Assembly (NCBI GenBank): GCA_016193465.1
Contig: JACPSE010000180.1
Coordinates: 1-58,140 of the forward strand
Reading direction: 5' to 3'
DNA: 58,140 nucleotides
Source of the DNA: Deltaproteobacteria bacterium
Lineage (GTDB): Bacteria > Desulfobacterota > Binatia > UBA9968
The position numbers and the translations under genes were made by a program. The notes under the pieces are model-generated. The model made no database searches, was not told the DNA's origin, and saw only the letters and a program-made list of their open reading frames with translations. Of the stretch, positions 1 through 58,140 are shown piece after piece. Positions within the stretch are counted from its first letter, which is position 1. Every line of letters begins with the position of its first letter.

Positions 1-836
1 GCCAGCTCGGAGCGGTACTTTTCGGTAAGTTCGTTTTCTGATCCCAGGATATCAAAGATCTGAAGCATCGCCTGGCGCGCTCCATCGTCGCGAAAGGTCC
101 GATCTTTCTTAACAATGGCTAAAAATTCGGCGAGCGCCTCTTCGTATCTTTCCCGCGCAGCCAAGGCCTGCGCCAGGCCGAAGCGCGCCTCTAAATTGCC
201 CGGATCCGACGCCAGCGTGGCCCGCAGCGCCGCTTCGTTTTGACTGGTCCCCGCCCTGATCTTCTGCCGGGCGATAAGCTGATCAGCCTCTTTTCGCTCC
301 GGGGCGTCCGGGGAGATGCTTTCGAGGAGCTCCAAAGAGTCCTTTTCATCCCCGGCTGCAATGCGGATCCGAGCTAATCCCAGCAGGGCCTTGGCATGGG
401 TGAAATCGCTTTGAAGAATTTTTTGATAGATGGCCTTCGCCTTCTCCGTCTGGCCTTCCTGCTCCAACCTTGCCGCTGCTGCGGCCTCTTGGTCCGACTC
501 CGAGGGAAGGATGCGAGAGAGCAGTTCACGTACCGCGCCTTCGGGAATGGCGCCGGTGAATTCCACCGCTACCTGGCCGTCTTTGAATACCTTTACCGCA
601 GGGATTCCCTGAATCCGAAAAAGGGCAGCCAGGTCAGGGTTCTCATCCACATTCACCTTGGCCAGGATGATCTCTCCCTTTTGCTCGTCGGCGATCCTCT
701 CCAACACCGGTCCCAAAACGCGGCAGGGAGCACACCAGGACGCCCAAAAATCCACCATCACCGGGACCTGGTTGGAGCGTTCCAGAACCTCTGTTTCGAA
801 ATCGGTCTCGCTGACCTCAATGGTCCACTGATTCAT
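1..836 (-). CDS. CnoX/YbbN-like thioredoxin-TPR protein, cut by the window edge
   Basis: The protein starts at the ATG at 836-834 and runs off the left edge after about 278 codons, so only a few C-terminal residues should be missing. Residues 1-105 form a thioredoxin domain with an intact W-C-A-P-C motif (Cys35 and Cys38), followed by the cis-proline region GIPAV. From about residue 115 the chain is helical and fits tetratricopeptide-like repeats (for example [24 protein letters not shown]). This order is typical of CnoX/YbbN co-chaperones, which hold unfolding proteins under oxidative stress and pass them to DnaK or GroEL. The two-cysteine site suggests redox activity, unlike E. coli YbbN, which keeps one of these cysteines. 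The assignment is by domain order. Confidence 0.88.
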
Positions 837-919
837 GGTACCTGACCCGATTTCCGTTAGCTGTTTAACGATTTTTCAAAGATATAACTGTAGGCAAATC
901 AAGGACTTTAAAAGGAGGC

Positions 920-1849
920 TTAGCTTTGCCCAAGCGCCTGCGCGCCCTTTGCAGAAACAACCCATCGATCTCCAAGCTGGGCGTCGAGCTCTGGAGTCCC
1001 ATGATCTCCTTGTGCCTGAGCTGGCTCGATCCACCCTGCGCGCGCAAGGTGCTCCATAAGCATACGAATTGCATCGCTATACTTTTCGATCAGGGCATTG
1101 AGATCGATAAAATCTACCCTGCGCTTGGCCTCGTTCTGGATGTAGCACTGGATGCGCCACTCATCAAAGGAATCGGATCTCCCTCCTGGTCCAATAGCAA
1201 GTTCCGCTTGCTCCCCTGTCTTGCTGTTTAGAAAGTCCACCCCCCACCCGCTAAAGCAGTACTCCCACTCGGGGAGTTTCTTAAGACTCCCAACCTGGTT
1301 CTCATCGGTTTCGACTCGGGTCTCGAGCCACTGGTAAAGCCAGGCGTGAGGTGCGAGACCCTCTTCGGCCGCAAACCATTCCGCTAGCTCTTCTGTCCGT
1401 TTGCTAAGCTTGCCGCAGGCTCTTAAAAAAGGGAGGGCATGAGCCTTTAACTCATCTTCTTGGATCGTCTGTCGAGAGGACAGGACCAGGTTAATTCCAT
1501 TGATGATCTGCTTTTTTGAAAAAGGCTTGGTGAGATAGCCATCGGCTCCTCCACGGTAGCCCTCAGTGACATCGTCGAATTTGTCCATAGATGTCAGCAT
1601 GATTACGGGAATCGAAGAAGTCTTGGGGGATTCCTTGAGCCTCCGAATAACCTCGAGCCCGTTCATCCCCGGCATCATCCTGTCAATAATCAGAATGTCC
1701 GGGATCCTTTCGTCCAAAAAGCCAAAAACCTCCACCCCGTCGTTAGCGCACCAGACTTCGTAACCTTCTCCTTCCAGCATCGTCTTGACGATACGCACGA
1801 TGTCCGGCTCGTCATCCACTACCAAGGCGGTTCTCTGGGTCACTGCCAT
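920..1849 (-). CDS. Response regulator with an unrecognised C-terminal domain
   Basis: Residues 1-125 are a CheY-like receiver. The acidic pair Asp12/Asp13, the phospho-acceptor Asp56 (IIDRMMPGMNG), Thr86 and Lys108 (LTKPF) are all present, so phosphorylation is likely. Residues 130-309 do not resemble a DNA-binding, GGDEF or kinase output domain that I recognise. The region is rich in Trp and Glu and ends in a helical stretch (NALIEKYSDAIRMLMEHL). No histidine kinase is next to it; the upstream gene on the same strand is the OsmC-like selenoprotein, 26 bases away, so the two may be co-transcribed. The output mechanism is unknown. Confidence 0.85.
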   Translation of the reverse strand: MAVTQRTALVVDDEPDIVRIVKTMLEGEGYEVWCANDGVEVFGFLDERIPDILIIDRMMPGMNGLEVIRRLKESPKTSSIPVIMLTSMDKFDDVTEGYRGGADGYLTKPFSKKQIINGINLVLSSRQTIQEDELKAHALPFLRACGKLSKRTEELAEWFAAEEGLAPHAWLYQWLETRVETDENQVGSLKKLPEWEYCFSGWGVDFLNSKTGEQAELAIGPGGRSDSFDEWRIQCYIQNEAKRRVDFIDLNALIEKYSDAIRMLMEHLARAGWIEPAQAQGDHGTPELDAQLGDRWVVSAKGAQALGQS

Positions 1850-1875
1850 CTTTGGATCTCTACTTTCCGACAGGC

Positions 1876-2376
1876 CTATTTTTCTCTCTTCGGAAATCCC
1901 TCAGGGTCAAAGGCGGCGCCGTTCAAAGTGAATTTGCGTTCGACCGGGACAGGATGGAGAATCGTTTGCAATACATAGCATCCATGCTCGGCGTTGCGTA
2001 CCACCGCGGCAACGCGCTCGACCGGCTCCTTGGACTCCAATTCGAGGCGGGTTTCAAAACCCAGGCTCCTCGCCTGCACTGTCTCGGCCAGGACCGAACC
2101 CTGGCTTTTGAACCTCGCCGTCACGAATACGCGGGCTTTGTCGATTTTGGTCCGCACCATTTCCCCGTACCGGGAAAGCTGGGTGAGAAGTCAGAAAGCC
2201 AGCGAGAGGCCAAAATAGGCGAGCGGCGACGGGGCACTGTTGTCACCGCCGCTACGCTCTGCCTCATCGCAGTAGACGGTAAATCCTCGCGCATGGCCTT
2301 CCTTGCGCATTTTCTCCAGAGTCCCCGCGTCAGCCTCGAGCACAATCTCTCTTTTTACCTGGAGATCCTCAGCCAT
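1876..2376 (-). CDS. OsmC-like peroxide reductase, predicted selenoprotein (TGA = Sec62)
   Basis: Translation from ATG 2376-2374, 6 bases after a GGAGGA ribosome site, gives 166 residues if the in-frame TGA at 2193-2191 is read as selenocysteine. The reading frame continues on both sides with OsmC-family sequence: APSPLAYFGLSLAF, then Sec62, then LLTQLSRYGEM. In OsmC/Ohr proteins this position is the peroxidatic cysteine at the start of the long central helix. The second family cysteine is present as Cys133 (AEHGCYVL). OsmC enzymes reduce organic hydroperoxides, using a thiol partner for recycling. A hairpin at 2177-2160, 13 bases after the TGA, fits a bacterial SECIS. A plain nonsense mutation is the alternative, but its exact position and the hairpin argue against it. 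A gene caller would give two fragments. Confidence 0.8.
2160..2177 (-). promoter_or_regulatory. Candidate bacterial SECIS hairpin in the OsmC-like gene
   Basis: On the minus strand the bases TTTCCC (2177-2172) and GGGAAA (2165-2160) form a 6-bp stem around the loop GGTACG. The loop begins with GG and lies 19 bases after the TGA. Bacterial SECIS elements bound by SelB usually have a short stem, a small loop with G in the first two positions, and about 16-37 bases between UGA and loop. The match is to that pattern, not to a specific sequence. Confidence 0.65.
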
Positions 2377-2561
2377 GTTTTGTCCTCCGATTCTCGCGCG
2401 AATTTAAAACCGCAAAAGAAACCCTGTATAGTATAGCGCAGATTGCCTCTATTTTTCCACCGCCTCGGCTACCCCGACGATGGCACAGGCTGTCCAGAAG
2501 GGCCTCGCCAGGAGCGCGGGCTCCTGCATCATTCACACCGATGCGGATCCCAGAGAAATCC

Positions 2562-3620
2562 TCAGGTCTTCGCGTACTCTTTCATGTAGAGATCCAGGAG
2601 AGCAGCAAGCAGGGCGAACAGGACCGGGCCGAGGATCAGCCCCAGGACCCCGAATAGCTTAAGGCCCCCCAGGATGCTGAAAAAAAGAAAAAGGATAGGG
2701 AACTTGAGCCGGCTCCCAATAAACAGCGGCTTCAAAACATTATCAATGGTTCCCACAACACCCAGGCTCCACGCCAACAGGATCAATCCTTTAAGGTAAT
2801 CTCCCTGGATAAGGAAATACGCCGAGGCAGGAATAGAGACCAGAGTTGAGCCCCCGACGGGAAGCAAGGCGCAGAAGGCTGTCGCCACTCCCAGGAGGAG
2901 CGCGAAGGGAAGCCCCAGCAACCAGTAGGCCAATCCCGCCAAGAGCCCTTGAAGCATCGCCACGACCAGGCAGCCGTGAATAACGGCAAAAAGGGCATTG
3001 ATGATGTTTTCGAAAAGATGAGTTTGGTGCTCCGGGTCCATCGGCAAGATGCCGCGGATCTTGTCGCAAAATTCCTTGCCATCCCGCAGGAAGAAGAAGA
3101 AAGTGAAAAGGACTAGGACGAAGTTCACGACAAAAATAAAGACATCCTGGGCTATCTCTCTCGCTTGAGTGGCCAGGAACCCCGATGCCAGTTGGGCGCC
3201 CTGGAGTAAGACTTTCTTAAGATCGATCTCGAAATTAGCCAATTCGAAGGAAACCGCATGCCAAAGATTCATGAGATCTCGAACCCAAGGCTTTTCCTTC
3301 CATAGCTCCATTTCACCTCCATTCGCGAGGGTGCGTGCCGTTTTCACCAGCTCCAGCGCTTCCTCGGACAAAAACCCGACAATTCTAAATGCGGGGACGA
3401 GGACAACCAGCGTAATCAGGATCGTGATGATCAACGCCGCTAACGTGCTTCTCCCTTTCAGGAGCCTGAGCAGCCAGGCATATGCAGGGTAAACCACAAT
3501 GGCCAGGATCGCCGCCCAGGTGATGGCTTTGAGAAAAGGGCTTATGACGAGGAAGGAAAAATAGAAGATGACCAGCAAGAGGCCAAAGAAAAAGATGGTG
3601 ACAAGCCAGTTCTGATTCAC
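2562..3620 (-). CDS. AI-2E/PerM family membrane transporter
   Basis: The 352-residue protein has about eight hydrophobic segments in the AI-2E (UPF0118, PerM) layout: two N-terminal helices, a soluble stretch at about residues 85-150, then the C-terminal helical core with GLLAGLAYWLLGLPFALLLG and the family ending in FGVLGLILGPVLFALL. The start is a GTG at 3620-3618. Characterised members export autoinducer-2 or act as Na+/H+ antiporters, so the substrate cannot be read from sequence. It is convergent with nothing and stands alone between the selenoprotein unit and a 590-base gap. Confidence 0.85.
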   Translation of the reverse strand: MNQNWLVTIFFFGLLLVIFYFSFLVISPFLKAITWAAILAIVVYPAYAWLLRLLKGRSTLAALIITILITLVVLVPAFRIVGFLSEEALELVKTARTLANGGEMELWKEKPWVRDLMNLWHAVSFELANFEIDLKKVLLQGAQLASGFLATQAREIAQDVFIFVVNFVLVLFTFFFFLRDGKEFCDKIRGILPMDPEHQTHLFENIINALFAVIHGCLVVAMLQGLLAGLAYWLLGLPFALLLGVATAFCALLPVGGSTLVSIPASAYFLIQGDYLKGLILLAWSLGVVGTIDNVLKPLFIGSRLKFPILFLFFSILGGLKLFGVLGLILGPVLFALLAALLDLYMKEYAKT

Positions 3621-3759
3621 TCTCGTGAACTCCGGATACGAAGGTTTTTCCGCAATCTATCTCACTGCCTGCCTCACTGCAAATCCCTAAGAAGGAGGTT
3701 ACCCTTCAGGTGTTCCACCCTCAATCGGTTCAGCGTGGATGCGATGGTGTTATAAAACA

Positions 3760-3815
3760 ATCTGTTATTTACGAAGCTTATTAACTTTTTGTTCTTACGA
3801 AGCATTATAACAGAT
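3760..3815. promoter_or_regulatory. Inverted repeat enclosing a direct repeat, possible operator
   Basis: ATCTGTTAT (3760-3768) and ATAACAGAT (3807-3815) are perfect 9-base inverted copies. Between them TTACGAAGC occurs twice in direct orientation (about 3769 and 3796). The site sits in an AT-rich gap between the divergent AI-2E family gene and the 3875-3904 promoter, where a dimeric regulator could act on either side. The rest of 3621-3870 shows no open frame I would defend. Confidence 0.35.
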
Positions 3816-3874
3816 GAGCTTTCGCACCGATATGGTAAGCCGGGTAAAAATTTTTCTAAAATGTCATTTTTTTC

Positions 3875-3904
3875 TTGACATACAATTTATTGTGCCGCTA
3901 TAAT
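3875..3904 (+). promoter_or_regulatory. Near-consensus sigma-70 promoter
   Basis: TTGACA (3875-3880) and TATAAT (3899-3904) are both perfect hexamers, separated by 18 bases in an AT-rich setting. Transcription would start near 3911. This is the strongest promoter I can see in the window. It drives the short unit that holds the 13-codon lysine-rich ORF and ends at the terminator at 4148-4182. Confidence 0.8.
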
Positions 3905-4018
3905 CAGACTACCTACAAGATGTGGGAGGGTTTGAAGGAGAAAATCTCTTCGCCTGAGCGATCTATTTCTTCCCCTTAAGCTGATACCCACCGGAGGGAA
4001 TCCTAAAAGGAGGTGCCT

Positions 4019-4060
4019 ATGGCAGCAAAGAAGAAGGCCAAGAAAAAAAAGAAAAAGTAA
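4019..4060 (+). CDS. 13-residue lysine-rich micropeptide
   Basis: The ORF reads MAAKKKAKKKKKK and stop. It is preceded by AAAAGGAGG (4005-4013), an almost perfect anti-16S match, 5 bases before the ATG. Nine of 13 residues are lysine, so the product would be a very basic peptide able to bind nucleic acid or acidic surfaces. It is the only ORF between a consensus promoter and an intrinsic terminator. I know no family for it. Translation is inferred from the ribosome site; the ORF might instead only serve to load a ribosome on a regulatory RNA. Confidence 0.5.
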   Translation: MAAKKKAKKKKKK

Positions 4061-4147
4061 AGTTGATGTGGTATGGAGTGGTGGAGATGTATTAAACCCT
4101 CCTTATCTCAGGCGATAGGGTAGCTGTCCTGGCTGCCCAAAAGAAAA

Positions 4148-4182
4148 GGCTCCTCGGTTAGCAGCCGGGGGGCCTTTTCTTT
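4148..4182 (+). terminator. Intrinsic terminator
   Basis: GGCTCCTCGG (4148-4157) pairs with CCGGGGGGCC (4165-4174), a 10-bp stem with two G-U pairs and a 7-base loop, followed directly by TTTTCTTT. An A-rich tract before the stem would also let it act in the opposite direction. It ends the short unit that starts at about 3911. Confidence 0.8.
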
Positions 4183-4214
4183 GGGCCTGTCTACGAATGT
4201 GTTAGGTTAAGAGC

Positions 4215-5045
4215 ATGGAAATGTGGATCGGTGATCTGCTCGTAGACGCCTCACCTCCAGAGAAGCCAAAATTTAAGGCGCCGCTCCTTTTGATTCACGG
4301 CTTATGGAACGCCGCCGGTTGCTGGCAGAGGTGGGCCACCCATTTCTCCAATCTGGGCTGGGAGTGTTGGGCGATCAACTTCAGGGGACGGTTCGAAGAA
4401 AAAAGACATCAGATTCTCAAGCAGCTAGACTTCCCGCGCTGTGCGGAGGATATCAAGAGAGTCATCCGTAGTTCTCCCTTCCCGCCGGTCGTCATGGCTC
4501 ATAATTTCGGGGGGTTAGTGGCGCAAAAAGCAGCGGAGGAGGAAAAGATATCCGCCCTGGTTCTTGTCTCCACTTTGCCGCCAAGACAGGTCCAGATGGC
4601 TACGCCACGGCCGCTCCGCCTTTTGCGTCTGAAGTACTCGCCGCTTATTTTTTTTCGCCGGCCCTTTCGCCTTGAAGAAAGAGATTTCCGGCGCACCTGG
4701 CTCGCCTCCGTCTCTCAAGAGGAGCAGTTGGATGTTCTCCGGCGCATGATCCCAGAATCCAGTTATTTGATTCGCGAGTTCTTCGACCGCCACGCAGAGT
4801 TCCATCCCGATCGCGTCCATTGCCCGGTCTTGGTGGTTGGCGGTGGCGAGGATCCGGTGGCGCCCGTTGGTTCCCTGGGGGAGCTGGCGCAGTCGCTGGG
4901 CGGTGATCTCAAGGTGTACCCCGGTCACGGCCACTGGATGTTGGGCGAGGGCGGAGGGGAAGCGATTGCCAGGGATATCCATCGCTGGATAGTGCAGAAA
5001 TTGGGTGATAAGATTTTCCTAGCCGAGTTCGCGGGAGAAGGATGA
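4215..5045 (+). CDS. Alpha/beta-hydrolase fold protein without the nucleophile serine
   Basis: The 276-residue protein has the fold's oxyanion strand motif (LLLIHGLWNAAGCW), a lid region, and late acid and histidine motifs (VVVGGGEDPVAP, GHGHWMLG). The nucleophile elbow, normally G-x-S-x-G, reads A-H-N-F-G-G in VVMAHNFGGLVAQ. The serine is an asparagine (AAT), so classic ester or amide hydrolysis is unlikely. It may be a non-hydrolytic member or binding protein of the fold. The ATG at 4215 has no strong ribosome site. It lies 33 bases after the terminator at 4182 and does not overlap its neighbours. Confidence 0.8.
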   Translation: MEMWIGDLLVDASPPEKPKFKAPLLLIHGLWNAAGCWQRWATHFSNLGWECWAINFRGRFEEKRHQILKQLDFPRCAEDIKRVIRSSPFPPVVMAHNFGGLVAQKAAEEEKISALVLVSTLPPRQVQMATPRPLRLLRLKYSPLIFFRRPFRLEERDFRRTWLASVSQEEQLDVLRRMIPESSYLIREFFDRHAEFHPDRVHCPVLVVGGGEDPVAPVGSLGELAQSLGGDLKVYPGHGHWMLGEGGGEAIARDIHRWIVQKLGDKIFLAEFAGEG

Positions 5046-5189
5046 AGGTCCGGACCAAATGGAACCGGGAACTTTAGACATCCACATTCTGTTAATAAGA
5101 TAAGGGTGTATTGCTTCTTGGCGGTCAGTCCGTTAAAGTTGGAAAGCCAATTTAATAATATGCTAAGGGTCACGAAGACGAAGGGATCG

Positions 5190-5759
5190 ATGCGGCTATT
5201 TGTTCTGTTGTTTGCGCTCTTCTTGCTCCTGACGGTGGACCTCTTCGGCAACCCTCAAGGGTGGGCCCAGGCCGGTCGCGGTCAAGAGATCAATTACAAG
5301 CTGGTGCCAAATTTAGAGCCCATGAAAGAGCAGTCGCCGACGCCAGATTTTACTCTTCCCACGCCCGCGGGGAAACAGTTGCCGCTCAAGAGCTTCAGGG
5401 GGAGAGTCGTCTTTCTCAATTTCTGGGCCAGTTGGTGCGTTCCCTGTCGCCAAGAAATGCCGGCCATGGAGCGCCTTTACCAGGAGTTTAAGAACAACGG
5501 TTTTGTGGTTCTTGCCGTAAACGTAAAGGACAAGCGTAGCGACGCCCTGGCGTTTGTCAAAGAGCTCAAGCTGACTTATCCTGTGCTACTCGATCCTGAT
5601 GGCCAAGTAGGTCTTCTCTATGGCGCTTGGGGGTTGCCGACTACCTACCTGATCGGACCAAAAGGGGAAGGCCTGGCCCGGGTCTGGGGGCCTGCGGAAT
5701 GGTATGGCCCCGGTGCGAGAGAGCTGATCAAGGCGCTCTTGAGCGAGAAAAAGAAGTGA
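5190..5759 (+). CDS. TlpA/ResA-like periplasmic thioredoxin
   Basis: I place the start at ATG 5190, after AAGGGA, because it opens directly on a signal-anchor segment (MRLFVLLFALFLLLTVDLFG). An upstream ATG at 5160 has no ribosome site. The mature part is a TlpA-type thioredoxin: PDFTLPT entry strand, W-C-V-P-C with Cys83 and Cys86, and the cis-proline loop GLPTTYLIG. Such proteins reduce apo-cytochrome c or other periplasmic disulfides. The next gene overlaps it by 4 bases and encodes the matching CcdA electron carrier, which supports this role. Confidence 0.88.
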   Translation: MRLFVLLFALFLLLTVDLFGNPQGWAQAGRGQEINYKLVPNLEPMKEQSPTPDFTLPTPAGKQLPLKSFRGRVVFLNFWASWCVPCRQEMPAMERLYQEFKNNGFVVLAVNVKDKRSDALAFVKELKLTYPVLLDPDGQVGLLYGAWGLPTTYLIGPKGEGLARVWGPAEWYGPGARELIKALLSEKKK

Positions 5760-6493
5760 CCGACGTTACCATCTTGGTTGCCTTTACAGCGGGGGTTTTT
5801 TCCTTCCTTTCGCCCTGCGTGCTTCCGCTCATTCCCTCCTATCTCTCTTTTGTCTCGGGCGTCTCTTTAGAGGAGATGCGCGCCCCTCAAATCGAGAGTC
5901 GGGTGCGCTGGCGAGTGGCCCTGAACTCGCTCTCGTTCGTCCTTGGCTTTTCTCTGGTCTTTGTCTCTCTCGGTGTCTCGGCGAGCTTCTTAGGGAGTCT
6001 CTTTCTAGGCTACCGCAGCTTCATTCGTGTCCTTGGCGGAACCTTCATCGTCCTGGTCGGAATATATCTTATGGGTTTTTTCAAGATCGCCGCGCTGGAG
6101 CGCTATCTGCAGTTCCATCTAAGGGACAGGCCTGCAGGTTATTTTGGATCTGTTCTGGTCGGGATCACCTTCGCCGTGGCCTGGACGCCCTGCGTGGGTC
6201 CTATCCTGGGGGCGATCCTGGCATTGGCCGGGACAACGGCGGAAATTAAGTGGGGAATCTTGCTGCTTGCCACGTATGCAGCCGGGCTTGCTGCGCCTTT
6301 CCTTCTCAGCGCCGTGGCGGTGAATTCCTTCTTCCAGTTTTCACAGAGGTTTCGTCGCTACCTTCCAATTGTGCACGTCGCCGGCGGCATCCTCTTGGTG
6401 ATCGTGGGCATCCTTCTCATCACCGACTATATGACTCTCCTGAACATCTACGCTATCCGCCTAACCCCTGAATGGTTGATAAAAAGACTGTAG
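5756..6493 (+). CDS. ccdA: CcdA-type membrane thiol:disulfide carrier
   Basis: The start is a GTG at 5756 inside the GTGA overlap with tlpA, so translation is coupled. The 245-residue protein has six transmembrane segments with the paired CcdA motifs SPCVLPLIPSY (Cys21) and AWTPCVGPILG. CcdA moves electrons from cytoplasmic thioredoxin across the membrane to periplasmic partners such as the adjacent TlpA-like protein. This pair usually serves cytochrome c maturation. Cytoplasmic TrxA is encoded 2.5 kb downstream. Confidence 0.9.
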   Translation: MTDVTILVAFTAGVFSFLSPCVLPLIPSYLSFVSGVSLEEMRAPQIESRVRWRVALNSLSFVLGFSLVFVSLGVSASFLGSLFLGYRSFIRVLGGTFIVLVGIYLMGFFKIAALERYLQFHLRDRPAGYFGSVLVGITFAVAWTPCVGPILGAILALAGTTAEIKWGILLLATYAAGLAAPFLLSAVAVNSFFQFSQRFRRYLPIVHVAGGILLVIVGILLITDYMTLLNIYAIRLTPEWLIKRL

Positions 6494-6870
6494 TTCTTCG
6501 CTCGGGACCTGACTCGTTCCCCGAAAGCAATAGTGCAGTGGTTAATCCGAAACTCCACGTCTGGTGCTTTCGGGTCGCTCCGCCAGGCCCCTCGCTTTAC
6601 GGAGCGACCGAGGGGAGCGCGAGTGAGGCTGCGGACGTAGAGAGGGAAAGGTTCGGTTAAAGCACTGCTCCATCGGCCGCAGCCGAGAGCGCGTTCCCCG
6701 AGGGAGCTATTGCATCGATCTTGAGAGACGCCGGCGGCGGGGGCGCTTCCAAGCCGCTGGTTCGCTGCATCGACGGCTGGACCCGTGGTTTGACCTCCCT
6801 ACAAGTAAGTGCTAATTTTTTAACTTCTGTCACGCTGCCGTAGGTTTTTGCGCGGCGTGCTCAACGCTCA
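6494..6870. other. Gene-free gap with overlapping inverted repeats
   Basis: No convincing gene is seen. GTCGCTCCG (6574-6582) pairs with CGGAGCGAC (6600-6608), and CCCCTCG (6588-6594) pairs with CGAGGGG (6609-6615); the two pairs cross. An outer, imperfect inverted pair (GCAGTGGTTAATCCGAA near 6535 and TTCGGTTAAAGCACTGC near 6652) encloses them. The word GTTCCCCGA with a nearby GCAATAG or CTATTGC occurs at both ends (about 6518 and 6692). The layout resembles a small folded repeat element, but no copy elsewhere in the window was found. Confidence 0.35.
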
Positions 6871-6891
6871 GTGTCCGGGGTGGAGAAACAA

Positions 6892-7440
6892 ATGGAAGAA
6901 CATATTCGTTCTATTCTAATGGCCTTGGGTGAGAATCCTGATCGCGAGGGGCTGAAGAGGACTCCAGCGAGGGTCGCCGAGGCGTTTACCTTTCTTACCC
7001 GCGGCTACCGAATGGACCCAGAAAAGGTTATCAATGATGCCTTGTTCACGGAAGAGTACGAAGAAATGATTGTCCAAAAGGACATTGATTTCTTTTCGTT
7101 ATGCGAACATCACCTGCTGCCGTTTTTTGGCAAGGCTCACGTGGCATACATTCCCCGCCACAAGATTGTCGGTGTGTCGAAACTGGCGCGCTTAGTGGAC
7201 GTCTACGCGCGCAGGCTCCAAGTCCAGGAGCGTCTCACCAATCAAATTGCCACCACGATTATGGAGAAGCTCGATCCGCTCGGGGCCGCGGTGGTCATTG
7301 AGGCCGAACATCTCTGCATGAGGATGAGGGGCGTGGAGAAGCAAAATTCACTTATCATTACCAGCGCGCTTCTGGGGGCATTCAGGAACCGACAAGAGAC
7401 CCGCAGCGAGTTTATGAACCTCATTCGGCAGAAGAATTAA
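6892..7440 (+). CDS. folE: GTP cyclohydrolase I
   Basis: I choose ATG 6892, 6 bases after GTGGAG; an upstream GTG at 6871 is possible. The 182-residue enzyme has the type IA signatures: [10 protein letters not shown] with the zinc Cys and His, and [14 protein letters not shown] with the second zinc Cys. It converts GTP to 7,8-dihydroneopterin triphosphate and formate, the first step to tetrahydrofolate or, through queuosine and tetrahydrobiopterin branches, other pterins. The next gene, pepA, begins 12 bases downstream, so both are probably one unit. Confidence 0.95.
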
Positions 7441-7451
7441 GCGAGGCGACA

Positions 7452-8927
7452 ATGGAAATCAAATTTAGGGATATCAGTCCGGAAAAAATCTCAACGGATC
7501 TACTGGCATTTCCCGTCAGGGAAAAGGAGACCGGAGAACCGCTGGTCCGACGGCTGGATCGGCTGCTTCAGGGGAGACTCTCAGAGCAAATCAAGAAAAG
7601 TAACTTCACGGGAGCTGAAGGGAGCACCCTGCGTCACTCTACGGCAGGGACGCTTCCTGCCGCTCACGTGCTTCTCGTTGGGATGGGAAAGGCGAACGAA
7701 GTGGAGCTCGATTCTTGGAGAAAGGCCGGGGCGCAGGCGGAGAAAGAGGCTGCGCGGATCGGCGCGCAAGAGGTTGCCTTCTTCATCGCCCCTTACGGGG
7801 AGCCGGAGTCGACGGTGGGACCTGTCGCTGAAGGCGTCCTGCTCGCTTCCTATCAATTCAATAAGTATCGATCGGAGAGCAAGCCCTCCCGTGCGCTGCG
7901 CTCCCTGACGCTGTTCCGGCCGGGTCTCAGGACGAGCCCGGTGATGGATCGCTCTCGGCGCCTGGCCTTGGGCCTTACCCCCGGCGTTTTTCTGGCCCGT
8001 GACCTGGTTAACGAGCCTCCTTCGGTCACGACCGCCCGCTATTTGGGAGAACAGGCGAAGCGCTCCTGCCGGGGTCAAGGGTTGAGCGTCGAGGTTTGGG
8101 GCAAGAAAAAAATTCAAGCTATGAACTTAGCAGGTCTCCTGGCGGTCAATCGAGGGAGCGTAGAGGAACCTCGGTTTATTATCATTCGCTATAAACCTGC
8201 CAAAACGAGGAAAAGGGTCGCGCTCGTCGGCAAGGGAATCACCTTCGACTCCGGCGGACTCTCTTTGAAGCCGGCGAAGTCAATGGAGACTATGAAGCTG
8301 GACATGGCGGGAGGGGCCGCGATCATCGGCGCGATGAGCAGGCTGCCTGAGCTCCGTCCCGAGATCGCGGTTACGGGATACATTCCGACCACGGACAACG
8401 TCCCCAGCGGCAGCGCTCAAAAACCAGGCGACGTTATCCGCTATCTTAATGGCAAGACAATCGAAGTTTTAAACACCGACGCGGAAGGACGATTAATCCT
8501 GGCAGATGGGTTGGCGTTGGCCGCCAAAGAGAAACCGGATTGTATCATCGACCTGGCGACTCTGACCGGCGCCTGTATGGTGGCTCTGGGAAACGAAGTC
8601 GCAGGGATTTTTGGCAACCAGCAGCCTCTGGTAGACCATCTCATCCGCTGTGGCCGAGAGGCGGGTGAAAAACTCTGGCAGCTCCCCTTAGTCAAGGAGT
8701 ACCGGGAGGAGATCAAGAGCAGCATGGCGGATATGAAAAACATAGGCGGGTCGTACGGCGGCGCTATCACGGCGGCCTTGATCCTGCAGGAGTTTGTAGG
8801 GGATGCACCCTGGGCCCATCTAGACATTGCCGGTCCCGCCTTTGCCGAGAAGGAAATCACCACCTGTCCCAAGGGCGGCACAGGATTCGGTGTGCGAACG
8901 CTGCTCAAGTTTTTATCGAGCTATTAG
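7452..8927 (+). CDS. pepA: Leucyl aminopeptidase (M17)
   Basis: The 491-residue protein has the M17 two-domain layout: a variable N-terminal macro-like domain and a C-terminal catalytic domain. Both metal-site stretches are intact: VGKGITFDSGGLSLKP and the family signature NTDAEGRLILADGL. It removes N-terminal residues from peptides in the cytoplasm, normally as a hexamer with two metal ions per subunit. Some M17 enzymes also bind DNA; nothing here shows that. It follows folE by 12 bases. Confidence 0.95.
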   Translation: MEIKFRDISPEKISTDLLAFPVREKETGEPLVRRLDRLLQGRLSEQIKKSNFTGAEGSTLRHSTAGTLPAAHVLLVGMGKANEVELDSWRKAGAQAEKEAARIGAQEVAFFIAPYGEPESTVGPVAEGVLLASYQFNKYRSESKPSRALRSLTLFRPGLRTSPVMDRSRRLALGLTPGVFLARDLVNEPPSVTTARYLGEQAKRSCRGQGLSVEVWGKKKIQAMNLAGLLAVNRGSVEEPRFIIIRYKPAKTRKRVALVGKGITFDSGGLSLKPAKSMETMKLDMAGGAAIIGAMSRLPELRPEIAVTGYIPTTDNVPSGSAQKPGDVIRYLNGKTIEVLNTDAEGRLILADGLALAAKEKPDCIIDLATLTGACMVALGNEVAGIFGNQQPLVDHLIRCGREAGEKLWQLPLVKEYREEIKSSMADMKNIGGSYGGAITAALILQEFVGDAPWAHLDIAGPAFAEKEITTCPKGGTGFGVRTLLKFLSSY

Positions 8928-8981
8928 CCATCAGCTAAGAAGAGAGTCGGAACGTTTAAGCTGATAGCTGAAAGCTTCTCA
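8926..8981. repeat. Interspersed word repeat, copy 1 (AGCTGAT type)
   Basis: The gap between pepA and trxA contains AGCCATCAGC and, 26 bases later, GCTGATAGCTGAAAGCTTCT. The same two blocks, in the same order, reappear at 41061-41106 before rapZ. The words are near-palindromic, so the element can fold back on itself. Confidence 0.55.
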
Positions 8982-8996
8982 GCAAAGGAGTAGATC

Positions 8997-9323
8997 ATGG
9001 TAACGATTACTCAAGTGGTTGATGACAATTTTGAGTCTGAAGTGCTGCGCTCCGATATCCCGGTGCTGATCGATTTCTGGGCGCCCTGGTGCGGCCCCTG
9101 CAAATCCATTGCGCCTGTCATTGAAGAATTGGCCCAGGAATACGAGGGAAAGCTTAAAGTCGCGAAGCTCAATGTGGATGAGAACCCGATCACTCCCTCC
9201 CGCTACGGGGTGCGCGGGATTCCGAATCTGCTCATCCTGAAGGATGGCGCGGTGAAGGAACAGATTGTAGGGGCTGCTCCCAAGTCGCGGCTGGTGGACG
9301 CAATCGAGAGGGCACTAACCTGA
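8997..9323 (+). CDS. trxA: Thioredoxin
   Basis: The 108-residue protein is a full-length classical thioredoxin with W-C-G-P-C (Cys34 and Cys37), the buried Asp before it (LIDFWAPWCGPC) and the cis-proline GIPNLLI. It starts after AAAGGAG at good spacing. It is the general cytoplasmic dithiol donor and is the likely electron source for CcdA (5756-6493) and for recycling the peroxidases encoded in this window. It uses ordinary cysteine codons, not TGA. Confidence 0.95.
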   Translation: MVTITQVVDDNFESEVLRSDIPVLIDFWAPWCGPCKSIAPVIEELAQEYEGKLKVAKLNVDENPITPSRYGVRGIPNLLILKDGAVKEQIVGAAPKSRLVDAIERALT

Positions 9324-9500
9324 AATACGAATTTCACGCTGGAGCAGGTTCAGGCCGCTTTGCGTCTTGCTCTCCTGGCTGACTCTAACTTGATCCTGCA
9401 CCCCATCGCGGACAAAATGTCCATGACGGTTCCGATTCTTGGATTGGTTTTCTGCCGCTAAGCTGCTAAGATACCCGAACGGAAGAAAGCAGGTTTTCCA

Positions 9501-9773
9501 ATGAAAGCTGTCACAATAGAACTCCCGCCGGAACTCCTTCAGTTTCTAGGGTCTGAGGAAGAGGCCGGACGAGAGGCGAAGGTGGCCTTGGTGCTCGATC
9601 TCGTCCGCCGGGGAAAGGTCTCCAGGGCAAAGGCAGCTGAGCTGTTACAGATGTCGTTGTGGGATCTTCCGGCCCTGCTGGCGCAATATCGCATCCCCTG
9701 GTTTGACTACTCCCCCGAAGACCTCCAGCGAGACCTCGTGGCTTTGCGCTCTGGGAAAGATATAACTGAGTGA
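9501..9773 (+). CDS. UPF0175 family antitoxin
   Basis: The 90-residue protein begins with the family strand-helix MKAVTIELPPELLQFLG and continues with a helix-turn-helix-like segment (RGKVSRAKAAELLQMSLWDLPALL) and the typical end W-F-D-Y-S. UPF0175 proteins are antitoxins usually paired with a PIN-like DUF3368 toxin, and that is the next gene, overlapping by four bases (GTGA). The pair would be autoregulated by the antitoxin. Confidence 0.85.
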   Translation: MKAVTIELPPELLQFLGSEEEAGREAKVALVLDLVRRGKVSRAKAAELLQMSLWDLPALLAQYRIPWFDYSPEDLQRDLVALRSGKDITE

Positions 9774-10120
9774 TCCTCGTCCTGGACGCCAGCGCTCTTA
9801 TCACCCTTTCTCGGGTAGGCTGTCTCAATCTGCTCCGTGACCTTGCGGAAAAGGTGTATATCCCAGAAGCGGTTTATGACGAAGTAGTCAGAAGTGGCTA
9901 TGGGCGGCCGGGAAGTTTGGAGGTCGATCAGGCGGCTTGGATTTCCAAGCGCGGTGTCCATGATCAATCAGTTGTGGATCGTCTGCAGCCAGAGTTAGGG
10001 CGGGGGGAAGCAGAAGCCATCGTGTTAGCCGGAGAGTTGGAAGCAGACTTCGTCGTTCTTGACGATGCAACCCTTTATCAATCGATTCTTCGCCAGGCCG
10101 GAGAAGAAGAACCTTCATAG
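9770..10120 (+). CDS. DUF3368 PIN-like toxin, internally shortened
   Basis: The product starts at GTG 9770 inside the antitoxin stop. It shows PIN-fold acidic sites: Asp5 in LVLDASALI, Glu in GRGEAEAIVLA, and Asp in FVVLDDA. PIN toxins are Mg-dependent RNases. The protein has 116 residues where the family has about 155. After VVLDDA it jumps directly to TLYQSILRQAGE, which matches the far C-terminus of the family, so the conserved GTLGVL segment between them is missing. The deletion is in frame. It may be inactive, which would leave the antitoxin without a target. Confidence 0.75.
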   Translation: MILVLDASALITLSRVGCLNLLRDLAEKVYIPEAVYDEVVRSGYGRPGSLEVDQAAWISKRGVHDQSVVDRLQPELGRGEAEAIVLAGELEADFVVLDDATLYQSILRQAGEEEPS

Positions 10121-10324
10121 CCACGAAAAGAGGCCACGATCACCACCTCGCCGGGCACGGCGACGCCAATCAACCAGCACGAGCACGAAACCCAAGCACG
10201 AAAGAAAAGCGGAGGCCTACTGATGTAGTTCGTTGGGATCAAGGCTCCCGACCGCCTCTTTTGTCTCTATGGTTCAGACGAGATTGTCTATAATAGAAAG
10301 CCAGACCCCAGAACTCCCAGTCTG

Positions 10325-10778
10325 TTGAAAACAAATAAGTCCATCCTCAGGCCTGACCCCAATCCCTGTCATCAACAGGTAAAACTTTCTATGGAGGTCG
10401 TGGCAAAGTGGTTAGCGAAGTACATGCTCCGCCACGATGACATGGAGATTCCTGAAGGGGAACGGGCGGCGAAAGCAGAGAAAATTGCGCAGACCGATCC
10501 GTTATCCTGAGCTTCAGTCCGTCGGCATGCGGGTGAGGCGCCTTGAGGACGACCCCGCGCTTCAGGACGCAGTACTGAGCGTTTTCCATGCCAACGAGAT
10601 CACATTCAATGGGCCAGCAGGCAAGATTATCGAGAACCACGTGGGCTGTAGATGGGTTCTTGTAGAGCAAACTATCGCTTTACAACCTGCGATTCCATCA
10701 GGCCAACAGCCCCCGCCAGGACAACAACCTGGTTTGAGCAGACAACAGCGTCGCGCACTGGAACGGCAACGACGCTAA
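10325..10778 (+). pseudogene. Remnant of a serine-dehydrogenase-type (SppA/ClpP-fold) protease C-terminus
   Basis: Two frames together look like the end of this protease family: first VVAKWLAKYMLRHDDM and AAKAEKIAQ in one frame, then, after a junction near 10500, LEDDPALQDAVLSVFHAN and KIIENHVG in another. The catalytic N-terminal part is absent. The first frame lacks a normal start (only TTG at 10325) and stops at 10510. The second ends in a Pro/Gln/Arg-rich tail. I take this as a decayed fragment. Family recognition is from memory of the C-terminal pattern and is moderate. The gap 10121-10324 before it holds nothing clear. Confidence 0.45.
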
Positions 10779-10877
10779 TACTTTCGTACTCCAGTTTCGC
10801 GTCTTGCGTTTCGGGCTTAACTCGGAACTTAAGACTGGCAACTGCGAAAGCGCGGATAGGCCTTTTTCAACGGTCTG

Positions 10878-11981
10878 TTAGAATGTAAAGCGGCGCATAC
10901 TCACGTTGATAAGAAGGCCCGCTGCTATCATCATTGAAACCACCGAAGAGCCGCCGTAGCTGAGTAGCGGAAGCGGGATCCCCACCACGGGCATAAGGCC
11001 GGTCACCATAGCGATATTGATCACGACCTGCCAGAAGACAATGGCGAGGACTCCAAAGACCAAGAGGGAACCGAAGCGGTCTTTGGCACGCGCGACCACC
11101 CGCAGGGCAACAACGAGGAAGGCGAAGTAAACCCCTAACAGGATTAAGCAGCCCAGCAATCCCCATTCTTCGGCGAAGACAGAAAAAACAAAGTCGGTGT
11201 GCTGTGCCGGCAAAAAGTCGAGCTGATTCTGCGTCCCCCTGAGATAGCCTTTGCCCAATAGCCTTCCTGAGCCGATGGCGATCTTCGACTGGATCACATG
11301 GTATCCGGCACCCAAGGGGTCGAGGTCCGGGTTGAGAAATATCAGGATGCGCTTTTGTTGATAGGGTTTGAGGAAATGCCAGGCCACGGGCATAAGAGTG
11401 ACCCCTGTCACAGCCAGATAGAAAAAAGAGCGCAGCCGAAGCCCTCCCATAAGCGTGATGCTTAAAAAGATAAGCGAGAGAATGATGGCGGTGCCGAGAT
11501 CGGGCTGCACTAAAGTGAGGAGGACAACAGGCGCTACCAGGAGAAAGGGGGCCCACAGGTCGCGCAGTCGATAACCGTCGGGAGGCTCGTCATACTGAAG
11601 GTATTTAGTCAATGCCAACACGATTGCCAGTTTGGCCGGCTCCGAAGGCTGGAGGATAAAAAAGCCGAGATTCAGCCAGCGTTGGGAACCGCCGCCCACA
11701 GATCCTATGAATAGAACTAGAACTAGCAAGAATAGGACTGCGCCGTAAAAAGGATATGCGAGCCGGTCGAAATGGTGGTAATCGATGCTCAAGGTGCCCA
11801 ACATCGCTGCCATGCCGATGATAAACCAGTAGAGTTGCTTTGTAGCCAGGCCGCTTGCCTGCTTCTCGGTGATGCTGTAGGTGGCGCTGTAGATGGTGAG
11901 GATCCCCAGCAGGGTCAAGCCGACGGCGATGCCGAAGAGCGTCCAATCAAAGTGGGAGACAAGCCGACGATCAATTTGCAC
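10878..11981 (-). CDS. rodA: RodA, SEDS-family peptidoglycan glycosyltransferase
   Basis: The 367-residue membrane protein has about ten helices and the SEDS signatures FFILQPSEPAKLA, LVQPDLGTA and the C-terminal MPVVGIPLPLLSYGGSS. RodA polymerises lipid II into glycan strands during elongation and works with the PBP2 encoded just upstream. The start is a GTG that overlaps the end of the PBP2 gene by 11 bases. It closes the mreB-mreC-mreD-mrdA-rodA operon. Confidence 0.94.
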   Translation of the reverse strand: MQIDRRLVSHFDWTLFGIAVGLTLLGILTIYSATYSITEKQASGLATKQLYWFIIGMAAMLGTLSIDYHHFDRLAYPFYGAVLFLLVLVLFIGSVGGGSQRWLNLGFFILQPSEPAKLAIVLALTKYLQYDEPPDGYRLRDLWAPFLLVAPVVLLTLVQPDLGTAIILSLIFLSITLMGGLRLRSFFYLAVTGVTLMPVAWHFLKPYQQKRILIFLNPDLDPLGAGYHVIQSKIAIGSGRLLGKGYLRGTQNQLDFLPAQHTDFVFSVFAEEWGLLGCLILLGVYFAFLVVALRVVARAKDRFGSLLVFGVLAIVFWQVVINIAMVTGLMPVVGIPLPLLSYGGSSVVSMMIAAGLLINVSMRRFTF

Positions 11982-13845
11982 GGATGTCCCCTTCTCTGCT
12001 GGCCTGTCTGGGCTCGGAGGGATGCCCTTTTAAAGAAAAATACTTCTCGATTACCTGCTTTGCCAAGGGGGCGGCCGCAGAGCCCCCGTGCCCGCCGTGT
12101 TCTACCAAGGTCGCCACCGCGATCTCTGGATTGTTGGCAGGGGCGTAGGCGACAAACCAGGCATGGTCGCGAATCAAGTAGGAGAGTTGCTCGCTTTTAA
12201 CGAATGCGCCGCGCATCTCCACGACCTGTGCCGTTCCCGTCTTTCCCGCAATCTCGACCAGTTTCGACTTGGCACGCCCTCCCGTTCCCGAACCGCTGTT
12301 GACGGCCTCGGCCAAGGCGCTGCGAAGATGTCTCAACGTGTTCTCCTTTAGGGAGAGAGAGCGGATCTTTTCCGGGCCGTATTCGCGGATCAAGGTGCCG
12401 TCTAGGGATTCCACCTTGCGGACGAACCAGGGGCGATAAAGCGTCCCCCCGTTAGCCACCGTCGCCATGAGATTAGCCATCTGCAGCGGTGTGACAGTGA
12501 TGTACCCTTGGCCGATCGATGCCGAAGGGGTCTCTCCGGGAAACCAGGGTTGGCCAAAGCGCCTCTCTTTCCACTCAGAGTCCGGGATCAGTCCCGGCTT
12601 CTCGTCGTCGAGCGGAATGCCGGTTTTCTCTCCAAGTCCCAACGCACGGGCATATTTGGCGATGCGGTCAATGCCGATCCTCTGGCCGAGTTGATAGAAA
12701 TAGACGTCGCAGGACTGCACGATCCCCTTATGAAGATCGACGGCGCCGTGCCCTTCCTTCTTCCAGTCACGAAAGACCCGGTTGCCGAATACCATTGAGC
12801 CACGACAGAGAAGCTGCGTCTCGGGCTCAATGACCTTCTCCTCCAGGGCCGCTATGGTTAAGACGATCTTAAAGGTGGAGCCTGGAGGGTATTGTCCCTG
12901 AACGGCCCGATTATTGAGGGGGTGCGCCCGATCCCGCCCCAGGGTACGCCATTCCTCAGCCGTGATTCCCCTGGCGAAAACATTGGGGTCGAAGGCCGGA
13001 GTGCTCACAAGGGCCAAGACGGCTCCACTGTTGACGTCCAAGGCGACGATAGCCCCATCCTTTCCCTTAAGGGCATCGTGGGCGGTTTCCTGAAGGTCCC
13101 GGTCCAGCGTCAGGTAGACGCTATGGCCCGGAACATCTTCTACCTCGTGAAGGACCCTGACCCGTCTCCCCAGGGCGTCCACCTCCACTTGCTGTCCTCC
13201 GCTGCGGCCGCGAAGGAAATCCTCCCATCTCCGCTCCAGACCGAATTGGCCGATCTCGTCTCCCATGCCGTACCCCTTTTCTTTCTGGAGCTTGAGTTGT
13301 CTGGGACCGATCTCGCCCAGGTAGCCGAGGAGATGGGCGGCCATACTGTTCAGCACGTAACTGCGTCTGGGCCGGATTCGAAGCGTAACGCCGGGCAGAT
13401 CTAGCTGATGCGTTTCTACTGTGACGAGAGCTCGCCAGTCAACGTCCCTCCCGAGCACCATCTCCTCAAAGGGCGGCCTTCCCTTGTTTTGATCGAGCAG
13501 AGTCAGAAACTCTCCTTCGTCCCTTTGCAGGAGACGGGCCAAGCGGCGCAGGGTGACCTCTGGCTCTTCAGCATCTTCGGGGACGAAGAGGAGGTCAAAA
13601 GAGGGCCGGCTGTCAACTAAGAGTTGCCCTTTTCGATCAAAGATCATCCCTCTGGTCCCGGGAATCTTTTTAAGCCGGATGCGGTTATTTTCAGAAAGAT
13701 AGGTAAAGCGCTCGCCCTGGAGGACCTGAAGAAAGAAGAGGCGACCAGCCAGGAACAGGAAAGCAATCGAGACAAGAATCATCAGGAAGTTCGCGCGCCA
13801 GCGAAGCTCTGGGGCAACATCTTTGCGAAAAGCAATGGGCAACAT
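11971..13845 (-). CDS. mrdA: Penicillin-binding protein 2 (elongation transpeptidase)
   Basis: I set the start at ATG 13845, eight bases after the mreD stop. The 624-residue class B PBP has an N-terminal anchor (about residues 18-38), the dimerisation domain, and a transpeptidase domain with P-G-S-T-F-K (nucleophile Ser), S-C-D in QSCDVYFYQLG, and K-T-G-T. It cross-links peptides of new glycan made by RodA in the rod complex. Operon position between mreD and rodA supports PBP2 rather than FtsI. Confidence 0.95.
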   Translation of the reverse strand: MLPIAFRKDVAPELRWRANFLMILVSIAFLFLAGRLFFLQVLQGERFTYLSENNRIRLKKIPGTRGMIFDRKGQLLVDSRPSFDLLFVPEDAEEPEVTLRRLARLLQRDEGEFLTLLDQNKGRPPFEEMVLGRDVDWRALVTVETHQLDLPGVTLRIRPRRSYVLNSMAAHLLGYLGEIGPRQLKLQKEKGYGMGDEIGQFGLERRWEDFLRGRSGGQQVEVDALGRRVRVLHEVEDVPGHSVYLTLDRDLQETAHDALKGKDGAIVALDVNSGAVLALVSTPAFDPNVFARGITAEEWRTLGRDRAHPLNNRAVQGQYPPGSTFKIVLTIAALEEKVIEPETQLLCRGSMVFGNRVFRDWKKEGHGAVDLHKGIVQSCDVYFYQLGQRIGIDRIAKYARALGLGEKTGIPLDDEKPGLIPDSEWKERRFGQPWFPGETPSASIGQGYITVTPLQMANLMATVANGGTLYRPWFVRKVESLDGTLIREYGPEKIRSLSLKENTLRHLRSALAEAVNSGSGTGGRAKSKLVEIAGKTGTAQVVEMRGAFVKSEQLSYLIRDHAWFVAYAPANNPEIAVATLVEHGGHGGSAAAPLAKQVIEKYFSLKGHPSEPRQASREGDIRAN

Positions 13846-13852
13846 ATCCTGG

Positions 13853-14356
13853 CTACAAAGGCATCCGTACCTCTTCCAGCAAGCTCTGGCCCCGCCGGAG
13901 CAGAGCAAAGACCACAGGAGCTAGTATCGCCGCGGCGAGGGCCTCTAAGAAGATATATTTGAGCACTCCTATCCAGAGACCCTCCACGGCGAAGAAGAGC
14001 GTGCCGACCAAAATCAGAGCCGCCCCTTTGATCCAGGAAGCGAAAAACACCACCGCCGAGCTCAACAGGGGGCTATGAATCCAAATGCAGCGCGAGCTCA
14101 GATAAACGGCGAGGAATACGAGGGACATGGCGAAGGCGTTGAGGCCTAAAACAGGGCTGGAGAAGACATCGACGGAGTAGCCCAAGAGAAACGATCCTAA
14201 GACAGCTCCCACGGTAGGGTGGTTCAGTCCCCAATAGACACAAAGGACAAGGATCAAATCCGGGACGATCGGACCTAAGGGAAGGAGATGCAGAAAAGTG
14301 GTCTGCAACAGGACCACGAGAAACCCGACTAACAAAAAGAGCAATGACAATTTCAT
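13853..14356 (-). CDS. mreD: MreD rod-shape membrane protein
   Basis: The 167-residue protein is almost wholly hydrophobic, with five to six predicted helices, and carries the family features PDLILVLCVYWGL and GYSVDVFSSPVLGLNAF. MreD is a core part of the elongasome that links MreC to the membrane synthesis machinery. It lies between mreC and mrdA with a gap of 34 bases to mreC. Confidence 0.92.
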   Translation of the reverse strand: MKLSLLFLLVGFLVVLLQTTFLHLLPLGPIVPDLILVLCVYWGLNHPTVGAVLGSFLLGYSVDVFSSPVLGLNAFAMSLVFLAVYLSSRCIWIHSPLLSSAVVFFASWIKGAALILVGTLFFAVEGLWIGVLKYIFLEALAAAILAPVVFALLRRGQSLLEEVRMPL

Positions 14357-14390
14357 CTGAAATTACTCGAAACTCCTATTCCACGGCGGC

Positions 14391-15224
14391 CTATTTTTTT
14401 GGCCCAGGGGCCTCAGCAGAGACCAGCAGAACCTCCTCGAGCTGCGCCGGGTCCACAGCCAAAGCAACCTCCACGTATTGGAAAAGCCCGAAGCTTTTCT
14501 TGCGCACCTTGGCTACGGTTCCGACCAGCAACCCTTTGGGAAAGATGCCGTCCAGCCCTGAGGTGATTAAACGGTCGCCCTCCTGGATGTCTTCGCTACG
14601 CTTCGCGTATTTCATAATTGGCCCACTGTCCAGCGAGCCGGAAACAATTCCCCGCGCCCGACTTCTCTGGACCATGACGTCCACGCCGCTGTGCGGGTCG
14701 GTAATCAGCAGGACTTTAGCGCTCCGCGACGTGACGGAAACAATTTGGCCCACCACACCGACAGGCGAGACGACGGCCATGCCCTTAAACAGACCATCTG
14801 CGCTCCCCTTATCCAAGATAAAGCTACGAAACCAAGTGCTGGCGCTGTTTCCGATCACCGCCGCGGTGACAGCGCCTGGAGGCAACTGAGAACGGAAGTC
14901 CAATAACTCCCGCAATCGGCGGTTGGTGGCTTCCGCTTCCAGCAGCCGGTTCCTTTCCGCTTCCAGCTCCACGATGCGCCCTTTCAGCCTCTCGTTCTCG
15001 GACGCAATGCCCTTGAAGGCCATATACTTTCCCTGGAGTTCCAGAAGCTTTCCAATCGTGCCCAGCGCCGCTATCTGCAACGGTCGCATCAACCCGAGCA
15101 GGAGAGGACCAATGGGGTCCCTGCTCAAGTGACCTCTGGCGGCTGCCGAGAGGATATAGAGAGAAAACAAAACACACACGAAAGAGGTCAGCAGGACCTG
15201 ATTCCTACGAAGAAATGCAAGCAT
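14391..15224 (-). CDS. mreC: MreC rod-shape protein
   Basis: The 277-residue protein has one N-terminal membrane helix (QVLLTSFVCVLFSLYILS), a coiled coil at about residues 70-110 (ENERLKGRIVELEAERNRLL) and a beta-barrel periplasmic domain with VVSPVGVVGQIVSV and GLDGIFPKGLLVG. MreC scaffolds PBP2 and RodA in the periplasm. It is the second gene of the operon, 51 bases after mreB. Confidence 0.94.
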   Translation of the reverse strand: MLAFLRRNQVLLTSFVCVLFSLYILSAAARGHLSRDPIGPLLLGLMRPLQIAALGTIGKLLELQGKYMAFKGIASENERLKGRIVELEAERNRLLEAEATNRRLRELLDFRSQLPPGAVTAAVIGNSASTWFRSFILDKGSADGLFKGMAVVSPVGVVGQIVSVTSRSAKVLLITDPHSGVDVMVQRSRARGIVSGSLDSGPIMKYAKRSEDIQEGDRLITSGLDGIFPKGLLVGTVAKVRKKSFGLFQYVEVALAVDPAQLEEVLLVSAEAPGPKK

Positions 15225-15275
15225 GGAAAGATCAATCCTTATTGAGGGTAAGACCGGAAAGCATGCTTTAAGTGC

Positions 15276-16310
<1,035 letters not shown>

Positions 16311-16500
16311 CTACAGACTCCTTCTTATTCTCAGAAGTTCAGGCTCCGGCCTGACAAAAAATAACAGATTTGATGCTGGCAAGCAAGATAAACAGAGAGA
16401 GACGGAAACCGTTGGAACTGGACGGGTTGCAATGGGGGGAGGCATTCCTTATCATGGAAAAGTTCGCAGAAGCAAAAAACACTGAGAGGGAACGCAACCA

Positions 16501-18411
16501 ATGCTCGATTTTCTACGTAAGCGGCGCAGATCCTGGGTCATCACACTGTTTCTCGCCATCATTGTGCTCGTTTTCGTCCTGTGGGGGGTGGGGAGTTTCG
16601 TCAAAGAGCCCAGGTCGGCAAGTATCGCGGAGGTTAACGGGGAGGTTATCAGCCAGCGAGAATTTGAAATTCACTACCAGAGGCTGATCGATTTTTACCG
16701 AGGTCTATTCAAAGACGCCTTGACCGAGGAAACCATTAAAAGTCTGAATCTGAGGAACGCCACCGTAGAGGAGCTGATCCAAAAGCATCTCCTGCTTCAA
16801 GAGGCGCGAAGGCTTGGGCTGGAGGTGTCTGATGAGGAGCTCATGGAGGCCATAGCCCGCATCCCAGACTTCCAAGTCAATGGCCGCTTCAATCAGAACC
16901 GCTACCTCCAGGCCTTGCGCTCGAATCGTCTCGCGCCGGCGCAATTTGAGATGGAACGGAGGCAGCAGCTCGCCATTCAAGAACTTTATGACATCATTCA
17001 AGACAACATTCACGTCACCGAAGCGGAGTTGAGGGAACGGTACAGCCTGGAGCAAGAAAGAGTGAATTTCTACTTTATCCGCTTATCCGCAAGTGATTGG
17101 ACGCCCCAAGTCCAGATAGGAGCGGACGAAATCAAGAACTACTACGAGCGTAACCGGGAGGCACTCAAGGAACCTTTGAAGGTTCAGGTCGAGTATTTGA
17201 TGTATCCTTTCAACCGTTTCTCCTCTCAAGTCCAGGTGAGTGAAAAGGAAATCGAGGATTACTACAGGACTCGTCGCGAGACAAAATTTTATCAGCCCAA
17301 GGGAGTGCGCCTGCGCCATATTCTCTTTCGCGTTGCCGCGGAGACGGATGCGAAACAAAAAGAGGCCGTGCGCTTAAAGGCAGAGGCCGTGCTTCAAGAG
17401 GCGCGCGCCGGAAAGGATTTTGCCGATTTGGCGAAGAAGTACTCTGAGGATCCAAGCGCTGTCCAAGGCGGAGATGCTGGGTGGTTCACCCCGGGTCAGT
17501 TGTTGCCGCCGCTGGAAAAGGCCGCCTTTTCGCTGAAAAAGGGGGAGAGCAGCGGTGTTGTAGAAACCACATTAGGGTACCACATCCTTAAAGTAGAGGA
17601 GGCGCGTGGAGAGAAGACCCAAGGGCTCAAGGAGGCCAAAGAGGAAATCGTGCGCGCCATCAGGGCAGAGCGGGAAAGAGGCGAGGCTGCGAAGGCGGCT
17701 GATGCGGACCGCGAAAGGGCGATATCAGGCACGGACCTCTCCCAGATAGCTAAGGAGAGGGGGGTCCAGTTGAAGATAAGCCCTTTTTTTTCCAGTCTTG
17801 ACGTGCTGCCTGAAGTAGGTCCGTTAGAAGAGTTCCGCAAAGCCGCTTTCTCTCTTGCCGGGAAAGAGCTTAGTTCTGCCATAGAGGGGCCAAGTGCTTA
17901 TTACCTCTTGAGGACCAAACAGAGACGGGAACCCTCTATCCCTCCCCTTGGGAGCATCCGCGCCGAGATCGAGAAGAGGCTGAAAGAAACAAAAGCTCTG
18001 GAGCTCGCGTCCCAAAAGGCCAACGCCTTGATGGGACAACTGAAAAAGGAAAAAGATATTCGGAAGGTCGCCGGTAATCATGGCTTAAAGGTGGAAGAGA
18101 CCGGCTGGTTCCTTCGTCATGCCTCCGAGTTGCCGAAGATCGGTATCCTCGAAGGGCTAAGGCCTGGAGGAATACCCATTTCTTCCTACCAACCCATTGC
18201 CGACCGCGTCTATACACAGAAGGGCAATCTTTACCTTCTTGCCTTTAAAGAGAGTTGGCCGGCAGACATGGAGCGCTTTGAAAAAGAGAAAAGTCGGCTT
18301 CAGGCACAGGCGCTGGCTGAGAAAAAGAAAAGGGCCGTGCAAAAATTTGTCGATAGCCTGAAGGCCAAAGCCCGGATCGCAGTCAGTAGTCGTTCCCTCG
18401 GAGGAAATTGA
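16501..18411 (+). CDS. PpiD-like membrane-anchored foldase (SurA_N plus parvulin domain)
   Basis: The 636-residue protein begins MLDFLRKRRRSWVITLFL, a single membrane anchor, followed by a SurA-type chaperone region (EVNGEVISQREFEIHYQRL, about residues 40-200). A parvulin domain lies at about 265-375 (RLRHILFRV, FADLAKKYSEDPS, GDAGWFTPGQL), and a second, degenerate repeat follows it. PpiD helps newly exported proteins fold at the Sec translocon. The long charged C-terminus is coiled-coil-like. It is divergent from mreB. Confidence 0.88.
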   Translation: MLDFLRKRRRSWVITLFLAIIVLVFVLWGVGSFVKEPRSASIAEVNGEVISQREFEIHYQRLIDFYRGLFKDALTEETIKSLNLRNATVEELIQKHLLLQEARRLGLEVSDEELMEAIARIPDFQVNGRFNQNRYLQALRSNRLAPAQFEMERRQQLAIQELYDIIQDNIHVTEAELRERYSLEQERVNFYFIRLSASDWTPQVQIGADEIKNYYERNREALKEPLKVQVEYLMYPFNRFSSQVQVSEKEIEDYYRTRRETKFYQPKGVRLRHILFRVAAETDAKQKEAVRLKAEAVLQEARAGKDFADLAKKYSEDPSAVQGGDAGWFTPGQLLPPLEKAAFSLKKGESSGVVETTLGYHILKVEEARGEKTQGLKEAKEEIVRAIRAERERGEAAKAADADRERAISGTDLSQIAKERGVQLKISPFFSSLDVLPEVGPLEEFRKAAFSLAGKELSSAIEGPSAYYLLRTKQRREPSIPPLGSIRAEIEKRLKETKALELASQKANALMGQLKKEKDIRKVAGNHGLKVEETGWFLRHASELPKIGILEGLRPGGIPISSYQPIADRVYTQKGNLYLLAFKESWPADMERFEKEKSRLQAQALAEKKKRAVQKFVDSLKAKARIAVSSRSLGGN

Positions 18412-18465
18412 TTCTCATCGGGAAAAGGGCTGCCGGCAGAAAATTTTTCTTATGAAAGGAAGGGG

Positions 18466-19104
18466 ATGAGGGTTTTTCTTCTGCGGCACGGGGAGACCGA
18501 TTGGAATCTTCAAGGACGCTGCCAAGGTATCACGGACGTGGATCTTAACGAGAGGGGGAAGCAGCAAGCGAGGGATATCGCTGCCTGGCTCAGCACGGAG
18601 AGGATCGCTGCGATTTATTCCAGTGATCTCAAGCGGGCGCTGCAGACCGCGGAGATCATTAGAGAGATCCACGAGATCAAGGTGACCGCGGATAGCGATT
18701 TCCGCGAGCTTAACCATGGGGCATTTGAGGGACTAACCTTCACCGATATTCAGGCCTCCTACCCTGACTTTCTCAGGAGGTGGCGGAGCGAGCCCGCGCG
18801 GCTGCTCATCCCGGGAGGAGAGCGGCTCGTCGATGTCGAAGAGAGGACTTGGAAAGGAATGGAGCGGATCGTCCGCTACCACTCCTCCGATGAAACGGTC
18901 GTGGTGGTGAGTCATAACTTTCCCATCCTGGCCGTTCTCTGCCGCATCACGGGCACCCCATTGAACGATTACCGCTCTTTCCGCATCGCACCTTGCGGAC
19001 TCAACCATCTCAGCTATGACGAGAGCAAGGGATGGCGGGTTATCCAGATTAACGGCAAAGGCTATATTGATCTCCCAGGACCGAAGAACGGGCTTATTTT
19101 CTAG
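18466..19104 (+). CDS. Histidine phosphatase family protein
   Basis: The 212-residue protein starts VFLLRHGETDWN, with the phospho-acceptor His8. The other branch-1 residues are present: Arg in IYSSDLKRALQTAE, Glu in FRELNHGAFEG, and the second His in VVVVSHNFPI. This set fits cobalamin-pathway CobC or phosphoglycerate mutase-like (GpmB) phosphatases. Neighbours do not decide the substrate. The start follows AGGAAGGGG. Confidence 0.9.
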   Translation: MRVFLLRHGETDWNLQGRCQGITDVDLNERGKQQARDIAAWLSTERIAAIYSSDLKRALQTAEIIREIHEIKVTADSDFRELNHGAFEGLTFTDIQASYPDFLRRWRSEPARLLIPGGERLVDVEERTWKGMERIVRYHSSDETVVVVSHNFPILAVLCRITGTPLNDYRSFRIAPCGLNHLSYDESKGWRVIQINGKGYIDLPGPKNGLIF

Positions 19105-19158
19105 ACCGCCAAAAGGCTAAAGACCTCAGACAATTTTCTGCCTTTCTTTGTCAGCCGC

Positions 19159-20331
19159 TCACGTCCCTGAATGGCCGGAAAAAAGGGCGAGGAAAGATTT
19201 TCTCTTTTCCCTGCTGATAAGCATCCCCAGGGTAAAGAGGATATAAACCAAGGAATAAAAATATCTAAACCGAGGATCGGGAACGAAAAGCTGGGTAGAA
19301 AAAAGAACGAAAAGAAGCGCCGCCTCGGTTAAAGAGAAAGAAAGGTTTACCAGGACAGCCACTGCAAACAGAGATTGCGCAGCGGTGAGAAAGATCTCTT
19401 CTACCTGACGGCTGTCCATCTGCATCGGTATCATCTCTCCAGCCGAGATAGCATAGACAAGGGGGAGCATGCCAATGAGCAAGGTCCATTGATTCACCTT
19501 AGAGGAGACTAGTGTCCCGATACTCGCCCCAGGATTGCCCTTCAAGGCAAACAGAATAGCCACGATAAATTCCGGCGACTCCGAGGCCAGCGGCGCCAAC
19601 CACTGGACCAGGAGGAATTCCTCGATTCCGAAGGTCCGTCCCGTGGCTAACAGTCCCTCAGCAAACGATTCGGCCGAGATAAAAATCGTATAGCCCGAGA
19701 GCGCAAACAAAAGTACCGTCGCCACACGCCGGGGTTGCACGCCCCAGTGGGCAATCATTTCCGTAGGCCCTTCCAGCTCCGGCTCTACGTGGGCGGCCCG
19801 AGACGCAGCGCGGATATAAAAAACAAAGATAGTGACCAGGATCGCGGCGTCGAGAAGATCTAGCTGCTTCTTGAAGGGAATGACGAACGAATAAAGGGTA
19901 GCCAGGCTCAGGTAAAGGATCTCGATCTTGCGGGAGGGCTCTAAGTCGAAGGACTTATTCCCGGTTTTGAACCAGTAGGTAAAGACCACGGCGGCCCATC
20001 CTAGGCCGATCAGGAGGCGGTTTGCGCCAGTCATGTTGGCCGTCGCGTAGGCTGTATACTGGGGATTTTTTCCTGCCATCCAGGCAAAATACATGTCCAC
20101 AGCATACTCGGGCAGGACGGCGAGGAGGGCTAGGACGGCCAAGGCCAGGGTTTGTGGAATATCGAGTTGCGCCAGCTCGGCTGCCCAGGAGAGAATGAAC
20201 GCCGCGCCGAAGATAGCCAGTCCCGCGCTTAGGGCCTGCCACTCAGGCGAGAGGGGGACATTGGCCAGATGAAGAACAGTCCATTGGAAACAGAGTAAGA
20301 TCACCGAAAGCAACCAGAGCCAATTTGCCAT
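19159..20331 (-). CDS. Sodium/calcium exchanger family membrane protein
   Basis: The 390-residue protein has ten to eleven helices with two related inverted halves. Each half has an acidic alpha-repeat: [16 protein letters not shown] with [14 protein letters not shown] in the first, and [16 protein letters not shown] with [16 protein letters not shown] in the second. The Glu-x-x-x-Asp and Ser/Asn pattern is that of the Ca2+/cation antiporter superfamily. The transported ion is inferred from the family only. It is convergent with the histidine phosphatase gene. Confidence 0.82.
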
Positions 20332-20405
20332 AAATCCTCCTAGATGCTGTTAGCCAGGGAAAGATGCGGGAACTACTCATAGCCGAAAAAAAGCCTCTGC
20401 GCCAG

Positions 20406-20503
20406 AAAAAAATAAGGGGGCTGGTCTCAAGCCCTCCCCTCCGAACCGGTGGAGCCCTGTAGCTTCCATGGGGTCCAGTGCCTCTGAATGAGATCAGGCT
20501 CTT
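20406..20503. ncRNA. Candidate structured RNA or terminator region, strand unclear
   Basis: In the 273-base gene-free gap 20332-20604, two signals appear. On the minus strand GGGCT (20434-20430) and AGCCC (20422-20418) form a stem followed within a few bases by a run of seven T, like an intrinsic terminator, although no minus-strand gene precedes it. On the plus strand CTGGTCTCA (20421-20429) pairs with TGAGATCAG (20489-20497) with one G-U, extendable by GGGGG with CTCTT across one bulge. Neither matches a known RNA that I recognise. Confidence 0.3.
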
Positions 20504-20604
20504 AGTCGCGTCAGGTTTCCGTAAAACTAAAAAGGGCTTGATTTAGGAAATGAGTTATCCTACCATTTAAGCCTTTAAAGATTTAATTCGGGAAGGGGGA
20601 AGTC

Positions 20605-21159
20605 ATGGGCCAACAAATAAAGAAGGCAAAAAAGTCGACAGAGACGCTGGCGAAGAGGGTAGGAAAGGTTGAGTTGGCTATCGAGAAAATAGAGTCAAAG
20701 CTCGGGCAAAAAGAGTCTCACGTCGAAACCCGATCTCAACATGCCGCGAAGTTAGAACAGAGGATTTCCAACCAGATGATTGATCTACAAAACCAGATCA
20801 GAGAAATAGGAGCCACAGGGCCTAATCATGAGGCTATGATCACTCTGGACGAAGGGTGTGTGCTAAATCTCGAAGAGTTGGAGAAGAAAATAGAGGAGAA
20901 ATATGATCTCTTGGCTGCTAGAGAGGAAGAACTCCAGAATCTCCAAAAAAGCATATCTGCCGAGCTTGAAAACCTGAGGGCCGAGATTAAAGAGCGGGGT
21001 CTTCTCCTGGCTGCCAGGGAGGTCGAGATCAAGAGTTTTAAACAGACCCTGGGGTCAAGGATTGAGGAGCTGGAGAACCTCGTAAGAAAGCAGCCATGGG
21101 GGAAGAATAAAGCGACCCGCCTGGTATCTTTCCTTGTCGATATCGGGAAGAAACACTGA
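20605..21159 (+). CDS. Coiled-coil protein of unknown function
   Basis: The 184-residue protein is highly charged and almost entirely heptad-like (AKRVGKVELAIEKIESKL, LAAREEELQNLQKSISAEL). There is no signal peptide or membrane segment. A partial internal repeat is visible: YDLLAAREEELQNLQKSI and GLLLAAREVEIKSFKQTL. It starts 5 bases after GGAAGGGGGA. No family is recognised; a structural or scaffolding role is a guess. Confidence 0.65.
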   Translation: MGQQIKKAKKSTETLAKRVGKVELAIEKIESKLGQKESHVETRSQHAAKLEQRISNQMIDLQNQIREIGATGPNHEAMITLDEGCVLNLEELEKKIEEKYDLLAAREEELQNLQKSISAELENLRAEIKERGLLLAAREVEIKSFKQTLGSRIEELENLVRKQPWGKNKATRLVSFLVDIGKKH

Positions 21160-21216
21160 CCGAGAGTAGTCTGCTTGCTAGGGGGGGGCCGGTCATGGAC
21201 CGACGCCCGCTTTAGA

Positions 21217-21292
21217 TGGTGGAGCCGAGGGGATTCGAACCCCCGGCCTTCGCGTTGCGAACGCGACGCTCTCCCAACTGAGCTACGGCCCC
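21217..21292 (-). tRNA. tRNA-Ala (anticodon CGC)
   Basis: The minus strand folds as a full 76-base cloverleaf including an encoded CCA end. The acceptor stem GGGGCCG/CGGCTCC has the G3-U70 pair that defines tRNA-Ala. The anticodon stem TCGCG/CGCGA holds the loop TTCGCAA with anticodon CGC, reading GCG codons. The T arm contains GGTTCGAATCC. It lies 5 bases after the galU stop on the same strand. Confidence 0.95.
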
Positions 21293-21297
21293 ACGAA

Positions 21298-22167
21298 TCA
21301 TCTTTTACTGATAACGGCCCGCAGGTACTCCCTAACTGGCCTCTCGAGTTCCGCTCTTTTCAGAGCGTAAGCAACGGTGGCCTTGACAAAGCCTAATTTG
21401 TCTCCGATATCGTAATGCTCGCCCTCAAACTCGTAGCCGTACACTTTTTTCTGGCGTGCAAGCTCCGAGATCCCATCGGTTAGCTGAATTTCCCCTCCCC
21501 TTCCGGGCGTAACTTTCTCTAGCAGAGAGAAGATCTCGGGCCGGAGAATATAGCGCCCTATAATAGCCAGGCGCGAAGGCGTTTCCCCGGGACGCGGCTT
21601 CTCCACCATATTCTCCACTTCATAAAGCCTGCTGTTCAGCTGTCTACCCTGAACGATGCCGTACCTGTGGACCTCGTGCTCGAGGACGCGGCGCAAGGCT
21701 ATAACAGACTCCCCCTTTTCGTCAAAAATGTCCAAGAGCTGCCGTATGCAGGGCGACGGGGAATCGATTAAATCGTCCGACAATAGCACGGCAAAAGGTT
21801 CATTTCCCACCAAATCGCGTGCGCAAAGAACTGCGTGTCCCAACCCTAACGGCCTCTTTTGTCTTACCGAAACCACCTCGATCATTTCGGCAATACGGCG
21901 TAGGCTCTCCACCATCTCGGTTTGTCCCCGCTCCTCGAGCACTTGCTCGAGCTCGGGGATTTCATCGAAATGATCTTCGATACTGTCCTTTCCTCGTCCG
22001 GTGACGAAGATGACCTCCGCAATTCCCGAATCCACGGCCTCCTGCGCCACGTATTGAATCGCGGGGATATCCACAATAGGCAACAGCTCCTTGGGGACTG
22101 TTTTGGTGGCCGGGAGAAAACGAGTGCCCAAGCCGGCCACAGGAATAACAGCCTTTTTGATCTTCAT
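21298..22167 (-). CDS. galU: UTP-glucose-1-phosphate uridylyltransferase
   Basis: The 289-residue enzyme begins KKAVIPVAGLGTRFLPATK, the nucleotide-binding motif, and contains the sugar-binding stretch MVEKPRPGETPSRLAIIGRY. It makes UDP-glucose from UTP and glucose-1-phosphate, for lipopolysaccharide cores, exopolysaccharide and other glycosylation. It follows the DksA/TraR gene by 15 bases. Confidence 0.94.
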   Translation of the reverse strand: MKIKKAVIPVAGLGTRFLPATKTVPKELLPIVDIPAIQYVAQEAVDSGIAEVIFVTGRGKDSIEDHFDEIPELEQVLEERGQTEMVESLRRIAEMIEVVSVRQKRPLGLGHAVLCARDLVGNEPFAVLLSDDLIDSPSPCIRQLLDIFDEKGESVIALRRVLEHEVHRYGIVQGRQLNSRLYEVENMVEKPRPGETPSRLAIIGRYILRPEIFSLLEKVTPGRGGEIQLTDGISELARQKKVYGYEFEGEHYDIGDKLGFVKATVAYALKRAELERPVREYLRAVISKR

Positions 22168-22182
22168 GCCAGACGGGGAAAG

Positions 22183-22548
22183 CTAGACGGGATGTTTGTA
22201 TTTCCTCTCTTGAACTTCCTGAACCGATTTGCAGTCTATGCAGAGAGTGGTTACCGGACGGGCCTTCAAGCGGGCGATAGCGATTTTTTCGCCACACGAT
22301 TCGCAAATCCCGTATTCTCCCTGTTCCAGCCGCCTTAAGGCCTCCTGGATCTTGAAAATAAGCTTGCGCTCACGATCCCGGATACGAAGGATAAAATTGC
22401 GGTCGGCCTCCAGGGAGGCGCGATCAGTTGGGTCAGGAAAATTTTCTTCCTCGTCCATACCCTCCACCGTTTTGCCAGCCTCGGAGAGGAGGTCCCGCAT
22501 GCGCTGGTTCAGGAGACGACGGAAAAAAATTATCTCTTTCTGCTTCAT
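22183..22548 (-). CDS. DksA/TraR family zinc-finger protein
   Basis: The 121-residue protein has a helical hairpin (residues 1-75) and a C4 zinc finger, C-E-S-C-G and C-I-D-C, near residues 80-105. Members insert into the RNA polymerase secondary channel and alter transcription, often with ppGpp. The hairpin tip carries an acidic region (GMDEEENFPDPTDRASLE). Size and finger favour a DksA-type regulator, but I do not claim it is the main DksA. Confidence 0.88.
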   Translation of the reverse strand: MKQKEIIFFRRLLNQRMRDLLSEAGKTVEGMDEEENFPDPTDRASLEADRNFILRIRDRERKLIFKIQEALRRLEQGEYGICESCGEKIAIARLKARPVTTLCIDCKSVQEVQERKYKHPV

Positions 22549-22667
22549 ACCATCTCTTCTAAGAAACTTTATTCATAACACTAATGGGCGCTCATGTAAA
22601 ACCTTCCGCTGTCTGATAGAGGCGGCGCTCTGTCGCCAGGTAGAAGAGCCAGGGCCCTCTTTCCGGA

Positions 22668-23483
22668 TCATTCCCAGAGGAGGCTCGAGCGAGGGTGGGT
22701 GAGAATCAATATTTCCGTAGACTTGGGAAGCATCGAGCGACTGAGCACCAGTTGGGAATCCTTAATCCGCCGGACGGGATAGCGTTCGCCAACGAAACTG
22801 GCGAAGAGATCGGCCTGGCGCGGCGCGTCGTAATGCATCGGGATCACAATGGGGGGGCGCACCTGGTCTATCACCTTGACCAGATCCTCAAAGCCTAGAT
22901 TAGTCATGGCATCGATCGGGGTCATCATCACATCGACCCGCTGCAGGACTTTTTCCTGCTCGGGCGTTAGCAGGTGACCCATGTTACCCAAGTGGGCAAG
23001 GCAGAGGCTGCCCATCTCGTAGATGAAAATCGAATTGGCTATCCCGCCGTACCAAAGTCCGCGCTGGCTCGGGATGTTTATGATGGTGATATCTCTTACG
23101 CTGGTGCGGATAGGATTCCACGTCTGCCGCAGCGTAATGCCTCTCAGGATGATGGGATTGCCGGAAACCGCCCCCACGTTGTTGTGGGTAAAGTGGTCGT
23201 TGCTCACGGTCACCGCATTGGCCTGAATGCCAGGTGTGACGTTGAAGTTGGGGTCCGTTACCACCTTGGTTTGGCTCCCCGAATGTATCAGAAAGCTCGA
23301 ATGGCCGAACCACTGAACAAAATAGTGGCCCAAACGGGGATTGCGGCCCGGGCGGATCTGAACCAGGTCGCGTCCCTGATCCAGCAGGCGGACCAGGGAG
23401 GGGTTGCAGATCGCATGCGCCACGCGCCTGAGCGGGAAAAGGAGGAATCCCGCGAGCAGGCTGATGAAACCACGCCGCTTCAT
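22668..23483 (-). CDS. MBL-fold protein with Tat signal and altered metal site
   Basis: I start at ATG 23483, inside an ATGA overlap with amrA and after GAGGAAG. The N-terminus MKRRGFISLLAGF is a twin-arginine signal ending at RRVAHA. The rest (271 residues in all) is a UlaG-like metallo-beta-lactamase fold: HSSFLIHSGS, HLGNMGHLL and IPMHYDAP. The H-x-H-x-D-H motif reads N-D-H-F-T-H (SNDHFTHNN), so the first His and the Asp are replaced. One metal site is therefore probably lost or remodelled. The substrate is unknown. Confidence 0.82.
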   Translation of the reverse strand: MKRRGFISLLAGFLLFPLRRVAHAICNPSLVRLLDQGRDLVQIRPGRNPRLGHYFVQWFGHSSFLIHSGSQTKVVTDPNFNVTPGIQANAVTVSNDHFTHNNVGAVSGNPIILRGITLRQTWNPIRTSVRDITIINIPSQRGLWYGGIANSIFIYEMGSLCLAHLGNMGHLLTPEQEKVLQRVDVMMTPIDAMTNLGFEDLVKVIDQVRPPIVIPMHYDAPRQADLFASFVGERYPVRRIKDSQLVLSRSMLPKSTEILILTHPRSSLLWE

Positions 23484-24040
23484 CTTTCTTCCTCGATTAT
23501 TAAGGCGGTGAAAGCCATAATTTTTGTCTCCGGCCACTTCCAGGCATTTTTGGGGAGACCCGCCTTCAGGCACGTTTGACACAGAAAAGTCTTTATGTCC
23601 CACCCGTAACGGCTGGCCACCTGTGGGAGCAAGACACCGCGGTTCTCGCCGCTCGCTATATGAAGGCCGTGCTTTCCGACCTCCAGGGAAAGTGGGTCGC
23701 GGACTACCTGGAGAGGTGACAGGACAGAAATCTCAATGCAAATCTCCGCCAGCTCATTAGCGTCTATTGGAGAGACGCGGTAGTCGCGTGAGGCGGCCGC
23801 CTGCGTCATTTCGATCACCGTCTGATACAAAGGGCGCGTTGGAAAACAGGTGCCGATACATCCCCTTAACTCGTCCCCTTTGTGCAGACTGACAAAGGCG
23901 CCGTAATTGGCGCTTAGGAGCTGGGGATCGCAGGTTTTCTCCGCCTCACCCCCCTTGCCGAGCACGAAGCTCTCCAGGGTTTGGCGGGCGAGGCAGATCA
24001 GCTCCTTTTGGGAATCGGGAGGAATATAGATCGCTTCCAT
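23480..24040 (-). CDS. AMMECR1-domain protein (AmrA)
   Basis: The 186-residue protein shows the AMMECR1 signatures LRGCIGTCFPTRPL, YRVSPIDANELAEICIEISVLSP and GVLLPQVASRYGWDIKTFLCQTCLKAGL. In many bacteria it is encoded with a Memo-like protein and a radical SAM protein (AmmeMemoRadiSam); neither partner is present here. The molecular activity of the family is not settled. It overlaps the following MBL-fold gene by four bases. Confidence 0.9.
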   Translation of the reverse strand: MEAIYIPPDSQKELICLARQTLESFVLGKGGEAEKTCDPQLLSANYGAFVSLHKGDELRGCIGTCFPTRPLYQTVIEMTQAAASRDYRVSPIDANELAEICIEISVLSPLQVVRDPLSLEVGKHGLHIASGENRGVLLPQVASRYGWDIKTFLCQTCLKAGLPKNAWKWPETKIMAFTALIIEEER

Positions 24041-24160
24041 CCCCTTTCCTCCAAAAACGGCTAAACTTTATCGCCGTTGGGCGGACTTTACAAGAAGTTA
24101 TTTCTTATCGTAGATAGGACTGGGCGGGATTACGCTCTGGAAACCCCCTACAGATGGGAC

Positions 24161-24218
24161 AAGGGCAAACCAGCCCGATGCGTGCGACCTACGTGCCCGC
24201 TCAGGCTGATTTGCCCTT
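24161..24218. repeat. Long inverted repeat between the peroxiredoxin and amrA genes
   Basis: AAGGGCAAACCAGCC (24161-24175) and GGCTGATTTGCCCTT (24204-24218) can form a 15-bp stem with one mismatch or wobble, around a 28-base loop. It lies just past the peroxiredoxin stop. There is no clear T run on either side, so it is not a standard intrinsic terminator; it may protect the 3' end of the peroxiredoxin mRNA. The remaining gap 24041-24160 shows nothing else. Confidence 0.45.
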
Positions 24219-24240
24219 CTCTTGGGATCGGGTTCTACGG

Positions 24241-24825
24241 CTACTTTGCGTGCTTCTCGAACCAGGCGGCTGCGTCAGATGGCTTGATCGCTTCTTTCCC
24301 CTTCGCCCATCCAATCGGACAGACCACGCCATTCTTCTGGTGCTCCTGGAAGGCGTCCAAAAGGCGCAGGGCCTCATCGACATTGCGTCCAATGGGCAGA
24401 TTGTTGACCTGAATAGCCTCGACGACTCCCTCAGGATTAATCAGGAAGAGACCACGCACCGCCACTCCGGATGCCTCCTGAAGCACCCCGTAGTCGGCGC
24501 TCACCTTCTTGGTGAAGTCAGCAAGAAGAGGGTATTGGCATCCCTCGATCCCGCCTTTTTTGCGGGGGGTCTGGAGCCAGGCCTTGTGGGAAAACTTACT
24601 GTCCGTCGAGATCGCTACGACCCCGGAATTACGCTGCTCGAACTCCGACAACCTGTCGGAGAATTCATTGATTTCCGTAGGTCAGACGAAGGTAAAGTCC
24701 AGTGGGTAAAAGAACAGTACCAGCCACTTCCCGCGGTAATCTTTGAGCGATACGCTTTTGAAATCTCCTTTGACGACGCCGTCGAGCGTGAGCTCGGGCG
24801 CCTTCTCGCCAACACGAACTGACAT
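24241..24825 (-). CDS. Peroxiredoxin (2-Cys type), predicted selenoprotein (TGA = Sec48)
   Basis: Read from ATG 24825 after AAAGGAG, the frame gives 194 residues if TGA at 24684-24682 encodes selenocysteine. The protein then reads LVLFFYPLDFTFV, Sec48, PTEINEF, which is the invariant peroxiredoxin active site with Sec in place of the peroxidatic Cys. The Thr two residues before the site's Pro-Thr-Glu and the resolving Cys169 (NGVVCPIGW) are conserved. It reduces H2O2 and organic peroxides and is recycled by thioredoxin. Sec-containing peroxiredoxins are established in some anaerobes. A perfect 8-bp hairpin follows at SECIS distance. Without recoding, a caller would keep only a fragment starting near 24651. 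Confidence 0.88.
24643..24661 (-). promoter_or_regulatory. Candidate bacterial SECIS hairpin in the peroxiredoxin gene
   Basis: CTCCGACA (24661-24654) pairs perfectly with TGTCGGAG (24650-24643), leaving the loop GGT. The loop lies 28 bases after the TGA at 24684-24682, and starts with GG. Stem length, loop G and spacing all fit the bacterial SECIS pattern recognised by SelB. Confidence 0.75.
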
Positions 24826-24863
24826 GGAATTCTCCTTTCTAACCGGTGCTATGCGATCATTCC

Positions 24864-24890
24864 TTTATAACCAAGGTGGATCTTTGTCAA
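24864..24890 (-). promoter_or_regulatory. Possible promoter of the peroxiredoxin gene
   Basis: On the minus strand TTGACA (24890-24885) and TATAAA (24869-24864) are near-consensus hexamers, but the 15-base spacing is shorter than usual. The predicted start would leave about 32 bases before the ATG at 24825. Confidence 0.4.
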
Positions 24891-24995
24891 GGGATGCAGT
24901 TCTATCGTTGGCGGCGGACCCCTAATGAACTTTTTTTACTCCACCCGTTCTGCTATCCTTGCGGGGATATTCCACTGGAGGAAGAGAGCGGAAAG

Positions 24996-25316
24996 ATGAT
25001 TTCTATTGACGAATTCAGAAAATTGGAACTCAAAGTCGCCACCATCAAGAAGGCCGATTCTCACCCCAATGCTGACAAGCTGTTGGTCCTTCAGATCGAC
25101 CTGGGCTGCGAAGAACGGCAGATCGTGGCTGGGATCAAAGGGCACTACGCGCCGGAAGAGCTGGTCGGGAGACAAGTGGTCGTTGTGGCGAACTTGGAGA
25201 CAGCCAGACTCCGCGGGGTCGAAAGCCAGGGGATGCTGTTAGCCGCCTCAGACGGCGACCGGATCGTGATTTTAACCCCTGAGAAAGAAGTCCATCCCGG
25301 GGCTGGAGTCTCCTAA
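24996..25316 (+). CDS. Free-standing tRNA-binding (MetRS C-terminal type) protein
   Basis: I start at ATG 24996 after GAGCGGAAAG. The 106-residue protein is one OB-fold EMAP/Trbp111 domain: FRKLELKVATIKKADSHP, ADKLLVLQIDLG, RQIVAGIKGHY and LRGVESQGMLLAA. It matches the dimerising C-terminal domain of methionyl-tRNA synthetase, but no synthetase is attached. Such proteins bind tRNA without strong sequence preference; CsaA-like chaperone activity is an alternative. It is divergent from the peroxiredoxin gene. Confidence 0.88.
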   Translation: MISIDEFRKLELKVATIKKADSHPNADKLLVLQIDLGCEERQIVAGIKGHYAPEELVGRQVVVVANLETARLRGVESQGMLLAASDGDRIVILTPEKEVHPGAGVS

Positions 25317-25349
25317 ACTATGAGAGAGTTCTCTTCATCGGCCTCCTCC

Positions 25350-26090
25350 TCAAAGAGTGTTAAAGAGCTTACCGTAGCCGTGAATCGGTTCATGGATATC
25401 TAGAACCCTCAGACAATTCCACGTCGCAGCCAGGGAGCTGCTGACCACCGGGACACCGATATCTTTCTCCAGATATTCGACGTATTCAACGGTGGGCCAG
25501 GAGCTCGAGGGAAGGTACAGCACATCAGCCCTGTCCGCGTCGTGGAAGACCTTTTTCCCGTAACGGTAAACAAAGCCAAAATCGATGTTGGGCTTCTCGA
25601 TGGAGGCCAGTCCCGTTTCGATGGTGGACAAGCCCGCCACCTCAAATCCCTGTGCCCGCATAAAAGCGGCCAGATTTTCTCCCAGCTCCGGCTTCCCATA
25701 GGCAGTAGCAATCGCGAGCCGCTTCACCTGAAGCTGGCGAAAGGCATCGACGGCCGAGGATAGCGTTGTGACCGCCGGCAGCCCTGAGAGATCGGCGAGG
25801 AGCTTTAATATCTTTTCGTTTCCGCCCACTCCTGGCGACAAGAGGACGGGAATCCCGGCGCCCAGGATAAGATCCGCGCCGGCCCGCTTGAGCTCTTTGA
25901 CTGCCTCCTCCATGAGGGCCACCGAGGCATCCAGGTCCGCTGGATTACGAACATCGCTCACGGATAGGTTTCTGGTTAGTAGCATCACGCCCGGCGGGAC
26001 CACCTTATAAAACTCATAGACAAAAGTGCTCGCAACCACCGTCGGGTTTAACTTGCCTACTCTGGCCCTCCATCCGTACGCGGCGGGCAT
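25350..26090 (-). CDS. Asp/Glu racemase superfamily protein (maleate isomerase-like) lacking catalytic cysteines
   Basis: The 246-residue protein has the two-lobed fold of maleate cis-trans isomerase and arylmalonate decarboxylase: LSGLPAVTTLSSAVDAFRQL, VKRLAIATAYG and GVPVVSSSLAATWNCLR. Where catalytic members have Cys in the first lobe and C-T-N in the second, this one reads GAGIPVLLS and LPSSSWPTVEYV. Cysteine-based racemisation is thus unlikely; a serine-based or binding role is possible. It sits just after the iron-type ABC permease gene on the same strand (gap 21 bases). Confidence 0.75.
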   Translation of the reverse strand: MPAAYGWRARVGKLNPTVVASTFVYEFYKVVPPGVMLLTRNLSVSDVRNPADLDASVALMEEAVKELKRAGADLILGAGIPVLLSPGVGGNEKILKLLADLSGLPAVTTLSSAVDAFRQLQVKRLAIATAYGKPELGENLAAFMRAQGFEVAGLSTIETGLASIEKPNIDFGFVYRYGKKVFHDADRADVLYLPSSSWPTVEYVEYLEKDIGVPVVSSSLAATWNCLRVLDIHEPIHGYGKLFNTL

Positions 26091-26111
26091 AAGAGACCCT
26101 CCTCTCTTGAT

Positions 26112-27782
26112 CTACTCGATATATCCGATCCGCGCCCCGATCCTGCGCGCCGTCCAAGTAACCACCATTAAGAAAAAAACCATCAGGACCCCTAGAGCTG
26201 ATACGCTACTGTACAGGCCCGACTCCCAGAGATCAAACACCAGAATGGAAAGAACAATCGTCTGCTGGGTGTAAAGAAGGATGGAAGTCGAAAGTTCTCG
26301 CAAAGAAACGACCGCAATGTAGATCCATCCCGCGACAAAACCGGGCATCAAAAGGGGCAAGAGAATCCTCCTGAAGGTTTGCAGCCAACTTGCCCCACTG
26401 GCCACCGATGCCTCCTCGAGTTCTTTGCCGATCTGGATCATCGAGGCCGACGCTGTACGAATCCCATAGGGCAAGTATTTAGTCATATAAGCGATAAACA
26501 GAATCCACAGGCTACCGTAAATCGGAATTGGGATGGTGAGATAGAGGACGAGCAAGCTGACGCCAAGCACAATACCAGGTATGGCGATGGGCAGGAAAGC
26601 GAGGTTATCGAGAAGAAAGCGGCCTCGAATTTTCGACTTGACGGTAATCCAGGCAATCACCGAGGTAAGCAACATGACCGCCGAGGCGCTGGCAAAGGAG
26701 AGGACCAGGCTGTTAACGAAAGCCGTCTGAGCAAAGGGAAAATGGAAAAGTTCGCGGTAGCTTTTGAGCGATAAGAGGGACGCCATCTCCAGGGACGGCA
26801 CTGCCATGTAGGGCGTGAGGGAGGACCAGACAAGGTTCGTCAGGGGGAGAATCGCGGTGACGCCCATAATGAAGATGCACGAAGCGCTGGTTACGTACCT
26901 CCAGACCCCCAGGTCGATGCGCCTAGGGCGATAACCCTTTCCGGTTATGGTGGCGAATCTCTCTGCCGCTTTTGTGAGCCGGAAGTAGGAAAAGAGCCCA
27001 ACGATGCTTATGAGCAGCAGAATGAGGGAATAAGCGCCGGCGATTCCGTAATGCGGTCGCAGCCGCTGGAGGGCGCCGTAGATCTTTGTCGTGAAGACAA
27101 AAATCCCTGCGCGAACGCCGATAAGGGCCGGCACCTCGAAGGACTCCGCAGCGCGAATAAAGGTGATTAGCATTACCGATAGCATGGCCGGAGTGACGAG
27201 CCTGAGCGTAATCCTACGTAGGGTGGCGAAGTTCCCCGCGCCGCAGGTCAGAGAGGCTTCTTCCATGGCCACATCCTGTGACCTGAATGCCGCCGACATG
27301 AGGAGGAAAACAAGCGGATAGAGGTTCATGGACTCGGCCCAGATCATTCCGCCGAGGGAATATACATTCAGCGAGAAACCGGGAGCGCCCACCAGTTTCC
27401 GGATGGCCAAATTGATCAGGCCGATTTGAGGAGAGAGGAGGAGGATCCACGCCACCGTCTCCAAGATGCCGGGGACGACGAACAACACAATCACGAGGGT
27501 GGTGAGGAGCCCTCGAAGCGGCGTGTTCGTCCTTTCACAGATCCACGCGAGAAAGCTTCCCAGGAGAAAAGAAAGGGCGGAGCTACCGAAGGCGAATTTA
27601 ATCGTGTTCCAGAAGAGAGGATAGAACTCGGGGTCTAAGTAGGCTCTGGCAAAATTGGCGACGGTGAGGTTTCCCAGGGTTCCGGGCGGGGCGTCGCTGA
27701 AGCTGCTGTAAAGGAGCATGAGAAGGGGCGTCAGGGCGAAGTAGGCGACCAGAAGCACAGCCCCTACAAGGACAAGGATCAA
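26112..27782 (-). CDS. Ferric-type ABC transporter permease (fused FbpB/AfuB-like)
   Basis: The 556-residue protein has about twelve membrane helices as two tandem permease domains. Each half has an EAA loop: MEEASLTCGAGNFATLRRI and LEEASVASGASWLQTFRRI. This two-domain layout is usual for Fe3+ or related anion-bound metal importers of the FbpB family. The binding protein is encoded upstream on the same strand. No ATPase gene is next to it, so the ATPase must be shared or lie elsewhere. Confidence 0.9.
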   Translation of the reverse strand: MILVLVGAVLLVAYFALTPLLMLLYSSFSDAPPGTLGNLTVANFARAYLDPEFYPLFWNTIKFAFGSSALSFLLGSFLAWICERTNTPLRGLLTTLVIVLFVVPGILETVAWILLLSPQIGLINLAIRKLVGAPGFSLNVYSLGGMIWAESMNLYPLVFLLMSAAFRSQDVAMEEASLTCGAGNFATLRRITLRLVTPAMLSVMLITFIRAAESFEVPALIGVRAGIFVFTTKIYGALQRLRPHYGIAGAYSLILLLISIVGLFSYFRLTKAAERFATITGKGYRPRRIDLGVWRYVTSASCIFIMGVTAILPLTNLVWSSLTPYMAVPSLEMASLLSLKSYRELFHFPFAQTAFVNSLVLSFASASAVMLLTSVIAWITVKSKIRGRFLLDNLAFLPIAIPGIVLGVSLLVLYLTIPIPIYGSLWILFIAYMTKYLPYGIRTASASMIQIGKELEEASVASGASWLQTFRRILLPLLMPGFVAGWIYIAVVSLRELSTSILLYTQQTIVLSILVFDLWESGLYSSVSALGVLMVFFLMVVTWTARRIGARIGYIE

Positions 27783-27819
27783 AACGCTCTCCCTTGCTCC
27801 GTCTCTTCAGCGATTAGTG

Positions 27820-27980
27820 TTACCTCAGTGCAAAGGTCTTGCGAAATTCCCCCTCGAGGTCGTCCGATCTCCCCATGATGGCCCCATATGTGCCCGGAGG
27901 CCCACAGGATATTGGCCGATAAAAGGAGCAAGTCAAATTGTGTTGGCGCTTCTCTCTCCGTCAGATTGGCTATTTCGGAC
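27820..27980 (-). pseudogene. Scrambled remnant of a second ABC binding-protein gene
   Basis: The gap between the intact binding-protein gene and the permease gene encodes two pieces resembling that binding protein. The first (about 27955-27915) reads TQFDLLLLSA, like QFDLLLSSA of the intact copy (about residue 100). The second reads GAIMGRSDDLEGEFRKTFAL in another frame and ends in a stop at 27822, like the intact C-terminus GKGDDLEGEFRRTFGLR. The middle is gone. A tandem duplication followed by decay explains this. Confidence 0.7.
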
Positions 27981-27983
27981 GAC

Positions 27984-29018
27984 TTAGCGCAAGCCGAAGG
28001 TCCTTCTGAATTCTCCTTCAAGATCATCACCCTTCCCGACCATGGCATTGATGTTGATGTAAAAAATGTTGAGGCCCCTGGTTAGATGCGATGGGTTAGG
28101 CTCCACGCCTGTGCGTGCCGGGATGCGTGGTATCTCTCTCAGCACCCTCTGCCCCTCCTCAGAAAGGAGAAAGTCGGCCATGAGCCTTGCAATGTTGGGA
28201 GATTTCGCGTGGGCGGCAACCGAGACCAGAATGGGATAAGTCGGCAGGGCGTTCATCCGCGCCCAATCCACCGGGGCACCCTTTTTCATGATCCGCTCGG
28301 TATTCCCCGGAGCGGCATTGGCATAGAGCGGATATTCGCCTGCGGCCAATAGCTCGTCGGCCAGAGTAGCGCTCTCCAGGGGGATCGTTTTCGTGTCGGC
28401 GAGATCCCTCATGTATCGGCGCGCTTCCGTTTCTCCCATCATTTGCAAAAGCCCGATGTACCACTCGGGCCTGTTGGCGTTGATGGCAATCCTGCCTTTC
28501 CATCTCGGGTTCAAGAGCTCCCGCCAATGCTTGGGGACCTCGTCTCTGTTCACCAACTTGGTGTTGTAGCTGGCTGACATGGTGTTGATCTGGGCGGCTG
28601 TCCAATATCCTTCAGGGTCCTTAAGCTCCGGCCGGTAGTGGCTTCTCTCAGGCGATTCATACCTGACCAAAAGCTTTTGCAGTTTCATCTCCAGGGTCGT
28701 GAAGGCGCTCGACAGGAGCAGATCAAATTGGTGCCTTCCGGCGCGCGCCTCGGTGATGATGCGTTGCCCCAGTCTGATCTTTCCTGCCCGGTAGTTCTCC
28801 ACTTTGATCCACGGATATTTCTTCTGAAACGCTCTGCTTAAGATCGTAAGGTCCTCAAGGGAGATCGATGAGTAGATGGTTGCCCTCCCTTCTTTGCGGG
28901 CGCCTTCCATATCAATGTGACCTGAGCCCCATAGGGTGTTACAGGCAAAGAGGACCAAGGCCAGTGCGATCAGAGTCAAGACCGGAAACTCGCGGGATCG
29001 ATATCTTTTCTTTTCCAT
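27984..29018 (-). CDS. ABC transporter substrate-binding protein (ferric type)
   Basis: I start at ATG 29018, eight bases after GAGGA. The 344-residue protein has a signal segment ending in a lipobox-like L-F-A-C, so it may be a lipoprotein. The mature part fits the FbpA-like class: ARKEGRATIYSSISLEDL, FQKKYPWIKVENYRAG, and a C-terminal sweep LMADFLLSEEGQRVLREI. It would deliver iron or a small organic ligand to the permease encoded downstream. Confidence 0.88.
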   Translation of the reverse strand: MEKKRYRSREFPVLTLIALALVLFACNTLWGSGHIDMEGARKEGRATIYSSISLEDLTILSRAFQKKYPWIKVENYRAGKIRLGQRIITEARAGRHQFDLLLSSAFTTLEMKLQKLLVRYESPERSHYRPELKDPEGYWTAAQINTMSASYNTKLVNRDEVPKHWRELLNPRWKGRIAINANRPEWYIGLLQMMGETEARRYMRDLADTKTIPLESATLADELLAAGEYPLYANAAPGNTERIMKKGAPVDWARMNALPTYPILVSVAAHAKSPNIARLMADFLLSEEGQRVLREIPRIPARTGVEPNPSHLTRGLNIFYININAMVGKGDDLEGEFRRTFGLR

Positions 29019-29074
29019 GGCGTTTATCCTCAAAGATCTAGGGCCGACGATTTAGAACCTGCAGGTTACCCTCC

Positions 29075-29272
29075 TCAGGTTAGACCAAAAACCTTTTTGC
29101 ACAGCGCTGCTATCTCGTCAAATCTCCCGGCCATTGCAGGGTCATTTACCACAAGCTGCGCCCGCGATAAAGGCCCGGCCAGCCTGGGCTTCCTTGACAA
29201 CTCTTTCCCCGGACACAAGACCAGGAGTCTTCCGTTAGAACGGGACCGCTTAGAGACTTTCTTCCGCATAAT
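29075..29272 (-). CDS. Small basic hypothetical protein, doubtful
   Basis: An open frame of about 65 residues starts MRKKVSKRSRSNGRLLVL and ends FDEIAALCKKVFGLT. It is on the binding-protein strand, 56 bases upstream. No clear ribosome site and no recognised family. It may be a remnant or chance. It ends before the divergent kdsB promoter. Confidence 0.25.
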   Translation of the reverse strand: MMRKKVSKRSRSNGRLLVLCPGKELSRKPRLAGPLSRAQLVVNDPAMAGRFDEIAALCKKVFGLT

Positions 29273-29323
29273 ATAACGCCTGGCGAGGCGCAACAACTCT
29301 TTCGCAGGTCGCAAAAAAACTTA

Positions 29324-29352
29324 TTGACTCTATCCAGGGGTAAGGGTATAGT
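29324..29352 (+). promoter_or_regulatory. Sigma-70 promoter of the Kdo/Lpt operon
   Basis: TTGACT (29324-29329) and TATAGT (29347-29352) are separated by the ideal 17 bases. Transcription would begin near 29359, about 100 bases before kdsB. Confidence 0.7.
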
Positions 29353-29376
29353 TAAATTCCGTGATGCGCTTTCCCC

Positions 29377-29403
29377 AAGAGCCATTGCGGCTTTTTGTTT
29401 TTA
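29377..29403 (+). terminator. Possible leader terminator before kdsB
   Basis: AAGAGCC (29377-29383) pairs with GGCTTTT (29389-29395), one G-U, with a 5-base loop, and T-rich sequence TTTTTGTTTTT follows. It lies within the predicted leader between promoter and kdsB, so it could limit read-through into the operon. The stem is short and the call is weak. Confidence 0.35.
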
Positions 29404-29460
29404 GCGGCAGGATTCTGGCGCCTGTTTCCATAACCTGGGGTCTGGCAGCTAGGGCCTGAT

Positions 29461-31909
<2,449 letters not shown>

Positions 31910-31914
31910 CCGCA

Positions 31915-32745
31915 ATGATAGCTAAGAGCGTCCAAGTGGGAGGTTTTGAGATCGGTGCAGGCCGCCCGCTCGCCTTGATCGCGGGTCCCTGCGTCATCGA
32001 GGGGGAGGCGTCCGCCCTGAAACACGCCTCTTATCTCAAGGAGGTGGCGGACCGGGTGGGCATTCCTTTTATTTTCAAGTCGTCCTATGACAAGGCCAAC
32101 CGCACGTCTGTGGAATCTTACCGCGGACCCGGCATCGAGAAAGGGCTTAAGATCCTGGCCCGGGTGAAGGAGGAGGTCGGCGTGCCTCTTCTTACGGACG
32201 TACACGAGAAGGAGCAGGTGCCCCTGGCCCGAGAGACTGTGGACATACTTCAGATTCCCGCTTTTCTGTGCCGCCAGACCGATTTCGTCATTGCCGTGGC
32301 TAAGTCGGGACGGATAGTCAACATCAAAAAGGGACAGTTCCTGGCTCCGTGGGACCTGCGCCACGTGGTTGAGAAAATCACCTCCACCGGTAATGAGCAG
32401 ATTATGGTGACGGAACGGGGAGTCTCCTTCGGGTACAATAATCTTGTCGCCGATATGCGCTCCCTGGTAGCGCTCAGGGAACTAGGCTATCCTGTAGTTT
32501 TTGACGCAACCCACAGCCTTCAACTCCCCGGAGGACTCGGTAATGCCTCAGGGGGCGAGCGCAGGTTCATCCCCGCCTTGGCTCGCGCCGGCGTGGCGGC
32601 GGGGGTTGACGCCCTTTTCATGGAGGTCCACGAAGATCCCGACCATGCGCTCAGCGACGGCCCCAATTCCCTCCCGCTTAAAGAGGTAGAGGGGCTACTT
32701 AAAATCGTCAAGGAGATTGACGGCCTGTTAAAAGGCAGATCATGA
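31915..32745 (+). CDS. kdsA: 3-deoxy-8-phosphooctulonate synthase
   Basis: The 276-residue TIM-barrel enzyme carries LIAGPCVIEGE, FKSSYDKANRTS, and FDATHSLQLPGG. It condenses arabinose-5-phosphate with phosphoenolpyruvate to Kdo-8-phosphate. The pattern FDATHSLQLPG with an early Cys in GPCVIE is compatible with either metal-type; I do not assign one. It overlaps kdsD by four bases. Confidence 0.96.
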   Translation: MIAKSVQVGGFEIGAGRPLALIAGPCVIEGEASALKHASYLKEVADRVGIPFIFKSSYDKANRTSVESYRGPGIEKGLKILARVKEEVGVPLLTDVHEKEQVPLARETVDILQIPAFLCRQTDFVIAVAKSGRIVNIKKGQFLAPWDLRHVVEKITSTGNEQIMVTERGVSFGYNNLVADMRSLVALRELGYPVVFDATHSLQLPGGLGNASGGERRFIPALARAGVAAGVDALFMEVHEDPDHALSDGPNSLPLKEVEGLLKIVKEIDGLLKGRS

Positions 32746-33719
32746 TGGATGCTGCCAAGATTCTAAAGCGAGCCCGTGATGTGCTCGATATCGAAGCCCA
32801 CGGAATTCTCTCTCTCATCGAGCGGCTGGACGAGAGCTTTGTTCGCGCCGTGGATCTCCTTTACAAGTGTAAGGGAAAAGTCGTGGTGACCGGACTGGGA
32901 AAATCTGGGCTCATCTGCCACAAAATTGCCGCCACCCTTTCCAGTACAGGGACGCCAGCCCTTTTCCTCCACGCCGGAGACGCGGTCCATGGCGATCTGG
33001 GGATGATTATGAAGGGGGATGTGGTTCTCGCCGTTTCCAATAGCGGTGAGACCGACGAGATTTTGAAACTCCTTCCCATCACCAGGCGGCTTGGATTAAA
33101 GCTCATCGTCATCACCGGCAACCCCAACTCGACCCTGTCCCGCGCCGCAGACGTGGTCTTGAATGCCGCGGTCAAAGAGGAGGCCTGTCCTATGGGCCTT
33201 TCGCCTACGGCGAGCACGACAGCGGCGCTGTCCATGGGCGATGCGCTGGCTGTTGTTTTGCTGGAGGAGAAGGAGTTTAAGGAGGAGGACTTTGCCCTGC
33301 GCCATCCGGGCGGAATTTTAGGACGCAAGCTTCTGCTCCAGGTCGAGGACCTTATGCACAGGGACGCCGAGTTGCCGCTTGTGACTGAGGAAACCCCGAT
33401 TAAGGAGACCCTTTTGGAGATTACCTCCAAACGGCTTGGGGTGACCGGGGTAGTTGATGGCCAAGGCAACCTGATCGGCGTTATTACTGACGGAGACTTG
33501 AGACGGGGGCTGGAGAGCAAGGGCGATATCTTCCGTCTCAAGGCAAAGGATCTGATGGGCCGTAACCCCAAGACCATACCTGCCAACGCCCTCGCCGTAC
33601 GCGCGGTTGAAGTCATGGAGGAGCACTCCATTACCTCTCTGTTCATTCTGGAGGACCGCGGGCGAAAACCCGCCGGCGTTCTTCATCTTCACGACCTATT
33701 AAAAGCCGGTATTGTCTAG
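32742..33719 (+). CDS. kdsD: Arabinose-5-phosphate isomerase (KdsD/KpsF)
   Basis: The 325-residue protein has an N-terminal SIS sugar-isomerase domain (VVTGLGKSGLICHKIAATL, FLHAGDAVHGDLGMI) and two CBS repeats from about residue 205 (DLMHRDAELPLV, DLMGRNPKTIPA). It converts ribulose-5-phosphate to arabinose-5-phosphate, the KdsA substrate. The ATGA overlap couples it to kdsA. The next gene in the usual order, kdsC, is displaced by 2.5 kb. Confidence 0.94.
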   Translation: MMDAAKILKRARDVLDIEAHGILSLIERLDESFVRAVDLLYKCKGKVVVTGLGKSGLICHKIAATLSSTGTPALFLHAGDAVHGDLGMIMKGDVVLAVSNSGETDEILKLLPITRRLGLKLIVITGNPNSTLSRAADVVLNAAVKEEACPMGLSPTASTTAALSMGDALAVVLLEEKEFKEEDFALRHPGGILGRKLLLQVEDLMHRDAELPLVTEETPIKETLLEITSKRLGVTGVVDGQGNLIGVITDGDLRRGLESKGDIFRLKAKDLMGRNPKTIPANALAVRAVEVMEEHSITSLFILEDRGRKPAGVLHLHDLLKAGIV

Positions 33720-33843
33720 TTCCGGCGTGCTATTCGTGGTCAAAATCCACATGAGATTAAGGGTCAGTAGATTGCAGGCTGTGATTCGTGAGGGCCGAAA
33801 TTCAGAAATAGCAAGAAGGCAAGCCTGACCCTCAATTCCTCAC

Positions 33844-34116
33844 TTAAGCCACGTCGAGCAAGACACGCGGATTCTTGGCCGCAACGACAAGCAAAGTTCT
33901 TGCAGCACCGGATGGGGCTCGACGCCCCTGCTCCCAATCCTGCAGAGTACGGACCGACACACCAAGTAGCTGGGCAAATCGTGCTTGAGAAAGTCCGGTC
34001 TTCTCTCGAATACTTGCGACCTCGGGAACGTTGATCACGCGGCCATGCTCGCCGCGCTTGATTTCACGAAGACCTTCAAGGATCTCGAGACCAACATTGC
34101 GTTTGGATTTAGCCAT
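33844..34116 (-). CDS. HTH antitoxin (HigA/NadS-like)
   Basis: I start at ATG 34116; it overlaps the toxin end by eight bases. The 90-residue protein has an N-terminal toxin-binding helix (EILEGLREIKRGEHG) and a Xre-type helix-turn-helix: REKTGLSQARFAQLLGVSVRTLQDWEQGRR, residues about 37-66. It should neutralise the RelE-type toxin encoded just before it and repress the shared promoter. The 124-base gap to kdsD (33720-33843) contains the inverted pair AGGGTCAG/CTGACCCT (33761-33768, 33825-33832). Confidence 0.85.
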   Translation of the reverse strand: MAKSKRNVGLEILEGLREIKRGEHGRVINVPEVASIREKTGLSQARFAQLLGVSVRTLQDWEQGRRAPSGAARTLLVVAAKNPRVLLDVA

Positions 34117-34423
34117 CTTCGGCCTCCTTTCGAATCTGCCGCAAAACATGGGCGGGGATGTTCTCAGCCACGTTCTTCGGATACATTGTCAGCATCCAGA
34201 TTACGCCCTGTGTGATCCTGGCATAGTAGATCACGCGATACCCACCACGCTTCCCTCGGCCCGGCGCACGCCAGCGAAGTTTGCGTACACCGCCTGAGCC
34301 GGGAATGACGTTCCCAGTTTCAGGATTATCCATCAAGACTTTCTGAATCTCGCGGTACTCATCGTCATCCAGGTATTCTTGAACGAGGCGAGTAAAGAGC
34401 CGCGTCTCGATGAGGCTGAACAC
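34109..34423 (-). CDS. RelE/HigB-type toxin
   Basis: The best start is GTG 34423, which gives 104 residues, the usual family length. It coincides with the predicted transcription start of the promoter at 34430-34458, so the mRNA may be leaderless. The fold motifs are visible: EYLDDDEYREIQKVLMDNP, GSGGVRKLRWRAPGRGKRGG and YRVIYYAR, with the basic residues RelE toxins use to cut mRNA on the ribosome. Toxin-before-antitoxin order is as in HigBA. A longer upstream frame exists but lacks a ribosome site. Confidence 0.83.
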   Translation of the reverse strand: MFSLIETRLFTRLVQEYLDDDEYREIQKVLMDNPETGNVIPGSGGVRKLRWRAPGRGKRGGYRVIYYARITQGVIWMLTMYPKNVAENIPAHVLRQIRKEAEDG

Positions 34424-34429
34424 AGATGC

Positions 34430-34458
34430 ATTATACGGCGCTGCCGTATGGAGGTCAA
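34430..34458 (-). promoter_or_regulatory. Toxin-antitoxin promoter with palindromic operator
   Basis: On the minus strand TTGACC (34458-34453) and TATAAT (34435-34430) are 17 bases apart. The palindrome ATACGGC-AGC-GCCGTAT (34433-34449) fills the spacer and overlaps the -10 box. Such placement would let the HTH antitoxin block polymerase. Confidence 0.75.
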
Positions 34459-34599
34459 GAGCCAGATTACGCAGTATGCGACCGGCCAACATCTGCCTGG
34501 AAGCCGACCCCCGGATTGACACAACAAGTTCCTATCGGATACTCTCCGCTAAAAGCTGTCAGCAGTAAATTGAAAAATCCTTGTCTAAGGTAGAAAGAA

Positions 34600-36186
34600 A
34601 TGGGCGAAACGCGCGTTGACCTGCTCCACCTCCTCGAAGACCTGCGCGACGCTTACCCCGGCGCGATTGAGGAGACCATTCTCACCGAAATCGTGGCCAA
34701 CTCGCTCGATTCCGGGGCAAGCCGAATTCTCATAGATGCGGATGCCGGACAGGCCACGCTCTCGGTGACGGACGACGGCTCCGGCATGCAGAGGCGGGAG
34801 CTGGCCCGGTACCACGACCTCGCCGCCAGCACGAAAAGCCGAGGACAAGGAATCGGATTTGCCGGGGTGGGGATCAAGCTCGGACTGCTCATCAGCGAGG
34901 AAGTGCTGACCGAAACCCGGCGCGGGAAGAGCCATGTCGCCACCAGTTGGCATCTGGCTTCACGCCACCGTGCCCCGTGGAAATGGGCTCCACCCCCAGG
35001 CCTGGTTAACGAGCGCGGAACCGCGGTTCGCCTCAAACTCCAAAATGCGCTTTCGCCTTTGCTGGACCCAGGTTTTCTCGAAGGCTCAATGCGTCGCCAC
35101 TATCAACCGCTGCTGGATCCCGCATTCGACCATTTTCTTGCGCCCCACTATCCTCGCGGTGTCACCTTCGCGGTGAACGGTCGCATGCTCGGAAAGCATG
35201 CCTGGCAAGCGCCGGAGGTGGCGCCCATCGAGGTGCGCCTCGTTCGCAAGCGCAAGCCCTCCGCCATGGGTTATCTCATCCGTCAAAACCTGCCGTTGCC
35301 GGAGGAGCAGCGGGGTATTGGAATCAGCACCTTCGGCAAGATCATCAAGCGCGGCTGGGACTGGCTCGGCCTGGCGCCCCAGGCGCCTGAGCAGGTCGGC
35401 GGCCTCATTGAAGTCCCCCCACTGGCGGCTTGCCTGACGCTAAACAAAGGCGACTTCATCCGAGCGGGACAGAGAGGGGCCGCCTACCTTGCCTACCGCA
35501 AGGCGCTTCAAGAAGCGGTCTCGAGACAACTCACGGCGTGGGGTGATGCCCGCCCGCCCGCCGAAGAGGCCCGCCGACGCGCCGCCCGCCCCCTGGAACG
35601 CGACCTGGAGCGCGTCATCGAGGAGCTCTCTCATGAATTTCCTTTGCTGACCCCGCTGGTCGAGCAACGAGCGGGAGGTCAGAAGCGGTTACCCATCGGG
35701 AAAAACGGAGAAGAGGGGGCTGCTCCCTCCACGGCGCCGACTTTTGCCACCCTGGAAGCCGGGGAAACGGCAACTGACTCTGCCGTTCAAGAGCCAGGCG
35801 CAGGGCTTCAGACGAAGAAAGAGTCAGGAGCCGCTGAAGCCCCGAGTTCGCCGCAGCCCTCTACTCCCGGCCCTGTATTGCCGGGTACGAAGAACACGCG
35901 ACGTCCAGTTCGATACGGCCTCACCATCCAGTTTGAAGATCGTCCTGACGACCCGGAATTGGGGCGGCTGGAGGAGTCCATAGTGTGGGTCAATACGGCG
36001 CACCCGGCTTATAGGCGTGCCGTCGCCTCCCGCTCCGAGGGGTATCATCTCGCACTGAGTGTGGCAATGTCGCTTGCCCCGTTGGCAACTGATCCCAAGG
36101 GTGAACATACGTTTGTGACGGCGTTCCTTTCCCGCTGGGGCGAGGCTCTTGACCGGGCCGGAGGCCGAAAGCGCCGAGGGGCTTAA
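34600..36186 (+). CDS. GHKL-type ATPase of unknown function
   Basis: The 528-residue protein has a GHKL ATP-binding domain at its N-terminus: Glu30 and Asn34 in TEIVANSLDSGA, Asp58-x-Gly-x-Gly in TDDGSGM, and the lid loop GQGIGFAGVGIKLG. A second domain, possibly S5-like, follows (about 170-320). A low-complexity Pro/Ser/Glu-rich linker lies at about 365-430, and the C-terminal domain ends with VNTAHPAYRRAVASRSEGYH. It lacks kinase, MutL-endonuclease and Hsp90 signatures; a MORC-like or DNA-associated ATPase is a guess. With the neighbouring toxin-antitoxin pair it splits the kds operon. Confidence 0.78.
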   Translation: MGETRVDLLHLLEDLRDAYPGAIEETILTEIVANSLDSGASRILIDADAGQATLSVTDDGSGMQRRELARYHDLAASTKSRGQGIGFAGVGIKLGLLISEEVLTETRRGKSHVATSWHLASRHRAPWKWAPPPGLVNERGTAVRLKLQNALSPLLDPGFLEGSMRRHYQPLLDPAFDHFLAPHYPRGVTFAVNGRMLGKHAWQAPEVAPIEVRLVRKRKPSAMGYLIRQNLPLPEEQRGIGISTFGKIIKRGWDWLGLAPQAPEQVGGLIEVPPLAACLTLNKGDFIRAGQRGAAYLAYRKALQEAVSRQLTAWGDARPPAEEARRRAARPLERDLERVIEELSHEFPLLTPLVEQRAGGQKRLPIGKNGEEGAAPSTAPTFATLEAGETATDSAVQEPGAGLQTKKESGAAEAPSSPQPSTPGPVLPGTKNTRRPVRYGLTIQFEDRPDDPELGRLEESIVWVNTAHPAYRRAVASRSEGYHLALSVAMSLAPLATDPKGEHTFVTAFLSRWGEALDRAGGRKRRGA

Positions 36187-36196
36187 AGAAAAACCT

Positions 36197-36736
36197 ATGC
36201 AACGTATTCCAGCCAAGATCCGCAACAAGGCCAAAAAAATAAAACTCCTCCTGTTGGACGTGGATGGGGTGCTCACGGACGGCGGGATCGTTATGAACGA
36301 TCGCGGGGAGGAGATCAAACGGTTTGATGTGCGTGACGGACATGGAATCAGGCTGCTACTGCGCGCCGGGATTCAGATCGCACTAATCACAGGGCGGCGC
36401 TCCAAAGTCGTAAGCCGCCGCGCCAGGGATCTCGGCATTCGGACGGTTTACCAGCAGGTTTACAACAAGCTCGATGTCTATCAGAAAATCAAGCGGAAAA
36501 GTGGACTCAAGGACCAAGAGATCGCCTACGTAGGGGATGATATTGTGGATCTCCCCGTCCTCAAAAGGGTGGGACTTGCCGTGACTGTGCGGGATGCCTG
36601 GGCGGAATTGAAGCGCCAGGTCCACTATGTGACCGCCACCGGAGGAGGACGGGGCGCCGTGCGGGAGATTGTGGAACTCCTGCTCAAAGCTCAAGGTAGA
36701 TGGAAAGAGCTCACCCGTAGATATTATGCCAGTTGA
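36197..36736 (+). CDS. kdsC: Kdo-8-phosphate phosphatase
   Basis: I start at ATG 36197, 10 bases after the GHKL gene. The 179-residue HAD enzyme has the nucleophile motif LLLLDVDGVLTDGG, motif II in IALITGRRSKVV and motif IV in YVGDDIVDLPVL. It lacks a cap domain, as is normal for tetrameric KdsC. It removes phosphate from Kdo-8-P before KdsB. Its distance from kdsD is due to the inserted genes. Confidence 0.94.
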   Translation: MQRIPAKIRNKAKKIKLLLLDVDGVLTDGGIVMNDRGEEIKRFDVRDGHGIRLLLRAGIQIALITGRRSKVVSRRARDLGIRTVYQQVYNKLDVYQKIKRKSGLKDQEIAYVGDDIVDLPVLKRVGLAVTVRDAWAELKRQVHYVTATGGGRGAVREIVELLLKAQGRWKELTRRYYAS

Positions 36737-36836
36737 TTAGTCTCCAGCCTTCGTCTGTGTTCTAAGCAAAATTCGTGCCTATCTCCTTTACAGCTTTTTT
36801 GAAAGGTGGTATTTTTGCCCTGGATTTGGGATTGCC

Positions 36837-37451
36837 ATGAGGCGCAAGACCTTAGGAGCGGTTCTCCTTGTCGCGATCTTTGCCTCGCTAGGCGGAGTGG
36901 CCTACAAGGTAGCCGAAAACATCTGGCTGACGAAGGCCAGAGAAATTAAGGAAAATCCCAGCAAACTGTTGGACTATGTTCCCGAGGCCGCTCTGCGCAT
37001 CAAAGACTTTCATCGCGCCAAGCTGGAAGGGGGACAAAAAGTCTGGGAGCTTTTCGGCGCGGAGGCCCATTATCTCAAGACGCAAAAAGAGGTGGTGATC
37101 AAAAAACCGCGCATGATCTTTTACCAAAAGGGCAGTTCTATTATAGAGGTTACGGGGGACGACGGCCACTTGTGGCTCGCAGACGCCGGGGGAGAGATGG
37201 AGAAGGCCCATCTCCAAGGCCAGGTCCACGTCAACTACCGGGGATTTGTCCTGAACACCGATGAAATTCTCTACCTCAAGAGCAAGAACCAGGTGGTATT
37301 ACCCGGCAAAGTGACTGTGAAGGGTGATGGCCTGGAGTTGGAAGGCGTGGGAATGGAGATTGGCCTGGACGAAGAGAAGATGAGACTGCTCAAGAAAGTC
37401 AAGACCAAGCTGGAACCACGGCGCATGGAAAGCAAGAGGGCACGAGGTTGA
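36837..37451 (+). CDS. lptC: LptC lipopolysaccharide transport protein
   Basis: The 204-residue protein has one N-terminal membrane anchor (GAVLLVAIFASLGGVAYKV) and a beta-jellyroll domain that fits LptC (FHRAKLEGGQKVWELFGAEA, ADAGGEMEKAHLQGQVHV). LptC receives lipopolysaccharide from LptB2FG and hands it to LptA. It overlaps lptA by four bases. Confidence 0.88.
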   Translation: MRRKTLGAVLLVAIFASLGGVAYKVAENIWLTKAREIKENPSKLLDYVPEAALRIKDFHRAKLEGGQKVWELFGAEAHYLKTQKEVVIKKPRMIFYQKGSSIIEVTGDDGHLWLADAGGEMEKAHLQGQVHVNYRGFVLNTDEILYLKSKNQVVLPGKVTVKGDGLELEGVGMEIGLDEEKMRLLKKVKTKLEPRRMESKRARG

Positions 37452-38047
37452 TGGAGCGGGAAAGAGCAAACTATCATTTGCCGGTCTGGTGGCGCGAATG
37501 GTGCGTCTCGGTGTGCCTCATGATTGCGCTCCAGCCCCTTGCCTGGGCCGCAGAGGCCGGCAGCAAAGAGGAAAAAAAGAAGTCTGAAGGAGCTGCATTC
37601 CAGGCCAGCAGGAAAGATCCCATTTTTATCAGCTCGAATTGGATGGAGGCGGACCGGAAGAGAAACACTATCACCTATAAGGGTCAGGTCGTTGCCGTTC
37701 AGGCGGATATAACCATGAGAAGCGAGACCCTGATCGCTTACTACGATCCCGCCATGAAGGAGCTCAAAGAGGCGGTCGCTGAAGGCAAGGTGCAGGTGGT
37801 CCAGGGGGACAAAGTCGCACGGGGGGCCAAGGCCGTCTTCGACGGTAAGGCCAGGATCATTACGCTCACTGGAAGTCCCGTAGTGCGCCAGGGAAACAGC
37901 GAGGTTTCGGGAAACCGCATTACTTTTTTTATCGAAGAGGACCGCGCTGTGGTTGAAGGAGGGAACGAAAGAGTCAAGGCGGTCATCTTTCCTGAAGAGA
38001 TAGAAGGCCGAAGGAAAGGAATGGCTGGTCCGGGCAAAGAGCGATGA
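37448..38047 (+). CDS. lptA: LptA periplasmic lipopolysaccharide bridge protein
   Basis: The 199-residue protein has a signal peptide (CVSVCLMIALQPLAWAAEA) and an OstA-like jellyroll: DPIFISSNWMEADRKRNTITYKG, LIAYYDPAMKELKEAVAEG, and AKAVFDGKARIITLTGSPVV. LptA forms the periplasmic bridge to the outer membrane. ATGA overlaps on both sides show tight coupling with lptC and lptB. Confidence 0.9.
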   Translation: MMERERANYHLPVWWREWCVSVCLMIALQPLAWAAEAGSKEEKKKSEGAAFQASRKDPIFISSNWMEADRKRNTITYKGQVVAVQADITMRSETLIAYYDPAMKELKEAVAEGKVQVVQGDKVARGAKAVFDGKARIITLTGSPVVRQGNSEVSGNRITFFIEEDRAVVEGGNERVKAVIFPEEIEGRRKGMAGPGKER

Positions 38048-38766
38048 GCGTGCTTAAGGCGGAGGGGGTAACAAAGTCCTATAATGGGCGCCGTGTGGTC
38101 GATGGAGTTCATCTGGAGGTTCAAGGGGGCGAGGTGGTGGGGCTCCTTGGGCCTAACGGCGCGGGAAAGACGACGACCTTTCATATGATGGTGGGACTGG
38201 TGCGTCCGGATCAGGGAAAGGTATTTTTAAACGGCGACGATCTTACCTCGGTGCCGACCTATCAACGTGCCCGCGCCGGGATCAGCTATCTCCCTCAAGA
38301 GTCTTCCGTTTTCCGTCGCCTCACCGTGGAGGAAAACCTCCTCGCGATCCTGGAAACCCTGGATCTCAGCGAAGAAGAACAAAAGGAGCGCTCCAAGGGA
38401 CTGATGCGCATGCTTGGCATCTCCCACATCGCCAATCATAAAGCCTATACCCTCTCCGGCGGTGAGCGGCGTAGGGTCGAGATCGCCCGTGCGCTGGTGC
38501 TCTCCCCGTTCTTTGTTCTCCTGGATGAACCCTTCACCGGGGTGGATCCAATCGCGGTGGCGGAGATCCAAAAAATCATCCGCAAGCTTACGACGAGCGG
38601 CATCGGACTTCTCATCACGGACCACAACGTGCGCGAGACTTTGGGAATCTGCGATCGCGCCTATATCCTCAGCGGAGGAACGGTCCTAGAGGAAGGGACC
38701 CCGGAAAAAATCGCTTCCAGCCCGAAGGTGCAAAAAGTCTATCTCGGCAAAGGCTTCAAAATGTAG
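38044..38766 (+). CDS. lptB: LptB lipopolysaccharide-export ATPase
   Basis: The 240-residue ABC ATPase has Walker A GPNGAGKTTTFHMM, the Q-loop YLPQESSVFRRL, the signature LSGGERRRVEIARAL and Walker B FVLLDEPFTGVDP. The Q-loop and early region match LptB specifically. It powers lipopolysaccharide extraction with LptF and LptG, which are not in this window. It is followed by rpoN after two bases. Confidence 0.95.
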   Translation: MSVLKAEGVTKSYNGRRVVDGVHLEVQGGEVVGLLGPNGAGKTTTFHMMVGLVRPDQGKVFLNGDDLTSVPTYQRARAGISYLPQESSVFRRLTVEENLLAILETLDLSEEEQKERSKGLMRMLGISHIANHKAYTLSGGERRRVEIARALVLSPFFVLLDEPFTGVDPIAVAEIQKIIRKLTTSGIGLLITDHNVRETLGICDRAYILSGGTVLEEGTPEKIASSPKVQKVYLGKGFKM

Positions 38767-38768
38767 CC

Positions 38769-40241
38769 ATGGCACTGGAGATCCGACAGGTTCAAAAGCT
38801 GGCCCAGCAGTTGGTCATGACGCCTCAACTGCAGCAGGCCATCAAGCTGCTCCAGCTTTCCCGCGTTGAGCTGGAGGAACTCATTTCGCTGGAGCTGCAG
38901 GAGAACCCGGCGCTGGAGGAGGGGCCTCCCCAGGAAAGGGGGGAGGTCCTGGAGACCCTGGTGGCGGGCGAAGCGGAAATATCGGAGGTGATCCCGCCGG
39001 AGATAAAGCGCGAACTATCGACAGCGGATAAGATTGGCACTCTGGACTGGCAAGAGTATATTGATACTCATTCCAATTCTGTCCACGGTTCCTTAACGGC
39101 GGAGGCTTCCCGCGAGGAGGATGAAGGTCCTCCTACGTGGGAAAATACTCTGACCAAAAAGACATCTCTAGAAGATCACTTAGTCTGGCAACTGCGCCTT
39201 TCCAGACTCAGCGACCGTGAGGAAACCATCGGTCTCTACATCATCGGCAACCTGGATGAGCGCGGTTACCTGGCGGTCTCCCCGGAAGAGGTTTGTCAGG
39301 CGACCGCGGCCACCCACGAAGAGGTGGAGGTGGTTTTAAAACAGATCCAGTTTTTCGATCCGGTCGGAGTCGCAGCGCGTGATCTCAGAGAGTGCCTTCT
39401 TGTTCAGTTAGAGAACCTCGGCCTCGGCGCCAGCTTGGCGGCGCGAATGGTCTCTGATCATCTCTCCCAGTTGGAGAGCAAACGCTACGACAAGTTGTGC
39501 CGGGAACTCGGCGTCTCTGTAGAGGAGCTAGTGGAGGCGTCGCATCTGATAGCTTCTCTGGAGCCGCGGCCGGCGCGAGGTTTTGAACAAGACGAGGTCC
39601 GCACGATCATCCCGGACGTCTCCGTGGAGAAGATCGGCGACGAATACATGGTGTTTCTCAACGACGAAGGGATGCCCCGTCTGCGCGTGAGTTCCCTTTA
39701 CCGGCGCCTTGCCGGGCAGGAGGGAAAAGAAGAGGAGCACGCCAGGCAGTATCTCCAGGAAAAGGTGCGGGCGGCAACCTGGCTGATCAAAAGCATCCAG
39801 CAAAGGCAGCAGACCCTTTACCGCGTGACGCAGAGTATTTTTAAATTTCAGCGGGATTTCCTCGAACTGGGGGTTAGGCACTTAAAACCTATGGTGCTTA
39901 AAGACGTGGCGGAAGATATTGGCATGCATGAGTCTACCGTGAGCCGCGCCACGGCCAACAAGTATGTCCACACTTGCCAGGGGCTTTATGAGCTTAAATA
40001 TTTTTTCCAAAGTGGCCTCAAGTCAGGAAACGGAGAGGACATTGCTTCTGAGAGCGTCAAAGACAAAATCCGTAGCATCGTTTCAACCGAGGATCCTAGG
40101 AAGCCTTACAGCGATCAGTACATCGCCGGACTTCTCGGCGAGCAGTCGATTGACATTGCCCGACGCACCGTGGCCAAGTACCGCGAGGCGATGCGTATCC
40201 TTCCCTCCTCCAAGCGGCGGCAGCCCTACTTACGGAAATAG
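38769..40241 (+). CDS. rpoN: RNA polymerase sigma-54 factor
   Basis: The 490-residue protein has the glutamine-rich activator-interaction region (KLAQQLVMTPQLQQAIKLLQ), the core-binding middle region and the C-terminal RpoN box ARRTVAKYREAMRI. It directs transcription from -24/-12 promoters with enhancer-binding activators. The order lptB-rpoN-hpf-ptsN is a common conserved block. Confidence 0.96.
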   Translation: MALEIRQVQKLAQQLVMTPQLQQAIKLLQLSRVELEELISLELQENPALEEGPPQERGEVLETLVAGEAEISEVIPPEIKRELSTADKIGTLDWQEYIDTHSNSVHGSLTAEASREEDEGPPTWENTLTKKTSLEDHLVWQLRLSRLSDREETIGLYIIGNLDERGYLAVSPEEVCQATAATHEEVEVVLKQIQFFDPVGVAARDLRECLLVQLENLGLGASLAARMVSDHLSQLESKRYDKLCRELGVSVEELVEASHLIASLEPRPARGFEQDEVRTIIPDVSVEKIGDEYMVFLNDEGMPRLRVSSLYRRLAGQEGKEEEHARQYLQEKVRAATWLIKSIQQRQQTLYRVTQSIFKFQRDFLELGVRHLKPMVLKDVAEDIGMHESTVSRATANKYVHTCQGLYELKYFFQSGLKSGNGEDIASESVKDKIRSIVSTEDPRKPYSDQYIAGLLGEQSIDIARRTVAKYREAMRILPSSKRRQPYLRK

Positions 40242-40264
40242 GTGATAGACACGGGAGGACAGAT

Positions 40265-40582
40265 ATGAGCGATGTGAAAGTCTCCGTGACCTTCCGTCAC
40301 ACGCAACCCACCGATGCCCTGAAGCGTTACGCCGAAGAGAAGGTGCATAAAATCGGCAAATATTTCTATCGTCCGTTGGACGTCCACGTGGTCCTTTCTG
40401 TTGACTCCAGGGACCGACAGGTCGCCGAAGTGACGTTGCAAACCCGCAAGCTCACCATCCACGGACGGGAGGAAACAACGGATCTCTATTCCGCCATCGA
40501 TCTGGTGATCGACAAGGTCGAGCAGCAGGTCAGGAAGCACAAGACCAAAACCAGGCTGCGGAGAAGAAAGGTGACGGGTTGA
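40265..40582 (+). CDS. hpf: Ribosome hibernation promoting factor (short HPF/YfiA)
   Basis: The 105-residue protein has the beta-alpha-beta-beta-beta-alpha HPF fold: DVKVSVTFRHTQPTDALKRY, DVHVVLSV, and LYSAIDLVIDKVEQQVRKHK. It binds the 30S decoding region in stationary phase. It has no long C-terminal dimerisation domain, so it is the short type. It starts after GGGAGGACAG and overlaps ptsN by four bases. Confidence 0.93.
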   Translation: MSDVKVSVTFRHTQPTDALKRYAEEKVHKIGKYFYRPLDVHVVLSVDSRDRQVAEVTLQTRKLTIHGREETTDLYSAIDLVIDKVEQQVRKHKTKTRLRRRKVTG

Positions 40583-41040
40583 AGATTACAGACTTTTTGG
40601 ATGCCGCTGGAATTATTCCCGACCTCAAGGCCAGGGATAAGAAAGAGGCTCTCAAAGAAATGGCGGATTGGATGGCGTCGAAGGACCCATCTCTCGATGC
40701 GCAAAGGTTGCTCGATACCCTGCTCAACAGGGAAAAGGTCAGCACCACAGCGATCGGCGAAGGGGTCGCGATCCCGCATGGAAAAATGGCCGCGGTCAAA
40801 CGGGTCTTTGGAGCCTTTGCCCGTAGCTCTCAGGGCGTGGACTTCGATTCCCTGGACGGCGGTTTGACCTATCTTTTTTTTCTCCTTGTAGCACCGGAAG
40901 ATTCCACGACAGATCACCTGAAGGCCCTGGCACGGATCTCTCGTTTGCTTAAGGATGCTTCCTTTCGCTCCCGGCTCATGCAGGAAAAAACCAAGGAGGA
41001 GATCTTCAACGCCATCAAAGAAGAAGACGGGAAGTTCTAA
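40579..41040 (+). CDS. ptsN: PTS-Ntr EIIA component
   Basis: The start is a TTG inside a TTGA overlap with hpf. The 153-residue protein is an EIIA-Ntr/fructose-type domain with the phospho-His at about residue 67 in GEGVAIPHGKM and FARSSQGVDFDSLDGG. It regulates nitrogen, potassium and envelope stress functions according to its phosphorylation. The HPr gene lies 950 bases on. Confidence 0.92.
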   Translation: MKITDFLDAAGIIPDLKARDKKEALKEMADWMASKDPSLDAQRLLDTLLNREKVSTTAIGEGVAIPHGKMAAVKRVFGAFARSSQGVDFDSLDGGLTYLFFLLVAPEDSTTDHLKALARISRLLKDASFRSRLMQEKTKEEIFNAIKEEDGKF

Positions 41041-41060
41041 AGAAGCGTTCGGCAGTCGGC

Positions 41061-41106
41061 AATCAGCCATCAGCAAAACAAAAAAGGCTGATAGCTGAAG
41101 GCTTCT
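41061..41106. repeat. Interspersed word repeat, copy 2 (AGCTGAT type)
   Basis: AGCCATCAGC and GCTGATAGCTGAAGGCTTCT repeat the arrangement at 8926-8981 with one substitution in the second block and a shorter spacer. It occupies almost all of the gap between ptsN and rapZ. Confidence 0.55.
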
Positions 41107-41115
41107 TTGCTATTT

Positions 41116-41982
41116 ATGGTGGATGGCCTGCACATCATCGTCGTTACCGGACTCTCCGGTTCGGGAAAGAGCGTCGTGATCAGGGCTCTCGAAGACGGCG
41201 GTTTCTTCTGCATTGACAATCTGCCAGTGGTTTTGATCCCCAAGTTCATCGAACTGTGTCAAGGATACCGAGAGGAGATCAAGCGGATCGCCTTAGGAAT
41301 TGACCTGAGAGAAGGCCTTTTCCTTCAGTCGTGGCCTGAGGTTCTGGCGGAGCTGCGCGCAGCGGGCTACCGCGTGGAGGTCCTTTTTCTTGACGCTGAC
41401 GACGGCGTGCTCTTGCGCCGCTTCAACGAAACCCGCCGTCCCCACCCGTTGGCCGGTGAGGGTTCGATCGAGGAAGGAATCGCCCGCGAGAGAAAAGCGC
41501 TGGAGGGAATGCGGGCCCTGGCGGATAAAGTCATCGATACCAGCGGCCTCAACGTCCATGAACTCAAAAAGGAGGTGGCGCGGTATTACAGCCAGAGCGC
41601 CAGCCCGGGCAAGATGAGCCTTTTCCTAACTTCTTTCGGCTATAAATACGGCATCCCGCACGACACCGATATGATCCTGGACGTGCGCTTCCTCCCTAAC
41701 CCCTTCTTTGTCGACGAACTGAGGGCCAAAAACGGCCTGGAACCGGCAGTGGAAGAATTCGTCTTGAAAAGGGAGGAAACCCATACCTTCTTGGATCGGC
41801 TCTACTCTCTGCTAGAATTCACCCTGCCCCAATATGAAACGGAGGGAAAGAGCAGCTTAACCCTGGCCCTCGGCTGCACCGGGGGAAAACACCGCTCGGT
41901 GGTCCTGGTGGAGGAATTAAAAAGAAGGCTCGACCAGGGCCGGTTTCGGATTCACGTGAAGCACAGAGATATTGATAAGTAG
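41116..41982 (+). CDS. rapZ: RapZ, RNase adapter/nucleotide-binding protein
   Basis: From ATG 41116 the protein has 288 residues. A P-loop G-L-S-G-S-G-K-S lies at the start, the middle carries FNETRRPHPLA and the C-terminal domain ends with GCTGGKHRSVVLVEEL. RapZ controls glucosamine-6-phosphate synthase in E. coli through small RNAs. It is regularly encoded with ptsN and HPr, as here. The usual ribosome site is weak; the repeat at 41061-41106 lies just upstream. Confidence 0.93.
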   Translation: MVDGLHIIVVTGLSGSGKSVVIRALEDGGFFCIDNLPVVLIPKFIELCQGYREEIKRIALGIDLREGLFLQSWPEVLAELRAAGYRVEVLFLDADDGVLLRRFNETRRPHPLAGEGSIEEGIARERKALEGMRALADKVIDTSGLNVHELKKEVARYYSQSASPGKMSLFLTSFGYKYGIPHDTDMILDVRFLPNPFFVDELRAKNGLEPAVEEFVLKREETHTFLDRLYSLLEFTLPQYETEGKSSLTLALGCTGGKHRSVVLVEELKRRLDQGRFRIHVKHRDIDK

Positions 41983-41986
41983 ATGG

Positions 41987-42262
41987 ATGGTCAAAGTAGT
42001 CAAAAAGCTGGAGATCAAAAACAAACTCGGCCTGCACGCCAGGGCCGCTGTCCTTCTGGTCCAAACGGTAAACCGATTTACCGCTGAGGTAAAGATCGCC
42101 AAAGACAGCCAGGTAGTGGACGGAAGGAGTATTATGGGCGTGCTCACCCTGGCTGCCACTCGGGGAAGCAAAATCCGCGTGGAAGCGAAAGGCGAGGACG
42201 CGGAGGAGGCGATGCGCGCCATCGAGAGACTTGTGGAAAAAAAATTCCACGAGAGCGAGTAA
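41987..42262 (+). CDS. HPr family phosphocarrier
   Basis: I start at ATG 41987, directly after the rapZ stop, which gives 91 residues. The phospho-His is His17 in NKLGLHARAA, and Ser48 lies in DGRSIMGVLTLAA, the site used by HPr kinase in lineages that have it. It passes phosphate to PtsN (40579-41040). Enzyme I is not in the window. Confidence 0.92.
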   Translation: MVKVVKKLEIKNKLGLHARAAVLLVQTVNRFTAEVKIAKDSQVVDGRSIMGVLTLAATRGSKIRVEAKGEDAEEAMRAIERLVEKKFHESE

Positions 42263-42337
42263 CCTTGATTCCCTCTTCCTTATCCGATATAGAAAAAAAG
42301 ATTCGCTTCTTAACGGTTAACCCGGGAGGTTTGTTAA

Positions 42338-43516
42338 ATGGCAGCCAAGGATTTCCTTTTCACCTCAGAGTCTGTTTCTGAAGGGCATCCGGACAAGATG
42401 TGCGATCAGATCTCTGACGCCATCCTCGACGCCCATTTAAGCGGAGATCCAGACAGCCGGGTAGCCTGTGAGGCGCTGGCAAAAACCGGGATGATCGTGG
42501 TCGCCGGCGAGATCACGAGCAAAACCACGGTCAGTTACAACGATATCGCCCGCCAGGTGGTGCGCGACATCGGTTACACCGACTCTGCCGCGGGCTTTGA
42601 CGGCAACACCTGCGCCATCATTACCGCGGTGGAGCGGCAGTCGCCGGATATCTCCCAGGGAGTAACCGAGGGAGAAGGCCTCCACAAAGAGCAGGGGGCG
42701 GGGGATCAGGGGATGATGTTCGGCTACGCCTGCGATGAGACCCCAGAGCTGATGCCCTTCCCCATCCAAATGGCGCACAGTCTGGTCAAGTATCTGGCCA
42801 AGATCCGTAAAGGCGGAGAGGCTTCTTTCATCAGACCCGATAGCAAATCTCAGGTCACGGTGGAGTACCGCGACAGCAGACCGGCGCGGGTCAATAGCGT
42901 GGTCATCTCGACGCAGCACGCCCCAGATGTGGAGTACAGCAAACTCAGAGAAACGGTCATCGAAGGGGTCATCAAGGCGATGATCCCGAAGGAATACCTG
43001 GACAAGAACACGGTCTATCACGTGAATCCCACAGGTCGTTTTGTGGTGGGCGGTCCCCAGGGAGATTGCGGGCTGACTGGCCGCAAGATCATCGTAGATA
43101 CATACGGCGGCATGGGACGACACGGCGGCGGCGCCTTCTCAGGCAAGGATCCATCCAAGGTCGACCGCAGCGCCGCTTATATGGCCCGCTACATCGCCAA
43201 AAATATCGTTGCGGCAAAATTGGCCCGCAGATGCGAGGTCCAATTGGCCTATGTTATCGGCGTAGCCCAGCCTGTGTCGGTTTTGGTGGACACCTTCGAT
43301 ACCGGCGCCATACCAGATAAAGAGTTGGGCCGGATCATACAAGAGCTTTTTGATCTAAGGCCCAAGAGCATTATCGAAACCCTGGACTTAAAGCGGCCCA
43401 TCTACCGCGCCACGGCAGCCTACGGCCACTTCGGGCGCATCCCAGAGAACGGCTACTTTACCTGGGAGAAAACCGACCGGGTCGGAGACCTGAAGAAAGC
43501 TGCGGCAAAGGTCTGA
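42338..43516 (+). CDS. metK: S-adenosylmethionine synthetase
   Basis: The 392-residue enzyme has the signatures [27 protein letters not shown] and [19 protein letters not shown]. It makes SAM from methionine and ATP. It starts 10 bases after GGGAGG. The short 75-base leader has no SAM riboswitch that I can see. S-adenosylhomocysteine hydrolase follows, so SAM synthesis and SAH removal are adjacent. Confidence 0.97.
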
Positions 43517-43528
43517 CCAAATCCAACC

Positions 43529-43602
43529 AATGCAAAATTTAAATCGCAAAACGCAGAAAGCAAACTTTTTTATTTTTCAATTTGCGCTTTGCATTCTGAA
43601 TT
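43529..43602. repeat. AT-rich intergenic word repeat before ahcY
   Basis: AATGCAAA and GCAAA on the left face TTTGCGCTTTGCATT on the right, so the block is an imperfect inverted repeat built from TTTGCATT-type words. It lies between metK and ahcY, where an SAH riboswitch was looked for and not found. Confidence 0.45.
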
Positions 43603-43616
43603 GTGTGGGGTTTTAA

Positions 43617-44888
<1,272 letters not shown>

Positions 44889-45067
44889 ATTTCGTTACTC
44901 GTTATTAGTTACTGGTCGTGTTGGCCGGATTGGATCCTCCACGTCCGCGCAAACGCGCCTCAGACAGGCGCAAGCGACAGCAACTGCCGCCTAACGCTCT
45001 ATATGGGGCAATTGGGGTCGCGCCTTCCCCCTTTTGCCTTTGATGAACTTATGATTGATGGGATAGC
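44889..45067. other. Gene-free gap with a GTTACT/GTTATT word repeat
   Basis: The bases just after ahcY read as iterated words (CGTTACTCGTTATTAGTTAC at 44894-44913), a third type of word repeat. The rest, GC-rich then mixed, holds no recognised gene, terminator or RNA. Confidence 0.35.
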
Positions 45068-45100
45068 GTGAACGATTATCAAAGAGCGAGAACTCATAAC

Positions 45101-45697
45101 ATGATCTCCGATCCTGTACGTTTCAACGAAGCAATCGCCTGCTTCGACGGCGCTAATGCCGAAGATCCTCATACGGAAACCTTTGAAGGCGTTGAGCTGC
45201 CCAAAGAACTACTCTATGCCAAGCGAATGACCGCATGGCTCGAAAGGTTTGCCCCCGATGCTTCTGAAGAGTTGAGGCTTGCCGCTCGCTGCCAGCACAT
45301 CCGCCGATGGAATATCCCTCGCAACCAATACCCCATGAATCGGCGAGGCTACATCCAATGGCGAATGGCCCTTGCGACATTCCATGCCGAAACCGCTGGC
45401 GAAATTCTTAGAAAGGTTGGCTATGCCCAAGCCACTATCGGCCGTATTCAGGCACTGCTTAGAAAGGAGAAATTGAAGCCGGCTGCGGAAGTTCAAATCT
45501 TAGAAGATGTGACCTGCTTGGTTTTTCTGGAAAGCTATTTTGCCGAATTTGCCGAGAAGCACGAGGAGGAAAAACTCATCCGCATCATCCGCAAGACGTG
45601 GGCAAAGATGTCGCCCAACGGACATAAGGCCGCTCTTGCGCTAAATCTTTGGCCGGACTTGCGTGCTCTCGTAGAGAAAGCACTAGCGAAAAGATGA
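45101..45697 (+). CDS. DUF4202 family protein
   Basis: I start at ATG 45101, giving 198 residues; a GTG at 45068 would add eleven. The typical DUF4202 stretch is present: AARCQHIRRWNIPRNQYPMN, RGYIQWRMALATFHA, LEDVTCLVFLESYFAEFA and KTWAKMSPNGHKAAL. The family resembles HD-type hydrolases in spacing (His in CQHIRRW, His in FHA), but its reaction is unknown. It stands alone between ahcY and the convergent hemW gene. Confidence 0.82.
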   Translation: MISDPVRFNEAIACFDGANAEDPHTETFEGVELPKELLYAKRMTAWLERFAPDASEELRLAARCQHIRRWNIPRNQYPMNRRGYIQWRMALATFHAETAGEILRKVGYAQATIGRIQALLRKEKLKPAAEVQILEDVTCLVFLESYFAEFAEKHEEEKLIRIIRKTWAKMSPNGHKAALALNLWPDLRALVEKALAKR

Positions 45698-45731
45698 AAA
45701 CGACGAAGGTTGTTTTGCCGCTTTTACTGCT

Positions 45732-46901
45732 CTAAACGAAGTCAACGAAAATCGAGTTGGCGACGAGCAGGCCGCGACGCGTGAGACGGAGCCGTTCATC
45801 CTTCTGCTCCATCAGACCTCCTTCTAGCCAGTCTCGAATTTGGGGATAAAACTCGGCGGGCTTTTTTCCGAAGCGGCGGGAAAACTCTTGGGCCGAAATG
45901 CCCCGCGTCATCCTCAGGCCGAGGAACATAAACTCAGCCACAGCCTTCGCCGGATCGCTCTGCTCCCTTTCCACCACAGCCTGCCCGGACTTGAGGACCC
46001 TTTCCATGTAGGTTGCGGGACTTTTCTCGTTCTGCCATCTGCATCCTAAGGCGCCGTTGTCCTGTTGTTGTTTATAGGAGTGCGCGCCGGCACCGATTCC
46101 GAGATAATCTCCGCTACGCCAATAATTGACGTTGTGGCGCGAGTGCCATCCAGGCCTGGCATAGTTCGAGATCTCGTAGCGTTCCAAACCCGTTCTGGAC
46201 AGAGTCTCACCGATCAGCTCCGCCATCGCAATCTCTTCCTCTTCGGGCAAATTACGGATTTTCCCCTGCCGGTATTCCCGATGAAAAGGGGTTCCTTCTT
46301 CTATCGTCAGGTTGTAGGCGGAGAGGTGCGGAGGGTGAAAGCTCAAGGCCTCCTCCAGGTCAGCTTTTAAATCCGCCAGGGATTGTCCCGGAATGGCATA
46401 GATCAAATCCACACTGAAGTTTTCAAAACCGGCCTGATGAACGGTCTTTAGCGCCTCCCGACTCTCATCGGCCGTATGGACCCGGCCGAGAAATTTGAGC
46501 AGGCGGGACTGAAAAGTTTGCGCACCGATACTGATGCGATTGACGCCGCAGGAACGGTAGCCGGAGAAATGGGCGCCGTCCACGGTTCCAGGGTTGGCTT
46601 CCAGCGTGATTTCAACATCCCTATCGAAAGTAAACAGAGACACTGACCTTTCCAGAATTTTCCCGATGCTCGCCGGACTGAAGGTCGAGGGAGTGCCGCC
46701 CCCAAAAAAAATGCTCTTCAATTTTCTCCCCCGCCAATCCTCCCTCTGCGCGTAGCAAGCCATCTCCTGGATCAAGGCCCCGTTGTATTCGTCCTCAGGA
46801 ATCTTCGGAACGACATGGGAATTGAAATCGCAATAAGGGCACTTGCTCACGCAGTAAGGGATGTGAACGTAGAGGGAAAAGCCCTCTTTCTCTGAAACCA
46901 T
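45732..46901 (-). CDS. hemW: HemW, radical SAM heme chaperone
   Basis: The 389-residue protein starts with the radical SAM motif C-V-S-K-C-P-Y-C (Cys17, Cys21, Cys24) and has the HemW features FFGGGTPSTF, HNVNYWRSGDYLGIGAGAHS and a C-terminal HemN-like domain. HemW inserts heme into respiratory proteins; it is often misannotated as coproporphyrinogen dehydrogenase. It is convergent with the DUF4202 gene. Confidence 0.92.
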   Translation of the reverse strand: MVSEKEGFSLYVHIPYCVSKCPYCDFNSHVVPKIPEDEYNGALIQEMACYAQREDWRGRKLKSIFFGGGTPSTFSPASIGKILERSVSLFTFDRDVEITLEANPGTVDGAHFSGYRSCGVNRISIGAQTFQSRLLKFLGRVHTADESREALKTVHQAGFENFSVDLIYAIPGQSLADLKADLEEALSFHPPHLSAYNLTIEEGTPFHREYRQGKIRNLPEEEEIAMAELIGETLSRTGLERYEISNYARPGWHSRHNVNYWRSGDYLGIGAGAHSYKQQQDNGALGCRWQNEKSPATYMERVLKSGQAVVEREQSDPAKAVAEFMFLGLRMTRGISAQEFSRRFGKKPAEFYPQIRDWLEGGLMEQKDERLRLTRRGLLVANSIFVDFV

Positions 46902-47015
46902 ATGGTGGTATCATATTTGTCCACTAGCTCCTCTGCAATAGGTCTCCGGCTAACTTCCATAGTGGTTTGAATTCGCGGCCGGCGGCTGTTATAGTGATTT
47001 TTGTATTTGAGTGGC

Positions 47016-47522
47016 ATGTCGGTCGCAGAACACAAAGAAAAAGGCAAAAAGAACCTGTCTTGCTTTGTTGTGACGGTCAGTGACACCCGTGACGAGACCA
47101 CAGACCAGAGCGGGCAACTAATCAAGACCCTGTTGGATGGTGAAGGCCACTGCTTAGCTGGTTATCGAATTGTCAAGGACGAGCCGGTTCAGATCGAGGC
47201 CCTGCTGGAGGGGGCGCTCAGTAGAAATGACGTCGATGCGGTGATTGTCAATGGCGGGACGGGCATCTCTCCTCGGGACGGGACCTACGAGGTGGTGAGC
47301 CGCTTTTTGGAAAAAAGACTGGACGGCTTTGGGGAAATTTTTCGCTTTTTGAGTTACCAGGATATCGGTCCGGCAGCGATCATGAGCCGGGCAGTCGCCG
47401 GCTCGGCCAAGGGAAAAGTACTCATCTCCCTTCCGGGCTCAAAGGGAGCGGTCGATCTGGCGATGCGGCGTCTGGTTTTGCCGGAGTTAGGCCACATGGT
47501 CTCCCAGCTTCATGGAAAATGA
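47016..47522 (+). CDS. moaB: MoaB/Mog family molybdopterin protein
   Basis: From ATG 47016 the protein has 168 residues. It has the MoCF-binding core VVTVSDTRDETTDQSGQLI, VIVNGGTGISPRDGTYE and LPGSKGAVDLAM. It adenylates molybdopterin or assists molybdenum insertion. It overlaps moaD by four bases and starts a three-gene molybdenum cofactor unit. Confidence 0.9.
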   Translation: MSVAEHKEKGKKNLSCFVVTVSDTRDETTDQSGQLIKTLLDGEGHCLAGYRIVKDEPVQIEALLEGALSRNDVDAVIVNGGTGISPRDGTYEVVSRFLEKRLDGFGEIFRFLSYQDIGPAAIMSRAVAGSAKGKVLISLPGSKGAVDLAMRRLVLPELGHMVSQLHGK

Positions 47523-47764
47523 AGGTCAAGATCAAATTCTTCGCTATGCTGAGAGAGCGCGCCGGCGCCGGAGAGATCACAAAGGAGATAAGAGAGGGAA
47601 TGACGGTTGGAGAGCTTTGGAGGGTTTTGCGGCGGGATTATCCTAGACTGGCTCCGGTGGAGATGCGCCTTCTCTACGCAGTCAATCAAGATTACGTGGC
47701 CGCAGATTACGTGCTCAAGGAGCAAGACGAGGTGGTCTTCGTTCCTCCTGTCAGCGGAGGCTAG
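47519..47764 (+). CDS. moaD: MoaD small subunit of molybdopterin synthase
   Basis: The 81-residue ubiquitin-like protein ends in the required Gly-Gly (VPPVSGG), which becomes the thiocarboxylate sulfur donor. The core KIKFFAMLRERAGAG is typical. It is coupled to moaB by an ATGA overlap and followed after two bases by moaE, its synthase partner. Confidence 0.93.
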   Translation: MKVKIKFFAMLRERAGAGEITKEIREGMTVGELWRVLRRDYPRLAPVEMRLLYAVNQDYVAADYVLKEQDEVVFVPPVSGG

Positions 47765-47766
47765 AG

Positions 47767-48237
47767 ATGTTCCGCGTCACCAGGGATGCGATTGATCTTC
47801 AGGAACTGGTCGACTTCGTCACCGACCCCGAGGCCGGGGCCATTGTGACCTTCATCGGCACGACAAGAAACAACAACGAAGGGCGCCGGGTCATCGCGCT
47901 CGATTATGAAGCCTATCCGGAGATGGCAGAAAAGGAGCTGACCCGTCTCGGGGAGGAAGCGAAAAAGCGCTGGAACATCCAGCGCATGGCCATTGTCCAC
48001 AGGATCGGTCCTGTCCAGATCACCGAGCCCAGTGTCATGATCGCTGTCTCCGCAGCCCATCGCGCTGATGCCTTTGAGGCTTGCCGCTTCGCCATTGAAG
48101 AGATCAAGAGGAGTGTGCCGATCTGGAAGAAAGAGCTCTTTGAGGGAGGAGAGGTCTGGATAGGCACGCAGAGCGGCCAACCCCTCAATGTGAATTGTTC
48201 CAGCAGTTCAAGTCGTTCAAACAGTTCAACGGATTGA
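47767..48237 (+). CDS. moaE: MoaE large subunit of molybdopterin synthase
   Basis: The 156-residue protein carries GAIVTFIGTTRNNNEGRRV, LDYEAYPEMAEKEL, HRIGPVQI and the active-site KRSVPIWKKELFEGGEVW. It converts cPMP to molybdopterin with MoaD. The last 18 residues, after GTQSGQP, are a Ser/Asn run (CSSSSSRSNSSTD) that is not part of the family and is encoded by the GTTCAA repeat at 48190-48262. Confidence 0.92.
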   Translation: MFRVTRDAIDLQELVDFVTDPEAGAIVTFIGTTRNNNEGRRVIALDYEAYPEMAEKELTRLGEEAKKRWNIQRMAIVHRIGPVQITEPSVMIAVSAAHRADAFEACRFAIEEIKRSVPIWKKELFEGGEVWIGTQSGQPLNVNCSSSSSRSNSSTD

Positions 48238-48262
48238 ACGATTTAAACCGTTTGAACGGGTT
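48190..48262. repeat. GTTCAA word repeat overlapping the moaE end
   Basis: GTTCAA-type words occur in both orientations. The outer arms CGTTCAAAC (48214-48222) and GTTTGAACG (48250-48258) and inner arms GTTCAA (48224-48229) and TTGAAC (48234-48239) form a folded block. It encodes the odd C-terminal tail of MoaE and ends just before nicO; it may act as a weak terminator. Confidence 0.5.
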
Positions 48263-48280
48263 TCTGTCTGAGCGCTTTTT

Positions 48281-48991
48281 ATGGAAGCTTCCCTTTATGC
48301 CGCGTTTGGCCTGGGTCTCATCCTAGGTATTAAGCATGCCTTGGATGCGGATCATGTGATCGCTGTTTCTACGATCGTCAGCGAGCACCAGAGCCTCAAG
48401 TGGGCCTCTTTGATTGGGGTCTCCTGGGGTCTGGGACATACCGCCACGCTCTTTGTTGTCGGTTTGTTTGTGATAGGACTGCGTCTGACGATCTCGCCAC
48501 GAGTAGCCCTCGGACTGGAGTTTCTGGTAGCTGTTATGCTGGTGTTTTTGGGCGTGAGCATTTTGTGGCGCTCGTTCGCGTCCGAGAGGCTCCATCTGCA
48601 TACCCATGCCCATAATCCCGAAACGCATACCCACTTTCACCTCCATGAAGATACCCAAGAAAGCCACAGTCACCGCCATCCCCTCAACTTAATGCGCAGG
48701 CCTTTTCTGGTCGGGTTGGTTCATGGGCTCGCGGGAAGCGCCGCGCTCATGCTACTGGTCCTGACGACGATCCCCTCGCCGCTCGCGGGGTTGGCTTACA
48801 TCCTGATCTTCGGTTTTGGCTCTGTGGGAGGAATGTTGGCTTTGAGCAGCTTGATCGGCCTTCCCTTTGTCTTGACTGCGCGACGCTTTGCCTTCCTCAA
48901 TCGCTGGATACGGATCGGGGCCGGCACAGCGAGCGTTGCCTTTGGACTCTTTCTCGGCTGGGAGATCGGTTTCCAGCAGGGTCTTTTCTAA
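48281..48991 (+). CDS. NicO-type nickel/cobalt transporter
   Basis: The 236-residue membrane protein has about six helices and the H-A-L-D-A-D-H motif of NiCoT transporters in the first helix (GIKHALDADHVIAVST), plus GHTATLFVVG. A histidine-rich loop (about residues 105-135, HLHTHAHNPETHTHFHLHE) should bind the metal. Substrate is nickel or cobalt by family. The final GTG/ATG region of the following gap encodes nothing certain. Confidence 0.88.
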   Translation: MEASLYAAFGLGLILGIKHALDADHVIAVSTIVSEHQSLKWASLIGVSWGLGHTATLFVVGLFVIGLRLTISPRVALGLEFLVAVMLVFLGVSILWRSFASERLHLHTHAHNPETHTHFHLHEDTQESHSHRHPLNLMRRPFLVGLVHGLAGSAALMLLVLTTIPSPLAGLAYILIFGFGSVGGMLALSSLIGLPFVLTARRFAFLNRWIRIGAGTASVAFGLFLGWEIGFQQGLF

Positions 48992-49173
48992 AAGGCCCTT
49001 CGCCCTCCAGCCTGCAAAGCACAGCGTCGCGATGATCATCACCCACGGGAAATCTGATTCTGGAAGCTTCCACACACCAGCCATGAGTGACGCCAAGAAA
49101 CAAAAAGAGGGCGAGCGCAGCTAAGCGAAAAAAATCCGTTTCTCGCGTGTGGCTTTCCCGGGACCCTTCCCGA

Positions 49174-50613
49174 TCAGAGCATTTTCGTGATTGTGAGGAA
49201 ATAAACAGCGGCTAAAACAGCATAAGCCAGACAGGAGAGACAGAGAAAAAAAAGATTCAGCCGACCTGGGCGCGCGGATGGCGGCAAATGGCGCGGCAGG
49301 TAAACGTGGTTGAGAAAAATCAAGGCGACGGAGAAAAGCACGGTGCCGATGAAGCCGATGACCGCGGAAAGAAGGATGAGCGGGCCAGGCTCATCCAAGA
49401 GGATCGTGATCGAGGTCACTGCCGTTAACAGGAGGAGAAAAAAGAGATACCACGAGCGCACAGGAACGGCGCGGGCCCTGGGAAAAAAACCATAGAAGCA
49501 ATCTGTGTGGATTCGGCTCACGGCGTCAACCGTTGCCAACCAGGTGTCGGAGAGGAAAGCCGCCGCGATCACCAGAAAAAGGATTCTCCCAACCCAACCC
49601 CAGCTCAGCTCGAAAAAACGGCCCTGGACCACAGCCAGCTCATAGTGGTCTGGAAGCAGCCCTTTCGGAAAGAGGAGCGCATAGGCCAGGAGACAGGTCA
49701 TCACGGTTGTCAGGATGTTTCCCGCTATTCCAATGCTGACGTCCCAAAACAAAAAGCGCCTCCATCGGGAGATATATGCCAACCCGCCATCTTCTGCGGG
49801 GATAAAACCCGATGCGGGAATAACCTCGGGCTTCCCCGTGATGGGCCCGGTGATTCTTCCCATGTAGTGGGCCATCCCGATTCCCTTGTCCCGAATCCAA
49901 TAAGAATAGAAGAGAGTCCAAAAACCTCCTAAGCCTGCAAAGGTGATCGCGGTAAGAAGCTTCGTGGCATCCGCCGGGTCCCAGGCTCTGGGCATGGGCC
50001 ATTGAGGAGCGAGTAACCCTTTGAGAAACGACGGCATCATTTTTAAGGCATCCGGATGGGCGCTGGCCCATAGGAGGCCGACCAGTGTGAGGAGCGCAAC
50101 GCCCCACATGAAGCCCTCTACCAGCCGGTAGATAACTTTGCTGAGAAGGATGGCCGAGAGAAACAGAAACATAGAGAGGTAGGCCCAAAAGAGGGTTTGG
50201 CCTCTCGGACTCCAGCCTGAGGGAAAGTGAGTTAGAGCCGCCAGCGAGGTCCCGCCCGCGGCGGCAAAGGCGCCAAACCATAGAAAGGAGAGCGTCATGA
50301 GGATCCAAAGTAAAAAGGCAAACATCCGGTTCAGCCGAATGAAGCCCTGAAAAATGCTTTCGCCCGTGAGGATCGTGTAGCGGCCGATCTCGTAGGTGAC
50401 GGGGAACTGGAGTAAACAGGCCGGCAGCAGGAGGAAAAGAAATGTCAGCCCGTACTTGGCGATGATATAGGGCCACCAGATCAGCTCCCCGCTGCCTTGG
50501 GCGAGCGCCATAAAGATCACGCCCGGCCCGAGCGCGGCGAACATTCCGGGAAAGGGAGGAAGAGAGGCCTTTCTAAACGGCGGCAGCGTTCCCCACGGCT
50601 CTTGCTGCGCCAT
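49174..50613 (-). CDS. Nramp-like membrane carrier with an altered first motif
   Basis: The 479-residue protein has about eleven helices in the Nramp/APC layout. The first helix reads LGPGVIFMALAQGSGELIWWP, where canonical Nramp metal transporters have D-P-G-N. The metal-binding Asp-Asn pair is thus absent. TM6-like sequence (GLGGFWTLFYSYWIRDKG) also lacks the M-P-H-N motif. It is therefore a distant member that may move another ion or solute. It overlaps no gene; the CinA-type gene is four bases upstream. Confidence 0.7.
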   Translation of the reverse strand: MAQQEPWGTLPPFRKASLPPFPGMFAALGPGVIFMALAQGSGELIWWPYIIAKYGLTFLFLLLPACLLQFPVTYEIGRYTILTGESIFQGFIRLNRMFAFLLWILMTLSFLWFGAFAAAGGTSLAALTHFPSGWSPRGQTLFWAYLSMFLFLSAILLSKVIYRLVEGFMWGVALLTLVGLLWASAHPDALKMMPSFLKGLLAPQWPMPRAWDPADATKLLTAITFAGLGGFWTLFYSYWIRDKGIGMAHYMGRITGPITGKPEVIPASGFIPAEDGGLAYISRWRRFLFWDVSIGIAGNILTTVMTCLLAYALLFPKGLLPDHYELAVVQGRFFELSWGWVGRILFLVIAAAFLSDTWLATVDAVSRIHTDCFYGFFPRARAVPVRSWYLFFLLLLTAVTSITILLDEPGPLILLSAVIGFIGTVLFSVALIFLNHVYLPRHLPPSARPGRLNLFFLCLSCLAYAVLAAVYFLTITKML

Positions 50614-50617
50614 CCGT

Positions 50618-51352
50618 TCAGTTCCCCTCGATCCGGTGGATGGCCCCTTTGGGAATCGTGCTGATTAGTTTTTCGAAGGCCCGGTTTAGATAGACCCTAT
50701 CTTTCGATTCCAGGGTCAGCTTGACTTTGTAGTCCGGATTATCCAGCACAGGATAGGAACCGAGAAGAAGATCAGGAAAGTCCTTAAGGAGATTGTTAAG
50801 GATTGAGGCAATAACCCCTTCGCCTTCCTTCACATAGACCACGTTGAGAAAGAACGGGGCGTCGCGGAAGCGCTCTTTGATGACGAGAAAGCGCTGTTGC
50901 AGGATCTTTGGGATGCCCGGGAAGACATATATATTGCGCACCTTCGCCACAGCCGCATAGAGTGATCCCCCACCCACCAGTTCCGCCCCTTCGGGGACCT
51001 CGGCCATCCGCAGCCTGGCCTCGTTGATGTTCTCTCCGTGCCGCTCCCGCAGACGGCGCTCCAATTCCGGGTGGCGGATCACTTTGAGGCCGAAGCCGTG
51101 CGCGATGCCTGCCATGGTGACATCGTCGTGGGTAGGACCCACTCCGCCAGTCGTGAAGACAAAGTCAAACTGCCGTGAAAAGGATGCCGCCTCGTTGCCG
51201 ATCAACTCGATTTCATCGGGAATGACAGAGATCCGCTGCACTTCCACGCCGAGGGTTCTCAGCTCCTGACAGAGAAAATGAGAGTTCGTATCTTGGGTCT
51301 TTCCGGAGAGAACCTCGTTGCCGATAATGATGATGCCAGCGGTCTTGGACAT
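50618..51352 (-). CDS. CinA-type MoCF-domain protein
   Basis: I start at ATG 51352. The 244-residue protein has the MoCF fold: AGIIIIGNEVLSGKTQDTNS, FDFVFTTGGVGPTHDDVTMA and IYVFPGIPKILQQRF. The order matches the N-terminal half of CinA, which hydrolyses ADP-ribose or FAD-related nucleotides. The C-terminal nicotinamide-nucleotide deamidase half is absent. A pyrophosphatase activity is likely. Confidence 0.85.
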   Translation of the reverse strand: MSKTAGIIIIGNEVLSGKTQDTNSHFLCQELRTLGVEVQRISVIPDEIELIGNEAASFSRQFDFVFTTGGVGPTHDDVTMAGIAHGFGLKVIRHPELERRLRERHGENINEARLRMAEVPEGAELVGGGSLYAAVAKVRNIYVFPGIPKILQQRFLVIKERFRDAPFFLNVVYVKEGEGVIASILNNLLKDFPDLLLGSYPVLDNPDYKVKLTLESKDRVYLNRAFEKLISTIPKGAIHRIEGN

Positions 51353-51433
51353 ACAGACGGGTTCCACCTCTACGCGCAAAGGACTATATACTAAAATTTG
51401 GTTTTTATGCCTAGGGTATTAGAAACCGACAGA

Positions 51434-51586
51434 TCAGGTATCGAACTCGCTGCAGCTCTGAAAGTAATGGCAATCGGGGTTGGAACATACGAAGCGGCAC
51501 TTCTGATTGAAAAGCTTGAAGCCGCAAACGGGGCAGAACTCCCACCAGTTTTCCTGCCTTTTCTGAGGGGCCTTCGACTCCGGCAA
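51434..51586 (-). CDS. Small zinc-ribbon protein
   Basis: A 50-residue frame starts at TTG 51586, 10 bases after AAAGGAG, and ends at TGA 51436-51434. It contains C-P-V-C-G (Cys18, Cys21), Cys30, Cys34 (FVCSNPDC), Cys39 and Cys45 (FQSCSEFD), a typical zinc-ribbon spacing. It begins three bases after the ACT-protein stop and is clearly in the same unit. Gene callers often skip it because of the TTG start and short length; a competing frame in the same DNA begins with an ATG (51593) but has no domain. Confidence 0.7.
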   Translation of the reverse strand: MPESKAPQKRQENWWEFCPVCGFKLFNQKCRFVCSNPDCHYFQSCSEFDT

Positions 51587-51589
51587 TTT

Positions 51590-51985
51590 TCATCTCCTTT
51601 CGAGCGCCTTGCGCGCGCGCTGGATACTGTCCGCCTTAAGGATCACTTGGGCCTTCCCTTTAGTCCCGCCCGTGGTCCCGTAAGCGTACTCGATATTGAC
51701 TCGCGCCTTGGACAACCTTTCCGCCACTAGTGCCAGCGCCCCGGGCTTGTTGGGCATGTCGAGAGCTATGACATCCGATTCCACCACCATCATCCCGCCC
51801 TCACCGAGAACGTGAGTTGCCCGCACAGGGTCACTCACCACCATTCGGATCACGCCGTGGTCGACGGCATCGGATATCGAGAAAGCAACGATGTTGAGCC
51901 CACGTGCCGCGAGCGCCCCGCTTACGCAAGCCAGTGTTCCCGGCTTGTTTTCCAGAAAAACTGAAAGCTGTTTGCATACCTTCAT
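51590..51985 (-). CDS. Tandem ACT-domain protein
   Basis: From ATG 51985 the protein has 131 residues, two ACT domains: KQLSVFLENKPGTLACVSGAL (1-66) and ALDMPNKPGALALVAERLSK (67-131). ACT pairs bind amino acids and regulate enzymes; a free-standing ACT-ACT protein without an enzyme domain is usual in several lineages. Ligand unknown. Confidence 0.85.
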   Translation of the reverse strand: MKVCKQLSVFLENKPGTLACVSGALAARGLNIVAFSISDAVDHGVIRMVVSDPVRATHVLGEGGMMVVESDVIALDMPNKPGALALVAERLSKARVNIEYAYGTTGGTKGKAQVILKADSIQRARKALERR

Positions 51986-52194
51986 GCCTTCCCTCCGCGG
52001 TTTACGTTCAAACATGTCCGTTTCGTCTACCGGCCCCTTGGACAGAATAACACAATTTTGCATAGATCCAGATGAATAACAATAAGGAAACTGGTGTGCC
52101 TGCCGATTGAATAACGGCGTGCCCCGGTTTATACAGAGTGTTGAAAAACCAGGCAGGAAAGATTGTGGCGGTGAAAAGGAAAGAGAGAAGGCAA

Positions 52195-52695
52195 ATGGAC
52201 GGCTCGTTTTGGATCATGGTAGCGACGACGATTGCGCTTATAGGGATTGCAGGACGTTACCAAGGCTGGGAAGTGACCTTGCATGGGCTCTATGGCGGCG
52301 GAAGGCTTCTCGTGGAGGTTATTCCGCGCATGATCTTCGCCTTTGCTCTGGCCGGGCTGGTGCAAGTGCTCATTCCGAAGGAGTTGATTGTCGGATGGAT
52401 CGGCGCCGGTTCAGGATTCAAGGGACTCGTGGTCGGTTCTCTGGCAGGGACTCTCACTCCCGGCGGGCCCATGACCCATTTTCCGATCGTTGTCTCCTTT
52501 TATCGCGCGGGGGCAGATGTCGGCCCCATCATAGCCTACGTAACGGCCTGGGCCCTCCTGGGGATTCACCGGCTCATTATCTGGGAGATCCCTCTTCTCG
52601 GCGCAGAGATCTCCCTGGTCCGTTTCGCCGTCAGTCTCGCCTTGCCGCCTTTGGTCGGCTATCTGGGAGGCAATCTTATGCGTGTGATCCGCTGA
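52195..52695 (+). CDS. Predicted permease, UPF0718-like
   Basis: From ATG 52195, after AAGG, the protein has 166 residues and about five helices, with the family loop LAGTLTPGGPMTHFPIVVSF. UPF0718/YraQ proteins are predicted permeases related to ArsP. The length is about half that of typical members, so it may work as an oligomer. It is convergent with the hydrolase gene. Confidence 0.75.
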   Translation: MDGSFWIMVATTIALIGIAGRYQGWEVTLHGLYGGGRLLVEVIPRMIFAFALAGLVQVLIPKELIVGWIGAGSGFKGLVVGSLAGTLTPGGPMTHFPIVVSFYRAGADVGPIIAYVTAWALLGIHRLIIWEIPLLGAEISLVRFAVSLALPPLVGYLGGNLMRVIR

Positions 52696-52699
52696 GTGT

Positions 52700-53668
52700 T
52701 TAGCGGAATAGCCTCCGGGCATTTTCTCCCAGGACTTTTTTCTTCACCTGGGCAGTCATCTTGGCTTTCTGAATGATCTTGACCGCGTCTTTCAGGGAGC
52801 CAATCGTGGGAAAATCGCTGCCCATAAGCACCTGGCCTTCCCCCATCATGTGCACCGCAAAGCGAATCTCTTCCGGGCTCCAAAAGGGAGGGGCGGTATC
52901 GATAAAGATATTTCTCTTATACTTGTCAAAAAAACCCTTGGGGCGTTTGTCCCAAAAAGCGGGATTGAGACGGTTCTTCAAAGCGAAAAAAGCCCCACCC
53001 AAGTGCGAGAAGACGAACCTGAGATTGGGAAAACGATCCAGCGTGCCGCTCAGCATCAAGCGGGCAATGTTAATGGTCGTGTCGAAGGCGCGGCCCAGGT
53101 TTCTCGTGAGGTTGAACTGCTCCATGCCGTGAGGATGCGCCAAAGGGATCTCCGCGGCCGGATGGACCAGAATCGGGATGTCGAGATCGGAGACTGTTTT
53201 ATAGAAGGGGTGGAGCCGCTCGTTGTCGAGCAGGATGCCGCCTACATGGGTGTTAACGCCTACCCCCTTGCAGCCTAACTCCAGGACCGCTCTTTTCAAC
53301 TCCCTTTGCCCTTCGCTCTCGAGGGGGGGAGCATGGGCCAGCGGGATCAGACGGTCGGGATACTGCGCCGTGATCTCCGCTATTTTGTCGTTGATGAGGC
53401 GTGCCGCTTTGAGATCCACCCAGTCCAGCCAGACCCCAACGTGAAGGGCGGCCTGGTCCACCCCGGCCCGGTTCATCGCCTTGATCTGCTCGTCGATCCG
53501 GGCGGTCATCCTAGGTGGAGAGAAGAGTTGCACCCCGGCGCGCTGGATGCGAAAACGGTCAGGCTCGTGAACGACCTCTTCGTCCTGGCGCACGTGAAGC
53601 TCGGGCCGGCGGTAGTGCTCGTCAGGCATCCAATGATGATGAACGTCGATGACCAGATTCTTCTTCAT
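52700..53668 (-). CDS. ACMSD-like amidohydrolase
   Basis: From ATG 53668 the protein has 322 residues. Metal ligands of the amidohydrolase fold are visible: H10-x-H12 in IDVHHHWMP, His in PILVHPAAEIP, His in FVFSHLGGAFF, and Asp in GSDFPTIG. It groups with decarboxylases and hydrolases of the ACMSD type; these act on aromatic-ring derivatives. The reaction is unassigned. It is divergent from the ABC exporter genes. Confidence 0.88.
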   Translation of the reverse strand: MKKNLVIDVHHHWMPDEHYRRPELHVRQDEEVVHEPDRFRIQRAGVQLFSPPRMTARIDEQIKAMNRAGVDQAALHVGVWLDWVDLKAARLINDKIAEITAQYPDRLIPLAHAPPLESEGQRELKRAVLELGCKGVGVNTHVGGILLDNERLHPFYKTVSDLDIPILVHPAAEIPLAHPHGMEQFNLTRNLGRAFDTTINIARLMLSGTLDRFPNLRFVFSHLGGAFFALKNRLNPAFWDKRPKGFFDKYKRNIFIDTAPPFWSPEEIRFAVHMMGEGQVLMGSDFPTIGSLKDAVKIIQKAKMTAQVKKKVLGENARRLFR

Positions 53669-53768
53669 CGCTTTCCTTGTAGTCGAAATTCTCTCTGTTG
53701 ACAAGAGTTTTTTTCCGTCGCGGCTTCATTGGACTTCCTCGGAGTCCCGTAATATATTCCGAAGAGAG

Positions 53769-54746
53769 ATGTCTAACGCCGTCATCCGCATCGAAAACCT
53801 CACAAAAAGATATGGTCTTGTCACCGCTCTGGACGACATCTCTCTGGAGGTCGAGCGCGGAACCATTTTCGGGCTCCTAGGCCCCAACGGCGCGGGGAAG
53901 ACTACTGCGGTTAAAATCCTGACCACTCTGGCTCGTCCCGATGGGGGAAAAATCGAGGTGATCGGAACGGACATCCTCAAGGATCCGGTCCGGGTGCGTA
54001 GCCTCATTGGCTACGTTCCGCAGGAGTTGACCGTTGATCCCTATCTCACGGTGCAAGAGCACTTGCGCTATTATGCAGACCTCTATCACCTCTCCGCCGT
54101 AGGCAAGGATTCCAGGATTCGAGAGGTGCTGGGCCTGGTGGGGTTGGCGGGCTATGAAAACCGCCGGGCGAGATATCTGTCCGGCGGGACAAAGAAAAAA
54201 ATCGATCTCGCCTGCGGGCTGATCCACCGGCCACCCCTGCTTTTTCTTGATGAACCCTCCCTGGGTTTAGATGTTCAGGCGCGCCGAGACGTATGGAGCT
54301 ACATTTTGAGACTCAAGGAGCAAGGGACGACTAGCTTTCTCTGCACCAATTATATGGACGAGGCGGAACGGCTGTGCGATATTGTCGCGATCATCGAGCA
54401 CGGCAGGATTGCCGTCATAGGCAGCCCGGCGCAACTGAGAAGCCAACTGAAAAGAGATGTGATCTCCATTGAAATTGCCAGCGCCGATGAACATCAGAGG
54501 AAAGAATTAGAGGTTCTGGAAAAGGCCGTATCCCAGCTACGGATTGTCCAGGGAACGGTGAAAAACGGCACGCAGCTCAAAGTCTATGTGGAGAGCAATG
54601 AAATCGCGTTGCCTCAGATCCTTCAGTCCGCCGCCTCTCTCTCTATCCCCATACGCACCATCACGTATAGCCGCCCGGGCCTAGACGAGGTTTTTCTCCA
54701 TTATACTGGCCACCCGTTCGCCGACGAGAGGAAAATAGATGCTTGA
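53769..54746 (+). CDS. ABC exporter ATPase (DrrA-like)
   Basis: From ATG 53769 the protein has 325 residues. Walker A is GPNGAGKTTAV, Walker B LLFLDEPSLGLD. The signature reads LSGGTKKKIDLACGL, so the usual Gln is Thr. A C-terminal extension at about 230-325 fits the drug/lipid exporter type. It overlaps the permease gene by eight bases. Confidence 0.88.
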   Translation: MSNAVIRIENLTKRYGLVTALDDISLEVERGTIFGLLGPNGAGKTTAVKILTTLARPDGGKIEVIGTDILKDPVRVRSLIGYVPQELTVDPYLTVQEHLRYYADLYHLSAVGKDSRIREVLGLVGLAGYENRRARYLSGGTKKKIDLACGLIHRPPLLFLDEPSLGLDVQARRDVWSYILRLKEQGTTSFLCTNYMDEAERLCDIVAIIEHGRIAVIGSPAQLRSQLKRDVISIEIASADEHQRKELEVLEKAVSQLRIVQGTVKNGTQLKVYVESNEIALPQILQSAASLSIPIRTITYSRPGLDEVFLHYTGHPFADERKIDA

Positions 54747-55503
54747 GTTTGCGCAAGAGACCAAGGCGCAACTCGTGCGCTGGATGATTCACCTCAGGCG
54801 GGAGCCCTTTAATATGGCCTTCAATCTGCTCAATCCCGTCATCCTCCTCATCTTCATGGGTGGGGCCTTTCAGGGGCTTGCCCAGGATTCTGTCGGCGGC
54901 GACTACCGCGCCTACCTCCTGCCAGGGGTCCTGGCCCTCACCGTCTTCGGCAACAGCATGGCCGGAGGCATCCCTCTGCTCTTCGACAAGGAGAACGGTT
55001 TTCTTTTGCGCTTAATGAGCGCGCCGATCACGCGCGTCTCCATTCTCGTCAGCCGTTTTCTTGCAATCAATATCAATACGAGCCTCCAGTGTCTGATCAT
55101 TTTGGGATTGGGGTTCATTTTTGGCATCCGTATCGCTACCGGGGTTGGCGGGGTCCTGACGCTCATGGTGATCGGCTTGCTCCTCGGCTTCGGGGTAACC
55201 GTCATCTCTTTGATCCTCGCCTTCATCCTGGAAAACCACGGCGACTTTTTCGCCATCCTGGGCATCTCTGCCCTGCCGCTGAGCTTTCTTTCCAGCGCCT
55301 TCGTCCCGGTGGACTCCCTCCCGGTGTGGATGCGGCTGATTGCCTGGGTGAACCCGATGACTTACACCATTGATGCCATGCGCTCCCTGATTCTTTCGGG
55401 TTGGCATGGATCTCTTCTGGCGCAGATGGCCGTGGCGTTGGTTCTCTTTGACGGCGCGATGCTCTGGTTCGGAGCTAAGGTGCTACGCCGCCATTTGGCG
55501 TAG
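54739..55503 (+). CDS. ABC-2 type permease
   Basis: The 254-residue protein has six helices and the ABC-2 motif near the end of the soluble part (SSAFVPVDSLPVWMRLIAWVNPMTYTIDAMR). It forms the membrane half of the exporter with the ATPase encoded just before. Substrate unknown; drug or polysaccharide-lipid export are family possibilities. Confidence 0.88.
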   Translation: MLEFAQETKAQLVRWMIHLRREPFNMAFNLLNPVILLIFMGGAFQGLAQDSVGGDYRAYLLPGVLALTVFGNSMAGGIPLLFDKENGFLLRLMSAPITRVSILVSRFLAININTSLQCLIILGLGFIFGIRIATGVGGVLTLMVIGLLLGFGVTVISLILAFILENHGDFFAILGISALPLSFLSSAFVPVDSLPVWMRLIAWVNPMTYTIDAMRSLILSGWHGSLLAQMAVALVLFDGAMLWFGAKVLRRHLA

Positions 55504-55511
55504 CCCACCCC

Positions 55512-55682
55512 ATGGAAAGTTCGGCGACCAAAAAGAGCATCGAGGAACTCAGGGCGAAGCGGCGTCGCGAGCGCTGGAACGCCTTCTTGACCCCGCTCAT
55601 TACCATGGCCTCGCTGGTCGGATCAGTGGCATTAGTCATGTATATGCTCAAGAGCTGCAGCGAGCGGTTTCCGCAGCCCTAG
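55512..55682 (+). CDS. Small single-span membrane protein
   Basis: A 56-residue frame follows the ABC permease by eight bases. It has a charged N-terminus (KKSIEELRAKRRRERW) and one membrane helix (PLITMASLVGSVALVMYML). No family is recognised. Its position suggests it is an accessory of the exporter. Then 55683-55806 holds no gene. Confidence 0.5.
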   Translation: MESSATKKSIEELRAKRRRERWNAFLTPLITMASLVGSVALVMYMLKSCSERFPQP

Positions 55683-55806
55683 TAAATTTCCCCTTGCCTC
55701 CAAAGTCCCGCCTCGGCTACATTGACATTTGATGGTCGAGGCACCCTCTCAAATAGCTGTCCTGGCAGCGAAATTTGATCAGCATCTTTTGTTGACTAAT
55801 TGCTAG

Positions 55807-56529
55807 AGGAGATGCAAACAACAAAAGACCCGTTTATTATTTCTCTATCACCAAGTCCTGTTCCAAAAGGTGGGCTACGTACAGGGAGTCATCAGGGCCA
55901 AACGACCCCGACGCCTACCGGTGGTCTTGACGCGGGAAGAGGTCCGGTCTATTCTCAGCCAACTCCAAGGCCCTGACCGGATCATGGCCATGCTGCTCTA
56001 CGGAGCAGGTCTCCGGCTTATGGAGTGTCTGCGGCTGAGAGTAAAGGACGTTGATTTCCCCACCAACCAGATTCTAATCAGGGATGGCAAAGGCCAGAAG
56101 GATCGCGTGACCATGCTGCCCGCGTCCGCCAGGGAACCGCTTCGGCAACACCTGCAAGAGGTCAAGACGCAACATCAGAAGGATCTGGAGAATCATTACG
56201 CTGGAACGTCTCTGCCGTATGCCCTGGAGCGAAAATACCCCAACGCCTCAAAAGAGTGGGCTTGGCAGTATGTTTTCCCCGCTACGAGGCTCTGCGCCGA
56301 CCCACGCTGGGGGGTCGCCCGCCGCCATCACCTTCACGAGTCCGTACTGCAGCGGTCGGTCAAGGACGCTGTGAGGAATTCCGGAATAGCGAAGCCAGCA
56401 GGCCCTGCTGGCTATCACGGCGCGAGGAAATTTTGCAGAGGTTTACTAACGGTTGAATCATGCAGGTTATTTTTCCAAATCCAAGCTGTGGAGTCGAGCG
56501 ACCTAGCCAGCAGTTTCTTTGCAGGCTAG
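55807..56529 (+). pseudogene. Truncated integron-type tyrosine recombinase (IntI-like)
   Basis: The frame is open from 55807. LLFLYHQVLF and RAKRPRRLPVVLTREEV match the core start of environmental integron integrases, box I is LLYGAGLRLMECLRL, and the integron-specific insert ALERKYPNASKEWAWQYVFPA is present. After the family stretch RHHLHESVLQRSVKDAV, the box II region is only vaguely kept (H-x-x-R in YHGARKF), and the catalytic Tyr part is lost. The N-terminal DNA-binding domain is also missing. It must be inactive. It lies on the same strand as the cassette-like genes that follow. Confidence 0.75.
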
Positions 56530-56602
56530 CTCGCAGCTCACTTAATAGTTATGTAGCGGCCCCGTTGCGGCCGCGTCCAGGCAAATCAAGTCGCACTGTA
56601 CC

Positions 56603-56920
56603 ATGAGCGCTCGGGTTGATCAGATCGTACAGGTCCTCGAGGAGATGTGGCGACGCCAAGCGCTGCTCGGCGCGTTCCGGGAGCGAACAGTTAAGCTCAT
56701 CGCGAGGCGACTGGGGGTCCATCCGAACACGGTCCACGACAAGCTCGTTCGACAGCTAGGGCCGCAAGTGAAGGAGGCGCGAGATTTCGATCGGCTGGTC
56801 GCGCGTTGGCTCGGAGGTGATGCCCAGCCGCTTCGCAGCGCTCTGCTCGAACACGCAGTTAGCGAAGATGACCGTGAGCGGATCAGGCGTTTCTTCCAGG
56901 ATCACGATACCGCTGCATAA
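56603..56920 (+). CDS. Cassette-like gene encoding a small helix-turn-helix protein
   Basis: The 105-residue protein contains a likely DNA-binding segment (ERTVKLIARRLGVHPNTVHDKLVRQ, about 27-51) and a helical C-terminus. Its stop codon TAA (56918-56920) is the first part of the attC-like site at 56918-57022, a normal cassette arrangement. No closer family recognised. The 73 bases before it hold a short hairpin (CTAGCC/GGCTAG, 56503-56529) from the integrase end. Confidence 0.55.
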   Translation: MSARVDQIVQVLEEMWRRQALLGAFRERTVKLIARRLGVHPNTVHDKLVRQLGPQVKEARDFDRLVARWLGGDAQPLRSALLEHAVSEDDRERIRRFFQDHDTAA

Positions 56921-57022
56921 CACGCGCTGCTGCGGGCGGCGGTGCCTGGTGGCACCTGCCTCGCTGCGCTTGGTTAGCGCTATTGTCGTAAGGGCACCGC
57001 AGCAGAGCGCTAGCCGTTAGCC
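56918..57022 (+). repeat. attC-like recombination site 1
   Basis: The left arm starts TAAC-ACGCGCTGCTGC (56918) with GGTGCC (56941-56946). The right arm has GGCACC (56993-56998), GCAGCAG, GCGC, then GCCGTTAGCC (57013-57022). The two arms are complementary with small bulges over about 25 bp. Size (105 bp), the TAAC/GTTA ends and a stop codon at the edge fit integron attC sites. The 3' core GTTAGCC differs from the GTTRRRY consensus at one position. Confidence 0.6.
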
Positions 57023-57075
57023 ATGCGGCATAGGTTCCGCTATAATAGGTGCGAAGTTCCCAGCCGAGCGGTCAG

Positions 57076-57303
57076 ATGTCTGAGCTCGACGTATTGAAAG
57101 AGAAAATTGCATACCTCAAGCTTTGGCTGGGTATCATAGTCGTGACCGATATTAGCTTGGTCGGCTGGCTGCTTGGGAACTACACTGTGGCAAGCTGGGC
57201 ATTGATCGTGGGAGATGTAGTTGCAATCTCCGTCGTCTCATATGGAATTTATGTCCTGCACAAACGCATCGAGAAAGAGATCGAGCGACTGAAGGAGCTT
57301 TAA
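57076..57303 (+). CDS. Cassette gene encoding a small two-helix membrane protein
   Basis: From ATG 57076, the 75-residue protein has an N-terminal charged helix (SELDVLKEKIAYLKLWLG), two membrane helices (IIVVTDISLVGWLLGNY and ALIVGDVVAISVVSYGIYVL) and a basic end (HKRIEKEIERLKEL). Proteins of this shape are common in integron cassettes; function unknown. The next small frame starts two bases after its stop. Confidence 0.6.
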   Translation: MSELDVLKEKIAYLKLWLGIIVVTDISLVGWLLGNYTVASWALIVGDVVAISVVSYGIYVLHKRIEKEIERLKEL

Positions 57304-57305
57304 CC

Positions 57306-57392
57306 ATGGATATCGTTGTCGCAGTGATTATGGTTGCAGTCGCGGTACTGTTCGTGTACGCAGCCCTCGACGCAACAAAGCATCCGCAGTAG
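57306..57392 (+). CDS. 28-residue single-span membrane peptide
   Basis: The frame reads MDIVVAVIMVAVAVLFVYAA then LDATKHPQ. AAGGAG (57293-57298) stands 7 bases before the ATG, overlapping the end of the previous gene, so translation is plausible. It is one membrane helix, perhaps a partner of the 75-residue protein. It lies before attC-like site 2. Confidence 0.5.
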   Translation: MDIVVAVIMVAVAVLFVYAALDATKHPQ

Positions 57393-57402
57393 CCACCCAC
57401 TG

Positions 57403-57477
57403 GCTAACGAGCGGCTTGAGACGGACCTCGCAAAATGCTGGTGCGATTTGCTCGGCCCCTCAGCCTTCGCGTTAGGG
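57403..57477 (+). repeat. attC-like recombination site 2
   Basis: TAACGAGCGGCTTGAG (57405-57420) faces CTCAGCCTTCGCGTTA (57459-57474), imperfectly complementary with unpaired bases, as in attC stems. An inner pair GCAAA/TTTGC is also seen. Length 75 bp is typical. The two sites share the outer TAACG and CGTTAG parts and differ inside, which is the attC habit. The 3' core GTTAGGG is one base from consensus. Confidence 0.6.
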
Positions 57478-57545
57478 CGCTCAAGCTCCGTGCACTCCAA
57501 TAACCACGCTTGACGTTAATCACGGCATGCGTTACTATCAAGTTC

Positions 57546-57824
57546 GTGATCAAGACGTTCAAGTGCGCCGACACGCAAGCTCTTTCAAAGGGCGAGCAAG
57601 TCAAGCGGTTCGTGAACATCGCGGCCGTCGCGCGACGCAAGCTGCGGCAGCTGGAGATCGCGGACCGATTGGACGATCTTCGAGCGCCGCCAGCCAATCG
57701 GCTAGAAGCACTGAAAGGCGATCGCGCGGGGCAGCATAGCATTCGAGTGAACGATCAGTTTCGCGTTTGCTTTCGTTGGACGGACGCAGGCGCTGAGGAC
57801 GTCGAAATCGTGGACTATCACTGA
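57546..57824 (+). CDS. higB: HigB-type toxin
   Basis: From GTG 57546 the protein has 92 residues with the HigB signatures MIKTFKCADTQALSKG, RFVNIAAVARRKLRQL, PPANRLEALKGDRAGQHSIR and VNDQFRVCFRWTDAGAEDVE. It is a ribosome-dependent mRNA interferase. The higA antitoxin follows after 13 bases. higBA pairs are a frequent cargo of integron cassettes, where they stabilise the array. Confidence 0.9.
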   Translation: MIKTFKCADTQALSKGEQVKRFVNIAAVARRKLRQLEIADRLDDLRAPPANRLEALKGDRAGQHSIRVNDQFRVCFRWTDAGAEDVEIVDYH

Positions 57825-57837
57825 CAGGAGAATGATT

Positions 57838-58140
57838 ATGCGAAAACTCAAGCCCGTAACACCAGGCGAACTGTTACTGGAAGAATTTCTGAGGCCGATG
57901 GGGATTAGCCAGTACCGGCTGGCGAAGGAGATCGGCGTGCCGCCGCAGCGCATCGGCGACATCGTGGCGGGGAAACGTGCCATCACTGCTGACACTGACT
58001 TGCGCCTGTGCCGGTTCTTCGGCCTTTCTAACGGCTACTGGCTGCGTGCCCAGGCAGCACATGACACGGAAGTCGCGGAACGGACTTTGGGCGCTAAGCT
58101 GGCGAAGATTAAACCCTGGGCGGGGTCAATGGAAGTCACG
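57838..58140 (+). CDS. higA: HigA-type antitoxin, cut by the window edge
   Basis: The ATG at 57838 follows AGGAGAATG at good spacing. 101 codons are visible with no stop before the edge. A Xre-type helix-turn-helix is present: ISQYRLAKEIGVPPQRIGDIVAGKR, about residues 24-48, followed by the family stretch LRLCRFFGLSNGYWLRAQ. It neutralises HigB and represses the promoter. Little of the protein should be missing. Confidence 0.9.
   Translation, partial: MRKLKPVTPGELLLEEFLRPMGISQYRLAKEIGVPPQRIGDIVAGKRAITADTDLRLCRFFGLSNGYWLRAQAAHDTEVAERTLGAKLAKIKPWAGSMEVT

Follow-up and report, generated by a model that had tools for sequence, protein, structure and literature searches.

A probable OsmC-like selenoprotein gene with a covarying SECIS hairpin in a Binatia-type deltaproteobacterium

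Introduction

OsmC-like selenoproteins that carry selenocysteine (Sec) in a UxxT motif are known from two metagenome studies, of the Sargasso Sea in 2005 (PMC1088965) and of the GOS data in 2008 (PMC2398784), and a 2026 review (PMC13188914) includes them. The remark in an earlier note on the DNA analysed here, that such proteins have been seen mainly in metagenome surveys, is a fair one. The family is thus already known and has an NCBIfam model; the gene described below is a good further member of it and no discovery. It shares with the Sargasso Sea and GOS examples its OsmC family membership, the placement of Sec in UxxT and a SECIS element directly downstream, but its host is a Binatia-type 'deltaproteobacterium', whereas theirs is a marine metagenome contig. 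A search of one literature library found no report on Binatota selenoproteins or Binatia selenocysteine. The present analysis adds a conserved chromosomal locus, a SECIS element tested by covariation and a linkage to a thioredoxin-TPR gene.

The Ohr/OsmC thiol peroxidases have the same fold and the same two redox positions (U62 and C133 in the present protein). In Xylella Ohr, Arg19 and Glu51 are catalytic, and the Ohr/OsmC family also includes proteins of unknown activity, such as YhfA (PMC5962072). The best sequence match in the PDB is 3cje, an OsmC-like protein from Jannaschia sp. (E = 6.6e-19 with a profile), with both Cys aligned; it has Cys where the gene described here has Sec. To our knowledge, the activity of the 3cje protein has not been established.

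Results

An OsmC-family reading frame with one in-frame TGA

The whole stretch of DNA analysed, referred to hereafter as the window, is 58,140 nt long. The features of the gene under study are as follows.

1876..2376 (-): OsmC-related selenoprotein gene (predicted), 166 codons plus stop; matches NF041052 and PF02566; a single frame when TGA is read as U
2191..2193 (-): in-frame TGA, predicted Sec62 codon of the UxxT motif; invariant in close homologues, Cys in others
1978..1980 (-): Cys133 codon, proposed resolving Cys; invariant in alignment A1; position computed from the gene start
2161..2177 (-): SECIS hairpin 19 nt past the TGA, with a 6-bp stem and a GGUAC loop; tested by covariation and against a synonymous-codon null

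The TGA at codon 62 was the sole interruption of the frame at 2376-1876 (-), which closed with a stop codon at 1878-1876 and was preceded by a Shine-Dalgarno-like GGAGG 8 nt 5' of the ATG. Translation with TGA as U gave 166 residues with a single U, at position 62. This protein scored 170.4 bits against the NCBIfam model NF041052, "OsmC-related (seleno)protein", well above the curated cut-off of 95 bits, and its active-site motif, U62-L-L-T65, is the published UxxT motif; score and predicted active-site Sec both place it in that family. The OsmC domain (PF02566, 47.6 bits) spanned both sides of the TGA.

A match was found in 36 of the 58 related genomes (the 58 include the genome under study), and the close matches carried TGA at the aligned place. 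Twenty loci came from named MAGs, partly from the same genomes, labelled 'Deltaproteobacteria', Candidatus Binatia and Chloroflexi. Among the close homologues from Binatia and Chloroflexi, about 35 distinct sequences, the TGA did not vary, and it recurred in distant paralogues of about 30-40% identity, some of them in tandem to the main gene. Cys occupied the corresponding column in four homologues (L170-L173) and in a paralogue in the same genome (C97). In an alignment of 33 sequences (A1), U62 and C133 were invariant and C36 was nearly so. Among the closest relatives, dN was far below dS on either side of the TGA (upstream, for example, dN 0.04-0.10 with dS at least 0.8).

The earlier note had proposed that the TGA replaces the catalytic Cys codon of an otherwise intact OsmC-family gene, that both sides of it stay in one frame and keep family residues, and that the second Cys, 133, is retained. 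All of this was confirmed. In a wider sample of the phylum, the NF041052 cut-off was exceeded in only two of 148 genomes, this one included; the Sec form is rare there.

Several further OsmC-type sequences were observed. A second OsmC selenoprotein paralogue, about 36% identical, stood in tandem at three loci (L063, L155 and L156) and had a TGA and a hairpin of its own. Frameshifted copies of the gene, reflecting decay or assembly error, were seen in two relatives (L071 5061-5529 and L070 8001-8476). Another OsmC-type match in the same genome (G000:C238:640-963, L001) had an in-frame TGA according to one search and none according to another.

A covarying SECIS hairpin downstream of the TGA

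The hairpin with GG opening its loop that the earlier note had placed 19 nt past the TGA was recovered at 2177-2161 (-), where the stem UUUCCC/GGGGAA closes the loop GGUAC with a folding energy of -9.6 kcal/mol. It lies within the bSECIS limits given in PMC13188914. When the folding energy of the single 59-nt strand was assessed, the hairpin was unexceptional (z = -0.18). Since this single-strand score is uninformative, comparative tests were used.

Across 29 distinct Sec sequences, 93.1% of cells were paired as compared with 68.8% in shuffles, changes on both sides of the hairpin occurred in 37 cells as compared with 13.2, and the covariation score was 0.602 as compared with 0.196. None of 500 shuffles, which ignore relatedness, reached the observed pairing, double-change or covariation values, and slid registers all gave far lower values, although the structure was derived from the tested sequences, which favours this register over slid ones. 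Two of the five covariation measures, the number of pairs with a double change and that of further pair types, were unremarkable. Under a synonymous-codon null, the mean z was -1.86 for 43 Sec genes as compared with -0.33 for Cys genes, a small group (n = 4) of which one member, L170, still folds well; in most Cys genes the hairpin was weaker or missing. We conclude that the hairpin is a SECIS element of standard bacterial type that covaries far beyond chance.

Fold and possible activity

The protein was modelled with AF2 (pLDDT 87.9). The model shows an OsmC fold in which the central helix carries residue 62, and Cys133 lies close to the C-terminus, where a helix breaks. Foldseek matched the model to OsmC/Ohr structures, and it combines the OsmC fold with two redox residues. 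In contrast to the Ohr/OsmC thiol peroxidases, the protein matched neither the Ohr nor the OsmC equivalog model even at E up to 10, its matches being NF041052 and TIGR03549 only. Moreover, judged by sequence, neither an invariant or near-invariant Arg nor a conserved acidic residue some 10 positions ahead of Sec, the spacing of Glu51, was present in A1. The name 'hydroperoxide reductase' in the earlier note was therefore not borne out, the protein lying outside the Ohr and OsmC equivalog models and the Ohr Arg/Glu pair not being evident. Because of these two results, and of precedents such as YhfA, we keep the name OsmC-like redox selenoprotein; a peroxidase activity may be inferred for it.

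A thioredoxin-TPR gene downstream

The genes that flank the selenoprotein gene are the following.

3..836 (-): thioredoxin-TPR (CnoX/YbbN-like) gene with CxxC; PF00085 plus TPR; runs off the window edge
920..1849 (-): response-regulator gene, PF00072; lies between the selenoprotein and thioredoxin-TPR genes
2562..3620 (-): AI-2E family transporter gene, PF01594; upstream here and in many relatives

A thioredoxin-TPR gene lay downstream in 34 fetched loci, or 23 distinct loci after removal of records fetched twice, and the CxxC of its product was present wherever that part aligned. The intervening response regulator was shared with only one congener among the loci examined (L024/L052, 67.9% identity). 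The thioredoxin context described in the earlier note recurs at homologous loci, and this gene order makes the thioredoxin-TPR protein the best candidate for a reductant or partner of the selenoprotein.

Elsewhere in the window, a tRNA-Ala (CGC) at 21217-21292 (-) was the sole RNA gene found by tRNA and Rfam scans, and a tyrosine recombinase gene of the phage integrase family at 55870-56529 (+) resembled an integron integrase, with an apparently disturbed C-terminus.

Other selenoprotein genes in the same genome

The second selenoprotein that the earlier note had seen nearby was confirmed as a peroxiredoxin.

24241-24822 (-): 2-Cys peroxiredoxin, second selenoprotein gene; its TGA (24684-24682), the U of TFVUPTE, stands at the peroxidatic position

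Seven AhpC-TSA matches in the genome had one TGA each. In the five that were read out, the TGA fell at the active site (WUPYC, FVUPTE, GGUQQE, PGUIRE and WUPKC). A DUF3179-like gene with an in-frame TGA (TWUPLC; L143, G000:C192) was also observed, adjoining a Prx-like selenoprotein gene (WUPYC).

Sec machinery in the genome and its relatives

The draft assembly of this genome (G000; 4.5 Mb in 238 contigs) is rated 100% complete. Searches of it with selA, selB and selD models gave only matches below cut-off, the best SelB match looking like EF-Tu in its length (402 aa) and its tRNA neighbours. No tRNA-Sec was found in the draft; the best ARAGORN candidates, among the 150 of 473 first-look candidates that were scored, were ordinary tRNAs. 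Comparison of the draft with a 12.7-kb stretch carrying a congener's sel operon found no operon fragment. In congeners G001 and G003, the same tRNA search (RF01852) detected selC with a score of 78 bits. The sel genes were present and clustered in all three congeners, with selC adjacent in G001 and G003; in G003, selA, selB, selD and selC lay together within 4.8 kb. The earlier note had named a genome without selB or selC as counter-evidence to its reading: selA, selB, selC and selD are absent from the draft, and the congeners have the operon.

SelB was found above cut-off in 48 of the 58 relatives. Among these are G028, assembled in one contig, and G033, in four; both carry the OsmC selenoprotein gene. 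Wherever the gene occurred without a full SelB (G000, G008, G013, G022, G023 and G025), the assembly was a draft in about 210 contigs or more; in G022, SelB was partial. Since the sel genes lie together in the congeners, one gap would remove all four. Because of this clustering, the presence of SelB in most relatives and the intactness of the other selenoprotein genes, an assembly gap is the best explanation of the missing genes, and the sel operon is most probably in the cell. A repeat with many copies in G000 sits in the selB-selD gap of G003 (L103 9195-9265) and may explain why an assembly would break there.

The window itself has a copy of this repeat, at 43527-43599; it is AT-rich, imperfectly palindromic and about 70 bp long. 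Placing the missing operon by synteny was also tried. The only strong G000 match to the L103 flank, C197, was rejected as a locus marker because it is a toxin-antitoxin-like pair, which also adjoins selC in G003. At 9501-10120 (+) of the window, a UPF0175 gene and a short PIN-like gene overlap and resemble a toxin-antitoxin pair.

Alternatives to Sec insertion

The absence of sel genes and fragments from a draft rated 100% complete would fit a recently silenced gene, in which the lineage has lost the sel operon and UGA terminates translation, leaving only a 61-residue fragment. Against this, several selenoprotein genes of the same genome are intact, with TGA at the active site, the frame and SECIS of the OsmC gene are intact as well, the clustered sel genes of the congeners could all be taken by a single gap, and other fragmented drafts that carry the gene likewise lack a full SelB. 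We regard silencing as unlikely. The same missing genes could point to a non-canonical route, such as a suppressor tRNA, that inserts Cys or some other residue at the UGA. A covarying SECIS, however, implies SelB-dependent decoding in the lineage, and the best tRNA-Sec candidates given to ARAGORN, from the 150 of 473 that were scored, proved to be ordinary tRNAs, so that we give this route very little probability. Equally improbable is the broader proposition that the Sec machinery is truly absent, the conserved UGAs being decoded otherwise and many redox genes with a UGA being kept intact.

Termination at the UGA followed by re-initiation at the ATG at 2160, which would yield two polypeptides, draws some support from a G-rich stretch directly 5' of that ATG. 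Conserved protein positions such as Q66 lie between the TGA and the ATG, however, and the Cys homologues are one continuous protein; a split gene was rejected on these conserved residues and is extremely unlikely. An artefact of sequencing or assembly that turned a Cys codon into TGA drew no support and has next to no probability either, given that the about 35 homologues with the same TGA were independently assembled and the SECIS covaries; this and an old pseudogene were both rejected by the conservation among homologues. The curated family match, the invariant TGA, the Cys homologues, the covarying SECIS and the sel operon of the congeners all support the selenoprotein reading put forward in the earlier note. 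On this comparative sequence evidence, 2376-1876 (-) very probably encodes a bona fide selenoprotein of the NF041052 family, in which UGA is read through as Sec62.

Discussion

We infer that SelB with Sec-tRNA(Sec) would read the UGA as Sec62. Within the OsmC fold, the selenolate of Sec62 could then attack an oxidised substrate, either a hydroperoxide or another compound, and Cys133 would resolve the product as a selenenyl-sulfide. A protein with a dithiol would reduce this again, and the natural candidate is the thioredoxin-TPR protein, which has a CxxC and whose gene lies downstream.

Because the sel genes of the congeners share one stretch of about 5 kb, their absence from a '100% complete' draft is not by itself a refutation of a selenoprotein. 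The present locus documents a member of the rarely discussed OsmC-like selenoprotein family as a gene conserved in Binatia chromosomes, and the candidate thioredoxin-TPR partner makes the function of this OsmC branch testable.
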